Positions 1 to 64,000 of a stretch of DNA of 64,000 bases are shown here, piece after piece. Under the pieces are notes generated by a model that saw only the letters and a program-made list of their open reading frames with translations, made no database searches and was not told the DNA's origin. The translations under genes were made by a program, and so were the position numbers. How positions within the stretch are numbered: the first letter of the stretch is position 1; each line of letters begins with the position of its first letter. Where the stretch lies: the NCBI GenBank assembly GCA_949283025.1, contig CASDRB010000013.1, positions 1 through 64,000 of the forward strand, read 5' to 3'. Source of the stretch: an uncultured bacterium (lineage in GTDB: Bacteria; Bacillota_I; Bacilli_A; RFN20; CAG-826).

Positions 1-58
1 CCTCCTGTTAAATTAATTTGGTTGCCGAACCGAATTAATTCTAACACGGAGGTTTTTT
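1..58 (+). terminator. Long hairpin terminator at window edge
   Basis: Positions 1-23 and 27-52 form a long imperfect inverted repeat: CCTCC opens it, GGAGG closes it, and AATTAATT lies in both arms. It is followed at once by TTTTTT at 53-58. A stem ending in a T-run fits a Rho-independent terminator for a plus-strand gene left of the window, which cannot be seen. Confidence 0.65.
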
Positions 59-136
59 CATTACTAACCTATAAGGTTTTCAATTCTCTCGCGCATAGCG
101 TGTGGTTTTTATCTCGCGATACTCGCTTCGATAATA

Positions 137-165
137 AAAATAGCGATTGATAATATCGCTATTTT
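137..165 (-). terminator. Terminator at end of capsule operon
   Basis: AAAATAGCGAT (137-147) pairs with the later arm ending ATCGCTATTTT around 155-165. Read on the minus strand the stem is followed by a T-rich tract. The hairpin overlaps the stop codon of the last capsule gene (164-166). Positions 59-136 between this and the preceding terminator hold no recognisable gene. Confidence 0.65.
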
Positions 166-781
166 ATCTTCCTTTAACTGCACCAAATATTTTAAGAATC
201 GTATATACAAATATTTTTATATCAAACCAAGCCGACATTCTTTTGACATATTCGTGGTCATATTTAGCTTTTTCGTACGGATCATGTTCTCTATTCATTC
301 TTGTTTGAGCATATCCGCTTAATCCGGGTTTAACATCGTATGCATTTGGAGAATATGCTTCTCTTGCTTTTACGAGTTCTTCTTCATTATGAGCCGCGCC
401 AGGTCTAGGACCAATAAAAGACATATCTCCTACAAATATGTTAAACAGCTGAGGAATCTCGTCTAGTGATGTCTTTCGCATAAATTGACCCCACCTATAT
501 TCCATCGCTTTTTGTTGTTCAATGGTCATATCGCTTGGAGCAATTTCTGGGGCATCAGCACGCATTGATCTAAATTTAAAAATTCTAAAAACTTTTTTAT
601 TTTTCCCAAGTCTTTCTTGCCTGAAAAAGATTGGTCCTTTAGATGTGCATTTTGTAATAATCGCACAAATTAACAAAACCGGAGAAAGCAAAATTATCCC
701 CACTAAAGATCCAACTAGATCTACAAGCCTTTTAAAGAATAAGTATACTCTTTGAGATTTTCTCAAAACACTATTAATCAT
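164..781 (-). CDS. Priming sugar phosphotransferase (bacterial sugar transferase family)
   Basis: This 205-residue protein belongs to the small monotopic phosphoglycosyl transferase family (PglC/WcaJ C-terminal domain type), which moves a sugar phosphate from a UDP-sugar to undecaprenyl phosphate to start a repeat unit at the inner membrane face. A hydrophobic membrane segment lies at about residues 14-40, followed by the family motifs KFRSMR (about 69-74), TSLDEIPQL (about 103-111), GPRPG and KPGLSGYAQ. The Asp-Glu of the DE(I/L)P motif is the expected catalytic pair. It is last in the capsule operon and overlaps the preceding glycosyltransferase by 8 bp. The sugar is not readable from sequence; N-acetylfucosamine would fit the neighbouring CapEFG genes, as in some related loci, but this is inference. 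Confidence 0.93.
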   Translation of the reverse strand: MINSVLRKSQRVYLFFKRLVDLVGSLVGIILLSPVLLICAIITKCTSKGPIFFRQERLGKNKKVFRIFKFRSMRADAPEIAPSDMTIEQQKAMEYRWGQFMRKTSLDEIPQLFNIFVGDMSFIGPRPGAAHNEEELVKAREAYSPNAYDVKPGLSGYAQTRMNREHDPYEKAKYDHEYVKRMSAWFDIKIFVYTILKIFGAVKGR

Positions 782-1886
782 TATTTGGCAATTTCCTCGC
801 TATAAATTTATAAATTAAATTATTAATTATGTCGGAACTATATTTTTCTTCAATTCTTTTCCGCGAGTTTAATGACATAGTTTCAACAATTTTAAAATCA
901 TTGAAACAATTTACATAAATCTTTGATAAGCCTTCAATATCATGCGCTTTCACTAAATACCCGGTTACTTCATTCACTACAATGTCTTTAATTCCAACAG
1001 AGTTGTAACCGATAATTGGTCTGCCCATAGACATAGCTTCCAAAATAGATCTCGGTAATCCTTCTCTATAATAAGACGGCAAGGTAACAAAAGTTGAATT
1101 TGATATAAATGGTTTTACATCTTTAACTTCTCCATAATACTCAATTATACCTTCATCAATAAATCGTTTTATATCGTTTAATGTCAATTGTAATTCGCCA
1201 CCAATTAATTTAAATTTTAAGTTAGGATTTTGTGCTTTTGCTAATTTAGCAGCATTACAAAAATCTAAAATTCCTTTATTTTTAATTAACCTAGAAATCA
1301 TTAAAATTGTTTGAGTGTCTTTTATTTTTTGATATGCAAATTCAGTTGTATCAATACCTATGCCATCAATAAGATATGAATTATGTGTGGTTGTTATGTT
1401 ATTTTTTAAGAAAATATTTTTATCGTCTTCATTTAAAAAGAAAACGCATTCAACTTTTTTAAGCGCTAGTCGATAAATAAAAATATAAAACAACATAAAG
1501 ATTTTTTCTTTTTTTGTTTGTGGTTGGAACGGATCCCCAAGTCCTTCAATCATTGAAAATATATGTTTAATTTTAGCTTTTTTTGCAGCCATTGCTCCCA
1601 AAATATTTGGTTTTGCTTGAAATGTAAAAACCATATCTGGCAGTAAAGTTTTTATAATATTATGAATTTGCTTCCTCGTCTTTAATGTTGAAAAAAATGA
1701 TTTTGATCTATTGTCAAATTCAACAACGAAAATCCCTACACCTAATTGTTTAATCTCTTCTATTCTTTCATCATCGGAAATAATTAATGATATTTTAATG
1801 TTTTTAGATAAAAGAAAAAGTATTAATTCTTTTCTAAAATTAATTACAGTACTACTTTTGCCACAAATAAATAGAATATGTTTCAC
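774..1886 (-). CDS. Glycosyltransferase family 4 (capsule repeat-unit assembly)
   Basis: This 370-residue protein has the GT-B fold layout of family GT4. The N-terminal half reads like the acceptor domain; the C-terminal half begins with TILMISRLIKNKG (about 194-206) and contains the nucleotide-sugar binding segment EGLPRSILEAMSMGRPII, with the paired glutamates of the EX7E motif. It starts with GTG, supported by a GGAG about 8 bases upstream, and lies one base from the end of CapG, so it is probably translationally coupled. It should add one sugar to the lipid-linked repeat unit in the cytoplasm. Donor and acceptor cannot be assigned. Confidence 0.9.
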   Translation of the reverse strand: MKHILFICGKSSTVINFRKELILFLLSKNIKISLIISDDERIEEIKQLGVGIFVVEFDNRSKSFFSTLKTRKQIHNIIKTLLPDMVFTFQAKPNILGAMAAKKAKIKHIFSMIEGLGDPFQPQTKKEKIFMLFYIFIYRLALKKVECVFFLNEDDKNIFLKNNITTTHNSYLIDGIGIDTTEFAYQKIKDTQTILMISRLIKNKGILDFCNAAKLAKAQNPNLKFKLIGGELQLTLNDIKRFIDEGIIEYYGEVKDVKPFISNSTFVTLPSYYREGLPRSILEAMSMGRPIIGYNSVGIKDIVVNEVTGYLVKAHDIEGLSKIYVNCFNDFKIVETMSLNSRKRIEEKYSSDIINNLIYKFIARKLPNND

Positions 1887-1887
1887 T

Positions 1888-3015
1888 TTATTTTCTCCAA
1901 ATTGTCTTATTTACAATGCCAGTATAACTTTGAATAATTTTCACAACTCTAATAGATGTATTAGTGTCTTCATAAGCTTCGGATTCTAACATTGGCTCAT
2001 TGTTATTAAACATACTTATTGCTAATTCAGTAGCCTTTAATACATCGTCTTTTTTAATTCCACCAACGATGATAGAACCAGCATCTAATCCTTCTGGCCT
2101 TTCTGTAGATGTTCTAATTAATACTGCTGGAAATTTCATAATCGCTGATTCTTCAGTTAATGTTCCAGAATCAGATAATACACACAATGCATTTTGTTGT
2201 AATTTTACATATTCAAAAAAACCAAATGGTTTCATATTTTTAACTAAAGGATGAAATTTAAATTTCCTTGCTTCAATAAATTTTCTGCTTCTTGGATGAG
2301 TAGAATAAATTACTGGAACTTGATATTTTTCAGCAATAGCGTTTATGCTATTCATCAATTCCATGAAATTTTCTTCGATATCAATATTTTCTTCTCTATG
2401 AGCTGATACAAGAATATATTTGTTTTTTTCTAATCCTAGTTTATTTAAAATGTCACTATTATTGATTTTATCAATATGTTTCATCAACACTTCTTTCATT
2501 GGTGAACCAGTTACAAATATTGTCTTGCCATCTATTCCTTCTTGTAATAAATATCTTCTGGCGTTTTCGGTATATGGAAGATTGATATCAGCAATATGAT
2601 CCACAATTGTTCTATTAGTCATCTCTGCCACATTCCAATCCCAACATCTATTACCTGCTTCCATATGGAAAATTGGTGTTTTTAAACGTTTAGCTGCAAT
2701 GGCAGAAAGCGCACTATTGGTGTCACCTAAAATTAAAACAGCATCAGGTTTATCTTTTAAAATTAAATCATATGCTTTAGCAATGACATTACCCATTGTT
2801 TCACCTAAATTTTTACCAGCGCAGTCTAAATAGTAATCAGGTGCTCTCAAACCTAATTCTTCAAAAAATATTTGATTTAATTCATAGTCATAGTTTTGTC
2901 CAGTATGTACCAATATATGATTAAAATATTTATCACAGGCTTTAATGGTTTCTGCTAGACGAATAATCTCTGGCCTAGTTCCTAAAATTGTCATTACTTT
3001 TAATTTATTTGCCAC
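1888..3015 (-). CDS. capG: UDP-sugar C2 epimerase, CapG/WecB type
   Basis: A 375-residue non-hydrolysing UDP-GlcNAc 2-epimerase family protein. Visible motifs are GTRPEIIRL (about 12-20), HTGQNYD, GDTNS, HMEAGNRCWDWNVAE, SDSGTLTEES and RTSTERPEGLDAG, all landmarks of the family. Because CapF and CapE lie just upstream, the likely reaction is the last step to UDP-N-acetyl-L-fucosamine (from UDP-N-acetyl-L-pneumosamine), as in the Staphylococcus aureus CapE-F-G and Pseudomonas WbjB-C-D sets, rather than making UDP-ManNAc. The start is a GTG preceded by GAGGTGG, overlapping the capF stop by 11 bp. Without the neighbours it would be called WecB; the paralogue assignment is inference. Confidence 0.9.
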   Translation of the reverse strand: MANKLKVMTILGTRPEIIRLAETIKACDKYFNHILVHTGQNYDYELNQIFFEELGLRAPDYYLDCAGKNLGETMGNVIAKAYDLILKDKPDAVLILGDTNSALSAIAAKRLKTPIFHMEAGNRCWDWNVAEMTNRTIVDHIADINLPYTENARRYLLQEGIDGKTIFVTGSPMKEVLMKHIDKINNSDILNKLGLEKNKYILVSAHREENIDIEENFMELMNSINAIAEKYQVPVIYSTHPRSRKFIEARKFKFHPLVKNMKPFGFFEYVKLQQNALCVLSDSGTLTEESAIMKFPAVLIRTSTERPEGLDAGSIIVGGIKKDDVLKATELAISMFNNNEPMLESEAYEDTNTSIRVVKIIQSYTGIVNKTIWRK

Positions 3016-4126
3016 TTATAACCACCTCTTCAAAATATGTATCGGGATTATTAGGATCAAAGGATTCAGATGCCCACATTATAGTAATTGAATCATCTTG
3101 ACCAATATTTGTAATTGAATGAGTATAACCAGTGGGAATGTCTACAACTTGTAGTTTGTCCCCACTTACAATATATTCTATCACATCTTCGCTGCCAATT
3201 TTTCTAAATTTTATTGAACAAGTACCTTTTACAACTAAAAATTTTTCATTTTTAGTGTGATGAAAATGATTTCCTTTGACTACTCCTGGTTTTCCAACAT
3301 TAACACTAACTTGCCCAGAATTTAAAGTTTTGATAAATTCAGTAAAAGAACCTCTATTATCAACATGCATATTCAAATCATAAATAAATTGATTTGTTGG
3401 TAGATATGATAAATAAGTCGCATATAATTTAGAAACGACTCCGTTATCCATGTTAGGAACGATTAAATTATCTCTAGATTCTTTAAATGATTTGATAATA
3501 TTGGCTAATTCACCAATAGATAATAAATAAGATGGTTTAATAGTTAATATTTTATTTGAACCTTTATAGTCTTCAGACTTAATTAAATCTAAAATAGTTT
3601 TACAAATATCATCGATGTAAACAAACTCTTTAACAATATCAGGGTCGTTTACACTAATATCTAATCCATTAGAGATGTTATAACAAAAAGTTGCCACAAC
3701 AGAGTTATAATTTGGTCGACACCACTTACCAAACACATTTTGGAAACGATAAATATAAACTGGATTGCCAGTTTTATTTTGATAATCAAACAAAAAATCT
3801 TCGCCCATTTTTTTAGATTTGCCATAATCATTATCGTATTCCGCTTGAGTTGATGATGATAATAAAATCGGAGTCTTCTTTTTGTTATTTTTTAATATAT
3901 CAACAAGCTTAACAATTGAATTTAAATTTCCATCATAAAACTCTTTAACATCCATGGGACGATTAATACCCGCTAAATGGACAATAAAATCTGCTTGCAA
4001 AGCATATTCATCCAATTTAGATAAATTATCTATATCAATTGCTAAAACGTCTATATCGCTTCTTTTAAGCCAAATGGATAAGTTTTTGCCAATAAATCCA
4101 TTGGCACCAGTCACCAATACTTTCAT
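3005..4126 (-). CDS. capF: CapF-like NAD-dependent reductase with C-terminal cupin
   Basis: A two-domain protein. The N-terminal SDR epimerase-like domain opens with VTGANGFIGKN and is followed at about residue 275 onwards by a cupin domain with the metal-ligand motif GNHFHHTKNEKFLVVKG. This fusion is the hallmark of CapF/WbjC, which reduces the 4-keto intermediate from CapE and epimerises at C3 on the way to UDP-N-acetyl-L-fucosamine. The ATG at 4126 is chosen because it starts right at the Rossmann strand; an in-frame TTG at 4153 and an ATG at 4132 also exist. The gene sits between licD and capG, while capE lies on the other side of licD. Confidence 0.92.
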   Translation of the reverse strand: MKVLVTGANGFIGKNLSIWLKRSDIDVLAIDIDNLSKLDEYALQADFIVHLAGINRPMDVKEFYDGNLNSIVKLVDILKNNKKKTPILLSSSTQAEYDNDYGKSKKMGEDFLFDYQNKTGNPVYIYRFQNVFGKWCRPNYNSVVATFCYNISNGLDISVNDPDIVKEFVYIDDICKTILDLIKSEDYKGSNKILTIKPSYLLSIGELANIIKSFKESRDNLIVPNMDNGVVSKLYATYLSYLPTNQFIYDLNMHVDNRGSFTEFIKTLNSGQVSVNVGKPGVVKGNHFHHTKNEKFLVVKGTCSIKFRKIGSEDVIEYIVSGDKLQVVDIPTGYTHSITNIGQDDSITIMWASESFDPNNPDTYFEEVVISGK

Positions 4127-4136
4127 AATCATAAAA

Positions 4137-5024
4137 TTATTCATATTTGCCAAAATCTAATTTGGCCATCACATGTCTTTCTCGTTTTTCAATAGGAGGT
4201 AATTCCATATAGTTTTCTCCATATCTCATCTTTGTTAACAATTTTCCGTTTTTAAAAGAATTTAATTTATGCCCTTCAAAATCATATTTATGATTTTCAA
4301 AAATAGTGTCATAAAAAATTTCTTCGCCTTTATTATGACCAACAACAAAATCAAAAGCATAATGTTTAGTATTTTTATATTTTTTATACAATTTTAATAA
4401 TTTATTTTTGTTGTAATTAACAAAAGGAGCAAACCAAAATCCTATAAATTTTCTAAATCTATAGTATGATTTGCCTTTACTTGTAGTTGGTAATAATTTT
4501 GGAGGGAATTTATATTCAAAGCCCAAAGCAACTATATGAATCAATGTAATCATCCTCTTGCCATGAATTTTACGCATTAAAGCATTATCAGATGTCTTAA
4601 TTATTGGAAAAATATCAATGAATATCCCTCTTTCAACAGGATATCCAGAAGCATTAAATTCAACGGCAGCCGTCCCCGAAAGCATTATTTTTAATCCAAA
4701 GAACGGATCATTATTATTGTTAGAAAGTATTCCACCAAAAAAATATTTATCTCCATAATCTTCTTTAACGGCATCAATGATTTTTTGAATATCATTTAAA
4801 TAAGCAACGCTATCAATGTCATCATCCCAAGGAATGAATCCTTTGTGCCGTATTGCTCCAAGCAATGTACCATAAAAAATATAAATTGGAATATTTCTTT
4901 TTTTACACGATTGTTCAACGTCTAAATAAATTTGAAGTTCAACTTTTTGCAATTTTTTTAATTTGTCATCTTTCAAAATATATTCTGGGAGTTCATTAGA
5001 ATTTATCATTTTGGTAATAGACAT
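4137..5024 (-). CDS. LicD-family phosphotransferase
   Basis: A 295-residue soluble protein with the LicD signature LLGAIRHKGFIPWDDDID (about 54-71), followed by further family segments such as ERGIFIDIFPI. LicD proteins are nucleotidyltransferase-fold enzymes that move phosphocholine or related phospho-groups from CDP-linked donors onto glycans. It has a good ribosome binding site (AAAGGAAA) and lies inside the UDP-FucNAc gene set, so it should modify the surface polysaccharide. No choline kinase or CDP-choline synthase is visible, but a CDP-glycerol synthase (TagD) lies in the same locus, so phosphoglycerol is a reasonable candidate substituent. That substrate call is inference. Confidence 0.88.
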   Translation of the reverse strand: MSITKMINSNELPEYILKDDKLKKLQKVELQIYLDVEQSCKKRNIPIYIFYGTLLGAIRHKGFIPWDDDIDSVAYLNDIQKIIDAVKEDYGDKYFFGGILSNNNNDPFFGLKIMLSGTAAVEFNASGYPVERGIFIDIFPIIKTSDNALMRKIHGKRMITLIHIVALGFEYKFPPKLLPTTSKGKSYYRFRKFIGFWFAPFVNYNKNKLLKLYKKYKNTKHYAFDFVVGHNKGEEIFYDTIFENHKYDFEGHKLNSFKNGKLLTKMRYGENYMELPPIEKRERHVMAKLDFGKYE

Positions 5025-5070
5025 ACTTTTTTCCTTTCATTCAAACAAAAATCAAACTTATTTGCTAAAT

Positions 5071-6087
5071 TTAATCATGCTGTTTGACTGGACCACCAAA
5101 CAATTCCAATTTCTTTAATAATTCTTTCATTCCTTCAACATCTAGACGTCCAGTATTATGGGAGGTATAAGATTCTCCTAAATCTAAATATTTATTACCT
5201 TTTTCAACATATTTATCATAATTAAGATCGCGATTATCAGCATATATTCTAAAGAAGTCGCCCATATCTTGCGCTCTTAACATTTCTTCTTGGGTAACTA
5301 ATGTTTCATATAGTTTTTCACCATGTCTAGTCCCGATATATTCAATTCCTGTTTTACTATTAGTTAATTCAATAACGGCTTTAGCTAAAGTATCAATTGT
5401 AGCCGCTGGAGCTTTTTGAACAAATAAATCACCTTGTTGGCCATGTTCAAAAGCATATAAGACTAAATCAACAGCATCATCTAATGTCATCATAAATCTA
5501 GTCATTTCAGGATTAGTAATGGTTATTGGTTTACCATGTTTAATTTGATCTAAAAACAATGGAATAACCGAGCCTCTAGAGGCCATAACATTGCCGTAGC
5601 GAGTTAAACATAATATAGTATCACCTTCTAAAAGCTGTCTAGATCTTGCCACTACATTTTTTTCCATCAATGCTTTGGTTATACCCATTGCATTGATTGG
5701 ATAAGCTGCTTTATCTGTAGATAAAAATATGGCTTTTTTAACTCCATTTTTAACACAAGCAGTTATAACATTATCTGAACCGATTACATTGGTTTTAACC
5801 GCTTCCATTGGATAGAATTCACAAGATGGGACTTGTTTTAAAGCTGCAGCACTAAAAACGTAGTCAACGCCCTTAAATGCATTTTCTATTGAATTGTAAT
5901 CTCTAACATCCCCAATATAAAATTTTAATTTGTCGTTATTATATGCCTTTCGCATATCGTCTTGCTTTTTCTCGTCTCTAGACAAAATTCTGATTTCTTT
6001 TATATCGGTATTTAAAAAACGATCCACTACCGCATGGCCAAACGAACCAGTGCCGCCAGTAATAAGTAATATTTTATTTTGAAACAT
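5071..6087 (-). CDS. capE: UDP-GlcNAc 4,6-dehydratase/5-epimerase (CapE/CapD-like)
   Basis: A 338-residue SDR protein of the polysaccharide biosynthesis CapD-like family. It opens with LLITGGTGSFGHAV (NAD-binding glycine motif), keeps DVRDY for the cofactor, and has STDKAAYPINAMGITKALME, in which Met stands where classical SDR enzymes have the catalytic Tyr; this MxxxK arrangement is typical of the inverting CapE/WbjB dehydratases. It converts UDP-GlcNAc to the 4-keto-6-deoxy sugar with C5 inversion, the first step to UDP-N-acetyl-L-fucosamine. It is in one operon with capF and capG, but licD lies between. Its length matches S. aureus CapE. Confidence 0.93.
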   Translation of the reverse strand: MFQNKILLITGGTGSFGHAVVDRFLNTDIKEIRILSRDEKKQDDMRKAYNNDKLKFYIGDVRDYNSIENAFKGVDYVFSAAALKQVPSCEFYPMEAVKTNVIGSDNVITACVKNGVKKAIFLSTDKAAYPINAMGITKALMEKNVVARSRQLLEGDTILCLTRYGNVMASRGSVIPLFLDQIKHGKPITITNPEMTRFMMTLDDAVDLVLYAFEHGQQGDLFVQKAPAATIDTLAKAVIELTNSKTGIEYIGTRHGEKLYETLVTQEEMLRAQDMGDFFRIYADNRDLNYDKYVEKGNKYLDLGESYTSHNTGRLDVEGMKELLKKLELFGGPVKQHD

Positions 6088-6100
6088 AAATTTATCTCCT

Positions 6101-7282
6101 CTAATTTTTATTATTATATAATAAGTAATAATTTTTAGCCATATTTTTGGAAGAGTATTTTTTTCTTGCTATTTTAGACATCTCGCATCTATCTAAATTC
6201 ATATATGTCTTGCTTTTTATAAAATCAATTAATAAATTCATTTCGTCATCACCAAAAAAAACAGAATATTGATTTATTCCGATTGACTCTGGCCCTCCAG
6301 ACTTAAAACCGGCAACAGGCGTTCCACAACATAAACTCTCTGCAGTTACTAATGAAAAAGTTTCGTTTCTACTTAACATAAGAGTTAAATCAGATGAACA
6401 ATAAAAATGTGAAAGAGATTGTTTATCTCTAACATTGAAGACACAATTAATATTTTTAGGAAAATGAACATTGCATTTTGGCCCTATATACATAATTTCA
6501 TAAGATTCATCAAATTCCAATAATTCGGCGATTTTAATTAACCTATCAATGCCTTTTGTATATATTAATGATGCCGATGTTACAAAAAGCAATTTTATTT
6601 TGTTATTTTTTGGATGAAACAGGTATTTAAATATATTGGTATCAATTCCATTAATAATAGTTTTACAATCGAATAGTTTGGTTATTCCTGATTTTTTATA
6701 GATATTTGTTGTATATTCAGAAACGCCAACAAAAGTAAAGTTACCATTTTGGAATGCTGCTTTCATTTTATGCCAATTATTTTTTGTATTATCAATTAGT
6801 ATTGATTTGCAAGCTTGTTTGGCTCCTAATGGGCATTTTGAACACCCATTAATGTATTTTATGCATTGCTTTTCTGGATATGCGCACGAACCAGTAGCAA
6901 AGAAAAAAGCATGCGCCGTCACTATTATAGGTATATTCATCTTTTTTAAAAATTTACAAAGTAAAAATATGTTAAAAGAATAAGCATTTATGCAGTGAAT
7001 ATGAATCATAGTTGGCGAAATTTTTTTAATTAATTTAATTAATCTAATGGTTGGCATAAACAAATGTCCATATCTATTTCCATCTATTCTTGTCAACAGC
7101 GCAGACAAATATCTAGAAACAACATTTCCACAATAAAAATAATTATCATTACGAACTTTTTTGCCATATGCATAAGCAATATATGATTCTATATTGTTTT
7201 GCAAAAGATATTTATGAATTTCTTCAACTAATGTTGCCGTGCTCCCTCCACATATTAATGAATTAACTTGCAAAACTTTCAT
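6101..7282 (-). CDS. Glycosyltransferase family 4 with Cys-rich segment
   Basis: A 393-residue GT4-type protein. The start MKVLQVNSLICGGSTATLVE is a typical GT-B first strand and donor loop, and the C-terminal half has TKGIDRLIKIAELL and the SLVTAESLCCGTPVAGFKSGGPE donor-binding segment. A segment around residues 125-165 contains HAFFFATGSCAYPEKQ and several cysteines (CxxxxxCxxxxxCxxC-like), a pattern seen in a WcaC-like subgroup of colanic acid-type transferases and possibly a metal site. The gene overlaps the upstream glycosyltransferase by 20 bp, so the two are coupled. The sugar transferred is unknown. Confidence 0.9.
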   Translation of the reverse strand: MKVLQVNSLICGGSTATLVEEIHKYLLQNNIESYIAYAYGKKVRNDNYFYCGNVVSRYLSALLTRIDGNRYGHLFMPTIRLIKLIKKISPTMIHIHCINAYSFNIFLLCKFLKKMNIPIIVTAHAFFFATGSCAYPEKQCIKYINGCSKCPLGAKQACKSILIDNTKNNWHKMKAAFQNGNFTFVGVSEYTTNIYKKSGITKLFDCKTIINGIDTNIFKYLFHPKNNKIKLLFVTSASLIYTKGIDRLIKIAELLEFDESYEIMYIGPKCNVHFPKNINCVFNVRDKQSLSHFYCSSDLTLMLSRNETFSLVTAESLCCGTPVAGFKSGGPESIGINQYSVFFGDDEMNLLIDFIKSKTYMNLDRCEMSKIARKKYSSKNMAKNYYLLYNNKN

Positions 7283-8384
7283 GAATTATTTCTCCTATAT
7301 CTTTTTTAAATTCTTCATCTAATTTTAAAATTAATTTTCGATAATCATAATTTAATTTAATGTCCTTGATTTTTGTTATGCAATCAGCAAAATCAGAATA
7401 GAAAACAACAAATTCATTTAACTTAGAATCGTAAACTGACGGGCTATTCGAGCACAAAACCGCCAGTCCGCAACCAAAATATGTCAATATTTTTGATGGA
7501 AATGAACTAAGATTAAATTGTTTTTCTGGGTCTTGAGAATTTATACCTATATCACATTGAGATAAAAAATTAATAAAATCATCACCAGAAAGAAACCCAT
7601 CAAACTTTATTTCGCATAAAAAAGAATGAGAAGCAAAATATTTTTTTAAATAATTATCATCACCGAATCCTAAAATATGCACAACATACTTATCTGTCAG
7701 AAGTTGAGCAATTTTTAAAACATTTATTGCCCCGCCTTTATTTTTATCAAAGGTTCCTGAATAAACAATATGAATTTTATGATCAATTGTCGAAAACTTA
7801 TTAGATGTATGGTTGTAACACAAATATTCCCCGTACAAAATCGGGCTGTTGTTTTCTTTTCCAAAAATTTTTTTTCTTAATACATCAGATGCAAAAATGT
7901 GTTTGTCACATATTTTTATAAGTTCTATTTCTTTTCTTTTTTTGAAGTTTGATTTATTACCAACATCACAATATAATTCTTCCACTTGCAAAATAATTTT
8001 ATTCTTTGTTTTGCTTTTTATGTATTTATAAACAGGGCAAAAAATAAGAGAGTGGTAAAAAATAATCAAATCTCCTGGCCTAATATAAGATTTTACAAAT
8101 TTTTTTGCTTGTGTTTGCAAAATTATGTTTTGGAATAAGCGCCTAAAAATTTTTCCGAATGAAAAACTTTTTAACACAAATGTATTAATATTATTTAATA
8201 TTGATGTCTTATTAAATTTTGAAAAATGAAATGGTTTTTTTTCAGGAGCACAATTAACTGCAATTACATTATAATTTAAACTAGAAAGCGTTCTCAAAAC
8301 ATATCTACATAATTGATTAGAGGCCGGAGAAAACGATCTAGTTTTGTCTTCACTAGAAAAAAAGCCAAAATAGTAAATTTTCAT
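7263..8384 (-). CDS. Glycosyltransferase (GT4-like)
   Basis: A 373-residue protein with GT-B organisation. An N-terminal acceptor domain starts MKIYYFGFFSSEDKTRS; the C-terminal donor domain begins about residue 207 with IHIVYSGTFDKNKGGAINVL and contains the segment DIGINSQDPEKQFNLSSFPSK followed by a KILTYFGCGLAVL stretch, the usual place of the donor-contacting glutamate region. The classical EX7E is weak here, so the family call is less firm than for its neighbours. It lies between the Wzy-Wzx fusion (1-base gap) and another glycosyltransferase (20 bp overlap). Confidence 0.8.
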   Translation of the reverse strand: MKIYYFGFFSSEDKTRSFSPASNQLCRYVLRTLSSLNYNVIAVNCAPEKKPFHFSKFNKTSILNNINTFVLKSFSFGKIFRRLFQNIILQTQAKKFVKSYIRPGDLIIFYHSLIFCPVYKYIKSKTKNKIILQVEELYCDVGNKSNFKKRKEIELIKICDKHIFASDVLRKKIFGKENNSPILYGEYLCYNHTSNKFSTIDHKIHIVYSGTFDKNKGGAINVLKIAQLLTDKYVVHILGFGDDNYLKKYFASHSFLCEIKFDGFLSGDDFINFLSQCDIGINSQDPEKQFNLSSFPSKILTYFGCGLAVLCSNSPSVYDSKLNEFVVFYSDFADCITKIKDIKLNYDYRKLILKLDEEFKKDIGEIIHESFAS

Positions 8385-8385
8385 T

Positions 8386-11022
8386 TTATTTAATTTTCCT
8401 CCTCAAAAATCTGTTATTCGTAATTGGCAACACTATTGCAACTGGCAGCAATGCTATAGCAGAAGTAAACCTTACTATATACCAATATTCTTTACCAATA
8501 TCAATATTAAATAGTAATACTATAGATGCAATTTTAATCAAAACGCCAATTAAATATGCATACATCTGCGGTTTTAAATTGCCTATTCCATTTGATATCG
8601 CCGATGACAAATACGCAATAATTAAAATTGCATCATGAATAAAAAACACAATAGAAGCAACCCAATTAACTGAAATAGCATTTTCTCCTAACCATATTTT
8701 AAAAATAATTGGTAAGCAAAGCATTATTAATAAATCGACCGTTATTAAACAAACATCAAATTTGAAAATTATGGAATTTACTTTTTTTATCCAATTTATA
8801 TCTTTAGATGAAGATGCTTTAGCAATTATTGACCACAAAGGGCCAGAAAGCAAGGTTGCAAAAGTTATAACAATAGTAAATATTTTATTGTAATATGTAT
8901 ACGAGTTCACAGATGTTGGTCCAAAAAGTTGAGTTAATATTATTTCATTAGACGAATTAATAAAAAGCAAACATATTTGAATTATGAAAAATATTCCGCC
9001 TAACATAGCAACTTCTTTGCTAGAAGAAACAGAAAAATTTTTAAAAGATATATCTATTTTTTTTAGTTTTGTTAAAAAGGCAACAATCGTTGCTATAATA
9101 AGTGGCAAATTGTTTGCTATCAAATAAACCAATGCTAAAGCCAACAATTTATCATAAAGTTGTTCGGTATTAAAAATAATAACAAAGAAAAAAAGAAACA
9201 AATTTGTGAATAAGGAAAACGAGTTAGTAACTGCTTGAATTTGGAAGCTCTCGTAAATGTTTCCAATTAATTTAAGTATAAAATTCAAACATATAGAAAC
9301 AAAAATAATTATTACAACATTTCTAAGTTGCACAGAAGTGATAATTGTAGTTGAAATATTAAAAATTTTATTAAAATCTAATATAAAAGCCGCTATTAAA
9401 CCAATAATAAAAATAATTAACACCAAAAAAAAGGTGGAAACATAAGCCGAAACAATATATGAACTTGCTCTCTTATTATCTTTTTTTGCAAAAGCGTCAA
9501 TTAATTTATTTTTCAATCCATTTCCTATACCTAAATCAAATGTCAAAATCCACGAAATTAGTGATAAAATTGTAAACCAAACACCTAAAACTAGTTCGTT
9601 GTCAAAATATTTAATATAAGCAGGCGTTGTAAAAAGCCCTAAAAATAAAGCAAATCCTTTTATTAAATATGTGCCAAAAGAGTTTTGAATAAACTGTTTT
9701 GTTTTTTCGTTAGAATTAAATTTTAAATATATATTAGAATACCCATATTCATTTATGATTGCATCTCTCTTGCTCTTAAATAAATTTTCTAATAAGCAAA
9801 ACACAACAAAATATAAACATGCATTGTTTTGCAATGGTTCAACGCTCAAAAATGTTATGAATAAAATACATAATATTATTTTTTGGAAAATAGTTTCTTT
9901 TTTTATTGCAAAAATTCCGACAAACGGAATTACGATTATAGGCAATCCAAAAATGCCATAAGTGGAAAGCCAATATCCAAATGTGGAAACTTGCGCATCA
10001 ATATCAAAATTCATAGAAGCCACATATTCAAAAAATATATCGCTTTCATTAATTTGCCCCACCCCAAATGGGTGATCAAAAAATATCTTCAAATTTACAA
10101 AAGGACCGAACAATCTACTTTGTAATGATACATTAAAATCGAAAAATTTATGTATTACATTAGGGTATGCAACAAAAATAGCAAATGGCAAAAGTAGTGG
10201 CATCAAAAACAGTAGTGTTTTAATTAGCTTTCCTTTATGACTTGAAAGTTTTGAAGCAAGATATATAAGAATCACAAAAAGACAAAGATATGCTGAAGCA
10301 GAAAATGTTGTAACAATTGATATTAAATAAATAACTATCTTAATATAATTTGGCTTCCCATTCAAAAACTCTAGAACAATTGCAAATACTAAAAATATAC
10401 CAAAAAGTGCAGGTTCCCAAAAAATACCACAATTTCTATTAAATACTGATTGGAGTTGGAAAATAATAAAAAAGAAATTGTTATAAGTGCCATAATTTGA
10501 TGTTACTGAATAAAAATTTGGAGAAAAATTGAAAAACAAAGACGGTAGAAATATTGTTAAAGAAAACAAACAAATCATTGGGAAAATATTCATGAATATT
10601 TTCAATAATCGTTTAGCTGAAAAACACTTGTATGATAAAAATGCAAATAATATAAGGCATAATGTGCTGGTTATTGAATTAAAAGCATTTTGAGTCAAAC
10701 TTATGTTAATTGCAAAAACCACAATAACAGACAAAGAAAACAAAATTAAAAAAAAATTAGAAATGTCAGAAAAAATTACAAACAAGGTTTTTTTAATTGA
10801 ATATGATGCATTTTTTTTATTGAAAATTTCAATATTAAAAAATAGAAAATATTTTATAAGCAAAATGCCTGTTATGATTATTAACCATATGTTGAAAAAA
10901 TATCTGTACGCTTCTAAATTAAAAAGAGGGTACCCGCTCATAAAAATAAATGTCAGAAATGTCAAAAACAATATTGACACATCCAAAATTTTTGTAATAT
11001 TAATTTTATTTTTTTTAAACAT
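8386..11022 (-). CDS. Wzy-like polymerase fused to Wzx-like flippase
   Basis: An 878-residue, almost entirely hydrophobic protein. Residues 1 to about 420 resemble the Wzy/WaaL O-antigen polymerase-ligase class: many membrane spans, NCGIFWEPALFGIFL around 197-211, and DHPFGVGQI around 316-324 before a large exterior loop. From about residue 440 a second unit starts, EKTKQFIQNSFGTYLIKG, followed by TTPAYIKYFDNELVLG and then about a dozen spans, the typical opening and length of a Wzx oligosaccharide flippase (MATE-like superfamily). The two are normally separate genes; here the frame is open throughout with no internal start near the junction (about 9700-9780). The predicted role is flipping of the lipid-linked repeat unit and its polymerisation outside. 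Overlaps the upstream gene by 8 bp. Confidence 0.85.
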   Translation of the reverse strand: MFKKNKINITKILDVSILFLTFLTFIFMSGYPLFNLEAYRYFFNIWLIIITGILLIKYFLFFNIEIFNKKNASYSIKKTLFVIFSDISNFFLILFSLSVIVVFAINISLTQNAFNSITSTLCLILFAFLSYKCFSAKRLLKIFMNIFPMICLFSLTIFLPSLFFNFSPNFYSVTSNYGTYNNFFFIIFQLQSVFNRNCGIFWEPALFGIFLVFAIVLEFLNGKPNYIKIVIYLISIVTTFSASAYLCLFVILIYLASKLSSHKGKLIKTLLFLMPLLLPFAIFVAYPNVIHKFFDFNVSLQSRLFGPFVNLKIFFDHPFGVGQINESDIFFEYVASMNFDIDAQVSTFGYWLSTYGIFGLPIIVIPFVGIFAIKKETIFQKIILCILFITFLSVEPLQNNACLYFVVFCLLENLFKSKRDAIINEYGYSNIYLKFNSNEKTKQFIQNSFGTYLIKGFALFLGLFTTPAYIKYFDNELVLGVWFTILSLISWILTFDLGIGNGLKNKLIDAFAKKDNKRASSYIVSAYVSTFFLVLIIFIIGLIAAFILDFNKIFNISTTIITSVQLRNVVIIIFVSICLNFILKLIGNIYESFQIQAVTNSFSLFTNLFLFFFVIIFNTEQLYDKLLALALVYLIANNLPLIIATIVAFLTKLKKIDISFKNFSVSSSKEVAMLGGIFFIIQICLLFINSSNEIILTQLFGPTSVNSYTYYNKIFTIVITFATLLSGPLWSIIAKASSSKDINWIKKVNSIIFKFDVCLITVDLLIMLCLPIIFKIWLGENAISVNWVASIVFFIHDAILIIAYLSSAISNGIGNLKPQMYAYLIGVLIKIASIVLLFNIDIGKEYWYIVRFTSAIALLPVAIVLPITNNRFLRRKIK

Positions 11023-12112
11023 TTATTTTCTCCATTTTAATATTGAAAAAAATATAATAATTAAAAAATAAAATAGCAACTACAGACACCAAATAAATAA
11101 AAAATAGCCAACCAATAGATGATAAATTCCCTAAACAAAAAAGATACACCAATATAAATCCTAATGTAGAACACAAAACACATTTTAAATTTGAATTATA
11201 AAAATCGTTGGTATTATATAGAATTTTTTTTCTGTTTTTAAAATTATAAAACAAAAATAAAAAAACACATAATGATAAAATTATTGGCGAAAAAGATACC
11301 CTATATAAAAATAACTTGTCCCTAAATTTTAAAGAATCTAAAAACCTATCATTAATTTCTGAAAAATTATCATATAAAATAATATCTTCTGCTATATTAT
11401 TGTTTTTAAATAAAGAGAGAAAATTTGTATAATTCAATTTATTAATATTTAAAGACATTGAGACTTGGCTGTAGTTGAGTGGAGTATCACAATTAATAAA
11501 AATCGCATCTCCAAATGTCTTTTTATAAATTTCATATCTATTAGTTGAAAAAACAAATTCTGATGAAAATATTCCAGCAATATTTAAAACAATTTCACTT
11601 CCATCATTATAAATTATTATTTTTTTATCAACACAATCATTATAATTTGTTCCGTATAATGCTTCATATATTGATTGAGGAACCGCGCAATAATATGGAT
11701 AATTAATTAATGATGCATCTCCATACTGCAAATATATTCTTTGGGCTAGTTCATTTTTAATAAATTCTTCATCGCCCTCAAATTTTAATGGCCAAGTTTC
11801 TATAATAGCAATTTGTTGTTTTCCTTCATCGTTTAAAAAACCTGTCGCTGATTTGAATATCAATGCTTTATTATCATTTATGTGCTTTTCGCTTGCCAAC
11901 AAATAATCATATCTATCTAATGGAAATGAGCACAAAAATAAATTCTTTATTTCATCTGAAGAAACTGAATATTTTAAAGAATTGCTAAAAATATAAGCAT
12001 CAGTAATAGTAAAAGCCTCAATAAATAGTGTAATAGAAGAAAAAAACAAAAAGAAAACAAGCGTCGTAACAATAAAATTAGTAATTTTGAACAAATTATT
12101 TTGTTTTAACAT
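11015..12112 (-). CDS. FtsX/MacB-topology membrane protein, no partner ATPase
   Basis: A 365-residue membrane protein with one span at about residues 10-32, a large extracytoplasmic domain to about 265, then three spans at about 270-290, 307-327 and 333-357. This 1+3 layout, and the segment AVPQSIYEALYGTNYNDCVD followed by IIYNDGSEIVLNIAGIF (about 143-181), resemble the periplasmic core domain of MacB/FtsX-type permeases. No ABC ATPase lies in the polysaccharide locus. It overlaps both neighbours (8 and 17 bp), so it is a committed member of the operon. It may be an export, signalling or assembly factor for the polysaccharide; I do not recognise a named family. Confidence 0.7.
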   Translation of the reverse strand: MLKQNNLFKITNFIVTTLVFFLFFSSITLFIEAFTITDAYIFSNSLKYSVSSDEIKNLFLCSFPLDRYDYLLASEKHINDNKALIFKSATGFLNDEGKQQIAIIETWPLKFEGDEEFIKNELAQRIYLQYGDASLINYPYYCAVPQSIYEALYGTNYNDCVDKKIIIYNDGSEIVLNIAGIFSSEFVFSTNRYEIYKKTFGDAIFINCDTPLNYSQVSMSLNINKLNYTNFLSLFKNNNIAEDIILYDNFSEINDRFLDSLKFRDKLFLYRVSFSPIILSLCVFLFLFYNFKNRKKILYNTNDFYNSNLKCVLCSTLGFILVYLFCLGNLSSIGWLFFIYLVSVVAILFFNYYIFFNIKMEKINV

Positions 12113-13265
12113 CCTTCAAAAATCCTTCCATTGTTTCCTTCCAACTGCTTATTTCTAAATTCTTATTTTTGGCGCAAAATTCATGCATTGCTTTTTTTTC
12201 TTCTTTACTTAACGATGCAGCATTTCTAAGCATATCGCCTAAATCAGAATCATTGTAACCAATTTTAGAAATTGAATTGTTTCCATTTAAATAATATTTT
12301 AAATCGCTTGTCAAATTCGTTATTACTGGAGTGCCACATGCTAATGACTCAGCAATTTTCGATGGAAACCCAGATTGTGTTGATATAGTATTGCTTCTAA
12401 ATAAAATAGTAAAGTCGCTCCTAACTATTCTTTTTAAGCATTCATCGTATGGCTGTTTGCCTAAAAATACAACTGTATTATTCGTAATAATATCGCGCTT
12501 CACAATCTTGCAGTAATTAAGAAATGTTTCTTTTTCGATTCCCATTACTATAAGTTCTTTTTTTTCTACATTTAACTTCAAAAATTCTGATACGATAATA
12601 TCTAATTTATCTTTGCTGAAAAGATATCCAGGATCTCCACAATAACAAATCGACAACCTGTCTGTTGGGTGATATTTTACATTTGTGAGAAAAGAAAATT
12701 TATATGATTTTGAATTATATATACATGGTATTATAATTTTTTTTCTATCTTTTACTAAATTAGCTAAAAAAGACGATATGCACATAAAATCCATGTTTCT
12801 ATATGCCAACTTATTAAAAAAAACGTTATTTAACTTATATAAGATTTTTTTAAAAAATCCTCCTGATGTTGTTGACAGCATATCACCATTATCATAAATT
12901 AGGCCAATATTATTATTAGAACAAAATTTAATCAAATACTTTAAATTTACAAACCCTACACTAGTCACAAAAATATAAGTTATTTTTTCATTAATATTAG
13001 TTGTTTTTTTTAAAATCGCCTTAATATTCCTACTAGTAGAAAATAAATTTATGTAATCAATGGTTTTTTGTGGATATTTGCCATTACTAAAATAAAATCC
13101 ATCTATGTATCCTTCGCCCATATTACTTTTAGATAAACCATATGCTTTTACATTATATCCCAAATCAGATAGCAAAGAGCAAATAGCCGAAACTCTAGAT
13201 GCACTAGCGTTATTATAAGGTAAGTCCATTTTTCCAAAATATAAAATTGTAGGAACATTATGCAT
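12096..13265 (-). CDS. Glycosyltransferase family 4
   Basis: A 389-residue GT-B protein and first gene of the minus-strand capsule operon. It starts MHNVPTILYFGKMDLPYNNA; the donor domain carries LSICYCGDPGYLFSKDKLD and the segment GFPSKIAESLACGTPVITNL (about 303-322), with a glutamate in the position expected to contact the donor sugar. It should act on the cytoplasmic face during repeat-unit assembly. No convincing Shine-Dalgarno sequence precedes the ATG at 13265. The gene is divergent from the UDP-glucose dehydrogenase gene, and the 57 bp between them must hold both promoters. Donor and linkage are unknown. Confidence 0.88.
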   Translation of the reverse strand: MHNVPTILYFGKMDLPYNNASASRVSAICSLLSDLGYNVKAYGLSKSNMGEGYIDGFYFSNGKYPQKTIDYINLFSTSRNIKAILKKTTNINEKITYIFVTSVGFVNLKYLIKFCSNNNIGLIYDNGDMLSTTSGGFFKKILYKLNNVFFNKLAYRNMDFMCISSFLANLVKDRKKIIIPCIYNSKSYKFSFLTNVKYHPTDRLSICYCGDPGYLFSKDKLDIIVSEFLKLNVEKKELIVMGIEKETFLNYCKIVKRDIITNNTVVFLGKQPYDECLKRIVRSDFTILFRSNTISTQSGFPSKIAESLACGTPVITNLTSDLKYYLNGNNSISKIGYNDSDLGDMLRNAASLSKEEKKAMHEFCAKNKNLEISSWKETMEGFLKDVKTK

Positions 13266-13340
13266 AAAGTAAATATAATATATTATTTTTAAAAAATCTA
13301 TATATTAAATGCCAAATTATATATGTTAAAATACATAATT

Positions 13341-14516
13341 ATGATAAAAACGTTTGAAATTATTGGTTTAGGATACGTAGGGTTCTCTAACGCGGCATTA
13401 TTAGGAAACCAAAATACTGTTATTGCATATGATATTTCACAAGAAGTATTAGATATCAAGAAGAAACAAGCAGAAACAATTGGTGGAAAATTAAATATCA
13501 AGTTTGTTAATAATTTAGAAAAGTCTATTCAAGATGCAGATATTATTATTATTGCTACCCCCACTAATTTTGATGAAACTTCTAATATGTTTGATACAAC
13601 TAGTGTTGAATCATCAATAAAAACAATAATAAATCGCAAAAAGAGAGAACCCATCATACTAATTAAATCGACTGTTCCGGTTGGATTTACGCAGGAAATG
13701 ATAGAAAAATATAATTATGAACACATATATTTTATGCCTGAATTTTTAAAAGAAGGTAATGCTCTTTATGATATTGCCCACCCTTCAAGAATTATTGTTG
13801 GTGTTCCAAAATTGAATGATTATCATATCAAGTCTGCATCAAATATAATCAATATGTATTTAAAATCAATTAATAAAAAAGATGTGGAAACACTTATAGT
13901 AAGAAGCCAAGAAGCAGAAGCAATAAAATTGTTTTCTAATTCATATTTGGCTATGCGGATAGCATTTTTTAATGAATTAGATTCATATGCAGAAGAAAAT
14001 AATTTATCAACAAGCGAAATTATAAAAGGAATTTGTAGTGATCCAAGAATAGGAGATTTTTATAATAATCCATCTTTTGGGTATGGTGGATATTGTCTTC
14101 CTAAAGATTCAAAGCAATTAAAATCTTCATTTGGAAATATTCCTAATAACTTAATTGGAGCCATTGTAGATTCAAATGTCACCAGAAAGAAATTTATTTT
14201 TGAAAAAATAAAAGAAAAAATAAGCAATCAAGCAAACCCAATCATAGGTATATACCGTCTAACAATGAAAAAAGATTCGGATAATTTCAGACAAAGTTCA
14301 ATAATTGATGTACTTAATTATTTAATTGAAGATGGTTTTAAAGTTATTATTTATGAACCATTGATAACTTGCAAAGAATATAACCATATAAAAGTTATAA
14401 ATGATCTAGGCACATTCAAAAAAGAAACAACATTAATAATTGCTAATAGAATAGACGATAATTTAACAGATGTTTTAAACAAAGTTTACACTAGAGATTT
14501 GTTCAAAAGGGATTAA
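13341..14516 (+). CDS. ugd: UDP-glucose 6-dehydrogenase
   Basis: A 391-residue nucleotide-sugar dehydrogenase that oxidises UDP-glucose to UDP-glucuronate with two NAD. It shows EIIGLGYVGFSNAALLG (NAD site), STVPVGFT, PEFLKEGNALYD, and GYGGYCLPKDSKQL, which carries the catalytic cysteine and the conserved Lys-Asp. The length and the MPEFLKEG form fit the short Bacillota/Proteobacteria Ugd type. The ATG at 13341 is preferred because it begins at the Rossmann strand; an in-frame ATG at 13323 would add six residues. It is divergent from the capsule operon and likely supplies GlcA to it; a GDP-mannose or UDP-hexosamine substrate is less likely but not excluded. Confidence 0.92.
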   Translation: MIKTFEIIGLGYVGFSNAALLGNQNTVIAYDISQEVLDIKKKQAETIGGKLNIKFVNNLEKSIQDADIIIIATPTNFDETSNMFDTTSVESSIKTIINRKKREPIILIKSTVPVGFTQEMIEKYNYEHIYFMPEFLKEGNALYDIAHPSRIIVGVPKLNDYHIKSASNIINMYLKSINKKDVETLIVRSQEAEAIKLFSNSYLAMRIAFFNELDSYAEENNLSTSEIIKGICSDPRIGDFYNNPSFGYGGYCLPKDSKQLKSSFGNIPNNLIGAIVDSNVTRKKFIFEKIKEKISNQANPIIGIYRLTMKKDSDNFRQSSIIDVLNYLIEDGFKVIIYEPLITCKEYNHIKVINDLGTFKKETTLIIANRIDDNLTDVLNKVYTRDLFKRD

Positions 14517-14534
14517 TGTTTTATTGTTTTTAAT

Positions 14535-14927
14535 TTAATTCTTACCTAAAGATGTTTTTATTTGAGTCGTTGATATTTCTGGTGTTCTCGGCAAATAGAT
14601 GACCTCGCACCCTTCTTTTTTTAAAAAATCGAATTTGCCTTCCCAATCATTACCTATGACAAATGTATCAACATGATATTCGTGTATATCATTAACTTTT
14701 TGTTCCCAATTTTCTTCAGGTATAACAAGATCAACATATCTAATCGCTTCTAATAAAGCCTTTCTTTTGTCGTATGAAAAATAAGATTTTTTACCTTTCA
14801 GAGCATTAAATTCATCTGTTGATAACGCCACTATAAGATAATCGCCTAATGCTTTTGCTCTTTTTAATAAATTTATATGTCCATAGTGCAATAAATCAAA
14901 CGTTCCATAAGTTATAACTCGTTTCAT
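14535..14927 (-). CDS. tagD: Glycerol-3-phosphate cytidylyltransferase
   Basis: A 130-residue cytidylyltransferase making CDP-glycerol from CTP and glycerol 3-phosphate. It has the GTFDLLHYGHINLL motif with the HxGH pair (about 9-22), a DYLIVALSTDEFN strand, and the C-terminal PEISTTQIK signature (RTxGISTT class). Length and motifs match Bacillus TagD. The start at 14927 has GAGG seven bases upstream; the frame runs further to a TTG at 14948, which is not preferred. It converges on ugd with 18 bp between. CDP-glycerol normally feeds teichoic acid synthesis; here no TagF-like polymerase is present, and the LicD protein in the same locus is the visible candidate user. Confidence 0.92.
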   Translation of the reverse strand: MKRVITYGTFDLLHYGHINLLKRAKALGDYLIVALSTDEFNALKGKKSYFSYDKRKALLEAIRYVDLVIPEENWEQKVNDIHEYHVDTFVIGNDWEGKFDFLKKEGCEVIYLPRTPEISTTQIKTSLGKN

Positions 14928-14948
14928 AATTTTCCTCACGCTAACCAA

Positions 14949-15173
14949 ATCACAACATAATTATAAGATATGTCGCTTTATTATATAATAAAAAACTATT
15001 TAATACATTTATCTTTTAATTTTATTGCTTTTTATTTTTTAAAAATTGCCAACCACCAACTGACAAACTAAATGCAGGTTTATGATAAAAATGGATTCTT
15101 ATTTGTCATTTGACAAAACAAATTTGTTTTTTGTCTGCTGAATATTGTTAACACTATGAATAGTTGCAAAATA
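14949..15173. other. AT-rich intergenic gap
   Basis: This gap lies between tagD and the Fic gene, both on the minus strand. The near-palindrome GACAAAACAAA/TTTGTTTTTTGTC at 15112-15134 could act as a weak terminator for the Fic transcript. A TGACAAA word recurs at 15061 and 15111. No open frame with a ribosome binding site was found. Confidence 0.35.
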
Positions 15174-16097
15174 TTATTTAAGTGGTCTATAGCATTCTTC
15201 TTTTAAGAATTTAACAATTTCATCTTTTTTATCTGTTTCGTAATAATTTATTAATAATCTCTTGTATTCATCAACTTTCTCAGCAGGAATTACAATGAGT
15301 CCAGCGGCGTTTTTAATTAAGATGTGATTAGCAAAAATGACCGCTGTTCTTTTATTACCATCTAAAAATAATTGTTTTTTCTTAATATAAAGTAAAACTT
15401 CAATAGCTTTTTTTAAAGTTGGCTCATTTGATTCAGTTATATTTTTAATATCTTCCCTGACCTGATCTTCTATAGGAAGAGATGGGATATAACTACTACC
15501 ACCGATAGTGACTGGAACATTTCTAATTCTTCCAGCATTAAATGACATACCTTCTTCTACGATTGCATTGATTTGAGAAACGATTGCAAAATTACTTGGA
15601 TATTGAATAACACTTGGGTCCAAAATAAATTCCCAAGCACGTTTAAGGTTAATAACTTTTTGAACATCTATGGCAGTCATATTTTTAACTTTTCCGCCAT
15701 TAACTAATGTTTCAGTATCAGAATAAGTAGTTGCCACTCCTTCTAGCATTGCTTGTTTATAAATGGAATCGACAAGGTTTCTTCTTGCTAAATCAATGTT
15801 GAGAGCAACATCATCAGATATGCCTTCTTCAACATAATTATCCTTGCCTAATTCTTTTTTAATCTCCCTAAGTCTTTTTTTGTATGCTCTTGCAGTGTTA
15901 TTGTTTTCAATAATCAATGCATAGAGTTCTTTGGAATATTTGCCAACATATTTACTGCATTGTCTGCCCTGATTTCTATAATGGACATAGATTAATTTTT
16001 TAGAATTTTGCTCTCTAATTTCAATAGAACCATAAACAAGTTTTTCTAATCTTGTTTCAATAAAATTTTTTTCTTCTAATAATTTAGTTATCTCCAT
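15174..16097 (-). CDS. Fic-family protein with Gln in place of catalytic His
   Basis: A 307-residue Fic-domain protein. The Fic core reads QLFLDGNKRTAVIFANHIL (about 245-263). The family consensus is HxFxDGN(G/K)R; here the invariant catalytic His is Gln (codon CAA), while Phe, Asp-Gly-Asn and Lys-Arg are kept. Fic enzymes transfer AMP or other nucleotide parts to target hydroxyls, with the His as general base, so loss of His predicts altered or absent activity. The N-terminal 100 residues are charged, helical and DNA-binding-like in feel (YVHYRNQGRQCSKYVG), but no family is recognised. The gene stands alone with its own promoter; SD GGTGG precedes the ATG. I recall Fic subgroups of Bacillota and phages with QLFWDGNKRT, so this may be a family trait rather than decay. 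Confidence 0.85.
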   Translation of the reverse strand: MEITKLLEEKNFIETRLEKLVYGSIEIREQNSKKLIYVHYRNQGRQCSKYVGKYSKELYALIIENNNTARAYKKRLREIKKELGKDNYVEEGISDDVALNIDLARRNLVDSIYKQAMLEGVATTYSDTETLVNGGKVKNMTAIDVQKVINLKRAWEFILDPSVIQYPSNFAIVSQINAIVEEGMSFNAGRIRNVPVTIGGSSYIPSLPIEDQVREDIKNITESNEPTLKKAIEVLLYIKKKQLFLDGNKRTAVIFANHILIKNAAGLIVIPAEKVDEYKRLLINYYETDKKDEIVKFLKEECYRPLK

Positions 16098-16108
16098 TTA
16101 CAACCACC

Positions 16109-16151
16109 ATGTGAAACTTTACTGCAATTATTATATCATTTTGTTTCACAT
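16109..16151 (-). promoter_or_regulatory. Fic promoter flanked by inverted repeats
   Basis: On the minus strand TTGTAT (16153-16158) and TATAAT (16130-16135) are separated by 17 bp, a standard sigma-A promoter. Two perfect 9-bp inverted copies, ATGTGAAAC at 16109-16117 and GTTTCACAT at 16143-16151, flank the -10 element; the first overlaps the area just upstream of the Fic ribosome binding site. They look like an operator pair for autoregulation or for an unseen repressor. Confidence 0.6.
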
Positions 16152-16333
16152 AATACAAAACATAAGCAGATGCATTAGGTTTTTTCTTTGAACACGATAC
16201 TATAATTTAAATATAAATGTAATATTTCTAATTATTGGGTTTGCATCATAATCATCATTTAAAATATTTGTGTTTTATGCAATAAGGCTATATCTTGTTA
16301 ATGTGATGATTGATTAAATAAATTCAAGATGTA
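16152..16333. other. Intergenic gap upstream of Fic gene
   Basis: Apart from the Fic -35 element at 16153-16158, I see no open frame, repeat or structured RNA in this AT-rich stretch, which separates the Fic promoter from the end of the MATE pseudogene. Confidence 0.4.
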
Positions 16334-17701
16334 TTAAATATGCAAAATACATCGAGTTTCCTTTTTAAGAGTAATAATTAGGGCGGGAATTAGTATTGTG
16401 TTTGCGCATACCCACGCCAAAATATCACTAAAACATAAACCGCTCCAACCAAATAGTTTTGTGAAAAGAATTGAAATAATTATTCTTCCAATAAGCTCAG
16501 CAAACCCTGCTATTACTGTGATATTAGATTTATTAAGTCCTTGTAACGAGCAACGATAAACATAAACAAATGCTAATAAAGAATAAAATATTCCTTCTAT
16601 TAATAAAAACTGTTGCGATAATGGAATGCTATCTATAGGAACATCTTTTGAATGTTAAAGAAGAAGTCGAGACAATAACTATCATTAAATTTAATGAAAC
16701 AATAATAGATATAATCGTAATATATTAATACCTATTTTTATTCTATCAATTTTTTTAGCACCATAATTTTGACCACAAAAGGCCACCATAGTTAAACCAA
16801 GTGATTGTAAAATACCACTTGCAAAATTATTAATTTTACATGCGTTTACATATGAAGTGGCGTATAAATCTTTTATTAAAGATGTCGCATTATTAATTTC
16901 ATCTAAACCATTTACGGCGTTTTGTTGGATAATCAGCCCAATCCCGATAATTGAAAATTGAAAAGCCATTGGAATAGAAATTTTAATATATAAAAATAAT
17001 TCCTTAAAATTAAAATGTAATGATGAAGTATTTGGTCTTGCATTAGGGAATTTGATTAATAAATAAGCCCAACATCCTGCCCCAGAAATAAATTGAGATA
17101 ATATGGTTGCATAACCTGCACCAGCTACCCCTAGTTTAAAACCTAAAATAAATAAGAAATCCAAACCTATGTTTAATAAAACAGAAACAATTAAAGCAAT
17201 TAACGGTGTTTTAGAATCACCTAAACTTCTTAAAATATGAGCGCTTAAATTATAAAAAATGGTTGCAAATAAACCTAAATAAATAGTAAGCATATATTCA
17301 TTTGCCGAATCGATTAAATTTGGTTGTGTATTAACTAACTCCAACAATGGCCGGCTAGTTAATATAGCTAATATAGTCAAAATAATGCTGGCACAAATAG
17401 CTAAAATTATTGAAATAAAAATACCTTTTTGCAAAGATTTATAATTTTTTGCGCCATAATGTTGGCTGATTGGAATAGCTAAACCGAAAGTAATCCATTG
17501 GCAAAACCCAGTATCAAAAAACACTAATGAGCTCGTAACTCCAATTGAAACATATGCATTCGAATCAATTGTTTGTCCAACAATTATAGCATCCATCGAT
17601 TAAGCCGTAACATTGTTGCAATACCATACCTAATAATATAGGCAACCAAAATAACAAAATTGTTTTAGTATTTTTCCATTTGTAAAATCAATATTTTTCA
17701 T
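16334..17701 (-). pseudogene. MATE-family efflux pump, broken by frameshifts
   Basis: A MATE multidrug exporter gene in pieces. The longest open piece (16691-17596) covers the middle of the protein, from DAIIVGQ through the second-half repeat. Reading the flanking minus-strand sequence in other frames restores both ends. The start MKNIDFTNGKILK at 17701 is followed, after a one-base loss, by ILLFWLPILLGMVLQQ; a 4-bp GATG duplication near 17600 breaks it again. The 3' end resumes as SKDVPIDSIPLSQQFLLIEG then LQGLNKSNITVIAGFAELIGR, ending at 16334. At least four frame changes are needed, so the gene is dead unless the assembly is poor. It lies downstream of the glycosidase operon. Confidence 0.85.
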
Positions 17702-17705
17702 ATGC

Positions 17706-17735
17706 AAAAGAAAAATCTTCATAAGAAGACTTTTC
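17706..17735 (-). terminator. Terminator after glycosidase operon
   Basis: GAAAAATCTTC (17710-17720) pairs with GAAGACTTTTC (17725-17735) around a 4-base loop. On the minus strand the stem runs into TTTTTCTTTT, fitting a Rho-independent terminator 20 bp after the stop of the GH32 lipoprotein gene. Confidence 0.6.
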
Positions 17736-17756
17736 AAATATAATCAGGAGGAAAAA

Positions 17757-19895
17757 TTACATATCATATGCAAATCTAGCATCGCTTAACATATCAACTT
17801 TTAAATCTTTAAATTCAGCACTGCCAGATTCAGCAAACAATGATAATTCAAATTTTTCAAAATCAAAATCGTTTGCCTTAGCGGTTAAAGAATATTCATC
17901 ATTAATAAACAATTCAATATATTGAGTTTCAATAACCAATTTAACATTTATATATTCATCCTTAAAAGAAATGTTTGATAATTTGGAGCGTTGTCTATAT
18001 CCACCAGGTTCTTTTGAATAGACCATCATCTCATTAGAATCTAAAGATAACACAGCATTAGTATAAAAACTCGTTTTATCATCATTTCTAATTTTAACAC
18101 CGACATCTTTTGCTCCATTTGCTTTTACTTTAAAAGTAATAATTGTTCGATCATATCGACCAGGTAAATTAACCTCATGATAGTTTTTATAATTTGCAGT
18201 TGAATTTTCTTGTCCGTTTCCTTCAAAAATCAAAGATGTATCATTAATAGAATATAGACCTATATTTGATGACATTGAATTAGAATTTAAAGCAAACAAG
18301 TTTCCCTTATTTAATAAATCAGTCATATATGGATCCATTCTAGAACCTAATGTACCATCTTCTTTTTGATATATTTCTCTTGCAATATTTAAAGCGCCGC
18401 CCCAATAATTTCCAGATGCTTGTTTAGGAATCCAACCAAACATATAAAACCTTGTTCCAACTTGCACTATTTGAGCTGCACAAACATCTTCGCCATCTAG
18501 ACGTCTTTCACCATTTTTAGCAAAATCAATATCATCTAGAGTTTGATTTTTTTCGCCCATCCAATATGACATAGCACCTACGCCATGAACAGATTGCCCA
18601 TATAAAGAAGCAAACAAATACCATCTATCACCAATTTTGACAATTTGCGATACTTCTGGTTCGTCTCTTTTGCTTGCGCCAGCATTATCAAATCGCAACA
18701 ATTCTTTTTGTTCATCTTCCCAATATTCCATTGTATTGCCTTTTGATGTGACTAACTTTAATCCACAATCAAAATCATCTGGGTCATGCCCTTCATAAAA
18801 TTTATTGTTGTAATACCCTAAATATACAACGCGGTATTTATCAACGTCCTCATCATAAAAAACATATGGGTCCCTTGCTCCTCTTGGATAATCGACTTTA
18901 GGCAAATATGTTGTTTGAAAATTTTCATCGACTCCTTCTCCTGCTTCCCAAACCAATAAATCTTTAGATTTAGAACCCCAAATAACTTCTTGACTGTATC
19001 CAGACAAACTACGATAGTATTCTCCATCTTTTGTGACACCTAAAACATAATAAGGTGCAGCAGGACCATTAATGTCATCTTTTTTAAGTCTAGGTTCTTC
19101 AACAAAATTAATCATATTTTTTGATGTGGTAAGCATCGTATCATAATTTCCGTTAGTAGCTAAATGAAACATATACATCTGACCATTATCATAATACGGA
19201 TGAACATCACCATAATGTTTCTCAGCACCGCTTGATTCATGAGTTCCGCTTAAATCTTGGTGCAGTTGATAATATTTAGCAGTCAACGTCGCTTCAATGA
19301 TAGGATTATATTCAATACTTCCTTCGCCAATCAATGTGAAAGTAATTTTATCATTGGCGTTAACATTTATTGTATTTTCAAAATATTTTAAACCTGTTGA
19401 TGTCAATTCAATAATTTGAGTATTTCCATTATTAATGCTAATTTCAACTGTTAATTTATCTTTTATTTCAACAACATTTATTGAAGAATAAATTACCATC
19501 TCTCCGGTTTTAGTAGATGTATATTCTCTTTGAGCATAGACATTTTCTGTGGAGATCATTAATTTATTGTTAAATGACGCACCTTCAAATTCAAAACCAA
19601 AATCTGTCTTATCCATTTCAGATGTTTGCAATTGTTTGACATAATTATATTTCCAACCATTATATCCTTGTTCAATTTTGCCTTGATAACCATGACTTGC
19701 CATTGCTACTGCAGCTAAAGACATATTCCCATACGCCTCGTTTGAATAACCATTATATATTTCTTCATATGGTGTTTGTGGTTCTGGTGGCGTTGGTTGA
19801 GATGACATGCTGCTTCCTCCTACTGGGTTACATCCTAATAATAACGCTGAAGATAAAAAAGTAAACGAAAGACCAATCAAATATTTCTTATTCAT
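17757..19895 (-). CDS. Surface lipoprotein glycosidase, GH32 type with extra N-terminal module
   Basis: A 712-residue lipoprotein: the signal peptide ends in the lipobox LLLGC (Cys at about 22) followed by a short Ser/Pro linker. Residues about 45-205 form an extra, probably beta-rich module of unknown family that may bind carbohydrate. A GH32-like five-bladed propeller follows, with GDVHPYYDNGQMYMFHL (nucleophile Asp region), ARDPYVFYDED (RDP motif) and DEPEVSQIVKIGDRWYLFA (acid/base Glu region). The last 150 residues look like the GH32 C-terminal beta-sandwich. It should cut fructan-like or other oligosaccharides outside the cell for the Opp-type importer encoded in the same operon. Fructan specificity is inferred from family only. 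Overlaps the preceding small gene by 8 bp. Confidence 0.85.
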   Translation of the reverse strand: MNKKYLIGLSFTFLSSALLLGCNPVGGSSMSSQPTPPEPQTPYEEIYNGYSNEAYGNMSLAAVAMASHGYQGKIEQGYNGWKYNYVKQLQTSEMDKTDFGFEFEGASFNNKLMISTENVYAQREYTSTKTGEMVIYSSINVVEIKDKLTVEISINNGNTQIIELTSTGLKYFENTINVNANDKITFTLIGEGSIEYNPIIEATLTAKYYQLHQDLSGTHESSGAEKHYGDVHPYYDNGQMYMFHLATNGNYDTMLTTSKNMINFVEEPRLKKDDINGPAAPYYVLGVTKDGEYYRSLSGYSQEVIWGSKSKDLLVWEAGEGVDENFQTTYLPKVDYPRGARDPYVFYDEDVDKYRVVYLGYYNNKFYEGHDPDDFDCGLKLVTSKGNTMEYWEDEQKELLRFDNAGASKRDEPEVSQIVKIGDRWYLFASLYGQSVHGVGAMSYWMGEKNQTLDDIDFAKNGERRLDGEDVCAAQIVQVGTRFYMFGWIPKQASGNYWGGALNIAREIYQKEDGTLGSRMDPYMTDLLNKGNLFALNSNSMSSNIGLYSINDTSLIFEGNGQENSTANYKNYHEVNLPGRYDRTIITFKVKANGAKDVGVKIRNDDKTSFYTNAVLSLDSNEMMVYSKEPGGYRQRSKLSNISFKDEYINVKLVIETQYIELFINDEYSLTAKANDFDFEKFELSLFAESGSAEFKDLKVDMLSDARFAYDM

Positions 19896-20088
19896 AATCT
19901 TTTCCTTTCTTAATTCTGATTCTTAATAATATTGCACTGACGATACACATAATTGCGCATATTGAAAAAGATATAATCGTGATTACAAATTCTGGAGTAT
20001 TAGGCTTAACTAAAAAACAGCAAATTAAGTTTAATAGGCCAAGAATAAGACCGGCTCTTAATGTATAACTGCAAACCTTAGTAATCAT
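19888..20088 (-). CDS. Small two-span membrane protein
   Basis: A 66-residue protein with two predicted membrane spans (about 11-30 and 35-58) and a charged C-terminal tail RIRIKKGKDYE. It sits between the ATPase gene and the GH32 lipoprotein gene, overlapping the latter by 8 bp, so it is translated as part of the operon. I recognise no family. It may be a small accessory subunit of the importer or of lipoprotein anchoring; nothing in the sequence decides this. Confidence 0.65.
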   Translation of the reverse strand: MITKVCSYTLRAGLILGLLNLICCFLVKPNTPEFVITIISFSICAIMCIVSAILLRIRIKKGKDYE

Positions 20089-21083
20089 TAATCAATCTCC
20101 TTATAATATGGACACAAAACTTTAATACCATTTACATTTTGATATTCAATATCGTCGGTTTCACAACCTTGTTTACAATATAGGCATCTTGCATAAAACG
20201 GGCATCCTTTATTTCTATGTTCTAATGATGACATTTCCATCCCTTTAATTTTTATTTCCGCCATATTTTTGGCAATTTTAGGATCTGGAACTGGGACAGC
20301 ACTTAACAAAGCTTTAGAATATGGATGTTGTGGCTGTTTTAAAAAATCATTGATGTTGCCATATTCAACAATTTGTCCTAAATACATAACAGCGATTTTG
20401 CCACCATCAGCGATAAATTTTGCTGTTCCTAAATCGTGAGTAATATAAATAAAAGCGATATTAAATTTTTTATTTAAGTCACTCATCAAATTCAAAATTG
20501 ATAGCCTTAAAGAAACATCAATCATTGAAACCGGTTCATCGGCTACGATTAATTTAGGATTTAACGATAATGCTCTAGCTAACAAAATTCTTTGTCTTTG
20601 GCCACCAGATAATTGATGGGGATATTTATTTAAATATTGTTCTGCTGGAGTTAATCCTACTAAAGATAAAAGTTCTTCAAGTCTTTTATTTAATTCGTCT
20701 TTTTTTATTCTTTTCTGCCTAGTTTTAATTGGTGCAGATAAAGACTGATATATAGTTCTAACTGGATTTAAAGCAGCGTAACTATCTTGTTGGACAAACT
20801 GAACATCATTTCTAAAAACATTAAAATCTTTTTTAAAAAATGAATAAATATTATTTCCTTTATATTTGACATTTCCATTAGTGGGCTTTAACAATCCAGT
20901 GATGACTCTACCTAAAGTAGTTTTCCCACACCCAGATTCCCCTACGACTGCTAAAATTTCACCTTCATATATGTTTAAGGAAACATTTTTTAAGACATGG
21001 AATTTTCTTTCTTTATGTCCTAATTTGGCTACTTTAGAAAAAACAACATTAATATCACTTAATTCCAAAATTGGTTCGCTCAT
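20088..21083 (-). CDS. Opp/Dpp-type ABC importer ATPase (F subunit)
   Basis: A 331-residue ATP-binding subunit of the oligopeptide/dipeptide transporter class. It has Walker A GESGCGKTTLGR, signature LSGGQRQRILLARAL, Walker B KLIVADEPVSMIDVS and the switch His in YITHDLGT. The C-terminus has the OppF-like cysteine-containing segment CPFYARCLYCKQGC with a final Cys near the end, the region that can hold an iron-sulphur cluster in relatives. The ATG at 21083 is preceded by AAGGAGG, so the upstream in-frame codons (to 21131) are not used. It pairs with the D subunit two bases upstream. Energises import with the permeases encoded above it. Confidence 0.93.
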   Translation of the reverse strand: MSEPILELSDINVVFSKVAKLGHKERKFHVLKNVSLNIYEGEILAVVGESGCGKTTLGRVITGLLKPTNGNVKYKGNNIYSFFKKDFNVFRNDVQFVQQDSYAALNPVRTIYQSLSAPIKTRQKRIKKDELNKRLEELLSLVGLTPAEQYLNKYPHQLSGGQRQRILLARALSLNPKLIVADEPVSMIDVSLRLSILNLMSDLNKKFNIAFIYITHDLGTAKFIADGGKIAVMYLGQIVEYGNINDFLKQPQHPYSKALLSAVPVPDPKIAKNMAEIKIKGMEMSSLEHRNKGCPFYARCLYCKQGCETDDIEYQNVNGIKVLCPYYKEID

Positions 21084-21084
21084 A

Positions 21085-22137
21085 TTATTGTTCCTCCTTA
21101 TCGTATAAATGACACAAAATTTCATGTCCATTAGCCAAATAATGACGTTTAGGTGTCTGTGTTTTACATCTTTCCATACATTTGCTACATCGTGGATTAA
21201 ATACGCAACCTGTAGGCAAATTTTTTAAATCTGGAGTTTGGCCAGGAATAGATTTTAATGTCTTATTATCAACAATTAAGGAAGGCGTAGCAGAAATAAG
21301 GCCATCTGTATATGGATGATAGCGTTTTTCAAAAACTTCTTCAGTTGTGCCATATTCCATTAACTGTCCAGCATACATAACTCCAATATAATCGCTAAAT
21401 TTAGCCACTATGCCAACATCATGTGTCAGCAACAACATTGATACTCCTTGTTCGACATTCACTCTTTTTAAAATTCTAAAAATATAATCTTGAGTAATGA
21501 CATCTAAAGCTGTTGTTGGTTCATCTAATATGATTAATTTGGGATTTAATAACAATGCAAACGCAATCATTACTCTTTGTTTCATTCCTCCACTTAATTC
21601 ATGTGGATACATAATGGAAACTCGCTCATAATCAAGATTGACAATTTGCAAAACTTCTTTCATTTTGTTCTCAGCGTATTTTTTAAATTCTTTATACCCT
21701 AACTTTTCCAATTTGTGGACCGCTAAAGTTTCATAAAATTGATCATAAATTGTCATCAAAGGATTAAGCGATGATTGAGCTCCTTGAAAAACCATTGACG
21801 TTTCTTTCCAACGATAAAGATTCAACTCTTTTTCTTTTAATTTAGCTATGTCAGTTGTCATATATCTATCATGATCAACTGTTGATGACATTGATTTTAA
21901 ATATTCATCGTCATGATAATAAATAACTTCTCCACTGACGATGACACCAGGTTCACTGATGCAATTAATTAAAGAACTAGCTAAAGTAGTTTTTCCAGAA
22001 CCAGATTCACCAACCAAAGCTGTTATTTTTCCTTTTTTTATATTTAAAGTTACATCATTAACAGCTCTTAAGGAATATTTTCTAAGTTTATATTCAATTG
22101 AGACATTTTTAATTTCAAATAAATTCTCATTATTCAT
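21085..22137 (-). CDS. Opp/Dpp-type ABC importer ATPase (D subunit)
   Basis: A 350-residue ATPase with Walker A GESGSGKTTLASSL, signature HELSGGMKQRVMIAFAL, Walker B KLIILDEPTTALDV and switch His LLLTHDVGI. The oligo_HPY-type C-terminal extension carries YHPYTDGLISATPSL, then CVFNPRCSKCMERC, the cysteine motif typical of OppD/DppD. Compared with the F subunit it has a longer Q-loop region (about 75-115 including MSSTVDHDRYMTT), an insertion I do not recognise. It lies two bases after the C permease gene. Substrate specificity is set by the binding protein, not by this subunit. Confidence 0.93.
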   Translation of the reverse strand: MNNENLFEIKNVSIEYKLRKYSLRAVNDVTLNIKKGKITALVGESGSGKTTLASSLINCISEPGVIVSGEVIYYHDDEYLKSMSSTVDHDRYMTTDIAKLKEKELNLYRWKETSMVFQGAQSSLNPLMTIYDQFYETLAVHKLEKLGYKEFKKYAENKMKEVLQIVNLDYERVSIMYPHELSGGMKQRVMIAFALLLNPKLIILDEPTTALDVITQDYIFRILKRVNVEQGVSMLLLTHDVGIVAKFSDYIGVMYAGQLMEYGTTEEVFEKRYHPYTDGLISATPSLIVDNKTLKSIPGQTPDLKNLPTGCVFNPRCSKCMERCKTQTPKRHYLANGHEILCHLYDKEEQ

Positions 22138-22139
22138 AT

Positions 22140-23087
22140 TTAGTCTCTCCTTAAGCGTGGATTTAAGGTTTCATCCAAGCCATTTGAAAGTAATATAGCT
22201 CCTAATTGGAACAAACAAATACAAGCAATTGGCGATAGCAACCATAAAAACCCTTCTTTTAGCATTAATGCACCATAATCTTTTGCAGTAATTAAAATTG
22301 CACCCCAGTTCGTTGGTTCAAACGCCGCCAATCCTAATAACATAATACCAACTGATGAGGTAATAGCATTTTTCATCGCCACGATAAAATTAATTAAAAT
22401 ATACGATGAGACATTAGGCATAACTTCTTTAAAGATGATATGAAATTTAGACATATTCATAACATTACATATTTGAATATAGTCTCTTTCTTTAATAGAA
22501 ATAACTTGCGATCTAATTGCTCGACATAATCCTGCCCAATTAAACACAGATAAAATTAACGCTAGTCCAAATGCATCTTGGACTGTAAACAATGCAGCTA
22601 AAATTAAAAATATTGGCAATGAAGGAATTGTTAAAAATACATTGGTTACAATTTGAATGCATTTGTCTAACCATCCGCCAACAAAACCTGAAATTAGTCC
22701 AAGCGTAACACCGACAACAATCGTTATTGCTGCTGTATAAAAAGCAATTAATAAAACATCTCCAGTTCCTGCGACTAATTGTCTAAAAATATCTCTTCCA
22801 ATTCCATCGGTTCCTAATGGATGTTCCCAACTTGGATACGCTAATTTATTTTCATAGACAACCGTTGGATCATAAGGCCAAATAAGTGGTCCAAAAATAC
22901 CAATAAAGATAAAAATGGCAATGATGATAAAACCAGCGATACTTTTTTTATTAGAAAATAAGATATTTTTTAGTTTAATCAATATTTTTTTGCATATTTC
23001 TGGCAAGTCTTTACAAAAACTAATAAAGCCATTTTTAACTTGCTTTAAAAAATCCATGAACTTGTTTGTTGAAACATTTTTTGCCAT
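22140..23087 (-). CDS. Opp/Dpp-type ABC importer permease (C subunit)
   Basis: A 315-residue inner-membrane permease of the binding-protein-dependent type (BPD_transp_1) with a DppC/OppC layout: an N-terminal cytoplasmic stretch, a first span (about 44-64), the conserved YENKLAYPSWEHPLGTDGIGRDIFRQ segment in pieces such as HPLGTDGIGRDI, then five spans including the EAA-like cytoplasmic loop (GLCRAIRSQVISIKERDYI). The start at 23087 has AGGAGGT about nine bases upstream. It forms the translocation pore with the B subunit. Part of the glycosidase operon. Confidence 0.93.
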   Translation of the reverse strand: MAKNVSTNKFMDFLKQVKNGFISFCKDLPEICKKILIKLKNILFSNKKSIAGFIIIAIFIFIGIFGPLIWPYDPTVVYENKLAYPSWEHPLGTDGIGRDIFRQLVAGTGDVLLIAFYTAAITIVVGVTLGLISGFVGGWLDKCIQIVTNVFLTIPSLPIFLILAALFTVQDAFGLALILSVFNWAGLCRAIRSQVISIKERDYIQICNVMNMSKFHIIFKEVMPNVSSYILINFIVAMKNAITSSVGIMLLGLAAFEPTNWGAILITAKDYGALMLKEGFLWLLSPIACICLFQLGAILLSNGLDETLNPRLRRD

Positions 23088-23088
23088 G

Positions 23089-24186
23089 TTATGCTGACCT
23101 CCTAATTCTTGGGTCAATTAAGCTGTATATACTGTCAGCAATCAAATTGACAAAAATAACAACGACAGAAATAAAGAATAATATGCCTTGAACCATAAAA
23201 TAATCACGTCGGCCAATACATATACTAAATTGTTGCCCGATACCTGGATAATTAAAAATTGATTCCATAATCGGTGAGCCGCCAAACAACAAAGCAAAAG
23301 TCAACGCTAATGATGTAATTAAAGGCAATAAAGCATTTCTTTTTAAATATTTTTTTCTAATGATACGACTTGGTATTCCTCTTGCTCTTGCAGCGTTTAT
23401 ATAATCTTCGCCTAATACGCCAACCGCACTACCTTTCATCGATAATGCCCAACCACCTATTTGAGCAATAACATAAGCTAAGATCGGCAAAAACGCATGA
23501 TAACAACATGACCAAATAAAAGGGAAATTAAATCCTGGTTCAGCAACCATGATGTCATATGCGCCATTTGTGGGAAATAATTGTAATTGATATGCGAAAA
23601 TATAAAGCAATATAATTCCAATCAAATAATCTGGAATAGATGATGTAACGACAATTAAACTGCTAGCAATAACTTCTTCTGCACCCTTTCTTTTCCAAGC
23701 CATTCTAGCACCAATTGCTGTGCCGATAAAAAATGAAATCACTAGCGCGATTGTCGCCACAAAAAGTGTCCATGGAAGAGTTTTTGCAATCACTTCATTG
23801 ACAGTTAACCCATCAATATACATCGATGTCCCCAAATTTCCTTGAAATAGACCTGATAAATATCGTCCAAAAGAAACAAAGATATTTTCATTAGGATCGT
23901 AATTTAAAATTTGGACAGCGAGGCGAGTTGCTTCTTCAATGGAAATGTTTCTTTGCGCAGCTAATTCACGCGCATAAGATTCAATGATGTCACCTGGCAT
24001 TGAACGAATCAACACAAAACTTAAAATTGTCGTCAATGCCAAGGTAATCAAAGCTATACCGATGCGTTGCCATAAAAAACGATATCGATAAAAGAAGTAA
24101 GTAATCCCACTCCAAATTTTCTTACAAAAATATACAAATTTATTATTTTGTATAGGGCGATTATTATTTAGATTTGAAGTAGCCAT
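23089..24186 (-). CDS. Opp/Dpp-type ABC importer permease (B subunit)
   Basis: A 365-residue permease of the OppB/DppB type. It has one early span (about 42-60) with SFVLIRSMPGDI, the GRYLSGLFQGNLGTS segment that is a hallmark of the B subunit, and five further spans; the EAA loop reads VLGEDYINAARARGIPSRII. The C-terminus DSIYSLIDPRIRRSA is also typical. It is immediately followed by the C subunit gene (about two bases between the frames) and preceded by the binding protein gene. With the C subunit it should pass the oligosaccharide or peptide delivered by the lipoprotein receptor. Confidence 0.93.
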   Translation of the reverse strand: MATSNLNNNRPIQNNKFVYFCKKIWSGITYFFYRYRFLWQRIGIALITLALTTILSFVLIRSMPGDIIESYARELAAQRNISIEEATRLAVQILNYDPNENIFVSFGRYLSGLFQGNLGTSMYIDGLTVNEVIAKTLPWTLFVATIALVISFFIGTAIGARMAWKRKGAEEVIASSLIVVTSSIPDYLIGIILLYIFAYQLQLFPTNGAYDIMVAEPGFNFPFIWSCCYHAFLPILAYVIAQIGGWALSMKGSAVGVLGEDYINAARARGIPSRIIRKKYLKRNALLPLITSLALTFALLFGGSPIMESIFNYPGIGQQFSICIGRRDYFMVQGILFFISVVVIFVNLIADSIYSLIDPRIRRSA

Positions 24187-24204
24187 AATTATACCTTTTA
24201 GTTA

Positions 24205-26127
24205 TTATTTTCCGATTGGATAAAATCCACCAGTAATAAAACTTGTCGCATAAGAATAATGTAAGTTTAATTTACCAAATGCTAAGAAATCTTCTAGGTT
24301 TTCTTCTGAATTAGGGACATAAGTAAGATTTCTATTTTCAGCTAATAAATCCTGCCTTGGCAAACCACCAATCTTGCCACAATTTAAGAAAGAACCTGTA
24401 ACATTTTGATAAAATTGAACGCCATAATTTTTCTTTGCTAATCCCAAGACCAAATCATCGACGCGTTCAGTCAATTCAGCATCGCTTAAACAATACATAC
24501 CATCTAATACATCAACAACTCTAAATGTGCCGCTTCCATCTGCTTTATCTAATTCTAATTTGTACTTTCCAATATATTCTTCAGATGGTGCGTCTTCTTT
24601 TGTAAATTTAGGAAGCTGCATTACTTTAGCAGTAATGTCAGTATAACAATAAATAAATGATCCTGTTGGATAAGAAAACGACATATTTAAATCAGTCCAA
24701 CACATTGACATATCAAACGCAAATGCTTCGCTTTGGGCGGTTCCAAACCATGAATTAAAATCTGACCCACGTTTTAAAACACATTCTATGCCAAAATTAG
24801 CTAAGGCTGCTTGAGCAGCGATTGCTGCACCACTTTGGCCTGGGTGAGAACCATCATAATGAATTGTCGTCGTAATTTTTGTTCCGTTTTTGTACCATTG
24901 GCCATCTACTTTGTTCCATCCGTCTGCTTCAAGTAATTGCGCAGCCTTAGCTTCATCATGCGAATACACTGGTATTTTATTAAAATTTTCTTCGCTCATA
25001 TAAGTAGCTGCTTCAGATGGCGCCATCGACATCAATGGACGATATGAAGTAATTCCATAAGGGTTACCAGCATTTTTAATTGTTTCGCGATCAAAAATAT
25101 ATTGGAACGCTAATCTAACGTTATCAGTCCAAAAATATTCAGATTCGCCATTAATTCCAGTTTTCTTTTTAGTATTTTGATTAAACACTAAACCGATTGC
25201 TCCGGGATCAAACATTTTATAATGAGCCATGTTAGGATTAGATTCAATGATATGTTCTAAAGTATTTTGAGGAGCCAATCCGTCTTGATAATCAATTTTT
25301 CCCATTTGCAACATAGAATAAATTTGATTTAAATCAGACATGCTATTTGTAGCTTTTATATACTCGAATTTTAAATTATCTGCCGCCCAGTAATCTTCGT
25401 TTTTCTTCAAAATCATTTCTGTTTCGCTTTGCCTAAATAATTTATATGGGCCGGTTGCTACAAACCAGTCAGGATTGTGGGCTTTAAATTTGGTGTAGTT
25501 TTCTAAATACGCAGTTTCATCTTCATTTGTTGCTAAATGATTAAATGGAGCCCAACCGGTATATCCAATAGGAGCTTCTGGTGAATTATCTAAAATTTCT
25601 TTTGCTTTATCGACATATTCTTTAAATTCTCCATAATGAACCGAGCCGCTTCTATCGACTGCTAAAAGCAATGTCTTAACTTTATCATTTGGTTCCATTG
25701 CTTCTTTCCAATTAATTGTGAATGTTTTATCATCAATTTTTTCAAAAGAATCAATATAATTTGTTACTTGCCCTTGATTGATATAGTAATATCCCATTGC
25801 ATCATCTGATGTAAATGGGTCACCATTGTGCCAATTTGCATCTTCTCTTAATGTCACTGTAGTCGTATGATCGGTATGATGTTCCACTGATTCTGCCAAT
25901 ACAAAAAACACTTCATCAGTCGAACGAACGTATTGAACTAACGCTTCAACACTGAACCAATTCAATGGCCCAATATTAGAACCTGAATTCAAATGGTTTT
26001 TCATGCCGACTTTATCCCAATTTTGAAGTATGTTGAAGGTAAGACTTTCTGTTGATAATGCTGATTTGCATCCGCTTAATAAAATAGCGCCTAATGATGC
26101 AATAGCTAGAAATTTAATTTTTTTCAT
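24205..26127 (-). CDS. Substrate-binding lipoprotein of Opp-type importer (SBP family 5)
   Basis: A 640-residue solute-binding lipoprotein. The signal peptide ends ILLSGC; the mature protein shows the SBP_bac_5 pattern, for example VTLREDANWHNGDPFTSDD near residue 125, TGPYKLFR, and the C-lobe segment VRLAFQYIFDRETIKNAG. At 640 residues it is longer than most peptide-binding family members (about 520-560), as in cluster C proteins that bind long oligopeptides or oligosaccharides. The ATG at 26127 follows AAGGAG, ruling out the earlier in-frame codon at 26178. Because every other gene of the operon is a glycosidase or transporter part, an oligosaccharide ligand is more likely than a peptide; this is inference from context. 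Confidence 0.92.
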   Translation of the reverse strand: MKKIKFLAIASLGAILLSGCKSALSTESLTFNILQNWDKVGMKNHLNSGSNIGPLNWFSVEALVQYVRSTDEVFFVLAESVEHHTDHTTTVTLREDANWHNGDPFTSDDAMGYYYINQGQVTNYIDSFEKIDDKTFTINWKEAMEPNDKVKTLLLAVDRSGSVHYGEFKEYVDKAKEILDNSPEAPIGYTGWAPFNHLATNEDETAYLENYTKFKAHNPDWFVATGPYKLFRQSETEMILKKNEDYWAADNLKFEYIKATNSMSDLNQIYSMLQMGKIDYQDGLAPQNTLEHIIESNPNMAHYKMFDPGAIGLVFNQNTKKKTGINGESEYFWTDNVRLAFQYIFDRETIKNAGNPYGITSYRPLMSMAPSEAATYMSEENFNKIPVYSHDEAKAAQLLEADGWNKVDGQWYKNGTKITTTIHYDGSHPGQSGAAIAAQAALANFGIECVLKRGSDFNSWFGTAQSEAFAFDMSMCWTDLNMSFSYPTGSFIYCYTDITAKVMQLPKFTKEDAPSEEYIGKYKLELDKADGSGTFRVVDVLDGMYCLSDAELTERVDDLVLGLAKKNYGVQFYQNVTGSFLNCGKIGGLPRQDLLAENRNLTYVPNSEENLEDFLAFGKLNLHYSYATSFITGGFYPIGK

Positions 26128-26158
26128 ATACACTCCTTTATTTTTATAATGAATAATT

Positions 26159-27310
26159 TTATTGATAAATAATGACATTTTTATTGAATTTTTGACAAAT
26201 TTCTATTATGTCTTCATCAATAACTGTAGAATAAACATTTTCTTTGTTAAATTCTATCTCTGCAAACCTCCCTTCCTTAATCACTCTACATAATATATGT
26301 TGCTTGTCATTGCTAACAACCGACATTTTTTTAGTATCGTCGATTACAATATCTTTGCTAAATGTGATTTTAATTTGCTTAGATATTTGCAAAATATCTC
26401 CGACTTTTGCATAGAATTTAATCAAATATGGTTGGTTTTTGTTAACTGATTTAACTCTTGTTTTAAATTGCCTTAATATCTGATTAGAAAATTTGATTGC
26501 GAGCTTATCTGAATTTTTTATTTGATATAGTTGTTTCAATAAAGTTGGTGGGCCTTGATTAAATCCAGACAAATAATAATAATGGTTTTTTATTTTTAAA
26601 GATTTCCCTGCTCGGACATTATATTCAATTGGCTTGTCAATAATTTTATATGGCCCATAAAAACTTTGGCCAATAGCATAATGATGACACCCTAATAAAT
26701 AATGGGTTTTGTTGATATAAACATAATCAACGCATTCATCGTTGACACCTTCGATTGGGGGACAAATATTAAACTGATTGAAATCATTTGTTTTCATGAC
26801 CCCTGTTTTAAATGCATCCATATCAAAATTATTTTTAGGAGGATTGTCCTTTTTATTGCCTAAAAAGAAGATGGCATATTCGTTTGTTTTAATTTTTACA
26901 ATGTTTGGATCTCTAAAATCACGATTTTGTCCTTGGTAGTAAAATTGATTAGGTTCAATAATTTGCTTTAAATGAAAATTAAAACAATCATTACTTATAT
27001 AATGAGCAATAAATTCTCGCCCTAGTGGTTGATTAACATCGTAAAAAGTAACCATAGCGTGGTAATTATTACCTTTGTGGACAAATGAACCAGTAAATAT
27101 ATTCCCACCACCGATTTCTTCATTATTTTTAGATACGATTGCCGATTCTACTTGTTTGTAATATACTCCATCTTTGCTTATGGCGTGTTCGATATTTTTT
27201 TCATCATGTCCAGAACCATTTAATAAGTAAAATAAATGAAATATACCTTTATCATAAAAAGGCATTACATCACCAATTATTTTTTTCGTCTTATCAAAAT
27301 AATGAATCAT
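26159..27310 (-). CDS. Cytoplasmic GH32-like glycosidase, short form
   Basis: A 383-residue protein without signal peptide. The start IGDVMPFYDKGIFHLFYL carries the nucleophile Asp position of GH32; RDPNIVKIKTNEYAIFFLG carries the RDP motif; VNDECVDYVYINKTHYLLG holds the Glu in the acid/base position. The propeller fills most of the chain and only about 80 residues remain for a C-terminal domain, shorter than the usual beta-sandwich. It is one base from the longer paralogue upstream and just before the binding-protein gene. It should split imported oligosaccharides inside the cell. GH43 or another five-bladed propeller family is the alternative. Confidence 0.8.
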   Translation of the reverse strand: MIHYFDKTKKIIGDVMPFYDKGIFHLFYLLNGSGHDEKNIEHAISKDGVYYKQVESAIVSKNNEEIGGGNIFTGSFVHKGNNYHAMVTFYDVNQPLGREFIAHYISNDCFNFHLKQIIEPNQFYYQGQNRDFRDPNIVKIKTNEYAIFFLGNKKDNPPKNNFDMDAFKTGVMKTNDFNQFNICPPIEGVNDECVDYVYINKTHYLLGCHHYAIGQSFYGPYKIIDKPIEYNVRAGKSLKIKNHYYYLSGFNQGPPTLLKQLYQIKNSDKLAIKFSNQILRQFKTRVKSVNKNQPYLIKFYAKVGDILQISKQIKITFSKDIVIDDTKKMSVVSNDKQHILCRVIKEGRFAEIEFNKENVYSTVIDEDIIEICQKFNKNVIIYQ

Positions 27311-27311
27311 A

Positions 27312-28670
27312 TTATTTGCTTGATACCTTTACTTCAACATTTTTAAATTCGACATCTTTATTTAAAGAGTATAATTTTAGCTTCCCGCCGCAGTTTTGAT
27401 ACATTCTAGATGATAATGCGAATTTATTATCTAAATACGCGACTACAACTTCATCTTCAACAAATAAATCTATATGATGATTTTCGTCCATCTTTATGCA
27501 AACATCTCTTTCACAACCAATAAAATTGGAGAATCGCCATTCATAAGATGGAAACATGTCAAACTTAAAACCAGTCTTTTTAATTTCATAACAATATCCA
27601 AAATCTTGTTCATCATCATAATTTAACAAAAGCAATAATTTAGAATCTTTTTTAGCAGTAAAATCAAAAGAAAAATAATAACAATTAGGAGATTTTTTTA
27701 AAATTGTCGTACAAGCCTGACTCGATAATGAATCAATCGCAATTTTTTTATCAAAATATTTAATAATTGAGTCGACTGGTTTTTGAAATAGATGACCTTC
27801 TGCATCGTTATATATTTCATGACACACCAAGTTACCACCCCATTGCCATTGATTGTCATCATGCTCGTTTTCTTTTGTTGGATTCCAGCCAAAAATGTAA
27901 CGTTTTCCTTCAAACAAGACTGTTTTAGCTGCGTAAAAAGCTCTTCCATCAAATCGATCATCCGCAAAACTTTTCCATGGCCCATAAGGATTTTTGCTAT
28001 ACACGTATCTAGTGACTCTTTCTTGATTAAATTCAGAAAAAATTAAATAGTAATATTCACCCATTTTAAACAAATCTGGACATTCGTGAGTGTAATATAA
28101 ATTGGGGAAATATACTTCTTGATCAAACGACCAATGTTTTAAATCGGCAGAATGCATCATAATCGTTACTCCACCTCTTTTTTTGTGGTTAGTCTTTCTT
28201 GCTGCCAACAACATTTTATATTCTTTATCATTTTGATCATAAAAGACGAAAGGGTCTCTCCAATCATTCATTTCATAACCATCGATGGCAAACATTATTT
28301 CATCATCAATTTTTTTATATTTTATTCCATCGGTGCTTATAGCGTGCATGATTGCTTGAACTGGTTTAATTCCATCAAAATGAGGGTTGTGACCTGTATA
28401 AAAAATATGATACAAATCATTAGTTTTAATACACGAACCTGTGAAAACATATAAATCTTGATCGTCTTTTGTGCCTCGATGCAATATTTCGCCTTGTTCT
28501 TGATAATCAACAAAATTTTTGCTTGTCAATAAATACCATGGGGTTCCTTCGCCATAAATATCTTTTTTGCGATAATCATGCAAATAATATAAATAGACTT
28601 GTTCCCCATCACTAAAAGGAATGATGTCTGCAACAAATCCATTTTTTGGTTTATAAAATATTTTGTTCAT
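27312..28670 (-). CDS. Cytoplasmic GH32 glycosidase (beta-fructosidase-like)
   Basis: A 452-residue glycosidase and first gene of the operon. The propeller domain starts VADIIPFSDGEQVYLYYLHD (nucleophile Asp region), continues with DWRDPFVFYDQNDKEYKMLL (RDP motif) and YTHECPDLFKMGEYYYLIFS (ECP motif with the acid/base Glu), all three GH32 landmarks. A C-terminal beta-sandwich fills residues about 320-452. No signal peptide, so it acts on imported sugar. The ATG at 28670 is preferred over one at 28676 because of a GTGAG five bases upstream, but the site is weak. It is divergent from the LacI-type regulator gene with about 70 bp between them. Sucrose, fructo-oligosaccharides or levan fragments are family-typical substrates. 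Confidence 0.87.
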   Translation of the reverse strand: MNKIFYKPKNGFVADIIPFSDGEQVYLYYLHDYRKKDIYGEGTPWYLLTSKNFVDYQEQGEILHRGTKDDQDLYVFTGSCIKTNDLYHIFYTGHNPHFDGIKPVQAIMHAISTDGIKYKKIDDEIMFAIDGYEMNDWRDPFVFYDQNDKEYKMLLAARKTNHKKRGGVTIMMHSADLKHWSFDQEVYFPNLYYTHECPDLFKMGEYYYLIFSEFNQERVTRYVYSKNPYGPWKSFADDRFDGRAFYAAKTVLFEGKRYIFGWNPTKENEHDDNQWQWGGNLVCHEIYNDAEGHLFQKPVDSIIKYFDKKIAIDSLSSQACTTILKKSPNCYYFSFDFTAKKDSKLLLLLNYDDEQDFGYCYEIKKTGFKFDMFPSYEWRFSNFIGCERDVCIKMDENHHIDLFVEDEVVVAYLDNKFALSSRMYQNCGGKLKLYSLNKDVEFKNVEVKVSSK

Positions 28671-28743
28671 AAGCACTCACTTTCTATAATTATGTAAGTT
28701 TATTTTTTAAGAAAAGCACGTATAATTTATTTGAGGTTATTTT

Positions 28744-29715
28744 ATGGTAAATATTAAAGATGTGGCAAAAGCCTGTAATGTTTCAATCGCAACTGCTTCT
28801 CGTGCTTTAAGACATACTGGATATGTCAATAAAGAAAAAAGAAAAGCAATAATTGAAAAGGCTAACGAATTAGGGTACATTGTTGATAACAACGCCCAAA
28901 CCCTTAAAAAAGGTAAAAGCATGACTATCGGCATAATTGTCAGTGATATCGAAAACTTTTTTTACAACATGGTTTTACAAAATTTAATAACTGAATTTGC
29001 AAAATATGGATACAGGGTAATTATTTCCTATTCTTTTGAAGATGCAGAAATTGAAAAAGACTGTATTAAGTTTTTATTATCAAGCAAGGTCGATGCTTTG
29101 ATTTTCACACCTATTTCAAATACCAATCAAGATTTAATTAATTTGATAAGAAAACGCAATATACCTTTGCTCCAACTTTTTAGGCAGGCATATCCTGAAG
29201 TTGATGCAATATGCGTTGATGATGGATATGGAGCATATATAGCTACAAAACATTTTTTAAGTAAAAACCTAAATAAGGTGATGTTGTTGTCTGTTAAATT
29301 GCCATTTACTCCTAGTCGAAGTAAGGGTTATAAATTAGCGATGTCAGAGCACCACATAGCAGTCGATGAGAACTTAATACAACGTTTCCCTTTAGGAAAA
29401 ACTATTGAACCAAAACTCATCGAATTAATCGAAAGGTATAAACCTGAAGCAATTATTGCTGGAACCAACACATTTGGTTTAGATGCAATAGAAGCGATGC
29501 GTAAACTAAATGTTCAAATTCCTCTTATTGTTTTTGATAATCTTGATTGGCTGAAACTATTAGAAATATCGACAATAGCTCAGCCAATCAAAGAAATTCA
29601 CGAACAAACTGTGGATAATATAATATCTAAATTAAATACTAAACATTATATTTCGCCAGAATCTGGACTTAACGTAAGAATTAGACCTGAATTAATAATT
29701 AGGAAATCAGCCTAA
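28744..29715 (+). CDS. LacI-family transcriptional regulator
   Basis: A 323-residue LacI/GalR regulator. The N-terminal helix-turn-helix and hinge read VNIKDVAKACNVSIATASRA and later AQTLKKGKS; a periplasmic-binding-like sensor domain follows (MTIGIIVSDIENFFYNMVLQ onward) ending in the usual C-terminal lobe. TATAAT at 28721-28726 is a candidate -10 and TGAGGT precedes the ATG. It is divergent from the glycosidase/transporter operon and convergent with a lipoprotein gene 3 bp away, so it is the obvious local regulator, probably binding a sugar or sugar phosphate. CcpA itself is unlikely given the sugar-locus position. Confidence 0.92.
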   Translation: MVNIKDVAKACNVSIATASRALRHTGYVNKEKRKAIIEKANELGYIVDNNAQTLKKGKSMTIGIIVSDIENFFYNMVLQNLITEFAKYGYRVIISYSFEDAEIEKDCIKFLLSSKVDALIFTPISNTNQDLINLIRKRNIPLLQLFRQAYPEVDAICVDDGYGAYIATKHFLSKNLNKVMLLSVKLPFTPSRSKGYKLAMSEHHIAVDENLIQRFPLGKTIEPKLIELIERYKPEAIIAGTNTFGLDAIEAMRKLNVQIPLIVFDNLDWLKLLEISTIAQPIKEIHEQTVDNIISKLNTKHYISPESGLNVRIRPELIIRKSA

Positions 29716-29718
29716 TGT

Positions 29719-30495
29719 TTATTTACCATTAACAACTCTAGAAAGTTTGAAATAATCCCAATTGATGTGTGATCCTTCACTAGCGCCTAGGCAATGTTTG
29801 GCGTTTCTATCAATTTTCCAAACAGTCTTTTCAATGTCGATAACGTTTGTACCATCAACAGCAACACTGAAATGCATAGAAGATTCATCTTCTAATAAAA
29901 TGGCGCGAATTGTTATTTCATAATATGTGTCTAAATTTAAAGTCAATTCTTCTGTAGAAGCTAATTCTGTTCCATTAGTATTATAAACTTTAATGCCAGA
30001 CCAACCTTCTTCAGAATTTTTAAAGTTGACTTGCACATCCATTGCCCAATCATAAGCAACCCTAACTACTGACACTTGAGTTGCAAGAGCAGGATCCACA
30101 TCAGCGGAAACAGCTTTTGTTTTAGTTTTTATTTCAAAACTAGCAACATCTTTATCATATCCTTCAGATGCAAATGTCCATGATGGGGCAGCTCCTTCTG
30201 TTTTTTCGGCATCCTTGATAGTTGTAGCGTATCCACCTTCTTTAACAACAATGCCCATTCCTTCATCAATAGAAGGTAAAGCCGGCATATCAACTAAGTC
30301 AGAAGCATCGAAATCATAGTTGTAGATTTCTACTAATTCTTCAGTTGGCGTTGTGCTAGTAGGAACACTAGATGATGTTTCACTTGTTTCACTACTTGTA
30401 CTCGTAGAGGTTGTTGTTGTTGTCTCTGACGGACTACACGCAACTACTCCTAAAGCAAGCAATAGCAACATTGGTAAAGCGATTTTGTTTTTCAT
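29719..30495 (-). CDS. Surface lipoprotein, probable carbohydrate-binding or jelly-roll domain
   Basis: A 258-residue lipoprotein. The signal peptide ends LALGVVAC; a Thr/Ser-rich tether of about 30 residues follows. The rest (about 55-258) is a beta-rich domain with alternating hydrophobic strands, for example ITIRAILLEDESSMHFSVAV and a closing INWDYFKLSRV, which recalls the C-terminal beta-sandwich or laminin/concanavalin-like folds found attached to glycosidases. Similar FEIKTKTK-like and DYFKLS-like wording suggests a sugar-binding role in the neighbouring sugar locus. It is preceded by GGAGGG and by a promoter with two LacI-type operators. Function is inferred from position. Confidence 0.75.
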   Translation of the reverse strand: MKNKIALPMLLLLALGVVACSPSETTTTTSTSTSSETSETSSSVPTSTTPTEELVEIYNYDFDASDLVDMPALPSIDEGMGIVVKEGGYATTIKDAEKTEGAAPSWTFASEGYDKDVASFEIKTKTKAVSADVDPALATQVSVVRVAYDWAMDVQVNFKNSEEGWSGIKVYNTNGTELASTEELTLNLDTYYEITIRAILLEDESSMHFSVAVDGTNVIDIEKTVWKIDRNAKHCLGASEGSHINWDYFKLSRVVNGK

Positions 30496-30513
30496 AATTA
30501 TCCCTCCGAAAAC

Positions 30514-30527
30514 TGAAAACGTTTACA
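30514..30527. promoter_or_regulatory. LacI/CcpA-type operator 1
   Basis: TGAAAACGTTTACA matches the catabolite-responsive element consensus TGNAANCGNTNNCA. It lies at the predicted transcription start of the lipoprotein gene, where a bound protein would block transcription. The binder may be CcpA or the neighbouring LacI-family protein. Confidence 0.75.
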
Positions 30528-30532
30528 CTACT

Positions 30533-30562
30533 ATCGTATTTGAGATATGTAAACGTTGTCAA
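30533..30562 (-). promoter_or_regulatory. Promoter of the surface lipoprotein gene
   Basis: On the minus strand TTGACA (30557-30562) is a consensus -35; TACGAT (30533-30538) is a fair -10, with 18 bp between. The start site would lie near 30526, inside the first operator, about 30 bases before the ATG at 30495. Confidence 0.65.
30548..30561. promoter_or_regulatory. LacI/CcpA-type operator 2
   Basis: TGTAAACGTTGTCA also fits TGNAANCGNTNNCA and overlaps the -35 hexamer of the same promoter. Its centre is 34 bp from that of operator 1. Confidence 0.7.
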
Positions 30563-30654
30563 TATGTAAATGCAAGTTCTTTTTTTTTCATATTTTTTTA
30601 AAAAAATTAATATTTAATATTAAATAATAAAAATTATCACAAAAAAAGTTTAAA

Positions 30655-30668
30655 GTAAAACGTTTACA
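30655..30668. promoter_or_regulatory. Possible third LacI-type half-site
   Basis: GTAAAACGTTTACA has a perfect right half (CGTTTACA) but an imperfect left half. Its centre lies 107 bp upstream of that of operator 2, a distance at which looping between sites would be possible. Confidence 0.4.
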
Positions 30669-30707
30669 CATTTTTTCATATCTGTTCATAATATTGTATT
30701 ACAATTG

Positions 30708-30947
30708 TTAATTGTTACAGTATTTGTCTAGCCATTCAACCAAATCAAAAATATTAGTTTTAAAACTTGAAACGCATTTGAATATTTCTTTATATTTTAA
30801 TTTATTTTTTGATAAAATCTCCAAATATTGTTTTGGTTTTGATTCATGCGAATTAATTTTATACCCGGCCTTATTGAATGATTCATCTAAATTTGGATTT
30901 GACAATATTGGAACTATATAATTATAAGCCCAATGTCCTTTAAGCAT
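30708..30947 (-). CDS. Hypothetical 79-residue protein or remnant
   Basis: A 79-residue frame of ordinary composition (MLKGHWAYNYIVPILSN at the start, a Lys-rich middle and an ending LVEWLDKYCNN). It has only a weak AAGAAA upstream and no family I recognise. It lies between the lipoprotein promoter region and the large helicase gene. It may be a small real gene or the end of an eroded one. Below it, 30496-30707 holds the lipoprotein promoter and operators and otherwise only AT-rich sequence. Confidence 0.35.
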   Translation of the reverse strand: MLKGHWAYNYIVPILSNPNLDESFNKAGYKINSHESKPKQYLEILSKNKLKYKEIFKCVSSFKTNIFDLVEWLDKYCNN

Positions 30948-31028
30948 TTTCTTAAATTATTTTATATTTTATATGCTGAATTCAAAAAATATTTGCTGTT
31001 TGTTTATAATTTTATCAAAATTCGTTTA

Positions 31029-34000
31029 TTATTTGTTAATATTAATCATGCCTTTGTTTAAAACAAACTTTGAATAATTATCCAATATGTATTGTATTTG
31101 CTTTTTCATTTTGTTTAATGTTGAGGATGTTACTTTTTCATAACCAAATAAATTACATAAAGCCTTCAAAGCGTCATCTATCGACACCTCTCCTTGCACT
31201 TGAATGATATCAATTAATGCATAAGCAATTTCTACTGAAGGGATTTGTTCAATGCTCCTTATCGTATAATTAGATTCTCTAAAATAATCTACTGGAGTTG
31301 GATTATCTTTTCCACCATAGAAAAATTCGTCTAATAGTTCTTGTTGACTATATCTTAATTTTTTAATAGTTTTGATCATTGATTCAAAAGTAGCTTTAGC
31401 GATATTGCCCGCTCTAGAGATTCCATAGGCTGTTTTAAAACGTTCTAGCAATAATGATTTAGCTATTGGACCTTCAATATCGATGACATTGATTAAATAT
31501 TGCAATACTTCATCATAAAAGAAATCTAAATGTTCATAATTACAAATTCTTAATGGCATCTTTTCGATATATGGTTTTTTATGTTTATAAGCTTCGACAA
31601 TCTTTTTTTCAAATATCACATCTTCTTTAGCGTGTTTATTTTGATGTTCAACATTGATGACTTCAATATTTTTTAAACAGGTTAAAATATCGTTGATAAC
31701 CATGTCATGATTATTGAAATAATCATATGTATATACTCTAATCACTTTCCAATTAAGTTTAAAAAGCATATTGTTTTGAACATAGTTACGATCGCGACAT
31801 GTTGGCGTTTCCATATAAGTTTGACCATCGCATAAAATGCCTAAAACATAATCACCTTGGTCATTTTTTATGCACAAATTAATTCTAAATTTAGAATCAC
31901 CAACATTGATATCAGAATCAATTCCATATTCTTTTAAATCTTTTTGTAATAGTTTTTCAATACCTACTTTTGGTTGGGTTTGATTGGCATTTTCAACAAC
32001 AATTGCACCATGTCCTTTTTCGGCATAATTTAAAAAATCTTTCAGCACGCTTGAACCTTTATTTTTAGCAGTTTCTACATTGATGTCATTGCCTTTAATA
32101 GAAGAATAAACAATCATCTTTTCTCTTGCTCTAGTAATAGCGACATTTAATCTTCTTTCTCCTTTTTCTAATGATAAAGGCCCAAACATCATCGAAAACT
32201 TTTTATGTTTGTTATACCCAAATCCTATTGAAAAGATAATGATATCTCTTTCATCACCTTGAACATTTTCTAAATTCTTAACAAAAAGTTTTTGTTCGTT
32301 TTCATTATCAATTTTTTCAAATTCAGGATGCTTATCAAATAAGTCATTAATCATCCCTAAAATCAGTTCGCATTGTTTAATATTAAAAGCAATGATACCA
32401 ATTGATTTATGGCAAAGATTTGGATCTTTAAAAATTTCTTTAACTTTTTTAACTATTTCTTTTGCTTCCAAAACATTGATTCCTTTTTCATAAACTCCGT
32501 CTTTTAAATAATGGAATTCAATTTTAGAAAAGTTATTATCTGGAGATGGGAAAGTATAAAGCGAATGATTATAAAAATTGTTATTTGAAAAAGCAATCAA
32601 CGATTCGTGTTTGGAACGATAATGCCAAAGCAAACGATTACGTTTCATTTTAATAGCCAAGCAATCGTCTAAAAGCGATTCTAAATCGTCGACATACTCA
32701 TATTCATCATCAACACTATCAAAATTAGTCTTAAAGAAATTGGTGGGCGGCATTTGTTCAGGATCACCTGCTACAATTAAAGAATTGCCTCTAGATATAG
32801 CGCCCACCGCTTCAGCAGTAGGAATTTGGGAAGCTTCATCAAAGATGACAATATCAAATTTTTTGCTGTTGGCGCTTAAATATTGAGCGGCGCTCATCGG
32901 TGACATCAAAAATACTGGACAAATTGTTTTTATCAAATCTTCAAATTCAATTAACAAATTTCTAATAGTGGTCTTTTTACCACCATTTCTAATATATCGA
33001 TTTAATTGGGCTATTTTAGAAGAATCTAAATAGTTAATATTTGATAAAGGATAGTTTTTGGTGGCCCTGGATGCCGTTTCTTTAATAATCAAGGTTGTGT
33101 ATTCGTCGATTGCTTGACCGTATTTTTTAATCGTATCGTTAAAAATAATAGAATTAAATTGTTTGAAGAAATCATCTTTTGTATATTCAACAATTAGTCT
33201 TTGATAATACATGGCTAAAAAACGATCTTTTAATTGGCTGATATCAAATTTTGCTAAACGATATTCATTAATTAAAATAACTGGGAAATTCAATTCTTTT
33301 AATTGCTTAAATATTAAATTATAAGCGGGAATCACATTAGCAAGATAGTCTTGCTCAATCATTAATGTTATCTCTTGATTTAATAAAGACAAATAATTGC
33401 TCTCACTATTATATTTAAAACACTCATCTTGAAAATTAAACTGGTTGCTCAATTCGTTTTTAATATTTATAAAACGTTCATAGCTTTGTATAAAACAATA
33501 TATTTGTGAACCATATTCGTTTTTTTGGTTATATAGTTTTTTAATATCTTCAATAGCAAATTTGAATTGTTCAAAATCTAATTGCTCATATATTTGATCT
33601 AATAAATTATAAACAAAAACACTATTGGATAATTTGGTTTTAATGCCTTGATAATCACAAGACAAGTATGTACATCCATCATTATTAAACAAATACTTTA
33701 TCGGCGTTTGAAAACCATCAATCTGTTTAATATATTCATTGCTAGTCTTGATATTATCAAAAATAAAAAATGGGTCATATTGGTTTTTATATTTGATTTT
33801 TTTGACTTTTAAAAATGGCTTAAAACATCTAATTAATTTGTGTTTTGCAATAAATTTAGATTTTTTTGTCACAATTTTATCATTTATTGTTTCATAATCT
33901 AAATTATAAATATCATCATTAAAGTATCGGCTTAAGGTTTCGTGGTTTGCTTGTATTTTTAAACCATATTCAAACAACGAATTTAAATCGTCATTTATTT

Positions 34001-36776
34001 TTTTAATATCTTGATATGTAAAATTTAAAAATAATATTTCATTATCGTTTATATATTTAACGAGTTGATAAATCATAAGTAAATTTTTGTTGCTTGCTTT
34101 GGCTTTACTAAAAGCAAAACCTATATCGTTAAATGATGTTTTTAAATATGAAATTTCTTTTTGCCAAGATTTTAAAAATGTTTTTAATTGTTCAATTTTA
34201 TTTTTATCTATTTCTAAATAATCAAATGAATGATATGGATTTAAAAACAATTCCCCTCTAGATGAAACTAGTGTGTTTAAATAAGATAATTTTTCAACAA
34301 TATCTAATATATCTTTTTTAGTCAAATTCAATGCTTGATCATAGCTTGGATAAGACCATTGATTAGCGTCTTTAATATTTAAATATGAAATAATGCAATC
34401 ATATAAAGAAAATCCATATGTATTTTTAGACATTTTAGCAATTAAGTCATTTAGTTCTAATCGACGTTTCATTAAATCTTGCGTGGCTTGATCAAAATTG
34501 GTGGGAGAAGCTATTTTTTCATACTCTAAAGAATGCCCTATATGCTCTAACATGTCTTTTTTATTAGATTTGTTGGAATGGAGTTCTAAACATAAAAAAC
34601 CTAGATTTAAATCATCAATTCTTTTTTTAACAACATCTAATGCGGCCATTTTTTCAGCGACAAATAAAACTGTTTTATTGTGATAAATAGCGTTGATTAT
34701 CATATTGACAATTGTTTGAGACTTACCGGTTCCTGGCGGGCCATCTAATACAAAACTTTCTCCTTTTTCAGCATCGATAATAGCTTTAATTTGACTAGAA
34801 TCCGCTCCTAAAGGTGCCGCTATTTCATTTGGATTAGTTTCTAAATTATCTTCATACACTTTGTTTTCAACTAAAGTGTTGTTTACCAAAGCTTGAATAA
34901 TCTTGTTTTGCATCAATATATCCTGGCGACGTTTAATATCGTCCCACATGATGTAATGCGCAAATGAAAATATTGATAAATAGACTTTGTTTTCATCGAC
35001 GCTAATTTGACATGCCCTGCTGCTTCTTTGTCTAATTGCATTAATGATTTCTACTCTTTTTTTAATAATGTCTTCTTTTTTTAAACCATATAAGTCATCA
35101 AATCCAATTTGACAAGTTTGTTTAATGTATTCTAAAACAGTTGTATTAATGCTAATTTCATCAAGTATAAAATCTAATTGATAAATACCATTAGATGATC
35201 GCATCTTGCCTTTAGCAGGAATTAAAAACAAAGGTGCTAAAAAGCTAATTTTTGATTTTTCAGGAGTAAAATGAATCAAACCAAATGACAAATATAAAAC
35301 ATTTGAGCCTGTTTCGTCTAACGCTAAATTAGCTTTTCTAATCAAACTTTTATAAGTCTTGTCATCGCTTGCAACATGATATAATCCTTTTGTTTCATCA
35401 TCATAATACAAATCAGAAAAACCGCTTTGATACATTCCATCTTTTAAATTGATGTCATTAAAAACAATATTAATTGATTCGTTTGTCTTAAAATGTTCAA
35501 ACAATAGATTGGTGTCATAAACTAAAACTTGCAAAGCTTGTCGATTTAATTTGAAATTTATCAAACGATTTTTTAAATTGAGATCTAACAATTTTTTTGC
35601 CCAATATTCAAATTTATCACCTTTAAAACTTTCAACTTCAAAAACGCCTTTATTAAACGGAGCTTGTAACACTAATTTTTCTTGATCAATTTGTCCTTGC
35701 ATATTAATAATAATTGGCTCGTCATCGTTAAAAGTTGGGATTGGTCGATAAAAAGAGTTGTGGCAGCGACTAATATCAATAGCGTTAAACACATCGTGAT
35801 ATAGTTCTAAATGCTTTCTTGCTTCGACTGTTGAATCATTAAATGACAACTGCGAAGTAATAGGGAAACCAGTGCACTCCACCAATTCGATAGACATATT
35901 CCCTTGGCTAGATTTATTGACAATAGTTTCATAGGATTCAATTTGATAATCTTCAAAATTAGTGTCGTGTAAAAAACACCCAACAAAGGCATGGTTTTTA
36001 ATTAATATCAAAATGGGTTTTAAACCAATATTTTCTAAACAAGCACAATATAAAATAGATAAATCAAGGCATGTTCCTTTTTTGTTTTTCAATACATAAG
36101 AAGGCGTTCTAATGCGTTGAAATTTATTAAATGATGCAGGGGGATTTGAATAAGCGATTCCTTGTTTTTGCAAAGCTTGATAAATAACTTTCATTTCTTG
36201 ACGAACTGAATCGATAGAATTAGCTTGATATCCTACAAATGCAGGCTGGTCTTTTCTTTCTTGCATCAGTATTTGTTGGGCATCGTTAATGACATTATCT
36301 ATCAACTGAATATTAGGGGTAACAAAACAAGATAGCAAACAAATATCTTTAACTCCACCTGACATAATTTGATCAATAGGATTTAAACATATTTGATATG
36401 TATTGCAAGTTAAAGGCACATCTTCGTTTTCTTTAAAAAGTTCGACATTTAAAGTTAGTGGCATTGCCTCGCTTAATTTATATAAACTAGCAAAATCAAA
36501 ATCAATATTAATTTGTTGAGTTATTTTGCTGGTAGTCTTAGCGAATAAATCAGAAACAAAAACATCTTTAATTGTTAAAATCGGGTGGTTGCATGTAAAA
36601 ACAATCTTTAAATCAGCAAAATCATTTATTGATTTATTTTGAATGATGATTTCTTCAATTAAAGAAAACGGGGTTTGGTAATTGCTTTTAACTTTTTGTT
36701 TATAAAAAATGTCGCTTTGATAATTAATAAAATCATATTCAGACTTTAATTTCACGTTCAAAATAATGTCATTCAT
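31029..36776 (-). CDS. DUF4011-SF1 helicase-Vsr-like nuclease-DUF3320 protein with transglutaminase-like N-terminus
   Basis: A 1915-residue protein, the largest in the window. In order: a beta-rich N-terminal region; a transglutaminase-like segment (about 205-280) with Cys in KGTCLDLSILYCACL and His in NHAFVGCFLHD; the DUF4011-type WAKKLLDLNLKNRLINF (about 395); SF1 helicase Walker A DGPPGTGKSQTI (about 680) and, after a long insertion of helical sequence, Walker B DIVIFDEASQIPTAEA (about 1310), GDPEQMPP, and helicase motifs in NVQGDERDIIIFS and RRLNVAITRARE; a Vsr/MTES_1575-like PD-(D/E)xK region (about 1610-1690); and a DUF3320-like C-terminus. The ATG at 36776 has AGGTGG upstream. Proteins of this architecture have been reported as antiphage factors (named Hhe in a 2020 survey, from memory). 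It is flanked by unrelated genes. Confidence 0.88.
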   Translation of the reverse strand: MNDIILNVKLKSEYDFINYQSDIFYKQKVKSNYQTPFSLIEEIIIQNKSINDFADLKIVFTCNHPILTIKDVFVSDLFAKTTSKITQQINIDFDFASLYKLSEAMPLTLNVELFKENEDVPLTCNTYQICLNPIDQIMSGGVKDICLLSCFVTPNIQLIDNVINDAQQILMQERKDQPAFVGYQANSIDSVRQEMKVIYQALQKQGIAYSNPPASFNKFQRIRTPSYVLKNKKGTCLDLSILYCACLENIGLKPILILIKNHAFVGCFLHDTNFEDYQIESYETIVNKSSQGNMSIELVECTGFPITSQLSFNDSTVEARKHLELYHDVFNAIDISRCHNSFYRPIPTFNDDEPIIINMQGQIDQEKLVLQAPFNKGVFEVESFKGDKFEYWAKKLLDLNLKNRLINFKLNRQALQVLVYDTNLLFEHFKTNESINIVFNDINLKDGMYQSGFSDLYYDDETKGLYHVASDDKTYKSLIRKANLALDETGSNVLYLSFGLIHFTPEKSKISFLAPLFLIPAKGKMRSSNGIYQLDFILDEISINTTVLEYIKQTCQIGFDDLYGLKKEDIIKKRVEIINAIRQRSSRACQISVDENKVYLSIFSFAHYIMWDDIKRRQDILMQNKIIQALVNNTLVENKVYEDNLETNPNEIAAPLGADSSQIKAIIDAEKGESFVLDGPPGTGKSQTIVNMIINAIYHNKTVLFVAEKMAALDVVKKRIDDLNLGFLCLELHSNKSNKKDMLEHIGHSLEYEKIASPTNFDQATQDLMKRRLELNDLIAKMSKNTYGFSLYDCIISYLNIKDANQWSYPSYDQALNLTKKDILDIVEKLSYLNTLVSSRGELFLNPYHSFDYLEIDKNKIEQLKTFLKSWQKEISYLKTSFNDIGFAFSKAKASNKNLLMIYQLVKYINDNEILFLNFTYQDIKKINDDLNSLFEYGLKIQANHETLSRYFNDDIYNLDYETINDKIVTKKSKFIAKHKLIRCFKPFLKVKKIKYKNQYDPFFIFDNIKTSNEYIKQIDGFQTPIKYLFNNDGCTYLSCDYQGIKTKLSNSVFVYNLLDQIYEQLDFEQFKFAIEDIKKLYNQKNEYGSQIYCFIQSYERFINIKNELSNQFNFQDECFKYNSESNYLSLLNQEITLMIEQDYLANVIPAYNLIFKQLKELNFPVILINEYRLAKFDISQLKDRFLAMYYQRLIVEYTKDDFFKQFNSIIFNDTIKKYGQAIDEYTTLIIKETASRATKNYPLSNINYLDSSKIAQLNRYIRNGGKKTTIRNLLIEFEDLIKTICPVFLMSPMSAAQYLSANSKKFDIVIFDEASQIPTAEAVGAISRGNSLIVAGDPEQMPPTNFFKTNFDSVDDEYEYVDDLESLLDDCLAIKMKRNRLLWHYRSKHESLIAFSNNNFYNHSLYTFPSPDNNFSKIEFHYLKDGVYEKGINVLEAKEIVKKVKEIFKDPNLCHKSIGIIAFNIKQCELILGMINDLFDKHPEFEKIDNENEQKLFVKNLENVQGDERDIIIFSIGFGYNKHKKFSMMFGPLSLEKGERRLNVAITRAREKMIVYSSIKGNDINVETAKNKGSSVLKDFLNYAEKGHGAIVVENANQTQPKVGIEKLLQKDLKEYGIDSDINVGDSKFRINLCIKNDQGDYVLGILCDGQTYMETPTCRDRNYVQNNMLFKLNWKVIRVYTYDYFNNHDMVINDILTCLKNIEVINVEHQNKHAKEDVIFEKKIVEAYKHKKPYIEKMPLRICNYEHLDFFYDEVLQYLINVIDIEGPIAKSLLLERFKTAYGISRAGNIAKATFESMIKTIKKLRYSQQELLDEFFYGGKDNPTPVDYFRESNYTIRSIEQIPSVEIAYALIDIIQVQGEVSIDDALKALCNLFGYEKVTSSTLNKMKKQIQYILDNYSKFVLNKGMININK

Positions 36777-36783
36777 ATAAATA

Positions 36784-36829
36784 CCACCTAAAAGAAAATA
36801 ATAAAAGGCATTTGCCTTTATGTCTCCTT
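36784..36829 (-). promoter_or_regulatory. Helicase mRNA leader with possible 7-codon ORF and hairpin
   Basis: On the minus strand AAGGAG (36824-36829) precedes an ATG at 36811 that opens a 7-codon frame (MPFIIFF) ending in TAG at 36788-36790. That stop overlaps the helicase ribosome binding site AGGTGG (36784-36789). The ATG lies inside a perfect 7-bp-arm hairpin, AAAGGCA/TGCCTTT (36804-36819). This layout would allow translational coupling, but a chance arrangement in AT-rich DNA is possible. Confidence 0.35.
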
Positions 36830-36900
36830 CTATCTGCAATATTAATCTTACTATCAAGTAAAACTATTGTCATTTTATTTTTGTTTTAATAAATTACATA

Positions 36901-36929
36901 TTGAATTACTATTTATATGATATGATAAT
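36901..36929 (+). promoter_or_regulatory. Promoter of oxidoreductase gene
   Basis: TTGAAT (36901-36906) and GATAAT (36924-36929) are spaced by 17 bp. The expected start site (about 36936) almost coincides with the ATG at 36938, and no Shine-Dalgarno sequence is present, so the mRNA may be leaderless. Confidence 0.5.
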
Positions 36930-36937
36930 AGCCAAGT

Positions 36938-37876
36938 ATGGAAAACAAAAATATCGGTATCATTGGATTAGGGCAAATCGCTCAACATTATATTAAAGGT
37001 TTGAAAGCATCTAAATTTAGTTTATCGTGTCTTTGTGATACTAACGAGGAAGCATATTCAATTAAAATGTTTAAAAATGTCCCTTTTTACAAAAATTATT
37101 TGGACATGATTTTAAAAGAAAATCTAAAATACGTCATCGTTACAACCCCTCCAAAAACTCATTATGAAATTGTTAAAAATTGTTTAAAAAATAAAGTAAA
37201 TGTTTTTTTAGAAAAACCAGCAACAACAAATTATGAACAACTCGTCGAATTAATTAATGTTGCAAAAGAAAATGGCGTGTTTTTAAAAGTGGTTTTTCAT
37301 TGGCAATATGGAAGTGAAGTTTTATTTTTAAAGCAATACATAAAAAGCGAAACTTTTTATCAAAATTATGGAAAATTGCAACTAATCGAATGCTATTTAA
37401 ATGATCCATATGCTAAGCAAGGAAAAATTAAAAAAGATCGGATTGGCTTAGGGGGTACTTGGCTGGATGCAGGGATAAATATGCTATCTTTAGTTTCTCT
37501 TTTTTTAAATTGCAAATGCTCTTGTTTAAGAAAATATTCTTGTGAATTTGATAAATTTTCTAATCTTCCCAAAAAGACAATCCACTACTGTTTTATTGAT
37601 GACGTTGACTTAATGTTTAATATTGATTGGACCTTAAATTTAAATTATAAACGCTCTTATTTTTATTTTGATAAAGGGAGCATAATTGTTAATCATACTT
37701 TCCAAAGAGTGGTTGATAAAAATAATAATATTATTTTTGAAAATGATGAGATGGAAAGGTTAGACAATCATTACTATAATTTTTTTAAAAATTTTAATGA
37801 GGATGACATTGACTATCAACAATGCTTAAAATTGCACGAGTTACTTTTTAAATGGGGGCCAAAAAATGAAATTTAG
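36938..37876 (+). CDS. Gfo/Idh/MocA-family oxidoreductase
   Basis: A 312-residue NAD(P)-dependent sugar-type oxidoreductase. It has the N-terminal dinucleotide motif IGIIGLGQIAQHYIKG, the EKP motif NVFLEKPATTN (about 91-101, with the Lys that contacts the substrate), and a C-terminal beta-sheet domain with GGTWLDAGINMLSLV around 166-180. Family members oxidise or reduce sugars, inositols and related cyclic compounds. The substrate is not evident. It overlaps the next gene by 11 bp, so the two are coupled, though that neighbour is not a sugar enzyme by sequence. Confidence 0.88.
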   Translation: MENKNIGIIGLGQIAQHYIKGLKASKFSLSCLCDTNEEAYSIKMFKNVPFYKNYLDMILKENLKYVIVTTPPKTHYEIVKNCLKNKVNVFLEKPATTNYEQLVELINVAKENGVFLKVVFHWQYGSEVLFLKQYIKSETFYQNYGKLQLIECYLNDPYAKQGKIKKDRIGLGGTWLDAGINMLSLVSLFLNCKCSCLRKYSCEFDKFSNLPKKTIHYCFIDDVDLMFNIDWTLNLNYKRSYFYFDKGSIIVNHTFQRVVDKNNNIIFENDEMERLDNHYYNFFKNFNEDDIDYQQCLKLHELLFKWGPKNEI

Positions 37877-39131
37877 GTATTACTTTAAAAGATTTTATCG
37901 TTTATTAACTAATTTTTTAATAAATCATAGCGTCAGCAGATATATTATTTTGTTTTTGTTGTATGCTGGATTAATCGCTCTTATTTTAATTTTATTAGAT
38001 AATGAAATTTGGGTCACATTGCTTTCTACTGTTCTTGGCTTTTTATTAGGAAGCATATTTTTATATTTTATTAAGGCATTATCTTCTATTGCTGAAGACT
38101 CGCAAAAAATAATGTTTTATGAAAAAGAGATGAGAAAATATTATAAAAATAATTATGATTTATTATTAAAATCCAATGGTACCGAATTTAAAATAGTTTA
38201 TGAACCTCTTTTCATTAATTTAAATGATGAATTTAAATATCGTGTTGATGACAATCCAAACAAAACTTTCATGTTAGATGATTTTATCTATTCAAATTAC
38301 AACGCTTTATTTCATGCACATGAAAATTCTTTTGTTGCTAATTTTGATACAGTTAGATTGGATGATTTTGTTATAGACAACGATTCAAAACAACTTATTT
38401 TAAAGACATCTAGGAGCACCTTTTTTAATCATTTAGTTACTAATCGCGCTGCCGATTTGCGCATTCAAAAAAATGTTACGCTAAGGAATGTTTTTGAATA
38501 TGGTCCTTACTTAAAACCAATTAATGAGTCAGCATTCGCTAATCATATTGGTATTAATGCATTGGTTTTTTTAAAAGGTGGATGGGTATTATTTCCATAC
38601 CGTAGGAAAGACTCAACCATCTCAAAAAATAAAATAACATCCAGCATTGCGTCTCGCTTGATTATTAAAGACAAAACTCAAAAATTAAAATATGATGATA
38701 ATATCTTTATTGAAGATTTGCACAATTATATAATCGGAAAATATAATATACCAATTGATGTCATTAAAAGCGGTGTCACATCTTTTCTTGGTTTTGGAAG
38801 AAACATCTATGAAGCTGGCAAGCCACAATTTTACTATGCAGTGATTTTAAACAATTATTCTGTAGATACTTATTTTTCTAATTTGCAAAGAGTAATTAAA
38901 AACTCAAAAACAATTGACGTTGATCAAGAAATATTTGTTTGTTCTTTTAAAGATATCGAATATACAAAACAAGGATTTATAAAAACCTATTGTTTATTAA
39001 ACAAGACAAAAAAGAAAAAGATAATGTTATTTGATCCTGAAAAATCAATGCTTAATAATTTTTATCATTTACAGTTAAGGGATGATTTAAAAAACATATT
39101 ACGCATCGATAATTCCACTAGTGCCAGTTAA
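37866..39131 (+). CDS. Orphan membrane protein, large soluble C-terminal domain
   Basis: A 421-residue protein. Two spans lie at about residues 24-43 and 47-72, followed by about 340 soluble residues with regular strand-helix alternation. A stretch GINALVFLKGGWVLFPYRRK followed by a helix and later FLGFGRNIYEAGKPQFYYAV faintly recalls a Nudix-like fold, but no Nudix box is present, so I do not assign one. It overlaps the oxidoreductase gene by 11 bp at its start and the convergent 39099-40001 gene by 33 bp at its end. Function unknown. Confidence 0.7.
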   Translation: MKFRYYFKRFYRLLTNFLINHSVSRYIILFLLYAGLIALILILLDNEIWVTLLSTVLGFLLGSIFLYFIKALSSIAEDSQKIMFYEKEMRKYYKNNYDLLLKSNGTEFKIVYEPLFINLNDEFKYRVDDNPNKTFMLDDFIYSNYNALFHAHENSFVANFDTVRLDDFVIDNDSKQLILKTSRSTFFNHLVTNRAADLRIQKNVTLRNVFEYGPYLKPINESAFANHIGINALVFLKGGWVLFPYRRKDSTISKNKITSSIASRLIIKDKTQKLKYDDNIFIEDLHNYIIGKYNIPIDVIKSGVTSFLGFGRNIYEAGKPQFYYAVILNNYSVDTYFSNLQRVIKNSKTIDVDQEIFVCSFKDIEYTKQGFIKTYCLLNKTKKKKIMLFDPEKSMLNNFYHLQLRDDLKNILRIDNSTSAS

Positions 39132-40001
39132 AATAATATCTTCGGTTATATCTTGTAGAGTGTTACCTTTTAAGACCCATTTGGGGTATTTTAAATTGTA
39201 GTTAAAAAAGTCTTGAGCTTTGTCGTCATCTTTAAAATGGTTTAACAATGTTCCTTCTAATGGATTTAATTCTAAAGACAAGCATTTTGATGTTTTAATA
39301 ATCGTGTCTTTTTTGCTTTCGTAAAACGGTATTATTGTGTTGAAATCAAAGCTGTTAGCAAAATCGATAACTTGATTTTGTTCATAATATTTATAATCCA
39401 ACTCAAACACACTTCTAGCCTCTAAAAAGTCTTTTTTCATACGATATATTTCTTTTCTACAAATATATTTTCTTGTGTTGACGCAAAATTGTTGAATAAT
39501 CCAATTGTGTTTAAACACATCCAAAATTAACGATATACTTATATTTTTTTTAAAAATTTGTGAAGCAATCTTTTTTAAATCTTTTATTTCAATGTAACCA
39601 TATATGTCCACTAATCCTTTTAAAAAGGTATGGACGCTGACATATGTAAAGCACTTATCCACAACATCAACTTTTAATAGCTGTTTAATAATTGGTTTAA
39701 ATTTAGGATTAATTTCAAAACCATCGCGATATCTTAAAACACCTGCGCATATTAAAATGAAAAAATCTTCATTAAAAGTATATTCTTCTTTTAAAACTGA
39801 CTCACTATCATCGATTAATTCTTCTAAATAGCAGAATGTTTGAGACGATAATAAATTTAATAGTAGCGTCGGCTCTTTTTTAAAATAATCAATGGCTATT
39901 TTTTTATCATTAGCAAAAGTATTTCCTTTAGGAAAATCAATATGGTTAGAATAAATATCATAAAACAATTGCTTGATTTTATTTTTAAATTGATAGCCCA
40001 T
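39099..40001 (-). CDS. Hypothetical helical protein
   Basis: A 300-residue soluble protein, mostly helical and rich in Phe, Tyr and Lys, starting MGYQFKNKIKQLFYDIYS. It contains no motif I recognise. The end segment KYPKWVLKGNTLQDITE is reminiscent of the tail of SEC-C-associated proteins, but the metal-binding SEC-C motif itself is absent. Its last 33 bp overlap the 3' end of the convergent membrane protein gene, which is an unusual degree of overlap between opposite genes. Function unknown. Confidence 0.65.
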   Translation of the reverse strand: MGYQFKNKIKQLFYDIYSNHIDFPKGNTFANDKKIAIDYFKKEPTLLLNLLSSQTFCYLEELIDDSESVLKEEYTFNEDFFILICAGVLRYRDGFEINPKFKPIIKQLLKVDVVDKCFTYVSVHTFLKGLVDIYGYIEIKDLKKIASQIFKKNISISLILDVFKHNWIIQQFCVNTRKYICRKEIYRMKKDFLEARSVFELDYKYYEQNQVIDFANSFDFNTIIPFYESKKDTIIKTSKCLSLELNPLEGTLLNHFKDDDKAQDFFNYNLKYPKWVLKGNTLQDITEDIILTGTSGIIDA

Positions 40002-40037
40002 ACTTGCACTATTATATTAATATTCATTTATAATGCA

Positions 40038-40062
40038 AGAAAAAACCGGATAAACATCCGGT
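40038..40062 (-). terminator. Terminator of gpsA transcript
   Basis: ACCGGAT (40045-40051) and ATCCGGT (40056-40062) form a perfect 7-bp stem with a 4-base loop. On the minus strand it is followed by TTTTTTC, a good Rho-independent terminator one base after the stop of the small membrane gene. Confidence 0.85.
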
Positions 40063-40236
40063 CTAAATAATACCTAAGAAAAATAAAACAGCTAGAACAA
40101 TTAATCCAATAACAATTAGACCACCCAAAAATTTAAATATGCCTTTGATAACTTTAAAAATTAAAATTATTAAAACAATACAAATTAAAATAGATATAGA
40201 ACCACCAATAATGCTAGGCACCGAAAGCAATAACAT
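40063..40236 (-). CDS. 57-residue two-span membrane peptide
   Basis: A short gene just downstream of gpsA. AAGGAG lies about seven bases before the ATG at 40236, and the frame encodes MLLLSVPSIIGGSISILICI at the start, a basic stretch KVIKGIFKF in the middle and a second hydrophobic segment ending in GII. Two membrane spans are predicted, with the charged part between them. The gene ends directly at a strong terminator, which supports a real transcript end. No family is recognised; the length is close to that of small stress or PMP3-like peptides, but motifs for those are not seen. Confidence 0.65.
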   Translation of the reverse strand: MLLLSVPSIIGGSISILICIVLIILIFKVIKGIFKFLGGLIVIGLIVLAVLFFLGII

Positions 40237-40248
40237 ATATTCTCCTTA

Positions 40249-41241
40249 TCAAATGAGTTCAGATTTTTTAGCTCTATTAAAAAGATTGATTACTTCTTCT
40301 TTAACGTTTTTATTTTCTTTAATAATACGATAAACAGCCTCAATAATAGGCAGTTCAATATTATATTTTTTCGCTAGTACATGAGCGGCATCTAAAGCAT
40401 TGATTCCTTCCACCACCATTCCAACTTCTTTTAATGTGTCATCAACACTATAACCTTGCCCTATTAAATATCCAGCTTTGTTATTTCTAGAATGTTTGGA
40501 TGTAGCAGTAACAACAATATCGCCAATACCAGTCAAACCAGAGAAAGTTAAAGGATGGCCGCCCATTGCTAAGCCTAATCTAGTAATCTCTGCAAGTCCG
40601 CGAGTAATAATAGCCGCTTTTGCATTGTCGCCAAATCCAAGTCCGCTAGATATTCCTGCCGCCAAAGCAATGATGTTTTTTAAAGCGCCACAAAGTTCGA
40701 CTCCAACAATATCCGTGTTCGTATAAACGCGAAAATATTGATTTGAAAAAGTATCTTGAACAATCTTTGCGGACTTTAAATCTTCTGAGGCAGAAACTAT
40801 TAAAGTTGGCAATCCAACCGCCACTTCCTCCGCATGAGTTGGGCCCGATAAAGCAACGACGGTAGAATTAGGTATCACATCTTGAATTATTTCTGACATT
40901 GTCATTAGTGTATCTTTTTCAATTCCTTTAGCTACAGTCACAAAAATTTGTTCTTTTTCAATGTATGGTAATATTGCTTTTGCTGTATCTCTTACATATA
41001 TAGATGGGGTAGCAAAAACAATTATATCTTGACCCCTAACTGTGCTTATTAAATCATTTGTAAAAACTATTTTTTCATCGATTTTAACACCTGGCAAATT
41101 ACGATGAGTTTTTGTAGCGTTAATTTGTTTTATTTCATCTTCAAATTTTGACCAAACATAAACTTGGTGTCCAGCACTAATTAAAAGATTAGCCAAAGCC
41201 GTTCCCCATGTCCCTGATCCTAATATTCCAATTTTCTTCAT
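40249..41241 (-). CDS. gpsA: Glycerol-3-phosphate dehydrogenase [NAD(P)+]
   Basis: A 330-residue enzyme that reduces dihydroxyacetone phosphate to sn-glycerol 3-phosphate for phospholipid synthesis and, here, possibly for TagD. The NAD motif is ILGSGTWGTALANLL (about 5-19); LSGPTHAEEVAVGLPT and GVELCGALKNIIALAAGI (with the catalytic Lys) are conserved, as is TFSGLTGIGDIVVTATS. Length matches the family. It is followed by a small membrane gene whose ribosome binding site begins right after its stop codon. Confidence 0.96.
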   Translation of the reverse strand: MKKIGILGSGTWGTALANLLISAGHQVYVWSKFEDEIKQINATKTHRNLPGVKIDEKIVFTNDLISTVRGQDIIVFATPSIYVRDTAKAILPYIEKEQIFVTVAKGIEKDTLMTMSEIIQDVIPNSTVVALSGPTHAEEVAVGLPTLIVSASEDLKSAKIVQDTFSNQYFRVYTNTDIVGVELCGALKNIIALAAGISSGLGFGDNAKAAIITRGLAEITRLGLAMGGHPLTFSGLTGIGDIVVTATSKHSRNNKAGYLIGQGYSVDDTLKEVGMVVEGINALDAAHVLAKKYNIELPIIEAVYRIIKENKNVKEEVINLFNRAKKSELI

Positions 41242-41313
41242 GTGTTAATTATAAAATATTAATTATTAGATAATAAAGAAATTAAAGTAATAATTTTAAT
41301 TTAATCAATTAAT

Positions 41314-41374
41314 TTGCTTGATAAAAAAATATTTTGCTATAAAATTGCCATATAATAAATGTTTAATATTTATT
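41314..41374 (+). promoter_or_regulatory. Candidate promoter of lipoprotein operon
   Basis: TTGCTT (41314-41319) and TATAAA (41338-41343) are spaced by 18 bp. A second TATAAT lies at 41351-41356, and the weak hairpin AATAAAT/ATTTATT at 41354-41374 follows it. AGGAGGT then precedes the first lipoprotein gene. The region is very AT-rich, so the assignment is tentative. Confidence 0.4.
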
Positions 41375-41396
41375 ATTCTCAATAGGAGGTAAAACA

Positions 41397-43100
41397 ATGA
41401 AAAAGAAACTATGGCCAGCCTTGATTGCAATAAGTTGTGTTGGCGTCATGTTGATGGCTTGCTCCCCAACAACTTCTAGTTCATCGACGTCTTTAGACAC
41501 ATCGACAAGCGAAACTAGCGAATCTTCATCCACCAGCGAGGAGATTACGACAACAAAATGGTTAGAAATCGATATTAGTCAAGTTAAGACTAAATTCACT
41601 ACAAACGAAACATTCACGTCGCAAGGTTTGATAGTAAAACTTTTTACTTCATACAGTAATTCCACACAAATAAATGAAGAAATTACAACCGATTACCAAT
41701 TATTTTTAAATGGTCAAACATTAAATGAAGGCGACAGTTTAACTCGTGGCGAAAAAGAAATTGTCGTCGCATATACATTAGATAATTCAACAAGATCAGC
41801 TACATATCAAATTGTTGTCGAACAAGCCGTCGTACAAAAAACGCTTTATGAGGTTGTTAATGAATTAGTGACAACCGGCAATTATTCAGTTAAATCTTAT
41901 TATGTCTTATCGCAAACCGATTATGCTGAACAAAATGGCATTATCACTAAAGACGGCGTCTATTGGAGCGAACCAACTGACAAATATGATGATTATGATT
42001 TTACTGATGGGTTTGGATATTCTTCATATAACGGTCGCACTTTCCAATTTAAATTAGAAAACAATAAAGTCGTTCCAACCGGTTTTTTAGATTCGATGTC
42101 TTCAAGAAGTGCCGATTTAGGATTATGGGATAAAAATTCTAGAGATTATTATGGTTATAATATTCCAAATTATTCAATTAATAACATTACAGATGAGGAA
42201 CTGAACTATTTAAAGGATTTACAACCAACACAAGGTTCTATCTATAATATCGATGTCAAATATTCCAGTTGGTTATTTTCTTTAATCGGTCATAAAAACG
42301 CTTATTATAATCCACAAGCTTCTTTCCAATCGGGTACAATTAGAGTAACGGTCACTTCAAGCGGCAATTTAGATGTGTACACCGAATCTTCAATATCTCT
42401 TTTGGCCGCATATCCAATGACCTCAACTATTAATAAAATTGGCACGACCGAATTTGAAGCTTTAGAAAACTTTTTAGCCAATCCTGATTTTGGTGATTTA
42501 GATGTTGGAAATCCATTATTGATTTTAAAAAACAACATCGACAAAGGTAATTATCTAGTAAAAGATAGTTTAGGAAACTTAAGTTACTATACAAGCAATT
42601 ACATTTTTGGAGAATACTTATCACAATTTGAAAACAAAGACTTATTAATAAATTGCATCGAATTAAAAGATGGCAATACTTTAGGAGTGGAAAGCGGAAC
42701 TTATCATTTATTAAATGATAACAACACATTAAAAGTCGAAACAAATCCTGTATTAATAAGATACGAATTAAGCTGTTTTAGATTATTTAATAGCATCGAT
42801 ACCTACTTCCAAAAAATAGATAACACTCAAACATATGTTTATGAACTAACCGAAAGCGAAATGAGCGGATACGACGCTAGTGGTACCCTTGATTTTATTG
42901 TTCCTTGGTTCATCGACAAAGATATTGAAACAACAGTAATAAAAACCATTGAATTAGTTGTTGATTCTGTGTCTAACGAATACACATTTGCTGCATATGA
43001 TGCAGAAAATATTTTATTGGGTAGATTTTCAATTTCTAATTTTGGGAACACCAAAAACGATGATGCTGAACGATTGTACCAATCAATAAATAACATTTAA
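41397..43100 (+). CDS. Surface lipoprotein with bacterial Ig-like domain
   Basis: A 567-residue lipoprotein. The signal peptide ends LMAC (lipobox); a Ser/Thr/Glu tether runs to about residue 50. An Ig-like module of the bacterial surface type follows (about 57-142), with KTKFTTNETFTSQGLIVKLF and ending SATYQIVVEQ. The remaining 420 residues are beta-rich and not recognised; they contain repeated phrases such as NLDVYTESS and a run of aromatic residues typical of an exterior domain. AGGAGGT precedes the ATG. It heads an operon of four lipoproteins. It may bind a host or dietary polymer; this is inference. Confidence 0.8.
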   Translation: MKKKLWPALIAISCVGVMLMACSPTTSSSSTSLDTSTSETSESSSTSEEITTTKWLEIDISQVKTKFTTNETFTSQGLIVKLFTSYSNSTQINEEITTDYQLFLNGQTLNEGDSLTRGEKEIVVAYTLDNSTRSATYQIVVEQAVVQKTLYEVVNELVTTGNYSVKSYYVLSQTDYAEQNGIITKDGVYWSEPTDKYDDYDFTDGFGYSSYNGRTFQFKLENNKVVPTGFLDSMSSRSADLGLWDKNSRDYYGYNIPNYSINNITDEELNYLKDLQPTQGSIYNIDVKYSSWLFSLIGHKNAYYNPQASFQSGTIRVTVTSSGNLDVYTESSISLLAAYPMTSTINKIGTTEFEALENFLANPDFGDLDVGNPLLILKNNIDKGNYLVKDSLGNLSYYTSNYIFGEYLSQFENKDLLINCIELKDGNTLGVESGTYHLLNDNNTLKVETNPVLIRYELSCFRLFNSIDTYFQKIDNTQTYVYELTESEMSGYDASGTLDFIVPWFIDKDIETTVIKTIELVVDSVSNEYTFAAYDAENILLGRFSISNFGNTKNDDAERLYQSINNI

Positions 43101-43110
43101 GGAGATAAAA

Positions 43111-44547
43111 ATGAAAAAAACAATAGCGTTAACATGTCTTAGTTTATTGGCGTTGAGTGCTTGCCAAAACGCTGGCACTTCAACAACAAGCCAAATTCAG
43201 CCTAACGATAATTTAAAAACCATCTTATCGCAGCTACAAAAAGGATACACAGTAAAAGGTTCGATTGAAGTTAATACCTCTTATTATGAAAATGAGGGTC
43301 ATGATATTCCAATGGATGGAGGCGAGCATTTTTCATATTATATTGATCACACTTATCAAAACAATAATGATTATGTTGGGGTTGATCGTCGCTTTTTTGA
43401 AACGACTGATGGCCAAAATCAATATGTTCATGGTGAAAACGCATATTCAAATGATGGATTTGTCGCATTTAATTATTTAGGATATGACAATGTCGTTTAC
43501 GATGATGGATATTCATTGGTGGACGATTTTAATCGCGCCCCATATGCATCTAGCGGTTACATCAATCCATTTACCTTGTTTGAAATCAGCGATTTCACAT
43601 ATGATGAAATTAACAATACTTATCATTTAAATAACTTAAAGGGGACTTTATTATTTGTCCATTATTTTGGATTATTAGATGAGGTAGTAGATACAATTAC
43701 CATTTATGACATTGTTTTTGATTATGATTTTACACATATGAGTTTAACTAGCGATCCGTATTATTCACATCGCACCAATTTAGAAACAGCTACCATTTTT
43801 TATGCTTCAACAATTTATAATGCTGAGGTTGATTTCACAAACATTGGCACAGCTAATGCAAAAGAAATGATGAAAGCCGAACCACAAAAACCAGAAAATG
43901 CAGATATGGCCACCGCTTTATATAATTTAAGGAGGGCTAAATCAGTTACAATTGATCGCCATTTAATTCCTTATGTTGAAGGAATAAAACAAGACCAAGA
44001 GGAATGTGTAACTAGCTATTTTGATGGAAACAATATTTATGGTCAAGTTTGGGATTATGTAATTGAAGAGGGAACAATTCCAACTAAACCAACCGCTTCC
44101 GATATTTATTTGAGCAATATTGATAATCCTGACGAATTGATGGATGTCTATGTGTTAAATGATGCCGGAACTGGGTTTAAAAAAGATTTAAGCGCCACAT
44201 ACGCAAGTATAAATGGAGTGTTTTATTATTCTGATTTTTTAGTTGGCGCAATGGTAACTAATGGTCTTTCTGAAAATATATTTAATAAAAATGATGATGG
44301 TTCCTATTCTCCAACTCTTGATAATTTGCCTTATCTGGCGGTTGATTTATTTATTCCGTTTATTGCTTCGGTTAGTTATATAGTCTCTGGTTATACTTCA
44401 TCTTGCAATGTGTATTTAACTGCCGATGGCCAATACATCGATCGAGTAGAAGTGACGTATGATTACCATTATTATTCTGGCACAGTCATTTATCGTTTCT
44501 TTGATTACAATACGACTACCATGCCTTTTGAAATCAATATTATATAG
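43111..44547 (+). CDS. Surface lipoprotein, paralogue A
   Basis: A 478-residue lipoprotein with lipobox LSAC and a short Thr/Ser linker. The mature part is beta-rich and shares its layout and phrases with the next gene: a start NLKTILSQLQKGYTVKGSIE, a middle NIGTANAKEMMKAEPQKPEN and an ending DRVEVTYDYHYYSG. The next protein has NLKNMKLGFKMNGV, DLGTAQVERISTLPNKPEN and AYVQFSYNYMSL at the matching places, so the pair arose by duplication. GGAG precedes the ATG, 10 bp after the Ig-like lipoprotein gene. The family and ligand are unknown. Confidence 0.78.
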   Translation: MKKTIALTCLSLLALSACQNAGTSTTSQIQPNDNLKTILSQLQKGYTVKGSIEVNTSYYENEGHDIPMDGGEHFSYYIDHTYQNNNDYVGVDRRFFETTDGQNQYVHGENAYSNDGFVAFNYLGYDNVVYDDGYSLVDDFNRAPYASSGYINPFTLFEISDFTYDEINNTYHLNNLKGTLLFVHYFGLLDEVVDTITIYDIVFDYDFTHMSLTSDPYYSHRTNLETATIFYASTIYNAEVDFTNIGTANAKEMMKAEPQKPENADMATALYNLRRAKSVTIDRHLIPYVEGIKQDQEECVTSYFDGNNIYGQVWDYVIEEGTIPTKPTASDIYLSNIDNPDELMDVYVLNDAGTGFKKDLSATYASINGVFYYSDFLVGAMVTNGLSENIFNKNDDGSYSPTLDNLPYLAVDLFIPFIASVSYIVSGYTSSCNVYLTADGQYIDRVEVTYDYHYYSGTVIYRFFDYNTTTMPFEINII

Positions 44548-44557
44548 GAGAAAAAAT

Positions 44558-46006
44558 ATGAAAAAACATCAAATATTAATTTTAGGTTTAGGAGTCTTGC
44601 CAATGCTTTTAGTAGCGTGTTCTCCTAATAATCCAAGTTCATCTACAACTAGTAGTCAAAACGAGCAAAATAATGTTGTCAACACCAATTTAAAAAACAT
44701 GAAATTGGGCTTTAAAATGAATGGTGTTATCACACAAGAAAGAGTCCAAGCCGGTATTGATTCAAACGGCAACATTGTTCCTATGCCTGGTGTCGCAAGC
44801 GAGACCAACATTTATAATTCTGACTTTGTTTATGAATCAAACCAAGAAACCGGTTTTCAAAGAATTGTTTATCAAAATGTCATGGATGAGGTCGTTTATA
44901 TTGAAAATTTAATTGCTTTTGCTGATGAAGATAATCAAGTTTATCGTCAATCTTTAAATTATGAAAATAAAATAGAAGAAGTTTATAGCAATGTTTCGGC
45001 CGGCATGTCTAAAACTAGTTTTGATGCTAATGGTTATTACAATTGGGCATCATTATTAAACGAATCTGATATTGTTTATGACAAACAAAACAATCAATAT
45101 AACCTAGATGTCGATAAAGCTTCATTTATCGTGAGTTTGGTTTTATCTTATCTAAACTCTGGTTTTTATTCGGTGCCTAGACTCGCCTATTTTACAAGCG
45201 ATGAAAATGGTATTTTTAACTCTTTTTATGTTGAGATGGCAACGCGTTTAATGTGGGATTCTCCTGATGGTGTTTATAATTATTTATACATAGTTGAAAA
45301 CAAGGCTGAATTTACATTGTCCGATTTAGGAACAGCACAAGTTGAACGCATTTCTACATTACCAAATAAACCAGAAAACGCGAATTTAGAATCGGCTTTA
45401 AAAACGATAACCGGTAACAATTTTACAATTAAAATAACAGATACCAAACAATCATTAGATGGATTAAGCGAAACTTCAACTTATCAAAAAATGTATTTTG
45501 ACGGCGCTAATATTTATGTCGCTAATTGGAGCGATGAGGAAAGCGATACAAGCGAAACAACGCGTAATCCAAACGACTATTTATTAAAGCCAGACGCGGC
45601 TTCAGAAAAATTATTCTCCTATGTTTATAACAATGGTGAATATCAAAAAGCAACCACCACTCAATTTTCTTCGGTTTATCAAGGAATGTATTATTATGAA
45701 GACTTGCTTCCAATTGTAAATAATGTTTCAAAAGATTTGTTTGTTTATAACAATACGACCAACAATTATGAAAACGAAGCTATTGCTTTGCAAGCTTTAA
45801 CTGGTTGTTTTAATATCGCCAAACCTCCATTTAAATCTTCTCATATCACCAACGCTAGTTCTGTTGCTATTAGACTTAATAATGATGGCTCATTGGCCTA
45901 TGTTCAATTTTCATATAATTATATGTCATTAAGCGATATCGAACGTGGTATAGTAAAAATCGAATTTTTAAATGTGGGAGAAACGGAGATACCCTTCAAT
46001 GACTAG
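44558..46006 (+). CDS. Surface lipoprotein, paralogue B
   Basis: A 482-residue lipoprotein with lipobox LVAC and an Asn/Ser/Thr linker. It is a diverged tandem duplicate of the preceding gene, with the same domain order: two halves of beta-rich sequence joined at a KPEN-containing hinge (about residue 273). The ATG at 44558 follows TAGGAG; an earlier in-frame ATG at 44459 lies inside the preceding gene and would bury the signal peptide, so it is not used. It overlaps the next gene by 8 bp. Function unknown. Confidence 0.78.
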   Translation: MKKHQILILGLGVLPMLLVACSPNNPSSSTTSSQNEQNNVVNTNLKNMKLGFKMNGVITQERVQAGIDSNGNIVPMPGVASETNIYNSDFVYESNQETGFQRIVYQNVMDEVVYIENLIAFADEDNQVYRQSLNYENKIEEVYSNVSAGMSKTSFDANGYYNWASLLNESDIVYDKQNNQYNLDVDKASFIVSLVLSYLNSGFYSVPRLAYFTSDENGIFNSFYVEMATRLMWDSPDGVYNYLYIVENKAEFTLSDLGTAQVERISTLPNKPENANLESALKTITGNNFTIKITDTKQSLDGLSETSTYQKMYFDGANIYVANWSDEESDTSETTRNPNDYLLKPDAASEKLFSYVYNNGEYQKATTTQFSSVYQGMYYYEDLLPIVNNVSKDLFVYNNTTNNYENEAIALQALTGCFNIAKPPFKSSHITNASSVAIRLNNDGSLAYVQFSYNYMSLSDIERGIVKIEFLNVGETEIPFND

Positions 46007-47714
46007 AAATAGCATCAAAACATTAGGTTTTGTAGGGTTTTTGGTATCAATTACCATGCTTTTTGGTTGTTCTAACAATCAAAACAATACAACTTCTACA
46101 AGCGAAAACACCTCAACAATCCCAACTAAAATACCAGTAGAAGTAAATGTCAGTTATGATGGTAAAGGAACTATATCATTATTAGACACATATTATGTCG
46201 GAGATACTGTTGTTTTAAACATTGAACCTGATCGCGGCTATTATATTGCCCAAGTAAAATTAGATGGCAATAGATTATCAATGAATCAAGGCGTATATAA
46301 ATTTGAAGCGACAAAAAATAACTATGACTTATATGTGTTGTTTGATTTTATTGAAACTGATTCTAATGATTTTTCATATCGATACAATGATGATACATTA
46401 GAAGCGTTTGTAATTGGCTATAAACCAACATCTAATTACATACCTGACCCATTAATAATTCCTGACACCACCACTTATAATCAAAAAACATATCAAGTTG
46501 TAGGCATTGAAAAAGGCGGTTTTGCTAGCGTTGATATCAAGGCAATACAACTTGGTAAATACATTACTAATTTACCAGATGGGCCGTTTGATGACTTGGT
46601 TAATTTAAAAGAAATAATCGTCGATGAAAATAATCCAAAATACGCAAGCGAAAATGGTGTTTTATTAAATAAAAGCAAAGATACAATTATTTATAATCCT
46701 ATTGATCGTATACACGGCGAATTAACTATTGAGACACAAATTAAAAAAATAGCGCCATATGCTTTTTCTAACAATAGAAATATAACAAGTATTAATATCC
46801 CTTCTAGCGTTGTGGAAATTGGAAATTACGCTTTTACTTATTGCGCTTTTTTAAAAACAATTTCGTTCCCTGAATCTATTGATGTAATACCAGAAGGCGT
46901 TTGTTATCATTGCCATAGCCTTGAAGAGATACAATTTAATGGCAATGTCGAACGATTGAGCTATTTAAGTTTTGCAAATTGCATTGGATTGAAAAAATTT
47001 ATAGCGCCAAATAGTTTAAAATATCTTGATGATTTTGCCGTATACGATTGCACATCTTTATATTCTATCAATTTAAATGAAGGATTAATTAGCATTGGCA
47101 ATAATGGATTTTCTCGTGCTAAAAATGTTACTACTATCAGTTTCCCATCCACATTAAAATCTATTGGTGACTATGCGTTTAGTGAATCAACCAATTTAAG
47201 AGAAGTGATTTTTAATGATGGTTTAATTAGCATCGGTGATATGGCTTTTTCTAACGCCACATATTTGGCCAATTTTAAAATTCCAGCTTCGGTTGAAACC
47301 ATTGGCCAAAATCCATTTTATGGAAACGCATCGGCATTGACAATTGAAGTAGATGATAGCAATCCTTTTTATGTCACCTATCAAAGCGGTTTATATACAA
47401 AAGATATGCAAACTTTAATTTCATATCCATATGGAAACGCAACAAGCGAAGTGGTTTTACAAGAAGGTTTAAAAACAATCGGAGATTATGCTTTTGCTTA
47501 TAATATCAGCATCACAAAACTTACATTGCCCATCAGTTTAACAGCTTTTGGCAAATCACCATTCATATTCTCTAGTGCAACAATGGCGCTTTATTATCAA
47601 GGAACCATCGCACAATTTGAACAAATTACCATGGATGAAGACGAACCAATCACCTATTCGGCTTATTTTAAAGACAATGTTGTTGTTTGCAGCGATGGAG
47701 ATTATTTGTTGTGA
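45999..47714 (+). CDS. BspA-type leucine-rich-repeat lipoprotein
   Basis: A 571-residue lipoprotein with lipobox LFGC. Residues about 45-110 form an all-beta module with VNVSYDGKGTISLLDTYYVG, similar to beta-repeat modules near cell-surface proteins. From about 150 the protein consists of LRR_5 repeats of about 23 residues (for example LKSIGDYAFSESTNLREVIF and ISIGDMAFSNATYLANFKIP), the treponemal/BspA leucine-rich type found in adhesins of gut bacteria. The start at 45999 overlaps the stop of the previous gene, which shows translational coupling. It should be exposed and bind proteins or glycans. Confidence 0.88.
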   Translation: MTRNSIKTLGFVGFLVSITMLFGCSNNQNNTTSTSENTSTIPTKIPVEVNVSYDGKGTISLLDTYYVGDTVVLNIEPDRGYYIAQVKLDGNRLSMNQGVYKFEATKNNYDLYVLFDFIETDSNDFSYRYNDDTLEAFVIGYKPTSNYIPDPLIIPDTTTYNQKTYQVVGIEKGGFASVDIKAIQLGKYITNLPDGPFDDLVNLKEIIVDENNPKYASENGVLLNKSKDTIIYNPIDRIHGELTIETQIKKIAPYAFSNNRNITSINIPSSVVEIGNYAFTYCAFLKTISFPESIDVIPEGVCYHCHSLEEIQFNGNVERLSYLSFANCIGLKKFIAPNSLKYLDDFAVYDCTSLYSINLNEGLISIGNNGFSRAKNVTTISFPSTLKSIGDYAFSESTNLREVIFNDGLISIGDMAFSNATYLANFKIPASVETIGQNPFYGNASALTIEVDDSNPFYVTYQSGLYTKDMQTLISYPYGNATSEVVLQEGLKTIGDYAFAYNISITKLTLPISLTAFGKSPFIFSSATMALYYQGTIAQFEQITMDEDEPITYSAYFKDNVVVCSDGDYLL

Positions 47715-48139
47715 TTAAACGCGAATACTCATCGATGGCTATCGTCGTATATAAAAATAAAGTGCTATACACGATTGAAAACATATTTGGTCAAGAAAGA
47801 ATTTCTTTGCCAAAAGGACACATTGAAAAGGGCGAAAACATAATTCAATGTGCGATTAGAGAATGCAAAGAAGAAACCGGAGTGACTTTAAACACAAAAG
47901 AATTTGTTGTTAAATTTGCTCCTTATCAATATCGATTTGATCTACCCAACACCAAAATAAAAATCATTAAGAAAGTCTACCCTTATCTTTTTATGATAAA
48001 AGATTTGAAAAGCATACAAATAAGCGAAAAAAATATATTAAAAGCTGATTATTTAAATATTGATGAGTTAATCGATATTGCAACATTTGATAATGTTAAA
48101 TCAATACTGATAAAAACAAAGCGATATTTAAATATTTAA
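47711..48139 (+). CDS. Nudix hydrolase
   Basis: A 142-residue cytoplasmic Nudix protein. The Nudix box is complete: in GHIEKGENIIQCAIRECKEE the Gly, Arg-Glu and Glu-Glu residues of GX5EX7REUXEEXGU are all in place, so it should hydrolyse a nucleoside diphosphate derivative with a metal ion. A GTG start at 47711 is preferred because GGAG lies ten bases upstream and it overlaps the previous stop by four bases; an ATG at 47687 is also possible. It ends the lipoprotein operon, which is an odd place for a soluble nucleotide enzyme. Substrate unknown. Confidence 0.88.
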   Translation: MIKREYSSMAIVVYKNKVLYTIENIFGQERISLPKGHIEKGENIIQCAIRECKEETGVTLNTKEFVVKFAPYQYRFDLPNTKIKIIKKVYPYLFMIKDLKSIQISEKNILKADYLNIDELIDIATFDNVKSILIKTKRYLNI

Positions 48140-48144
48140 AATTA

Positions 48145-48168
48145 AAAACACCTTATAAAAGGTGTTTT
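48145..48168. terminator. Bidirectional terminator
   Basis: AAAACACC (48145-48152) and GGTGTTTT (48161-48168) form a perfect 8-bp stem between the Nudix gene (plus) and the orphan membrane protein gene (minus). It has T-runs on both sides, so it can end transcripts from either direction. Confidence 0.8.
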
Positions 48169-48171
48169 ATT

Positions 48172-50325
48172 TTATTTGTGCCATTTCATAAATAATTTAG
48201 GACCGTCATAATTATTTAAATATAAGACAGTGCCTTCATTTGAACCAGACGATAAAGTGGCAATTGTCTTCCATTGTTTTATTGTATCGCCTTCCAAATG
48301 ACAAATATCGTTGCCAATAAGTCTAAAATCTGTATATGATCCATTAATACGTATATCGCCGTTGCTATCGATATCATACCATTCGTTATATCCATTGCCT
48401 TCTAATCTCAGTTGTGAAGATGATGGCTCTTGATCGTTATCAGTTGTAGATGGCTCGCTATTGCTTGACATAGAATACGTTGAAGAGGTAGAAGAACCAT
48501 CGCTAAACGCAGATAAAATTATTGATAATAGAATTACAAAGATAGCAATATAAATAAATATAAATGTGAGCGGTAGTCCAACAAACAAAGCCGTCCAAAC
48601 ATCATCATAGCAAGCAATAAGAGGACCTCTTGCGTATAATTTGTTTCTTTCCACGTTTCTTTTAACAACTTTATCTGAAATGCAATGACTCATATAATAA
48701 TTTGAAAAATAAGAATACTTTTCTTCTAAATCATTATTTTGCTCGTTAAACACAACGTTCCCTACCATTGCTTTATAATATGTTTTTCTTAAAAATAGAA
48801 TAGTTATTTCAAAAACAAAAATTAAAAAATAAAGTAGCACGGGATAAATCATATAATTTATAAAACCAATAGCAGATTGGTCTCCTTTGAAAAGCTGACT
48901 AAAAATAACTATTGGCCAAATTAAACATGGTAAAAACGATACAATCGTAATTACTATACATAATGCATTAACTTGATTGTAAGTGTTTTTGACTTTAGTT
49001 GAACCTTGTTTTGCGTGGAAATAATTGTTTACCTTTAGATAAACACTCATTAATTTATCATATGATTTTTGATTCGTTTTTAACCAATCCTCATTAATGA
49101 TGTTTTCTGCTTCGCTATCAAATTGTTTATATAGTCGAAGATAGGTTTTATAATTCAAAATCAAATAGGCGATAAATAAAGCAAAAAAGCAAATTCCCAA
49201 TACCAAAATGCAAATGCTAGAAGATGGATATAGGATAAATCTAAAAATTATTTGTGGGAAAATATGAATTGAGGTTGGCAGCAAATCTAAAAACAATAAA
49301 AAAGTTAAAATAATAAAAGGTGGCAAAACAATAAACAAAATTTTGTTAGAAAGTTTTTGAGCTAAAGTAATTTGGTCTTTTTTAATAAATTGACTAACAA
49401 GAGCATAAATATAGTATGACAATGAAAACAGCAAAAATAAGCCCACTAGTATCATTACAACAAATGAATTAACGATAGTAATCACACCACCAACGCCCAT
49501 CAAACTTAAAAAATTTAAAAGTCCTGCTAAAGAAAATAAAGCAGCAAAAATGCCAAACGCAATTGCTAAATATTTAAAGATGTTGTTTCTCACATTAAAA
49601 ATATCATCTGATTGGTTAGATTTAATATTTTGAATAGATTGTTTGGTTTTAACGACTATATCGTTTTCTTTTTGGCCAGCAATAACTTTTGTTTGTTTTT
49701 GAATTTGTTTGGTTTCAAATTCTTTTTGTTTTTGCAATTGTCTTGCTTCGTATTGTTTTTCTTTTTCAATTTTAAGTTGTTGAATTCTTTTTTGTTTTTC
49801 TTGATTTAAAACTATTTTTCTATCGTTTTTTTCTTTTTTTCTTTTTAAAACTTCTTCCGCGATGATTGGTTTAGTTATTAAATGACCATAAACAATGACA
49901 AAAATATTGTAAAGAATAGACAAAGCAATCAAGACAATCATCACAACATTTAAAAGCGATCCCTCTCCTTTAAAGATGTCAACATAAGAAGTATACTCAG
50001 ACATTCTCGATAAATATATCGTTTGGAAAATAAAAAATATTGGGAAAATAAGTAATTGTAAATAAGACAAAACTAAATATTTAATTCTTATTTGCTTATC
50101 TTTTTTTAAAAATATTAATATTAAGCGCAAAACAAGCAAAGGAATTATCGTCGCTACAAAAGCGACAATATACATCGCAAATGATTGCGATAATTTACCA
50201 GCAGTCGTTTGACTAGACATAGATAAATTAATTAAAACAACACTAAAAACTAATGGAATAAAATAAGCAACTAAGTTCATCCATAAAACCAAACTAAATC
50301 GCTTTAAAATAGTTTTATTATTCAT
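48172..50325 (-). CDS. Orphan multi-span membrane protein with coiled coil
   Basis: A 717-residue membrane protein. Several spans lie in the first 150 residues, followed by a long Lys/Gln/Glu-rich helix (about 160-240, for example KEKQYEARQLQKQKEFETKQ) that is probably a coiled coil in the cytoplasm. Further spans occur from about 255 to 400 and near 480-600, and a Ser/Thr-rich linker leads to a small C-terminal beta domain ending in LFMKWHK. No family is recognised. It stands alone between two terminators, so it is its own transcript. Confidence 0.65.
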   Translation of the reverse strand: MNNKTILKRFSLVLWMNLVAYFIPLVFSVVLINLSMSSQTTAGKLSQSFAMYIVAFVATIIPLLVLRLILIFLKKDKQIRIKYLVLSYLQLLIFPIFFIFQTIYLSRMSEYTSYVDIFKGEGSLLNVVMIVLIALSILYNIFVIVYGHLITKPIIAEEVLKRKKEKNDRKIVLNQEKQKRIQQLKIEKEKQYEARQLQKQKEFETKQIQKQTKVIAGQKENDIVVKTKQSIQNIKSNQSDDIFNVRNNIFKYLAIAFGIFAALFSLAGLLNFLSLMGVGGVITIVNSFVVMILVGLFLLFSLSYYIYALVSQFIKKDQITLAQKLSNKILFIVLPPFIILTFLLFLDLLPTSIHIFPQIIFRFILYPSSSICILVLGICFFALFIAYLILNYKTYLRLYKQFDSEAENIINEDWLKTNQKSYDKLMSVYLKVNNYFHAKQGSTKVKNTYNQVNALCIVITIVSFLPCLIWPIVIFSQLFKGDQSAIGFINYMIYPVLLYFLIFVFEITILFLRKTYYKAMVGNVVFNEQNNDLEEKYSYFSNYYMSHCISDKVVKRNVERNKLYARGPLIACYDDVWTALFVGLPLTFIFIYIAIFVILLSIILSAFSDGSSTSSTYSMSSNSEPSTTDNDQEPSSSQLRLEGNGYNEWYDIDSNGDIRINGSYTDFRLIGNDICHLEGDTIKQWKTIATLSSGSNEGTVLYLNNYDGPKLFMKWHK

Positions 50326-50409
50326 AAATCCTCCAAAAAGAACAGGTATATTTTACTATATACTATCTATTAAACAAGATAGTTTTTGAAAATTAGTTAG
50401 AACGAGCAA

Positions 50410-50439
50410 TAAAAAAACTGCGAAAGCATATTCGCGGTT
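50410..50439 (-). terminator. Terminator of LemA operon
   Basis: AACTGCGAA (50417-50425) pairs with TTCGCGGTT (50431-50439) with one G-T pair and a 5-base loop. On the minus strand a T-run (TTTTTTTATT) follows. It lies 22 bp after the lemA stop. Confidence 0.85.
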
Positions 50440-50461
50440 AATGTTAAATTTTGTTTTTCAA

Positions 50462-51130
50462 TTAAAAGAAGACATCTCTTGCTTTTTCTTTAATTTCTTT
50501 AGAAGCGATAAACGGGATGCGGGTCGTGTATCCTTTTCTTGCTGCTACAATCATTTTAGTCGGCCAAGAGTTTACATCATGATTCCATTGATTGACAGAA
50601 TCGTTATAAACTTCACGAGCAGCAGTAATTTCTTTTTGCAAATACGAATTTTGTTGCATGGCATCAGCAATCTCGTTATGAGCTTTTAAATCTGGATAAC
50701 GTTCAACAGCGACATTGATTTGCGTAGCAACATTTTCCATTTTTGAAGCGATATCATTACGGATGGCATCATTTTCTGGTCTTGTACCACCGCGATAAGC
50801 AGCAATAGCAGTTAATGTATCTTTATCTAAATCTATTGCTTTATCCAACAATTTAGCGCAGTTTGATAAAATTACAACTCTTTGTTCTAAATAATTATCA
50901 ATTTGTGATGCGTCTCTTTGTATTCTTTGTTCAAGTTTTCGCAAATGATTGTCAGCTTTAATTTTTAAAATTAAAAATATGACGCCAGGAATTATACCGA
51001 GCACCCAAAGTAAAACCTCAAAAATTGTTGACCCAATACCAACTTTAATCGGAATTTGTTTTGCAATGACATTAACATCGCGGCCTTCTTCCATAATTGG
51101 GGCATTCATCTCGTCTAATGGATTAGCCAT
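50462..51130 (-). CDS. lemA: LemA family protein
   Basis: A 222-residue LemA protein: a short cytoplasmic or outside start, one membrane span (about 31-56), then a helical bundle with conserved phrases such as QIDNYLEQRVVILSNCAKLL, ERYPDLKAHNEI and AREVYNDSVNQWNHDVNSWP. LemA proteins are membrane-bound helical scaffolds of unclear biochemical role, common in Bacillota. It directly follows the 622-residue membrane protein gene (the frames abut) and is preceded by AGGAGG. The strong pairing with that partner fits the common arrangement of LemA with a second membrane protein. Confidence 0.93.
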   Translation of the reverse strand: MANPLDEMNAPIMEEGRDVNVIAKQIPIKVGIGSTIFEVLLWVLGIIPGVIFLILKIKADNHLRKLEQRIQRDASQIDNYLEQRVVILSNCAKLLDKAIDLDKDTLTAIAAYRGGTRPENDAIRNDIASKMENVATQINVAVERYPDLKAHNEIADAMQQNSYLQKEITAAREVYNDSVNQWNHDVNSWPTKMIVAARKGYTTRIPFIASKEIKEKARDVFF

Positions 51131-52999
51131 TTAAATCTCCTCCTTATTATCTTTATTATTATAACCAAATAATTCGCTTAATTCATTATCATCTTCATCA
51201 TTAAAGGATTCTTTAGCAATAAAAGCAAACAAACCTCTTTCATATAGATAGTTGCCACCGATTCCTCTAGCGTTTGCAAATTTTGAATATGCTTTATCAT
51301 AATCATAGCGGCTTGTGCGATATAATTTAACCCCCATTAGACTATTTTTTTCTAATGGAAAATATTCATCCCAATGGACAGGAACATTATGAACTCGGCC
51401 ATCACCGCCACTGACCGGAACATACTCAACGCGTGGCTCGGTATAATAAGAATAAGCTTTAACTAAAACTTTATCAGATGTCCCGTTTTTATTAATCAAA
51501 CTTGTTTTTAATATGGCTTTAGTGACAGAAGAAGGATGAGCAAAAACTTCTTGAGGAAACGAGTTAGCAAGCGATTCTTCTTCGTAGTTAGTATAATTTC
51601 GTTCAAAAATATCCAAGTCCTTATATATGTATTCAACGGGCTTGTGTTGCTGATATAACGGAATTGCAATCAGTGGCGCTAAATCAAAAAACAAACTTTT
51701 AAAATATTCATTGCAATAATTGACAAATTTAGTTCTTAAAGCTTTCAAATCATAATGTTTGAAATTATATGGGTTAGCGTATATGTCACTATTTTGAGAA
51801 TGAGCCGATACAATAAAATTGAGCGGTCCCCTTTTTTCAAAATGGAAATCATCGCCATATGGTTGGTTAGTTTTAATTAATTGAAGTTCAGATTTTTGAG
51901 CCAAAGGTGTAAAAAGCAGTCTAAATTGAACTTCGTGATTTCGATCTAAAGCACCAAATAAAATTTCAAATTCGGTATTAGACATCGGAGTAAAACTTTT
52001 GCCTTTAGCTACTGCATTATCCGCATATCTAACCAAATCATCTTCGTGTCTTTTTACATATTTTTCAATTTCTTTTTCGCTTTTTCCACTAACACCACTT
52101 GGACTTCTTGTGAATTTTAAATCAGGAGCAGCATCATTTCCATAAACCAAATAAGTATTATATTCATATGCTGGACACGGTTTACTGACACTAGCGTGTA
52201 AAACTTGCGATCTTGTCACCGTTCTTGAACGGCCATTAGAATCCATAACTCGCTCAGTCCATGTAATTGTCATTGAACCAGTATAAATTTTGCTAGACAT
52301 ATATGTTTTAAGATTTCTAACAACCAAAAAAGGATTTCCGACAATAGACCCAGATAAAACAAGCACAGTCGATGTGTTTTTGTCGTCGATATTAGTAAAC
52401 CCATATTTTTTATTCATATGGTTGTATTTTTGAATATCAAAATAATCATCAACTTGCAGCAAGGGAGTAACTTTTCGTATGATTTTCGCCGGAATATTCC
52501 AATCAAACAAAGAGTTTAACGGAGCCATCTGATCATAGCATTCTTGCAGCAATTTTTTAGCGATATTTTCTTTTTCTTTTTGACTAGCCAATCTTTGTTT
52601 AATGATTTTGTTTATAGATAAAACAATTATTAAAATCATAGAAACACCAACAACGACACCAATTGCTAAAATAATAATTGGAATTAAAACATTTCCACCA
52701 TTATTGCTTGAGAGGGTTGTATATATTAAAACACCGCCGACAATTGCTGCCACCCAGCCAAGAATGCTTAAAAAAATCAAGAAGCCTTTCAATACTTTAG
52801 CTGAGTTAGTTTTGCCCTTTGCTTCTTCGGCCTTTTTTTGAGCGGTATTATATTTTTTAACTGTTTGTTCGTTTAGTGTCTCATCGACTCGAGAAGCTTT
52901 TACCAATGCATCAAAATATTTTATTGTTTCATCGTTAAATTTGTCTTTTAAAACTTTATTATAATGTTCTAAAGGTTCAAAAATTGCATTATTTTCCAT
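51131..52999 (-). CDS. LemA-operon membrane protein
   Basis: A 622-residue protein with a charged coiled-coil-like N-terminus (about 1-68), two spans (about 72-92 and 103-128) and about 490 residues outside or inside. The large domain contains TYMSSKIYTGSMTITWTERV and later FSPMS-like and ITKAI-like beta phrases; no known family is certain. The DUF3137-like proteins often found with LemA have two spans at the same place but are shorter. It may form a complex with LemA. The gene has its own promoter; AAGGATG precedes the ATG. Confidence 0.7.
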   Translation of the reverse strand: MENNAIFEPLEHYNKVLKDKFNDETIKYFDALVKASRVDETLNEQTVKKYNTAQKKAEEAKGKTNSAKVLKGFLIFLSILGWVAAIVGGVLIYTTLSSNNGGNVLIPIIILAIGVVVGVSMILIIVLSINKIIKQRLASQKEKENIAKKLLQECYDQMAPLNSLFDWNIPAKIIRKVTPLLQVDDYFDIQKYNHMNKKYGFTNIDDKNTSTVLVLSGSIVGNPFLVVRNLKTYMSSKIYTGSMTITWTERVMDSNGRSRTVTRSQVLHASVSKPCPAYEYNTYLVYGNDAAPDLKFTRSPSGVSGKSEKEIEKYVKRHEDDLVRYADNAVAKGKSFTPMSNTEFEILFGALDRNHEVQFRLLFTPLAQKSELQLIKTNQPYGDDFHFEKRGPLNFIVSAHSQNSDIYANPYNFKHYDLKALRTKFVNYCNEYFKSLFFDLAPLIAIPLYQQHKPVEYIYKDLDIFERNYTNYEEESLANSFPQEVFAHPSSVTKAILKTSLINKNGTSDKVLVKAYSYYTEPRVEYVPVSGGDGRVHNVPVHWDEYFPLEKNSLMGVKLYRTSRYDYDKAYSKFANARGIGGNYLYERGLFAFIAKESFNDEDDNELSELFGYNNKDNKEEI

Positions 53000-53025
53000 T
53001 GCTATGATACATCCTTAATAGGAAC

Positions 53026-53054
53026 ATTATAAAAGATTTATATATCTTTTTCAA
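53026..53054 (-). promoter_or_regulatory. Promoter of LemA operon
   Basis: On the minus strand TTGAAA (53049-53054) and TATAAT (53026-53031) are spaced by 17 bp, a strong housekeeping-type promoter reading into the 622-residue gene. Confidence 0.75.
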
Positions 53055-53078
53055 AAATATTAAATCTCAAAATGATTA

Positions 53079-53107
53079 TTGACTATCATTATATTTAAGA
53101 ATATAAT
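53079..53107 (+). promoter_or_regulatory. Promoter of TetR-ABC exporter operon
   Basis: TTGACT (53079-53084) and TATAAT (53102-53107) with 17 bp between form a near-consensus promoter. The expected start site is near 53114, directly before the operator palindrome. Confidence 0.85.
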
Positions 53108-53114
53108 TCTTTCA

Positions 53115-53130
53115 TTGACGAAATCGTCAA
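53115..53130. promoter_or_regulatory. Palindromic operator for TetR-type repressor
   Basis: TTGACGA and TCGTCAA form a perfect 7-bp-arm palindrome around a two-base centre. It starts right at the predicted transcription start and ends 9 bp before the regulator ATG, which is the standard place for an autorepressor operator. Confidence 0.75.
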
Positions 53131-53139
53131 TTAAAAATT

Positions 53140-53757
53140 ATGCCAAGAAGTAAAGAAGATTTTCGAGTTATTAGTGATGAAAGAAGACAAAGCATAATTG
53201 ATGCTTCTCTTCGACTTTTCAGTGTCTATGGATATGATTCAATATCAATTGATGATATTACCAAGGCATCTAAATGTTCGCATGGACTTTTTTATCATTA
53301 TTTTAATTCCAAAGCCGATTTGCTCCATAATTTAATGAAATATATTTTGGCAAGATGGGATAAAAAAATCGCTACTTTAGATTTTGAACAAAAGGCTATT
53401 TTCGTCCTTAAAGACGTCACTAACTTTTTTGTTGAAACTTTAAAAGGAGAAGATGAAGATGCTTATATTCTATATCTATTTTTGACTTTCCATTTGCAAA
53501 AAAAGGTTCCTGCCCCTCCTAAAACTGACAAAAAAAGAAAACCAGGTCCTTTACGAAGGCTTGCCAATCTTATTAAGCAAGGACAGGCAGATGGCGATTT
53601 CGAACAAGGCGACTATTTAGAATATTTGCGTGCCTATTTAGCATGCTTGCAAGGTTTAGCTTTTAATCGCATCCAATTAGGCAGCAAAAATTTTAAAAAT
53701 GTCGATGCAAAAATTATTTGCAATTTAATTATAAAAAAGGAGGTAAATCATGCTTAG
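53140..53757 (+). CDS. TetR-family regulator of exporter operon
   Basis: A 205-residue TetR/AcrR-type regulator. The N-terminal helix-turn-helix reads IIDASLRLFSVYGYDSISID followed by DITKASKCSHGLFYHYFNSK (about 19-58), the usual TetR signature. The C-terminal helical ligand domain is diverged, as expected. No Shine-Dalgarno sequence is visible in the short leader. It overlaps the first exporter gene by 8 bp, so it should repress its own operon, with release by a drug or metabolite. Confidence 0.93.
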   Translation: MPRSKEDFRVISDERRQSIIDASLRLFSVYGYDSISIDDITKASKCSHGLFYHYFNSKADLLHNLMKYILARWDKKIATLDFEQKAIFVLKDVTNFFVETLKGEDEDAYILYLFLTFHLQKKVPAPPKTDKKRKPGPLRRLANLIKQGQADGDFEQGDYLEYLRAYLACLQGLAFNRIQLGSKNFKNVDAKIICNLIIKKEVNHA

Positions 53758-55597
53758 ATTAGTTAAGTACATTAAACATCTTTGGTGGGCTTTAACTTTA
53801 AACGCAATATTGATGGTTGTTCAAGCGTGGTTGCAATTATCGTTGCCTGATTATATGTCATCCATTTTGACCACGATGCAAGACGTGACCATCACTGACC
53901 AAAGTGAAAGAATGGCTCTAATTTGGAAAGATGGAGGATTGATGATTGCCATTTGCTTAGGAATTTTAGCTTGTGCAATTTTTGTGCAGATTCTCAATTC
54001 GATTGTCGGAGCAATTTATGCAAGAAACATTCGAGAACAAATCTTTAAAAAAATTATGTCATTTTCAATGTTTGAGTTTAATCAGTTTGGCACCGCTTCA
54101 TTGTTAACGAGAACCACAAACGATATCAACATTGTTAAAGACACATTTACCATGTTTTCAAGAACAGTTATTTTTTCACCCGTCATGTTGATAGTCGCAA
54201 TTGTAAAAGCAACGGCTTTAGATTGGCAATTATCAATGGTATTTGTCGTAGCGTTACCGATTTTATTTATTGTTATCACCATCGTGTTTGTAATTGCATC
54301 TCCGTTATTTACGCATATACAAACTAAATTAGACAATTTGACCATTGTTTTAAGAGAAGGTCTTACTGGAGTTAGGGTAGTTAGAGCATTTAATCAACAA
54401 GAAGAAGAATATGCAAAATTCACCGAAAAAAACCAAGATATGACCAAGACCATCGTCAAAGTCAATCGCACCATGTCATATATCAACCCTGCTATTAACA
54501 TTATTTTTAATGTCACATACCTTGCTGTATATTTTGTTGGATTCGCATTGATGGATGGAAAAATGTTTACTGAATCAAGCGGCACGGCAAATGTTTTTAT
54601 CAACACAATCACTGTCGCTAATTATTCTACTCACATCATGATGTCATTTTTAATGTTAGGGATGATTTTTATTCAATTACCTAACGCTAATGCTTGTGCT
54701 AAACGTATCTTTAAAGTATTAAATATGGAACCAAGCATAAACGACCCAGAAAACCCAATCGATGTTAACACAATTAAAGAAGAAGATAAATGCACCGTCG
54801 AATTTAAAAATGTAACATTTACATTCCCGGATGCAACAGAACCAACATTAAAAGATATTAACTTCAAAGTTAAACCAGGGCAATTGACTGCTATCATCGG
54901 GTCAACTGGATCTGGCAAATCATCTATTATTAATTTAATTCCAAGGTTTTATGACACGACAATTGGGGAAATTTTAGTCGACGGAGTCAATGTTAAAGAA
55001 TATTCACAACACGATTTAAGAGACAAAATCGGATTTGTGCCACAGCAAGCTCGACTTTTTACCGGCACAATTAAAGATAATTTATTATACGGAAATAAAA
55101 ATGCGACCGATGACGATTTAAAAGAAGCATTAAAAGTTTCACAATCCGCTCACTTTGTCTCTAAAAAAGATAAAGGTATTGATTCATACGTGTCTCAAGG
55201 CGGGAAAAACTTTTCAGGAGGGCAAAAACAGCGTCTTTCTATTGCAAGAGCGTTAGTCAAACGCCCAGAAATATACATATTTGACGATTCTTTTTCGGCG
55301 TTAGATTTTAAAACAGATATTAAATTAAGAACTGCTTTAAAAACCTATACAGGCAATTCATCTGTGATTGTTGTCGCTCAACGTGTTTCATCGATTTTAG
55401 ACGCTGATAATATTATCGTTTTAAACGATGGAACAATCGCCGGGCAAGGCCGACACGATGAACTGCTAATTAATTGTCCGGTTTATCAACAAATTGTGTT
55501 ATCGCAATTAGACAAAGATGAAATCGAAAAAACCATCAAGTTAAGAAAAGAGTTACAAGCTCATGTTGACGACGATGAGGAAGGAGGCGAACAATAA
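53750..55597 (+). CDS. Heterodimeric ABC exporter subunit A (degenerate ATPase site)
   Basis: A 615-residue half-transporter with an N-terminal six-span exporter domain (about 1-320) and a C-terminal ATPase domain. Walker A IIGSTGSGKSSIINL and signature NFSGGQKQRLSIARAL are canonical. Walker B reads IYIFDDSFSALD with Asp in place of the catalytic Glu, and the switch position reads VVAQRVSS with Gln instead of His. These changes mark the degenerate half of heterodimeric multidrug exporters (LmrC/BmrC/TM287 type). AAGGAGG precedes the ATG at 53750. It should pair with the next gene product. Confidence 0.95.
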   Translation: MLRLVKYIKHLWWALTLNAILMVVQAWLQLSLPDYMSSILTTMQDVTITDQSERMALIWKDGGLMIAICLGILACAIFVQILNSIVGAIYARNIREQIFKKIMSFSMFEFNQFGTASLLTRTTNDINIVKDTFTMFSRTVIFSPVMLIVAIVKATALDWQLSMVFVVALPILFIVITIVFVIASPLFTHIQTKLDNLTIVLREGLTGVRVVRAFNQQEEEYAKFTEKNQDMTKTIVKVNRTMSYINPAINIIFNVTYLAVYFVGFALMDGKMFTESSGTANVFINTITVANYSTHIMMSFLMLGMIFIQLPNANACAKRIFKVLNMEPSINDPENPIDVNTIKEEDKCTVEFKNVTFTFPDATEPTLKDINFKVKPGQLTAIIGSTGSGKSSIINLIPRFYDTTIGEILVDGVNVKEYSQHDLRDKIGFVPQQARLFTGTIKDNLLYGNKNATDDDLKEALKVSQSAHFVSKKDKGIDSYVSQGGKNFSGGQKQRLSIARALVKRPEIYIFDDSFSALDFKTDIKLRTALKTYTGNSSVIVVAQRVSSILDADNIIVLNDGTIAGQGRHDELLINCPVYQQIVLSQLDKDEIEKTIKLRKELQAHVDDDEEGGEQ

Positions 55598-55598
55598 T

Positions 55599-57494
55599 AT
55601 GCCACCAAGAGGAGATCCAGGTGTAAGAACCACCCATAAAATTAAAAACTTTAAAGGAACATCTGCGCGCTTAATCAAAGAATTTAAACCTGTAGCAGTA
55701 ATCTTAAGTTTTGTTGCTACGTTGTTAATCTGCTCGGCAATATTGACCGCCCTTTCGCCGATGTTTTTACAACAAATCATCAACGGAATAACAAAAGATG
55801 CACTATCTGCAGCAGCTTCTGGAGAAAGCCAAAGTTATATTGGCACATATATCCATATTATAAATGGCCAAGTTTCAATTGTTTGGTCAGAAATGTTTAA
55901 AGGGTTTGGAATTATTTTAGCGTTTTATTTTGCTGGCGCATTTATTTCCTGGCTTGCAGAATTCACAGTAGCTAAAATATCGGCTGGTTATGCTTTCCAA
56001 TTCCGCCAAAGAATTAAAACCAAACTAGATTTAATGCCTTTGTCATTTTATGATAATCATACTGTCGGAGAAATTTTATCAAGAGGCACAAACGACGTCG
56101 ATACTATTTCTCGTTCGATGTCGATGATTATAAATCAATCAATCAATAGCATCTCCTTGTTCATTGCTGTTGTTATAATTATGTTTATAATGTCATGGCA
56201 GTTATCATTAGTAGTTATTGCAACCTTACCATTATGCATTATTGTTACTGTCGTTATCGCAAAACATTCTCAAAAGCAATATGTAGCCTATCAAAATCGT
56301 TTAGGAGCTGTTGAAGGCCACGCCGAAGAACAATATGCTGGTTTTACTGTTGTTAAATTATTTAATAAAGAGCAAGATTCATTAAAAGAATTCAATATTT
56401 TATCAGATCAAATGAAAAAAGCAGATTGGAAATCAAGATGGCTATCATTTTTAATTTTCCCATCAATGCGCTTTATTAACAACGTTGGTTATGTCGCTGT
56501 CTGCGTTATTGGAGGTGCGACAATGAACGCCGATAAAATAGGAACAATTGCAGCGTTCTTTATTTATTTGCAATTATTCCAACAACCATTCCAACAATTA
56601 GGTGAATTGGCTTCAACAATTCAAGGCGTCATCGCTGCTGCTGAACGAATCTATGAATTATTAGATGCCCCCGAGGAGGTTAAAGAAGACATAGATTGTA
56701 TTGATACAGAAGAGGGAATTATTGGTAATATCTCTATTAAAAACGTTGATTTTAGTTATACTAAAGACAAAGAATTGATTAAGGATATGAACCTAGAAGT
56801 TCATCAAGGAGATAGCATTGCTATTGTCGGCCCAACTGGAGCTGGCAAAACCACAATTGTTAATTTATTGATGAGATTTTATGATGTGGATAGCGGAAAC
56901 ATCATATTAGATGGCAACGATATTCGTCATTATTCTAGAGCCGCATTAAGGGGATCAATCGGAATGGTTTTGCAAGATACATGGTTATTTGCAGGAACAA
57001 TTAAAGAAAATATTCGTTATGGTAGAAGCGATGCCACAGATGAAGAAGTTATCGCAGCTGCCAAAGCTGCTCACGCTCATCATTTTATTAAAACTTTGCC
57101 AAACAACTACAATTTCATGCTAAATGAAGATGGTACCAATGTTTCACAAGGCCAGCGCCAATTAATTACTATTGCAAGAGCAATCGTTTCACAGCCAAAA
57201 ATTTTAATTTTAGATGAAGCTACATCTAGTGTTGATACTCGTACTGAAATGCAAATCCAAGATGCGTTGGATACATTGATGGTAGGTAAAACATCGTTTA
57301 TTATCGCTCATAGATTATCAACTATTAAAAACGCTAAGATGATTATAGTCATGAATAAAGGCTCAATTATTGAAAGCGGCAATCACCAAGAATTGCTAGC
57401 GAAAGGAGGCTTTTACGCCGAATTATATAACGCTCAATTCTCTGGAACAAACCCGATGGCAAAAGAAGATAAGCCAGAGGAGTCAGCAACATAA
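55599..57494 (+). CDS. Heterodimeric ABC exporter subunit B (active Walker B)
   Basis: A 631-residue half-transporter. The first about 40 residues are a Pro/Gly/Arg-rich cytoplasmic lead (PPRGDPGVR), then six spans and an ATPase domain. Walker A is VGPTGAGKTTIVNL, Walker B KILILDEATSSVDT has the catalytic Glu, and the switch has His (FIIAHRLST), but its signature reads NVSQGQRQLITIARAI, a change from the usual SGGQ. The altered signature faces the degenerate site of subunit A, exactly as in LmrCD-type pairs. AGGAGG lies eleven bases before the ATG at 55599, two bases after subunit A; an earlier ATG at 55563 is not needed. A terminator follows. Confidence 0.95.
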   Translation: MPPRGDPGVRTTHKIKNFKGTSARLIKEFKPVAVILSFVATLLICSAILTALSPMFLQQIINGITKDALSAAASGESQSYIGTYIHIINGQVSIVWSEMFKGFGIILAFYFAGAFISWLAEFTVAKISAGYAFQFRQRIKTKLDLMPLSFYDNHTVGEILSRGTNDVDTISRSMSMIINQSINSISLFIAVVIIMFIMSWQLSLVVIATLPLCIIVTVVIAKHSQKQYVAYQNRLGAVEGHAEEQYAGFTVVKLFNKEQDSLKEFNILSDQMKKADWKSRWLSFLIFPSMRFINNVGYVAVCVIGGATMNADKIGTIAAFFIYLQLFQQPFQQLGELASTIQGVIAAAERIYELLDAPEEVKEDIDCIDTEEGIIGNISIKNVDFSYTKDKELIKDMNLEVHQGDSIAIVGPTGAGKTTIVNLLMRFYDVDSGNIILDGNDIRHYSRAALRGSIGMVLQDTWLFAGTIKENIRYGRSDATDEEVIAAAKAAHAHHFIKTLPNNYNFMLNEDGTNVSQGQRQLITIARAIVSQPKILILDEATSSVDTRTEMQIQDALDTLMVGKTSFIIAHRLSTIKNAKMIIVMNKGSIIESGNHQELLAKGGFYAELYNAQFSGTNPMAKEDKPEESAT

Positions 57495-57503
57495 AACATC
57501 ATT

Positions 57504-57530
57504 AGACCACCAGAAGGTGGTCTTTTTATT
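57504..57530 (+). terminator. Terminator of exporter operon
   Basis: AGACCACC (57504-57511) and GGTGGTCT (57516-57523) form a perfect stem with a 4-base loop, followed by TTTTTATT. Rho-independent terminator ten bases after the subunit B stop. Confidence 0.88.
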
Positions 57531-57614
57531 ATAAAAGCAAGTTAGTAATAAAAATCATTGATTTTTTTTCTTTTTCTACCAAAACAATTATCATTTATGA
57601 TAATATATTAGCGT

Positions 57615-57656
57615 AAGTTCCGACTACTTATGTTTTTAAGTCGGACAAAAGAACTT
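57615..57656 (+). promoter_or_regulatory. Stem-loop leader upstream of ppdK
   Basis: AAGTT (57615-57619) pairs with AACTT (57652-57656), and inside it CCGACT (57620-57625) pairs with AGTCGG (57639-57644). The outer stem ends directly at the ribosome binding site GAGGAGG, so folding could change access to it. A TATGATAAT sequence at 57596-57604 may be the -10. No known riboswitch family is recognised. Confidence 0.45.
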
Positions 57657-57669
57657 GAGGAGGTTCTGT

Positions 57670-60300
57670 ATGTCAAAAAAATATGTTTACTCCTTTAAAG
57701 AAGCTCACGGTTTAGGAAAAGAGCTTTTAGGAGGAAAAGGTGCTGGCTTAGCCGAAATGACTTACGTTGGTATTCCAATTCCACAAGGTTTTACCATTTC
57801 TACTGAAGCTTGCACATTGTATTATCAAAGCAACAAAACTTTACCTGATTATTTGAAAAAAGAAATTTTTGATGCTATTAAAGGTATTGAAAAAGAAACA
57901 GGTAAGACATTTGGTGGCGATCATAATCCATTATTGGTTTCTGTTCGTTCTGGTGCACGCGTTTCTATGCCAGGCATGATGGACACTATTTTAAATTTAG
58001 GTTTAAATGATACCACCGCTAGTGTTTTAGCAAAAGAAACAAACAACGAAAGATTCGCTTTAGACTGCTATCGTCGTTTCATCTTAATGTTCACCAACAT
58101 CGCTAAAGGTCACCCAAGAACTGACATGGATAAGATGTTAGATGAATTAAAAGAAAAACGCGGTTATAAACTAGATACCGAAGTCACTGCTGACGAATTA
58201 AAAGAATTAGTCAAAAAATATAAAGACTATTATAAAAAGACATTTGGTGAAGAATTCCCATCTGATCCATATGTTCAATTAATCGAAGCTGTCACTGCTG
58301 TCTTCCGTTCATGGGACAACCCAAGAGCTAACACTTATCGTAAAATGAACAACATCCCATATGAATGGGGTACTGCTGTCAACGTTCAATCGATGGCTTT
58401 TGGTAACAAAGGCGAAACATCTGGAACAGGTGTTGCGTTCTCTCGTTCTCCATCAACTGGTGAAAAGAAAGTCTTTGCCGAATATTTACCAAACGCTCAA
58501 GGCGAAGACGTCGTCGCTGGTATTCGTACTCCTCTTCATATTGAAGAATTAAAAGCAAGAATGCCAGAAGTCTATGAACAATTCTTGGCTACCATCGAAA
58601 AAATGGAAAACCACTACAAAGATATGCAAGATATGGAGTTCACCGTCGAAGAAGGTAAGCTATATTTCTTGCAAACTCGTAATGGCAAACGCACCGCTGC
58701 TGCAGCTTTAAAAATTGCTTGCGATTTAGTTGATGAAGGTTTAATTACTCCAGAAGAAGCTGTTTGCCGCGTTGAACCAGGTGCATTAGATTCATTATTG
58801 CACCAAAGTTTTGACCCAAAAGCTTTAAAATCTGTCGAACCTATCGGTGTTGGTTTACCTGCTTCTCCAGGTGCTGGAACTGGTAAGATTGCCTTCTCTG
58901 CTGAAGAAGCAAAAGCTCGTCATGATGCTGGTGAAAAGGTCGTCTTAGTCCGCGCCGAAACATCTCCAGAAGATATTGATGGCATGGTTTCTGCTGAAGG
59001 TATCTTGACAATGAGAGGCGGCATGACTTCTCACGCCGCTGTCGTTGCTCGTGGTATGGGCAAGTGCTGTGTCGCAGGTTGCTCTGCTGCTGTCATCGAC
59101 GAAGAAGCTAAAACATTGACTTTAGGTGGAAAAACATACACCGAAAACGACATTATTTCTTTAGATGGTTCCACTGGTAGCGTCTATGCTGGCGAAATCA
59201 AAAAAGTCGATCCAGAATTAGGTGGTTATTTCAAACGTATCATGGATTGGGCTGATGAATATAGAACATTAAAAGTTCGCGCTAACGCCGATACTCCACG
59301 CGATGCAAAAACCGCTGCTAAATTTGGAGCAGAAGGCATTGGCTTATGCCGTACCGAACATATGTTCTTCAATCCAGAACGTATTTTCCATATGCGTAAA
59401 ATGATTCTTTCTGAAACTGTTGAAGATAGAGAAGCTGCATTGGCTAATTTACTCCCATATCAAAGAGACGATTTCTATCAATTATATATGGCGATGGACG
59501 GAATGAATGTCAACGTTCGTTTATTAGATCCACCACTACACGAATTCTTACCACAAGAAGAAGATAAAATTGCTGAATTAGCTAAAGCGATGAATATGAC
59601 TGTCGCTCATGTTAAAGAAAGAATTGAATACTTGCACGAATTCAACCCAATGATGGGTCATAGAGGCTGCCGTTTAGATGTTTCTTATCCAGAAATCGGA
59701 CGCATGCAAGCTCGCGCAATTATTGAAGCTGCTATCAAAGCCCAAAAAGATTTAGGCAAAAAGATTGTTGCTGAAATTATGATTCCTTTAACTTTGGATG
59801 TTAAAGAATTCCGTTATGTCAAATCTGTATTGGTCGAAGAAGCCGAAAAAGTTATCGCTGAAAATAAAGTTGATTTAACATATCATATCGGTACCATGAT
59901 TGAAATCCCAAGGGCCGCTTTATTATCTGGTGAAATCGCTCCAGAAGCTTGCTTCTATTCATTTGGCACCAACGACTTGACTCAAATGACTTATGGATTC
60001 TCTCGTGATGATGCTGGCAAATTCTTACCAGATTATTATTCTAAGAAAATCTTTGAACAAGACCCATTTGCTCACGTCGATACCAAAGGTGTTGGCCGCT
60101 TGATCAAAATCGCTGTCGAAGATGGACGCAAAGCTAACAAAGATCTTCATATTGGTGTATGCGGTGAACATGGTGGTGATCCATTATCAATTCAATTCTT
60201 CCATAATGTTGGATTAGATTATGTATCTTGTTCTCCATATCGTGTCCCAATTGCTAGATTAGCTGCTGCTCAAGCCGCAATCATGGCCAAAAAGAAATAA
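57670..60300 (+). CDS. ppdK: Pyruvate, phosphate dikinase
   Basis: An 876-residue enzyme that interconverts pyruvate, ATP and phosphate with phosphoenolpyruvate, AMP and pyrophosphate. Domains in order: nucleotide-binding (about 1-340, with SVRSGARVSMPGMMDTILNL), the phospho-histidine swivel domain (GGMTSHAAVVARGMGK, the active His at about 455) and the PEP-binding barrel (ending GVCGEHGGDPLSIQF with the catalytic Cys). Length matches bacterial PPDK. The ATG at 57670 follows GAGGAGG; a frame extension to 57655 is not used. Codon use is richer in C-ending codons (GTC, AAC, GAC, TTC) than the neighbours, which suggests high expression. In anaerobes this enzyme gives a pyrophosphate-linked glycolysis. 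Confidence 0.97.
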   Translation: MSKKYVYSFKEAHGLGKELLGGKGAGLAEMTYVGIPIPQGFTISTEACTLYYQSNKTLPDYLKKEIFDAIKGIEKETGKTFGGDHNPLLVSVRSGARVSMPGMMDTILNLGLNDTTASVLAKETNNERFALDCYRRFILMFTNIAKGHPRTDMDKMLDELKEKRGYKLDTEVTADELKELVKKYKDYYKKTFGEEFPSDPYVQLIEAVTAVFRSWDNPRANTYRKMNNIPYEWGTAVNVQSMAFGNKGETSGTGVAFSRSPSTGEKKVFAEYLPNAQGEDVVAGIRTPLHIEELKARMPEVYEQFLATIEKMENHYKDMQDMEFTVEEGKLYFLQTRNGKRTAAAALKIACDLVDEGLITPEEAVCRVEPGALDSLLHQSFDPKALKSVEPIGVGLPASPGAGTGKIAFSAEEAKARHDAGEKVVLVRAETSPEDIDGMVSAEGILTMRGGMTSHAAVVARGMGKCCVAGCSAAVIDEEAKTLTLGGKTYTENDIISLDGSTGSVYAGEIKKVDPELGGYFKRIMDWADEYRTLKVRANADTPRDAKTAAKFGAEGIGLCRTEHMFFNPERIFHMRKMILSETVEDREAALANLLPYQRDDFYQLYMAMDGMNVNVRLLDPPLHEFLPQEEDKIAELAKAMNMTVAHVKERIEYLHEFNPMMGHRGCRLDVSYPEIGRMQARAIIEAAIKAQKDLGKKIVAEIMIPLTLDVKEFRYVKSVLVEEAEKVIAENKVDLTYHIGTMIEIPRAALLSGEIAPEACFYSFGTNDLTQMTYGFSRDDAGKFLPDYYSKKIFEQDPFAHVDTKGVGRLIKIAVEDGRKANKDLHIGVCGEHGGDPLSIQFFHNVGLDYVSCSPYRVPIARLAAAQAAIMAKKK

Positions 60301-60320
60301 ATCAAAAATACATTAAAAAA

Positions 60321-60350
60321 GCGCTCAGGCATTGCCTGGGCGTTTTTTAT
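60321..60350 (+). terminator. Terminator of ppdK
   Basis: CGCTCAGGC (60322-60330) and GCCTGGGCG (60334-60342) form a 9-bp stem with one G-T pair and a 3-base loop, followed by TTTTTTATTT. Confidence 0.92.
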
Positions 60351-60360
60351 TTGACCAACA

Positions 60361-60388
60361 GCAAAACAAAAAGCCCAAATATGGGCTT
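60361..60388 (-). terminator. Terminator of serS transcript
   Basis: AAGCCCA (60371-60377) and TGGGCTT (60382-60388) form a 7-bp stem with a 4-base loop. On the minus strand it continues into TTTTTGTTTT. It lies eight bases after the serS stop. Confidence 0.88.
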
Positions 60389-60396
60389 ATTTGAAA

Positions 60397-61677
60397 TTAT
60401 TTAATTGGCTTTAAAACTTTTAATCCACCCATGAATGGTTGCAAACATTCTGGGATTTTAACAGATCCATCGCTTTGTTGGAGTTGTTCTAATAAAGCCG
60501 GAAACACTCTAGAGGTTGCCAACCCAGAACCATTTAATGTGTGTGCAAATTTTGTTTTTCCACTTTCTTTATCACGGTAGCGAATCATTCCTCTTCTTGC
60601 TTGGTAATCTCTAGCATTAGAAACCGAAGACACTTCTTTATAAATGCCGATTGAAGGAATCCAAACTTCTATATCATAAGTTCTTGCCATAGAATGAGAA
60701 ATATCGCCCGCCGCTAATTTGGATAATTGATAGTGAAGCCCAAGTTTTTGAAGTAATCTTTCGGCTTTGTTTACCATTTCTTCAAATGCGGCGTCGCTAT
60801 TTTCTTGAGTGGTATATTGCACCATTTCTACTTTGTTAAATTGATAACCGCGAATCGTGCCTCTTTCTTCAGTTCGATAACTTCCTGCTTCTTTTCGATA
60901 ACATGGTGTGTATGCAAAATATTTTTTAGGCAATTCGTCATAAGATAATATTTCATCGCGATGATAATTAACCAAAGCAGTTTCGGCGGTTGGAAGCAAG
61001 AATCGTTTGGGTTCAACGTTTTCTAACCAAAATACATCTTCTTTAAATTTTGGGAATTGGCCCGCCACAAACCCAGATTGCTCGTTTAATAGATGTGGCG
61101 GCAATAAAAACATATATCCGTCTTTTAAATGCTCGCTGATGAAAAAGTTAATCAAAGCCCATTCAAGTTGTGCGCCTAAATTGGTGTAGACCCAAGAACC
61201 TCGCCCTGCAATTTTGGCGCCTCTTTCAAAATCGATTAAACCAAGTGATTCACAAAGTTCAACATGATCTTTAAATTTAAAATCAAATTTAGGTTTTTCT
61301 AAATAAGATCTAATTGGTTTATTATTTTCTTTTCCGCCTCCTAATAAATCGTCATCAGGGATATTAGGTAAAGCAGCGACAAAATCGAATATATTTTTTT
61401 CTAAAATAGCCAATTTTTCTTCTAAATCTTTGTTTTTTGCACCTAATTCTTTAACTTTTGCAAAGATTTCATTAACGTTGCCGCCTTCTTTTTTTACTTG
61501 TGGAACGGTTTTAGAAAGGCGGTTTTGCTCTGCTTTGTTAGACTCTGTTAAAAGCAATAATTCCTTTCTTTGCTTATCCCATTTTAGAAATTGGCTAAAA
61601 TCAACCTCGTATAACTTTCTTTTCAAGGCTTCTTTTACTTTGTCTGGGTTTTCTCTAATTATATTAATGTCAATCAT
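60397..61677 (-). CDS. serS: Seryl-tRNA synthetase
   Basis: A 426-residue class II synthetase charging tRNA-Ser. The N-terminal part (about 1-105) is the long antiparallel coiled coil that grips the tRNA variable arm (LTESNKAEQNRLSKTVPQ). Motif 2 reads CYRKEAGSYRTEERGTIRGY in part, and motif 3 reads LNGSGLATSRVFPALLEQLQ. Length and order match bacterial SerS. It overlaps the upstream glycosyltransferase gene by 8 bp, so the essential gene is co-transcribed with it and possibly with gyrA. Confidence 0.97.
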   Translation of the reverse strand: MIDINIIRENPDKVKEALKRKLYEVDFSQFLKWDKQRKELLLLTESNKAEQNRLSKTVPQVKKEGGNVNEIFAKVKELGAKNKDLEEKLAILEKNIFDFVAALPNIPDDDLLGGGKENNKPIRSYLEKPKFDFKFKDHVELCESLGLIDFERGAKIAGRGSWVYTNLGAQLEWALINFFISEHLKDGYMFLLPPHLLNEQSGFVAGQFPKFKEDVFWLENVEPKRFLLPTAETALVNYHRDEILSYDELPKKYFAYTPCYRKEAGSYRTEERGTIRGYQFNKVEMVQYTTQENSDAAFEEMVNKAERLLQKLGLHYQLSKLAAGDISHSMARTYDIEVWIPSIGIYKEVSSVSNARDYQARRGMIRYRDKESGKTKFAHTLNGSGLATSRVFPALLEQLQQSDGSVKIPECLQPFMGGLKVLKPIK

Positions 61678-62710
61678 CTTGGGTTTGACCTCCGTTTATA
61701 TTTGTTAATTCTTGTTGATAAATTGATTTGAGTTGCTCGCCAATATTTTCTACAGAATATTTTTTTACTTCTTCATAAGCTTCAAAAATTGTCGACTTGC
61801 TTTTGCCTTCTAGACAATCTTTTGTTAAAGCTGCTAATGTTTCACTAAAAGAGGCAATGTGGGCGTTGACACCATCTTGCAATATTCCATCAAACACCGC
61901 TTGTTTTCTAACGACCAATTCACATTTAGCAGCCATTGCTTCTAAAATAGAAATCACACCTGCATAGCGATAGCAAGGGAGCATAAATACATCGGCGTTG
62001 ATTAATGCGCTGCGATAAATATCATCAGGGCATATTTCTTTAAAATGACAGTTTTTTGGAGCTTTTTTAATCAACGATTTTATTTGTTTGTTGGCAACCG
62101 TGTCTGAACTAGCTTGCCCAAAAAAATAAAATATTGCATCTGGGCATTTGTTCGCCGCTAAAATAAAAGCGTTTATTCCTTCTATAGAACCATAATCGCC
62201 GTTTCCAACAACTAATTTGTGATTTTTTTCTTCTTTAAAATATCGATAAAACAATTCTTTTTCATCATCTCTAGAAAAATCAAATCGCGAAAAATTGACT
62301 CCTGGTAAAACAACAGAGAATTTATTGTCGACGCCGTTGGCTTTTAAAAGATCTTCTGCTGATTTGCTTGGTATAATAACCCGATTGATTTTATTTAAAA
62401 ATTTTAAGGCTTTATTAGAAATGGTGTAAGTAATTTTTCCATCATCGTCTTTAAAATCTAAAAAAGAGGCTCCAGCATCACTTTCGCACATCAAAACCGA
62501 GGCGATGATAGGAACATTTTTTTCATTAGCGGCAACAACTTTGGCATAATCATCATAGGATATTAAATGAACAATATCATAATCATCATCCAACGATGAA
62601 GTATATGAAACACCAGCCAGTTTCAAGGCTCCTTTGATTGTTTTTCTTAATCTGGAGCCTTCAAAACCGTCTTGTTTTTTGTTTGGTTGAAATAAAATCA
62701 AAACTTTCAT
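61670..62710 (-). CDS. Glycosyltransferase family 4, short N-terminal domain
   Basis: A 346-residue GT-B protein. The N-terminal domain is trimmed, beginning MKVLILFQPNKKQDGFEGSR and continuing through DYDIVHLISYDDYAK. The donor domain contains KLVVGNGDYGSIEGINAFI and YAGVISILEAMAAKCELVV (about 257-275) with the second glutamate of the EX7E motif in place. It lies between gyrA and serS, overlapping serS by 8 bp. In Mollicutes-like bacteria GT4 enzymes of this kind often glucosylate diacylglycerol, so a glycolipid role is possible, but the position gives no proof. Confidence 0.85.
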   Translation of the reverse strand: MKVLILFQPNKKQDGFEGSRLRKTIKGALKLAGVSYTSSLDDDYDIVHLISYDDYAKVVAANEKNVPIIASVLMCESDAGASFLDFKDDDGKITYTISNKALKFLNKINRVIIPSKSAEDLLKANGVDNKFSVVLPGVNFSRFDFSRDDEKELFYRYFKEEKNHKLVVGNGDYGSIEGINAFILAANKCPDAIFYFFGQASSDTVANKQIKSLIKKAPKNCHFKEICPDDIYRSALINADVFMLPCYRYAGVISILEAMAAKCELVVRKQAVFDGILQDGVNAHIASFSETLAALTKDCLEGKSKSTIFEAYEEVKKYSVENIGEQLKSIYQQELTNINGGQTQDD

Positions 62711-62743
62711 AGTCTCAATTATATGACACTGATAACGTTTTAT

Positions 62744-64000
62744 TTACTGAATGTTGTTATCTTGGTCGGTTTCTTGGTGGTTGTCATTATTTGATGTATT
62801 ATCTTGGTTTTCTTCGCTAGAAGTTTCTTCTTCAACTTCTTCTTCGTGAGCAACAATAGCAATCGATGAGACGCGTTGCTTTTCTTCGATGCGAATAATT
62901 TTAACACCTTGTGTATTTCTTCCAGCAATTTTGATTTGTTCAATAGGTGTGCGGATGACAATACCGTTGATTGTAATAACCATCAAATCCTCATCACCTT
63001 CAACAGCGCGAATTCCAACTAATTTCCCAACTTTATCAGTTGATTTAATAGTGATAACGCCTTTGGCGCCGCGCGATGTCAAACGATAAGTTTCGGCTAA
63101 ACTTAATTTTCCATAACCTTTATCGGTAATTGCTAAAATATATTTTCCTTCTAAAGAGGTGGTAACACCAACGCAAATTGAACCATCAGAAACATTCATA
63201 CCTTTAACACCAGCCGCTGTTCTTCCCATTGGCCTGACATCCGTTTCATAGAAATTGACCATTTTTCCATTTGAAGCAGCAATGCCGATGATAGCGTTTC
63301 CGTCTGTTAATTTAACATCTAAAAGCATATCGCCTTCTTTTAATGAAATGGCAATTTTACCATTTTGTCTAATCGATTCAAATTCTTTAACTGATGTGCG
63401 TTTAACGATGCCGTTAACAGTAACAAAGAACAAATGTCCTCCATCGGCGTATTCATCAGCTTGAATGATAGCCTTAACATTTTCATCTTGTTCAATGTTG
63501 ATCAAGTTAATGATTGGCAAGCCTTTTGAGTTTCTTGAAAATTCTGGAACCATGTATCCGCGAACTCGATAGACTTTTCCTTTATCAGTAAAGAACAATA
63601 AATCAGTATGCGTTTTGGTATACAGCATAATATCGACGATGTCGTTTTCGTTTGTGGACATGCCTCTAATGCCGCGTCCACCACGATTTTGAGTTTTAAA
63701 CGTGTCGACAGTTTGACGTTTGATATATCCGTTTTTTGTCAATGTGATGACGATGTCTTGCTGTGGAATTAAATCTTCGTCTTCAATATTGGACAAATCA
63801 TCAGAAATTTCGGTTCGTCTTGCATCGGAATATTTTTCTTTAATTTCTAATAATTCTTTGCAAACAACTTCTACAATATTATCTCTTGATTCTAAAATAT
63901 GATGATAATTTCCAATGTTGATGAGCAATTGTTGCTTTTCAGCTAACAATTTTTGTGTTTCGATACCCGTTAAACGACGCAAGGCCATCGACATGATAGC
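62744..64000 (-). CDS. gyrA: DNA gyrase subunit A, C-terminal part (runs off window)
   Basis: The last about 418 residues of GyrA; the 5' end lies beyond the right edge of the window. It begins in the end of the breakage-reunion domain (ALRRLTGIETQKL) and then shows the six-bladed DNA-wrapping domain, with repeats such as DLLFFTDKGKVYRVRGYMVP and YILAITDKGYGKLSLAE. The GyrA-box reads QNRGGRGIRG, close to the QRRGGKG consensus, which favours gyrase over topoisomerase IV ParC. The acidic tail (EEVEEETSSEENQDN) is typical of many bacterial GyrA. It precedes the glycosyltransferase and serS on the same strand. Confidence 0.95.
   Translation of the reverse strand, partial: AIMSMALRRLTGIETQKLLAEKQQLLINIGNYHHILESRDNIVEVVCKELLEIKEKYSDARRTEISDDLSNIEDEDLIPQQDIVITLTKNGYIKRQTVDTFKTQNRGGRGIRGMSTNENDIVDIMLYTKTHTDLLFFTDKGKVYRVRGYMVPEFSRNSKGLPIINLINIEQDENVKAIIQADEYADGGHLFFVTVNGIVKRTSVKEFESIRQNGKIAISLKEGDMLLDVKLTDGNAIIGIAASNGKMVNFYETDVRPMGRTAAGVKGMNVSDGSICVGVTTSLEGKYILAITDKGYGKLSLAETYRLTSRGAKGVITIKSTDKVGKLVGIRAVEGDEDLMVITINGIVIRTPIEQIKIAGRNTQGVKIIRIEEKQRVSSIAIVAHEEEVEEETSSEENQDNTSNNDNHQETDQDNNIQ

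What the first reader, a model, noticed from the sequence alone, without database searches (positions are those of the whole stretch)
8386..11022. Natural Wzy-Wzx fusion in one 878-residue protein
The sequence shows one uninterrupted frame. Its first about 420 residues resemble an O-antigen polymerase (EPALFG and HPFGVG motifs); from about residue 440 it opens with the start of a typical flippase (KTKQFIQNSFGTYLIKG). Flipping and polymerisation are established as separate proteins in the Wzx/Wzy pathway. A covalent link would hold exported repeat units next to the polymerase. I do not know of a described fusion.
Basis: partly seen in the sequence, partly recalled or inferred. Interest (0 to 1): 0.75.

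Follow-up and report, generated by a model that had tools for sequence, protein, structure and literature searches.

The report
Natural flippase-polymerase fusion with membrane partner
In a family of uncultured Bacilli, the protein that joins surface-sugar units into chains and the protein that carries those units across the membrane are one continuous protein, found in 9 genera (and in reverse order in a tenth) and always next to an unstudied membrane protein, which makes the long-suspected physical coupling of the two steps directly testable.

Summary
Window 8386-11022 (minus strand) is one open frame of 878 aa: a Wzy-type polymerase (12 TM), a short cytoplasmic linker (about 419-444) and a Wzx/MOP flippase (12 TM). 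It is no artefact: the fusion, at about 30% identity, occurs in 15 genomes of 9 genera of one GTDB family of Bacilli, and its flippase halves form one fully supported clade. The nearest relatives outside the family are separate, adjacent wzy and wzx genes. Two further genomes carry the reverse order with a different flippase, a second fusion event. All 17 fusion genes, and nothing else found in 224 genomes of the family, lie next to one uncharacterised 4-TM protein (window 11015-12112). Its weakly predicted fold resembles LolC/MacB/BceB permeases, with no ABC ATPase gene found in the cluster; in six genomes it is fused to a glycosyltransferase. The usual chain-length regulator Wzz was not found in this genome or most of the others. 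Best reading: a covalently coupled flippase-polymerase with a dedicated polymerase partner. Activity, coupling and partner function are inferred, not shown. The papers I could search describe no such natural fusion. New variant of a known pathway.

The parts
9733..11022 (-). Polymerase (Wzy) half, residues 1-430: 12 predicted TM helices, N and C ends in the cytoplasm
   Evidence: Pfam Wzy_C sub-threshold in window, above threshold in homologues; AF2 helices; loop charge pattern
10435..10437 (-). R196, nearly invariant, third extracytoplasmic loop, just before FWEP (residues 201-204, 10411-10422)
   Evidence: alignment A5, topology
10114..10116 (-). R303, invariant, fifth extracytoplasmic loop, followed by invariant G320 (R-X16-G)
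   Evidence: alignment A5, topology
9691..9768 (-). Cytoplasmic linker, residues 419-444; lowest model confidence at 425-437
   Evidence: AF2, charges, no internal start codon
8389..9708 (-). Flippase (Wzx/MOP) half, residues 439-878, 12 predicted TM helices
   Evidence: Polysacc_synt, Foldseek hits MATE, WzxE, MurJ, tree
11015..12112 (-). Companion gene, 365 aa: TM1, one extracytoplasmic alpha/beta domain, three TM; overlaps the fusion gene by 8 bases
   Evidence: weak LolC/MacB/BceB fold
12096..13265 (-). Glycosyltransferase (GT4-like) overlapping the companion by 17 bases; in six related genomes a GT domain is fused to the companion
7263..8384 (-). Glycosyltransferase directly downstream of the fusion
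6101..7282 (-). Glycosyltransferase
1888..6087 (-). Sugar-nucleotide and decoration genes: WecB/CapG-type epimerase (1888-3015), WbjC/CapF-type reductase (3005-4153), LicD-family transferase (4137-5024), FnlA/CapE-type dehydratase (5071-6087); suggests UDP-L-FucNAc
   Evidence: FnlA and WbjC models matched below their equivalog cut-offs, WecB above
774..1886 (-). Glycosyltransferase
   Evidence: Glycos_transf_1 1.3e-24
164..781 (-). Initiating undecaprenyl-phosphate sugar-phosphate transferase
   Evidence: Bac_transf 3.5e-59
13323..14516 (+). UDP-glucose 6-dehydrogenase-like; next to it a glycerol-3-phosphate cytidylyltransferase (14535-14948, minus)

Best explanation
The gene encodes a natural Wzy-Wzx fusion: one 24-TM protein whose N-terminal half polymerises and whose C-terminal half flips undecaprenyl-diphosphate-linked repeat units, joined by a short cytoplasmic linker. 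The repeat unit is built on the inner leaflet by the initiating transferase and glycosyltransferases of the cluster, flipped by the C-half, and passed to the tethered N-half, which adds it to the chain outside. The adjacent 4-TM companion with an extracytoplasmic LolC/MacB-like domain most likely works with the polymerase, perhaps in place of Wzz. Shown by computation: one frame, the two families, the fold of the flippase half, topology, conservation, single origin of the forward fusion as judged from the flippase tree, the constant companion. Inferred: activity of both halves, substrate hand-over, companion function.
For: One frame and no internal start in the linker. Family matches of both halves. 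Full-chain AF2 with pLDDT 85.5 and pTM 0.80, only residues 425-437 below 50 as a segment; C-half hits WzxE and MurJ. Positive-inside pattern: 31 K/R in inside loops against 8 outside, linker inside. R196 and R303 fall in loops 3 and 5, where the functional RXnG arginines of Shigella Wzy lie (PMC12004945). 15 genomes in 9 genera hold the fusion, none outside the family in 279 genomes of the order. Outside, the same wzy and wzx are adjacent separate genes, the pattern expected of a fusion of interacting partners. Fused flippase halves form one clade, SH-aLRT 100; the same subgroups recur in both halves. A separate reverse-order fusion exists. Companion in exactly the 17 fusion genomes of 224, adjacent each time.
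Against: No experiment. The window's own sequence scores below the Pfam cut-off in both halves. Foldseek gave no listed hit for the polymerase half. Relative placement of the two halves in the model cannot be judged without PAE. Wzy_C also contains ligases. The companion model is poor (pLDDT 52.7), so its fold is tentative. In small genomes, fusion could be a neutral accident that then spread.
Confidence: 0.72

Rival explanations
1. The chain is a real fusion gene, but the product is cut in the linker, or the halves act independently; the covalent link has no role and is a neutral result of losing the stop between two tightly packed genes in a small genome.
For: Unfused relatives are already nearly overlapping (gap 3 bases in L036, overlap 4 in L050). 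The linker is the least ordered stretch and is not conserved in sequence.
Against: The fusion has persisted at about 30% identity across 9 genera with no re-splitting seen in its clade, and a second fusion of the same two functions arose in the other order with another flippase.
Confidence: 0.2
2. The N-half is a polymer ligase or oligosaccharyltransferase (WaaL/PglL-like, same Pfam family) rather than a polymerase, so the protein couples flipping to transfer onto an acceptor.
For: Wzy_C (Pfam description 'O-Antigen ligase') holds both functions; the own genome has a second, 695-aa Wzy_C protein elsewhere (L149).
Against: PF04932 finds no other match on the window's contig; unfused relatives sit as wzy-wzx pairs; arginines in loops 3 and 5 as in Wzy.
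Confidence: 0.1
3. Assembly or sequencing artefact that joins two genes.
For: Draft genome, AT-rich with homopolymer runs.
Against: Thirteen genome assemblies of this family, this one included, carry the fusion as one complete in-frame ORF.
Confidence: 0.01
4. The companion is an ordinary ABC-type permease or other neighbour without any functional link to the fusion.
For: Fold hits are ABC permeases.
Against: 17 of 17 co-occurrence, adjacent each time; no ABC ATPase by motif in 14 of 16 related loci or in the polysaccharide cluster of the window (the motif hit in L117/L118 lies about 6 kb or more away and was not classified); a paralogue overlaps a Wzy-GT fusion in G237.
Confidence: 0.1

Closest known systems
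Wzx/Wzy-dependent polysaccharide pathway (O-antigen, capsule, EPS)
   Same: Initiating sugar-phosphate transferase, glycosyltransferases, MOP flippase and Wzy_C polymerase in one cluster
   Different: Flippase and polymerase are one protein; no Wzz found; constant LolC/MacB-like companion
Separate adjacent wzy-wzx pairs of Paenibacillus, Chengkuizengella, Balneolaceae, Arenibacter
   Same: Nearest relatives of both halves, same gene order
   Different: Two genes; no companion detected
Wzx-Wzy reverse fusion in G047/G067 (same family)
   Same: Same pair of functions in one ORF, same companion family
   Different: Order reversed, flippase from another MOP lineage (Polysacc_synt E 8.6e-21)
Wzz/CpsC polysaccharide co-polymerases (PF02706)
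   Same: Membrane partner of the polymerase with an extracytoplasmic domain (proposed)
   Different: The companion has four TM and no Pfam match to Wzz
Type VII ABC permeases (LolC/LolE, MacB, BceB, FtsX)
   Same: TM1, extracytoplasmic core domain, three TM; best Foldseek hits of the companion
   Different: No ATPase partner found; often fused to a glycosyltransferase; sequence match below threshold

Membership tests
Wzy polymerase | Match to Wzy_C (PF04932) | tested here: inconclusive
   Window 21.4-23.9 bits, below the cut-off of 31.7; eight forward-fused homologues above it
Wzy polymerase | 10-14 TM with two large extracytoplasmic loops carrying essential arginines | tested here: met
   12 TM, R196 in loop 3 and R303-X16-G in loop 5; that they are essential is not tested
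Wzy polymerase | Polymerises lipid-linked repeat units | not testable with these tools
   needs assay
Wzx / MOP flippase | Match to Polysacc_synt (PF01943) | tested here: inconclusive
   Window 25.8-27.3 bits, just below 28.2; four forward-fused homologues above
Wzx / MOP flippase | 12-TM MOP fold | tested here: met
   Foldseek MATE, WzxE, MurJ, probability 1.0, TMt up to 0.73
Wzx / MOP flippase | Flips lipid-linked repeat units | not testable with these tools
   needs assay
Wzx/Wzy-dependent pathway | Initiating transferase and GTs in the cluster | tested here: met
Wzx/Wzy-dependent pathway | Wzz/PCP chain-length regulator | tested here: not met
   No PF02706 match in the window's genome; above cut-off in 2 of 15 fusion genomes tested, on other contigs. 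Not all Wzx/Wzy systems need one, so this is not a strict criterion
Type VII ABC permease (companion) | TM1, core domain, TM2-4 | tested here: inconclusive
   Topology fits; Foldseek top 20 are all this class but model pLDDT is 52.7; MacB_PCD E 0.029 in 1 of 10; hhalign probability 43
Type VII ABC permease (companion) | Cognate ABC ATPase | tested here: not met
   None by motif in 14 of 16 related loci or the window cluster; an ATPase encoded elsewhere is not excluded

The most novel reading that the evidence does not exclude
A Wzz-independent polysaccharide assembly machine: flippase and polymerase in one chain, with an ATPase-less LolC/MacB-fold protein, itself sometimes fused to a glycosyltransferase, acting as co-polymerase and physically linking repeat-unit synthesis, flipping and polymerisation.
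Probability: 0.3. Interest if true: 0.82.

Novelty: new variant of a known kind. Interest (0 to 1): 0.62.

Why it matters
A physical Wzx-Wzy complex has long been proposed, but the reviews read here cite only genetic evidence for Wzx and direct evidence for Wzy-Wzz (PMC5748678, PMC4863624). A conserved natural fusion, with a second in the reverse order, is strong evolutionary evidence that the two act together, and gives a single chain with fixed 1:1 stoichiometry for structural and biochemical work. The companion is a candidate for a new class of polymerase partner where Wzz is missing.

Tried and rejected
First genome-contig scan with the single protein found nothing; the alignment was needed. 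Sequence search of solved structures found no relative for either half or for the companion, so fold search was used. The viral fold library gave nothing significant. No fusion in plasmids. Among the roughly 155 best Polysacc_synt matches listed for 392 genomes of the phylum, no open frame exceeded 580 aa, so fusions of this flippase family are rare; weaker matches were not listed. I first took the fusion to be the genome's only flippase and polymerase; rejected, because contig C10 has a typical 500-aa flippase and a 695-aa Wzy_C protein. The MacB_PCD model does not find the companion in these genomes. The organism name of the window's own genome is unknown; relatives are MAGs titled Bacilli, Bacillales or Erysipelotrichaceae.

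Full report
Observation. The ORF at 8386-11022, minus strand, is real: 878 codons from ATG to stop. Pfam finds Wzy_C in the N-half and Polysacc_synt in the C-half when the two are scanned apart, both below the curated cut-off for this sequence but above it in several fused homologues. No NCBIfam or Pfam family spans both halves.

Is it an artefact? No. tblastn in 144 related genomes found full-length fused relatives at about 30% identity in other genera. A profile search of 224 genomes of the same GTDB family found 15 genomes in 9 genera with the forward fusion; HMMs of the two halves, run on the ORFs, confirm that both lie in one open frame. Thirteen are complete; one (G058) is split over two contigs and one (G231) starts at a contig end. 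Between residues 407 and 470 of the window protein there is no start codon, so separate translation of the flippase is unlikely here.

Origin. A scan of 84,980 species genomes with the alignment, followed by ORF analysis, shows that the closest relatives outside the family (Paenibacillus, Chengkuizengella, Balneolaceae, Arenibacter, Belliella, a Lachnospiraceae MAG) have wzy and wzx as separate neighbours in the same order, with gaps of 3-96 bases or overlaps. Order-wide (279 genomes) no fusion appears outside the family; class-wide (395 genomes) relatives outside the family are separate genes. In a maximum-likelihood tree of the flippase halves all 14 fused rows form one clade (SH-aLRT 100) near those pairs. 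The polymerase tree is less resolved, and a single fused clade is not rejected (p-AU 0.53-0.55); subgroups such as L034/L039/L113, L040/L041, L045/L059 and L114/L115 recur in both trees, so the halves have travelled together.

A second fusion. G047 and G067 carry a 949-aa ORF with the flippase first and the polymerase second. Its polymerase half is related to ours; its flippase half is a different MOP lineage with a clear Polysacc_synt match (8.6e-21).

Structure and topology. AlphaFold2 on the 878-aa chain with 44 sequences gave pLDDT 85.5 and pTM 0.80; only the linker core (425-437) is a segment below 50. Foldseek matches the C-half to MATE, WzxE and MurJ structures; no match to the N-half was listed. 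Taking TM helices from the model, cytoplasmic loops hold 31 K/R and outside loops 8, which places N-terminus, linker and C-terminus in the cytoplasm. The invariant R303 and nearly invariant R196 then lie in extracytoplasmic loops 5 and 3, the same loops as the functional RXnG arginines of Wzy of S. flexneri (PMC12004945).

The companion. Each of the 17 fusion genes, in either order, has next to it a gene for a 4-TM protein with one large extracytoplasmic domain. Searching the family with its profile returned exactly these 17 genomes of 224; because the profile was built from these members, more distant companions may be missed. It was not found beside unfused polymerase genes of the family (G028, G183) or in the outside loci. 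In six genomes the companion ORF continues into a glycosyltransferase domain (five of these ORFs scanned by Pfam); in the window a separate glycosyltransferase gene overlaps the companion. Its model is weak, yet the first 20 Foldseek hits are all LolC/LolE, MacB, BceB or YbbP, and a short profile match to FtsX-type permeases covers the core-domain signature. No ABC ATPase was found by a motif scan in the window cluster or in 14 of 16 related loci; the hit in L117/L118 was not classified. In G237 a paralogue (E 8.8e-7) overlaps a Wzy_C-glycosyltransferase fusion. Since the companion stays while the flippase changes (reverse fusion) or is replaced by a glycosyltransferase (G237), it seems to follow the polymerase. 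Wzz was not found in the window's genome and passed the cut-off in only 2 of 15 fusion genomes tested. I therefore propose, as inference, that it is a polymerase partner that may stand in for Wzz.

The cluster. Initiating transferase, four glycosyltransferases, FnlA/CapE-, WbjC/CapF- and WecB/CapG-like enzymes, a LicD-family transferase, a UDP-glucose dehydrogenase and a glycerol-3-phosphate cytidylyltransferase suggest a surface polysaccharide with L-FucNAc and perhaps a phosphodiester decoration. The structure is not known.

Literature. A Wzx-Wzy-PCP complex has been proposed for long; cited evidence for Wzx is genetic, and Wzy-Wzz is the pair shown physically. Phrase searches for a Wzx-Wzy or flippase-polymerase fusion found no paper in 5.39 million open papers. 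Subscription journals, preprints and protein databases were not covered, so prior unremarked database entries are likely.

Verdict. A real, conserved and twice-evolved fusion of flippase and polymerase, with a new constant neighbour. What is shown is sequence, fold of the flippase half, topology, phylogeny and co-occurrence. Function of either half, hand-over and companion role remain to be tested.

Noticed in passing
L153:3585-7152 (+) (G237): A companion paralogue (426 aa) overlapping by 17 bases a 767-aa fusion of Wzy_C polymerase and GT4 glycosyltransferase: another natural polymerase fusion with the same partner type.
   Followed up: partly
L149:3714-5801 (+) (own genome) and L154, L155, L157, L158, L159, L161: A 620-705 aa, 14-18 TM Wzy_C protein in a housekeeping context (often beside an smpB-like or a SIR2-like gene, by eye) recurs across the family; possible ligase or polymerase of an unknown envelope polymer.
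   Followed up: no
L150:4566-7463, L162:4641-7535, L151:4600-7521, L152:4492-7413: 964-973 aa proteins with a Wzy_C membrane part and a C-terminal soluble domain of about 380 aa without a Pfam match, two kinds in genus g18.
   Followed up: no
L039:10303-12579, L034, L040, L044, L045, L059: The companion is fused at its C-terminus to a glycosyltransferase domain.
   Followed up: partly
L148:1410-2912 (-) (own genome, contig C10): A second, typical Wzx-like flippase (500 aa) beside a glycosyltransferase gene.
   Followed up: partly
L033:9595-11295 and L035:10381-12081: In genus g25 the fusion is followed by a 566-aa protein with TM segments and, by eye, repeats that look like Ig-like surface domains.
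   Followed up: no
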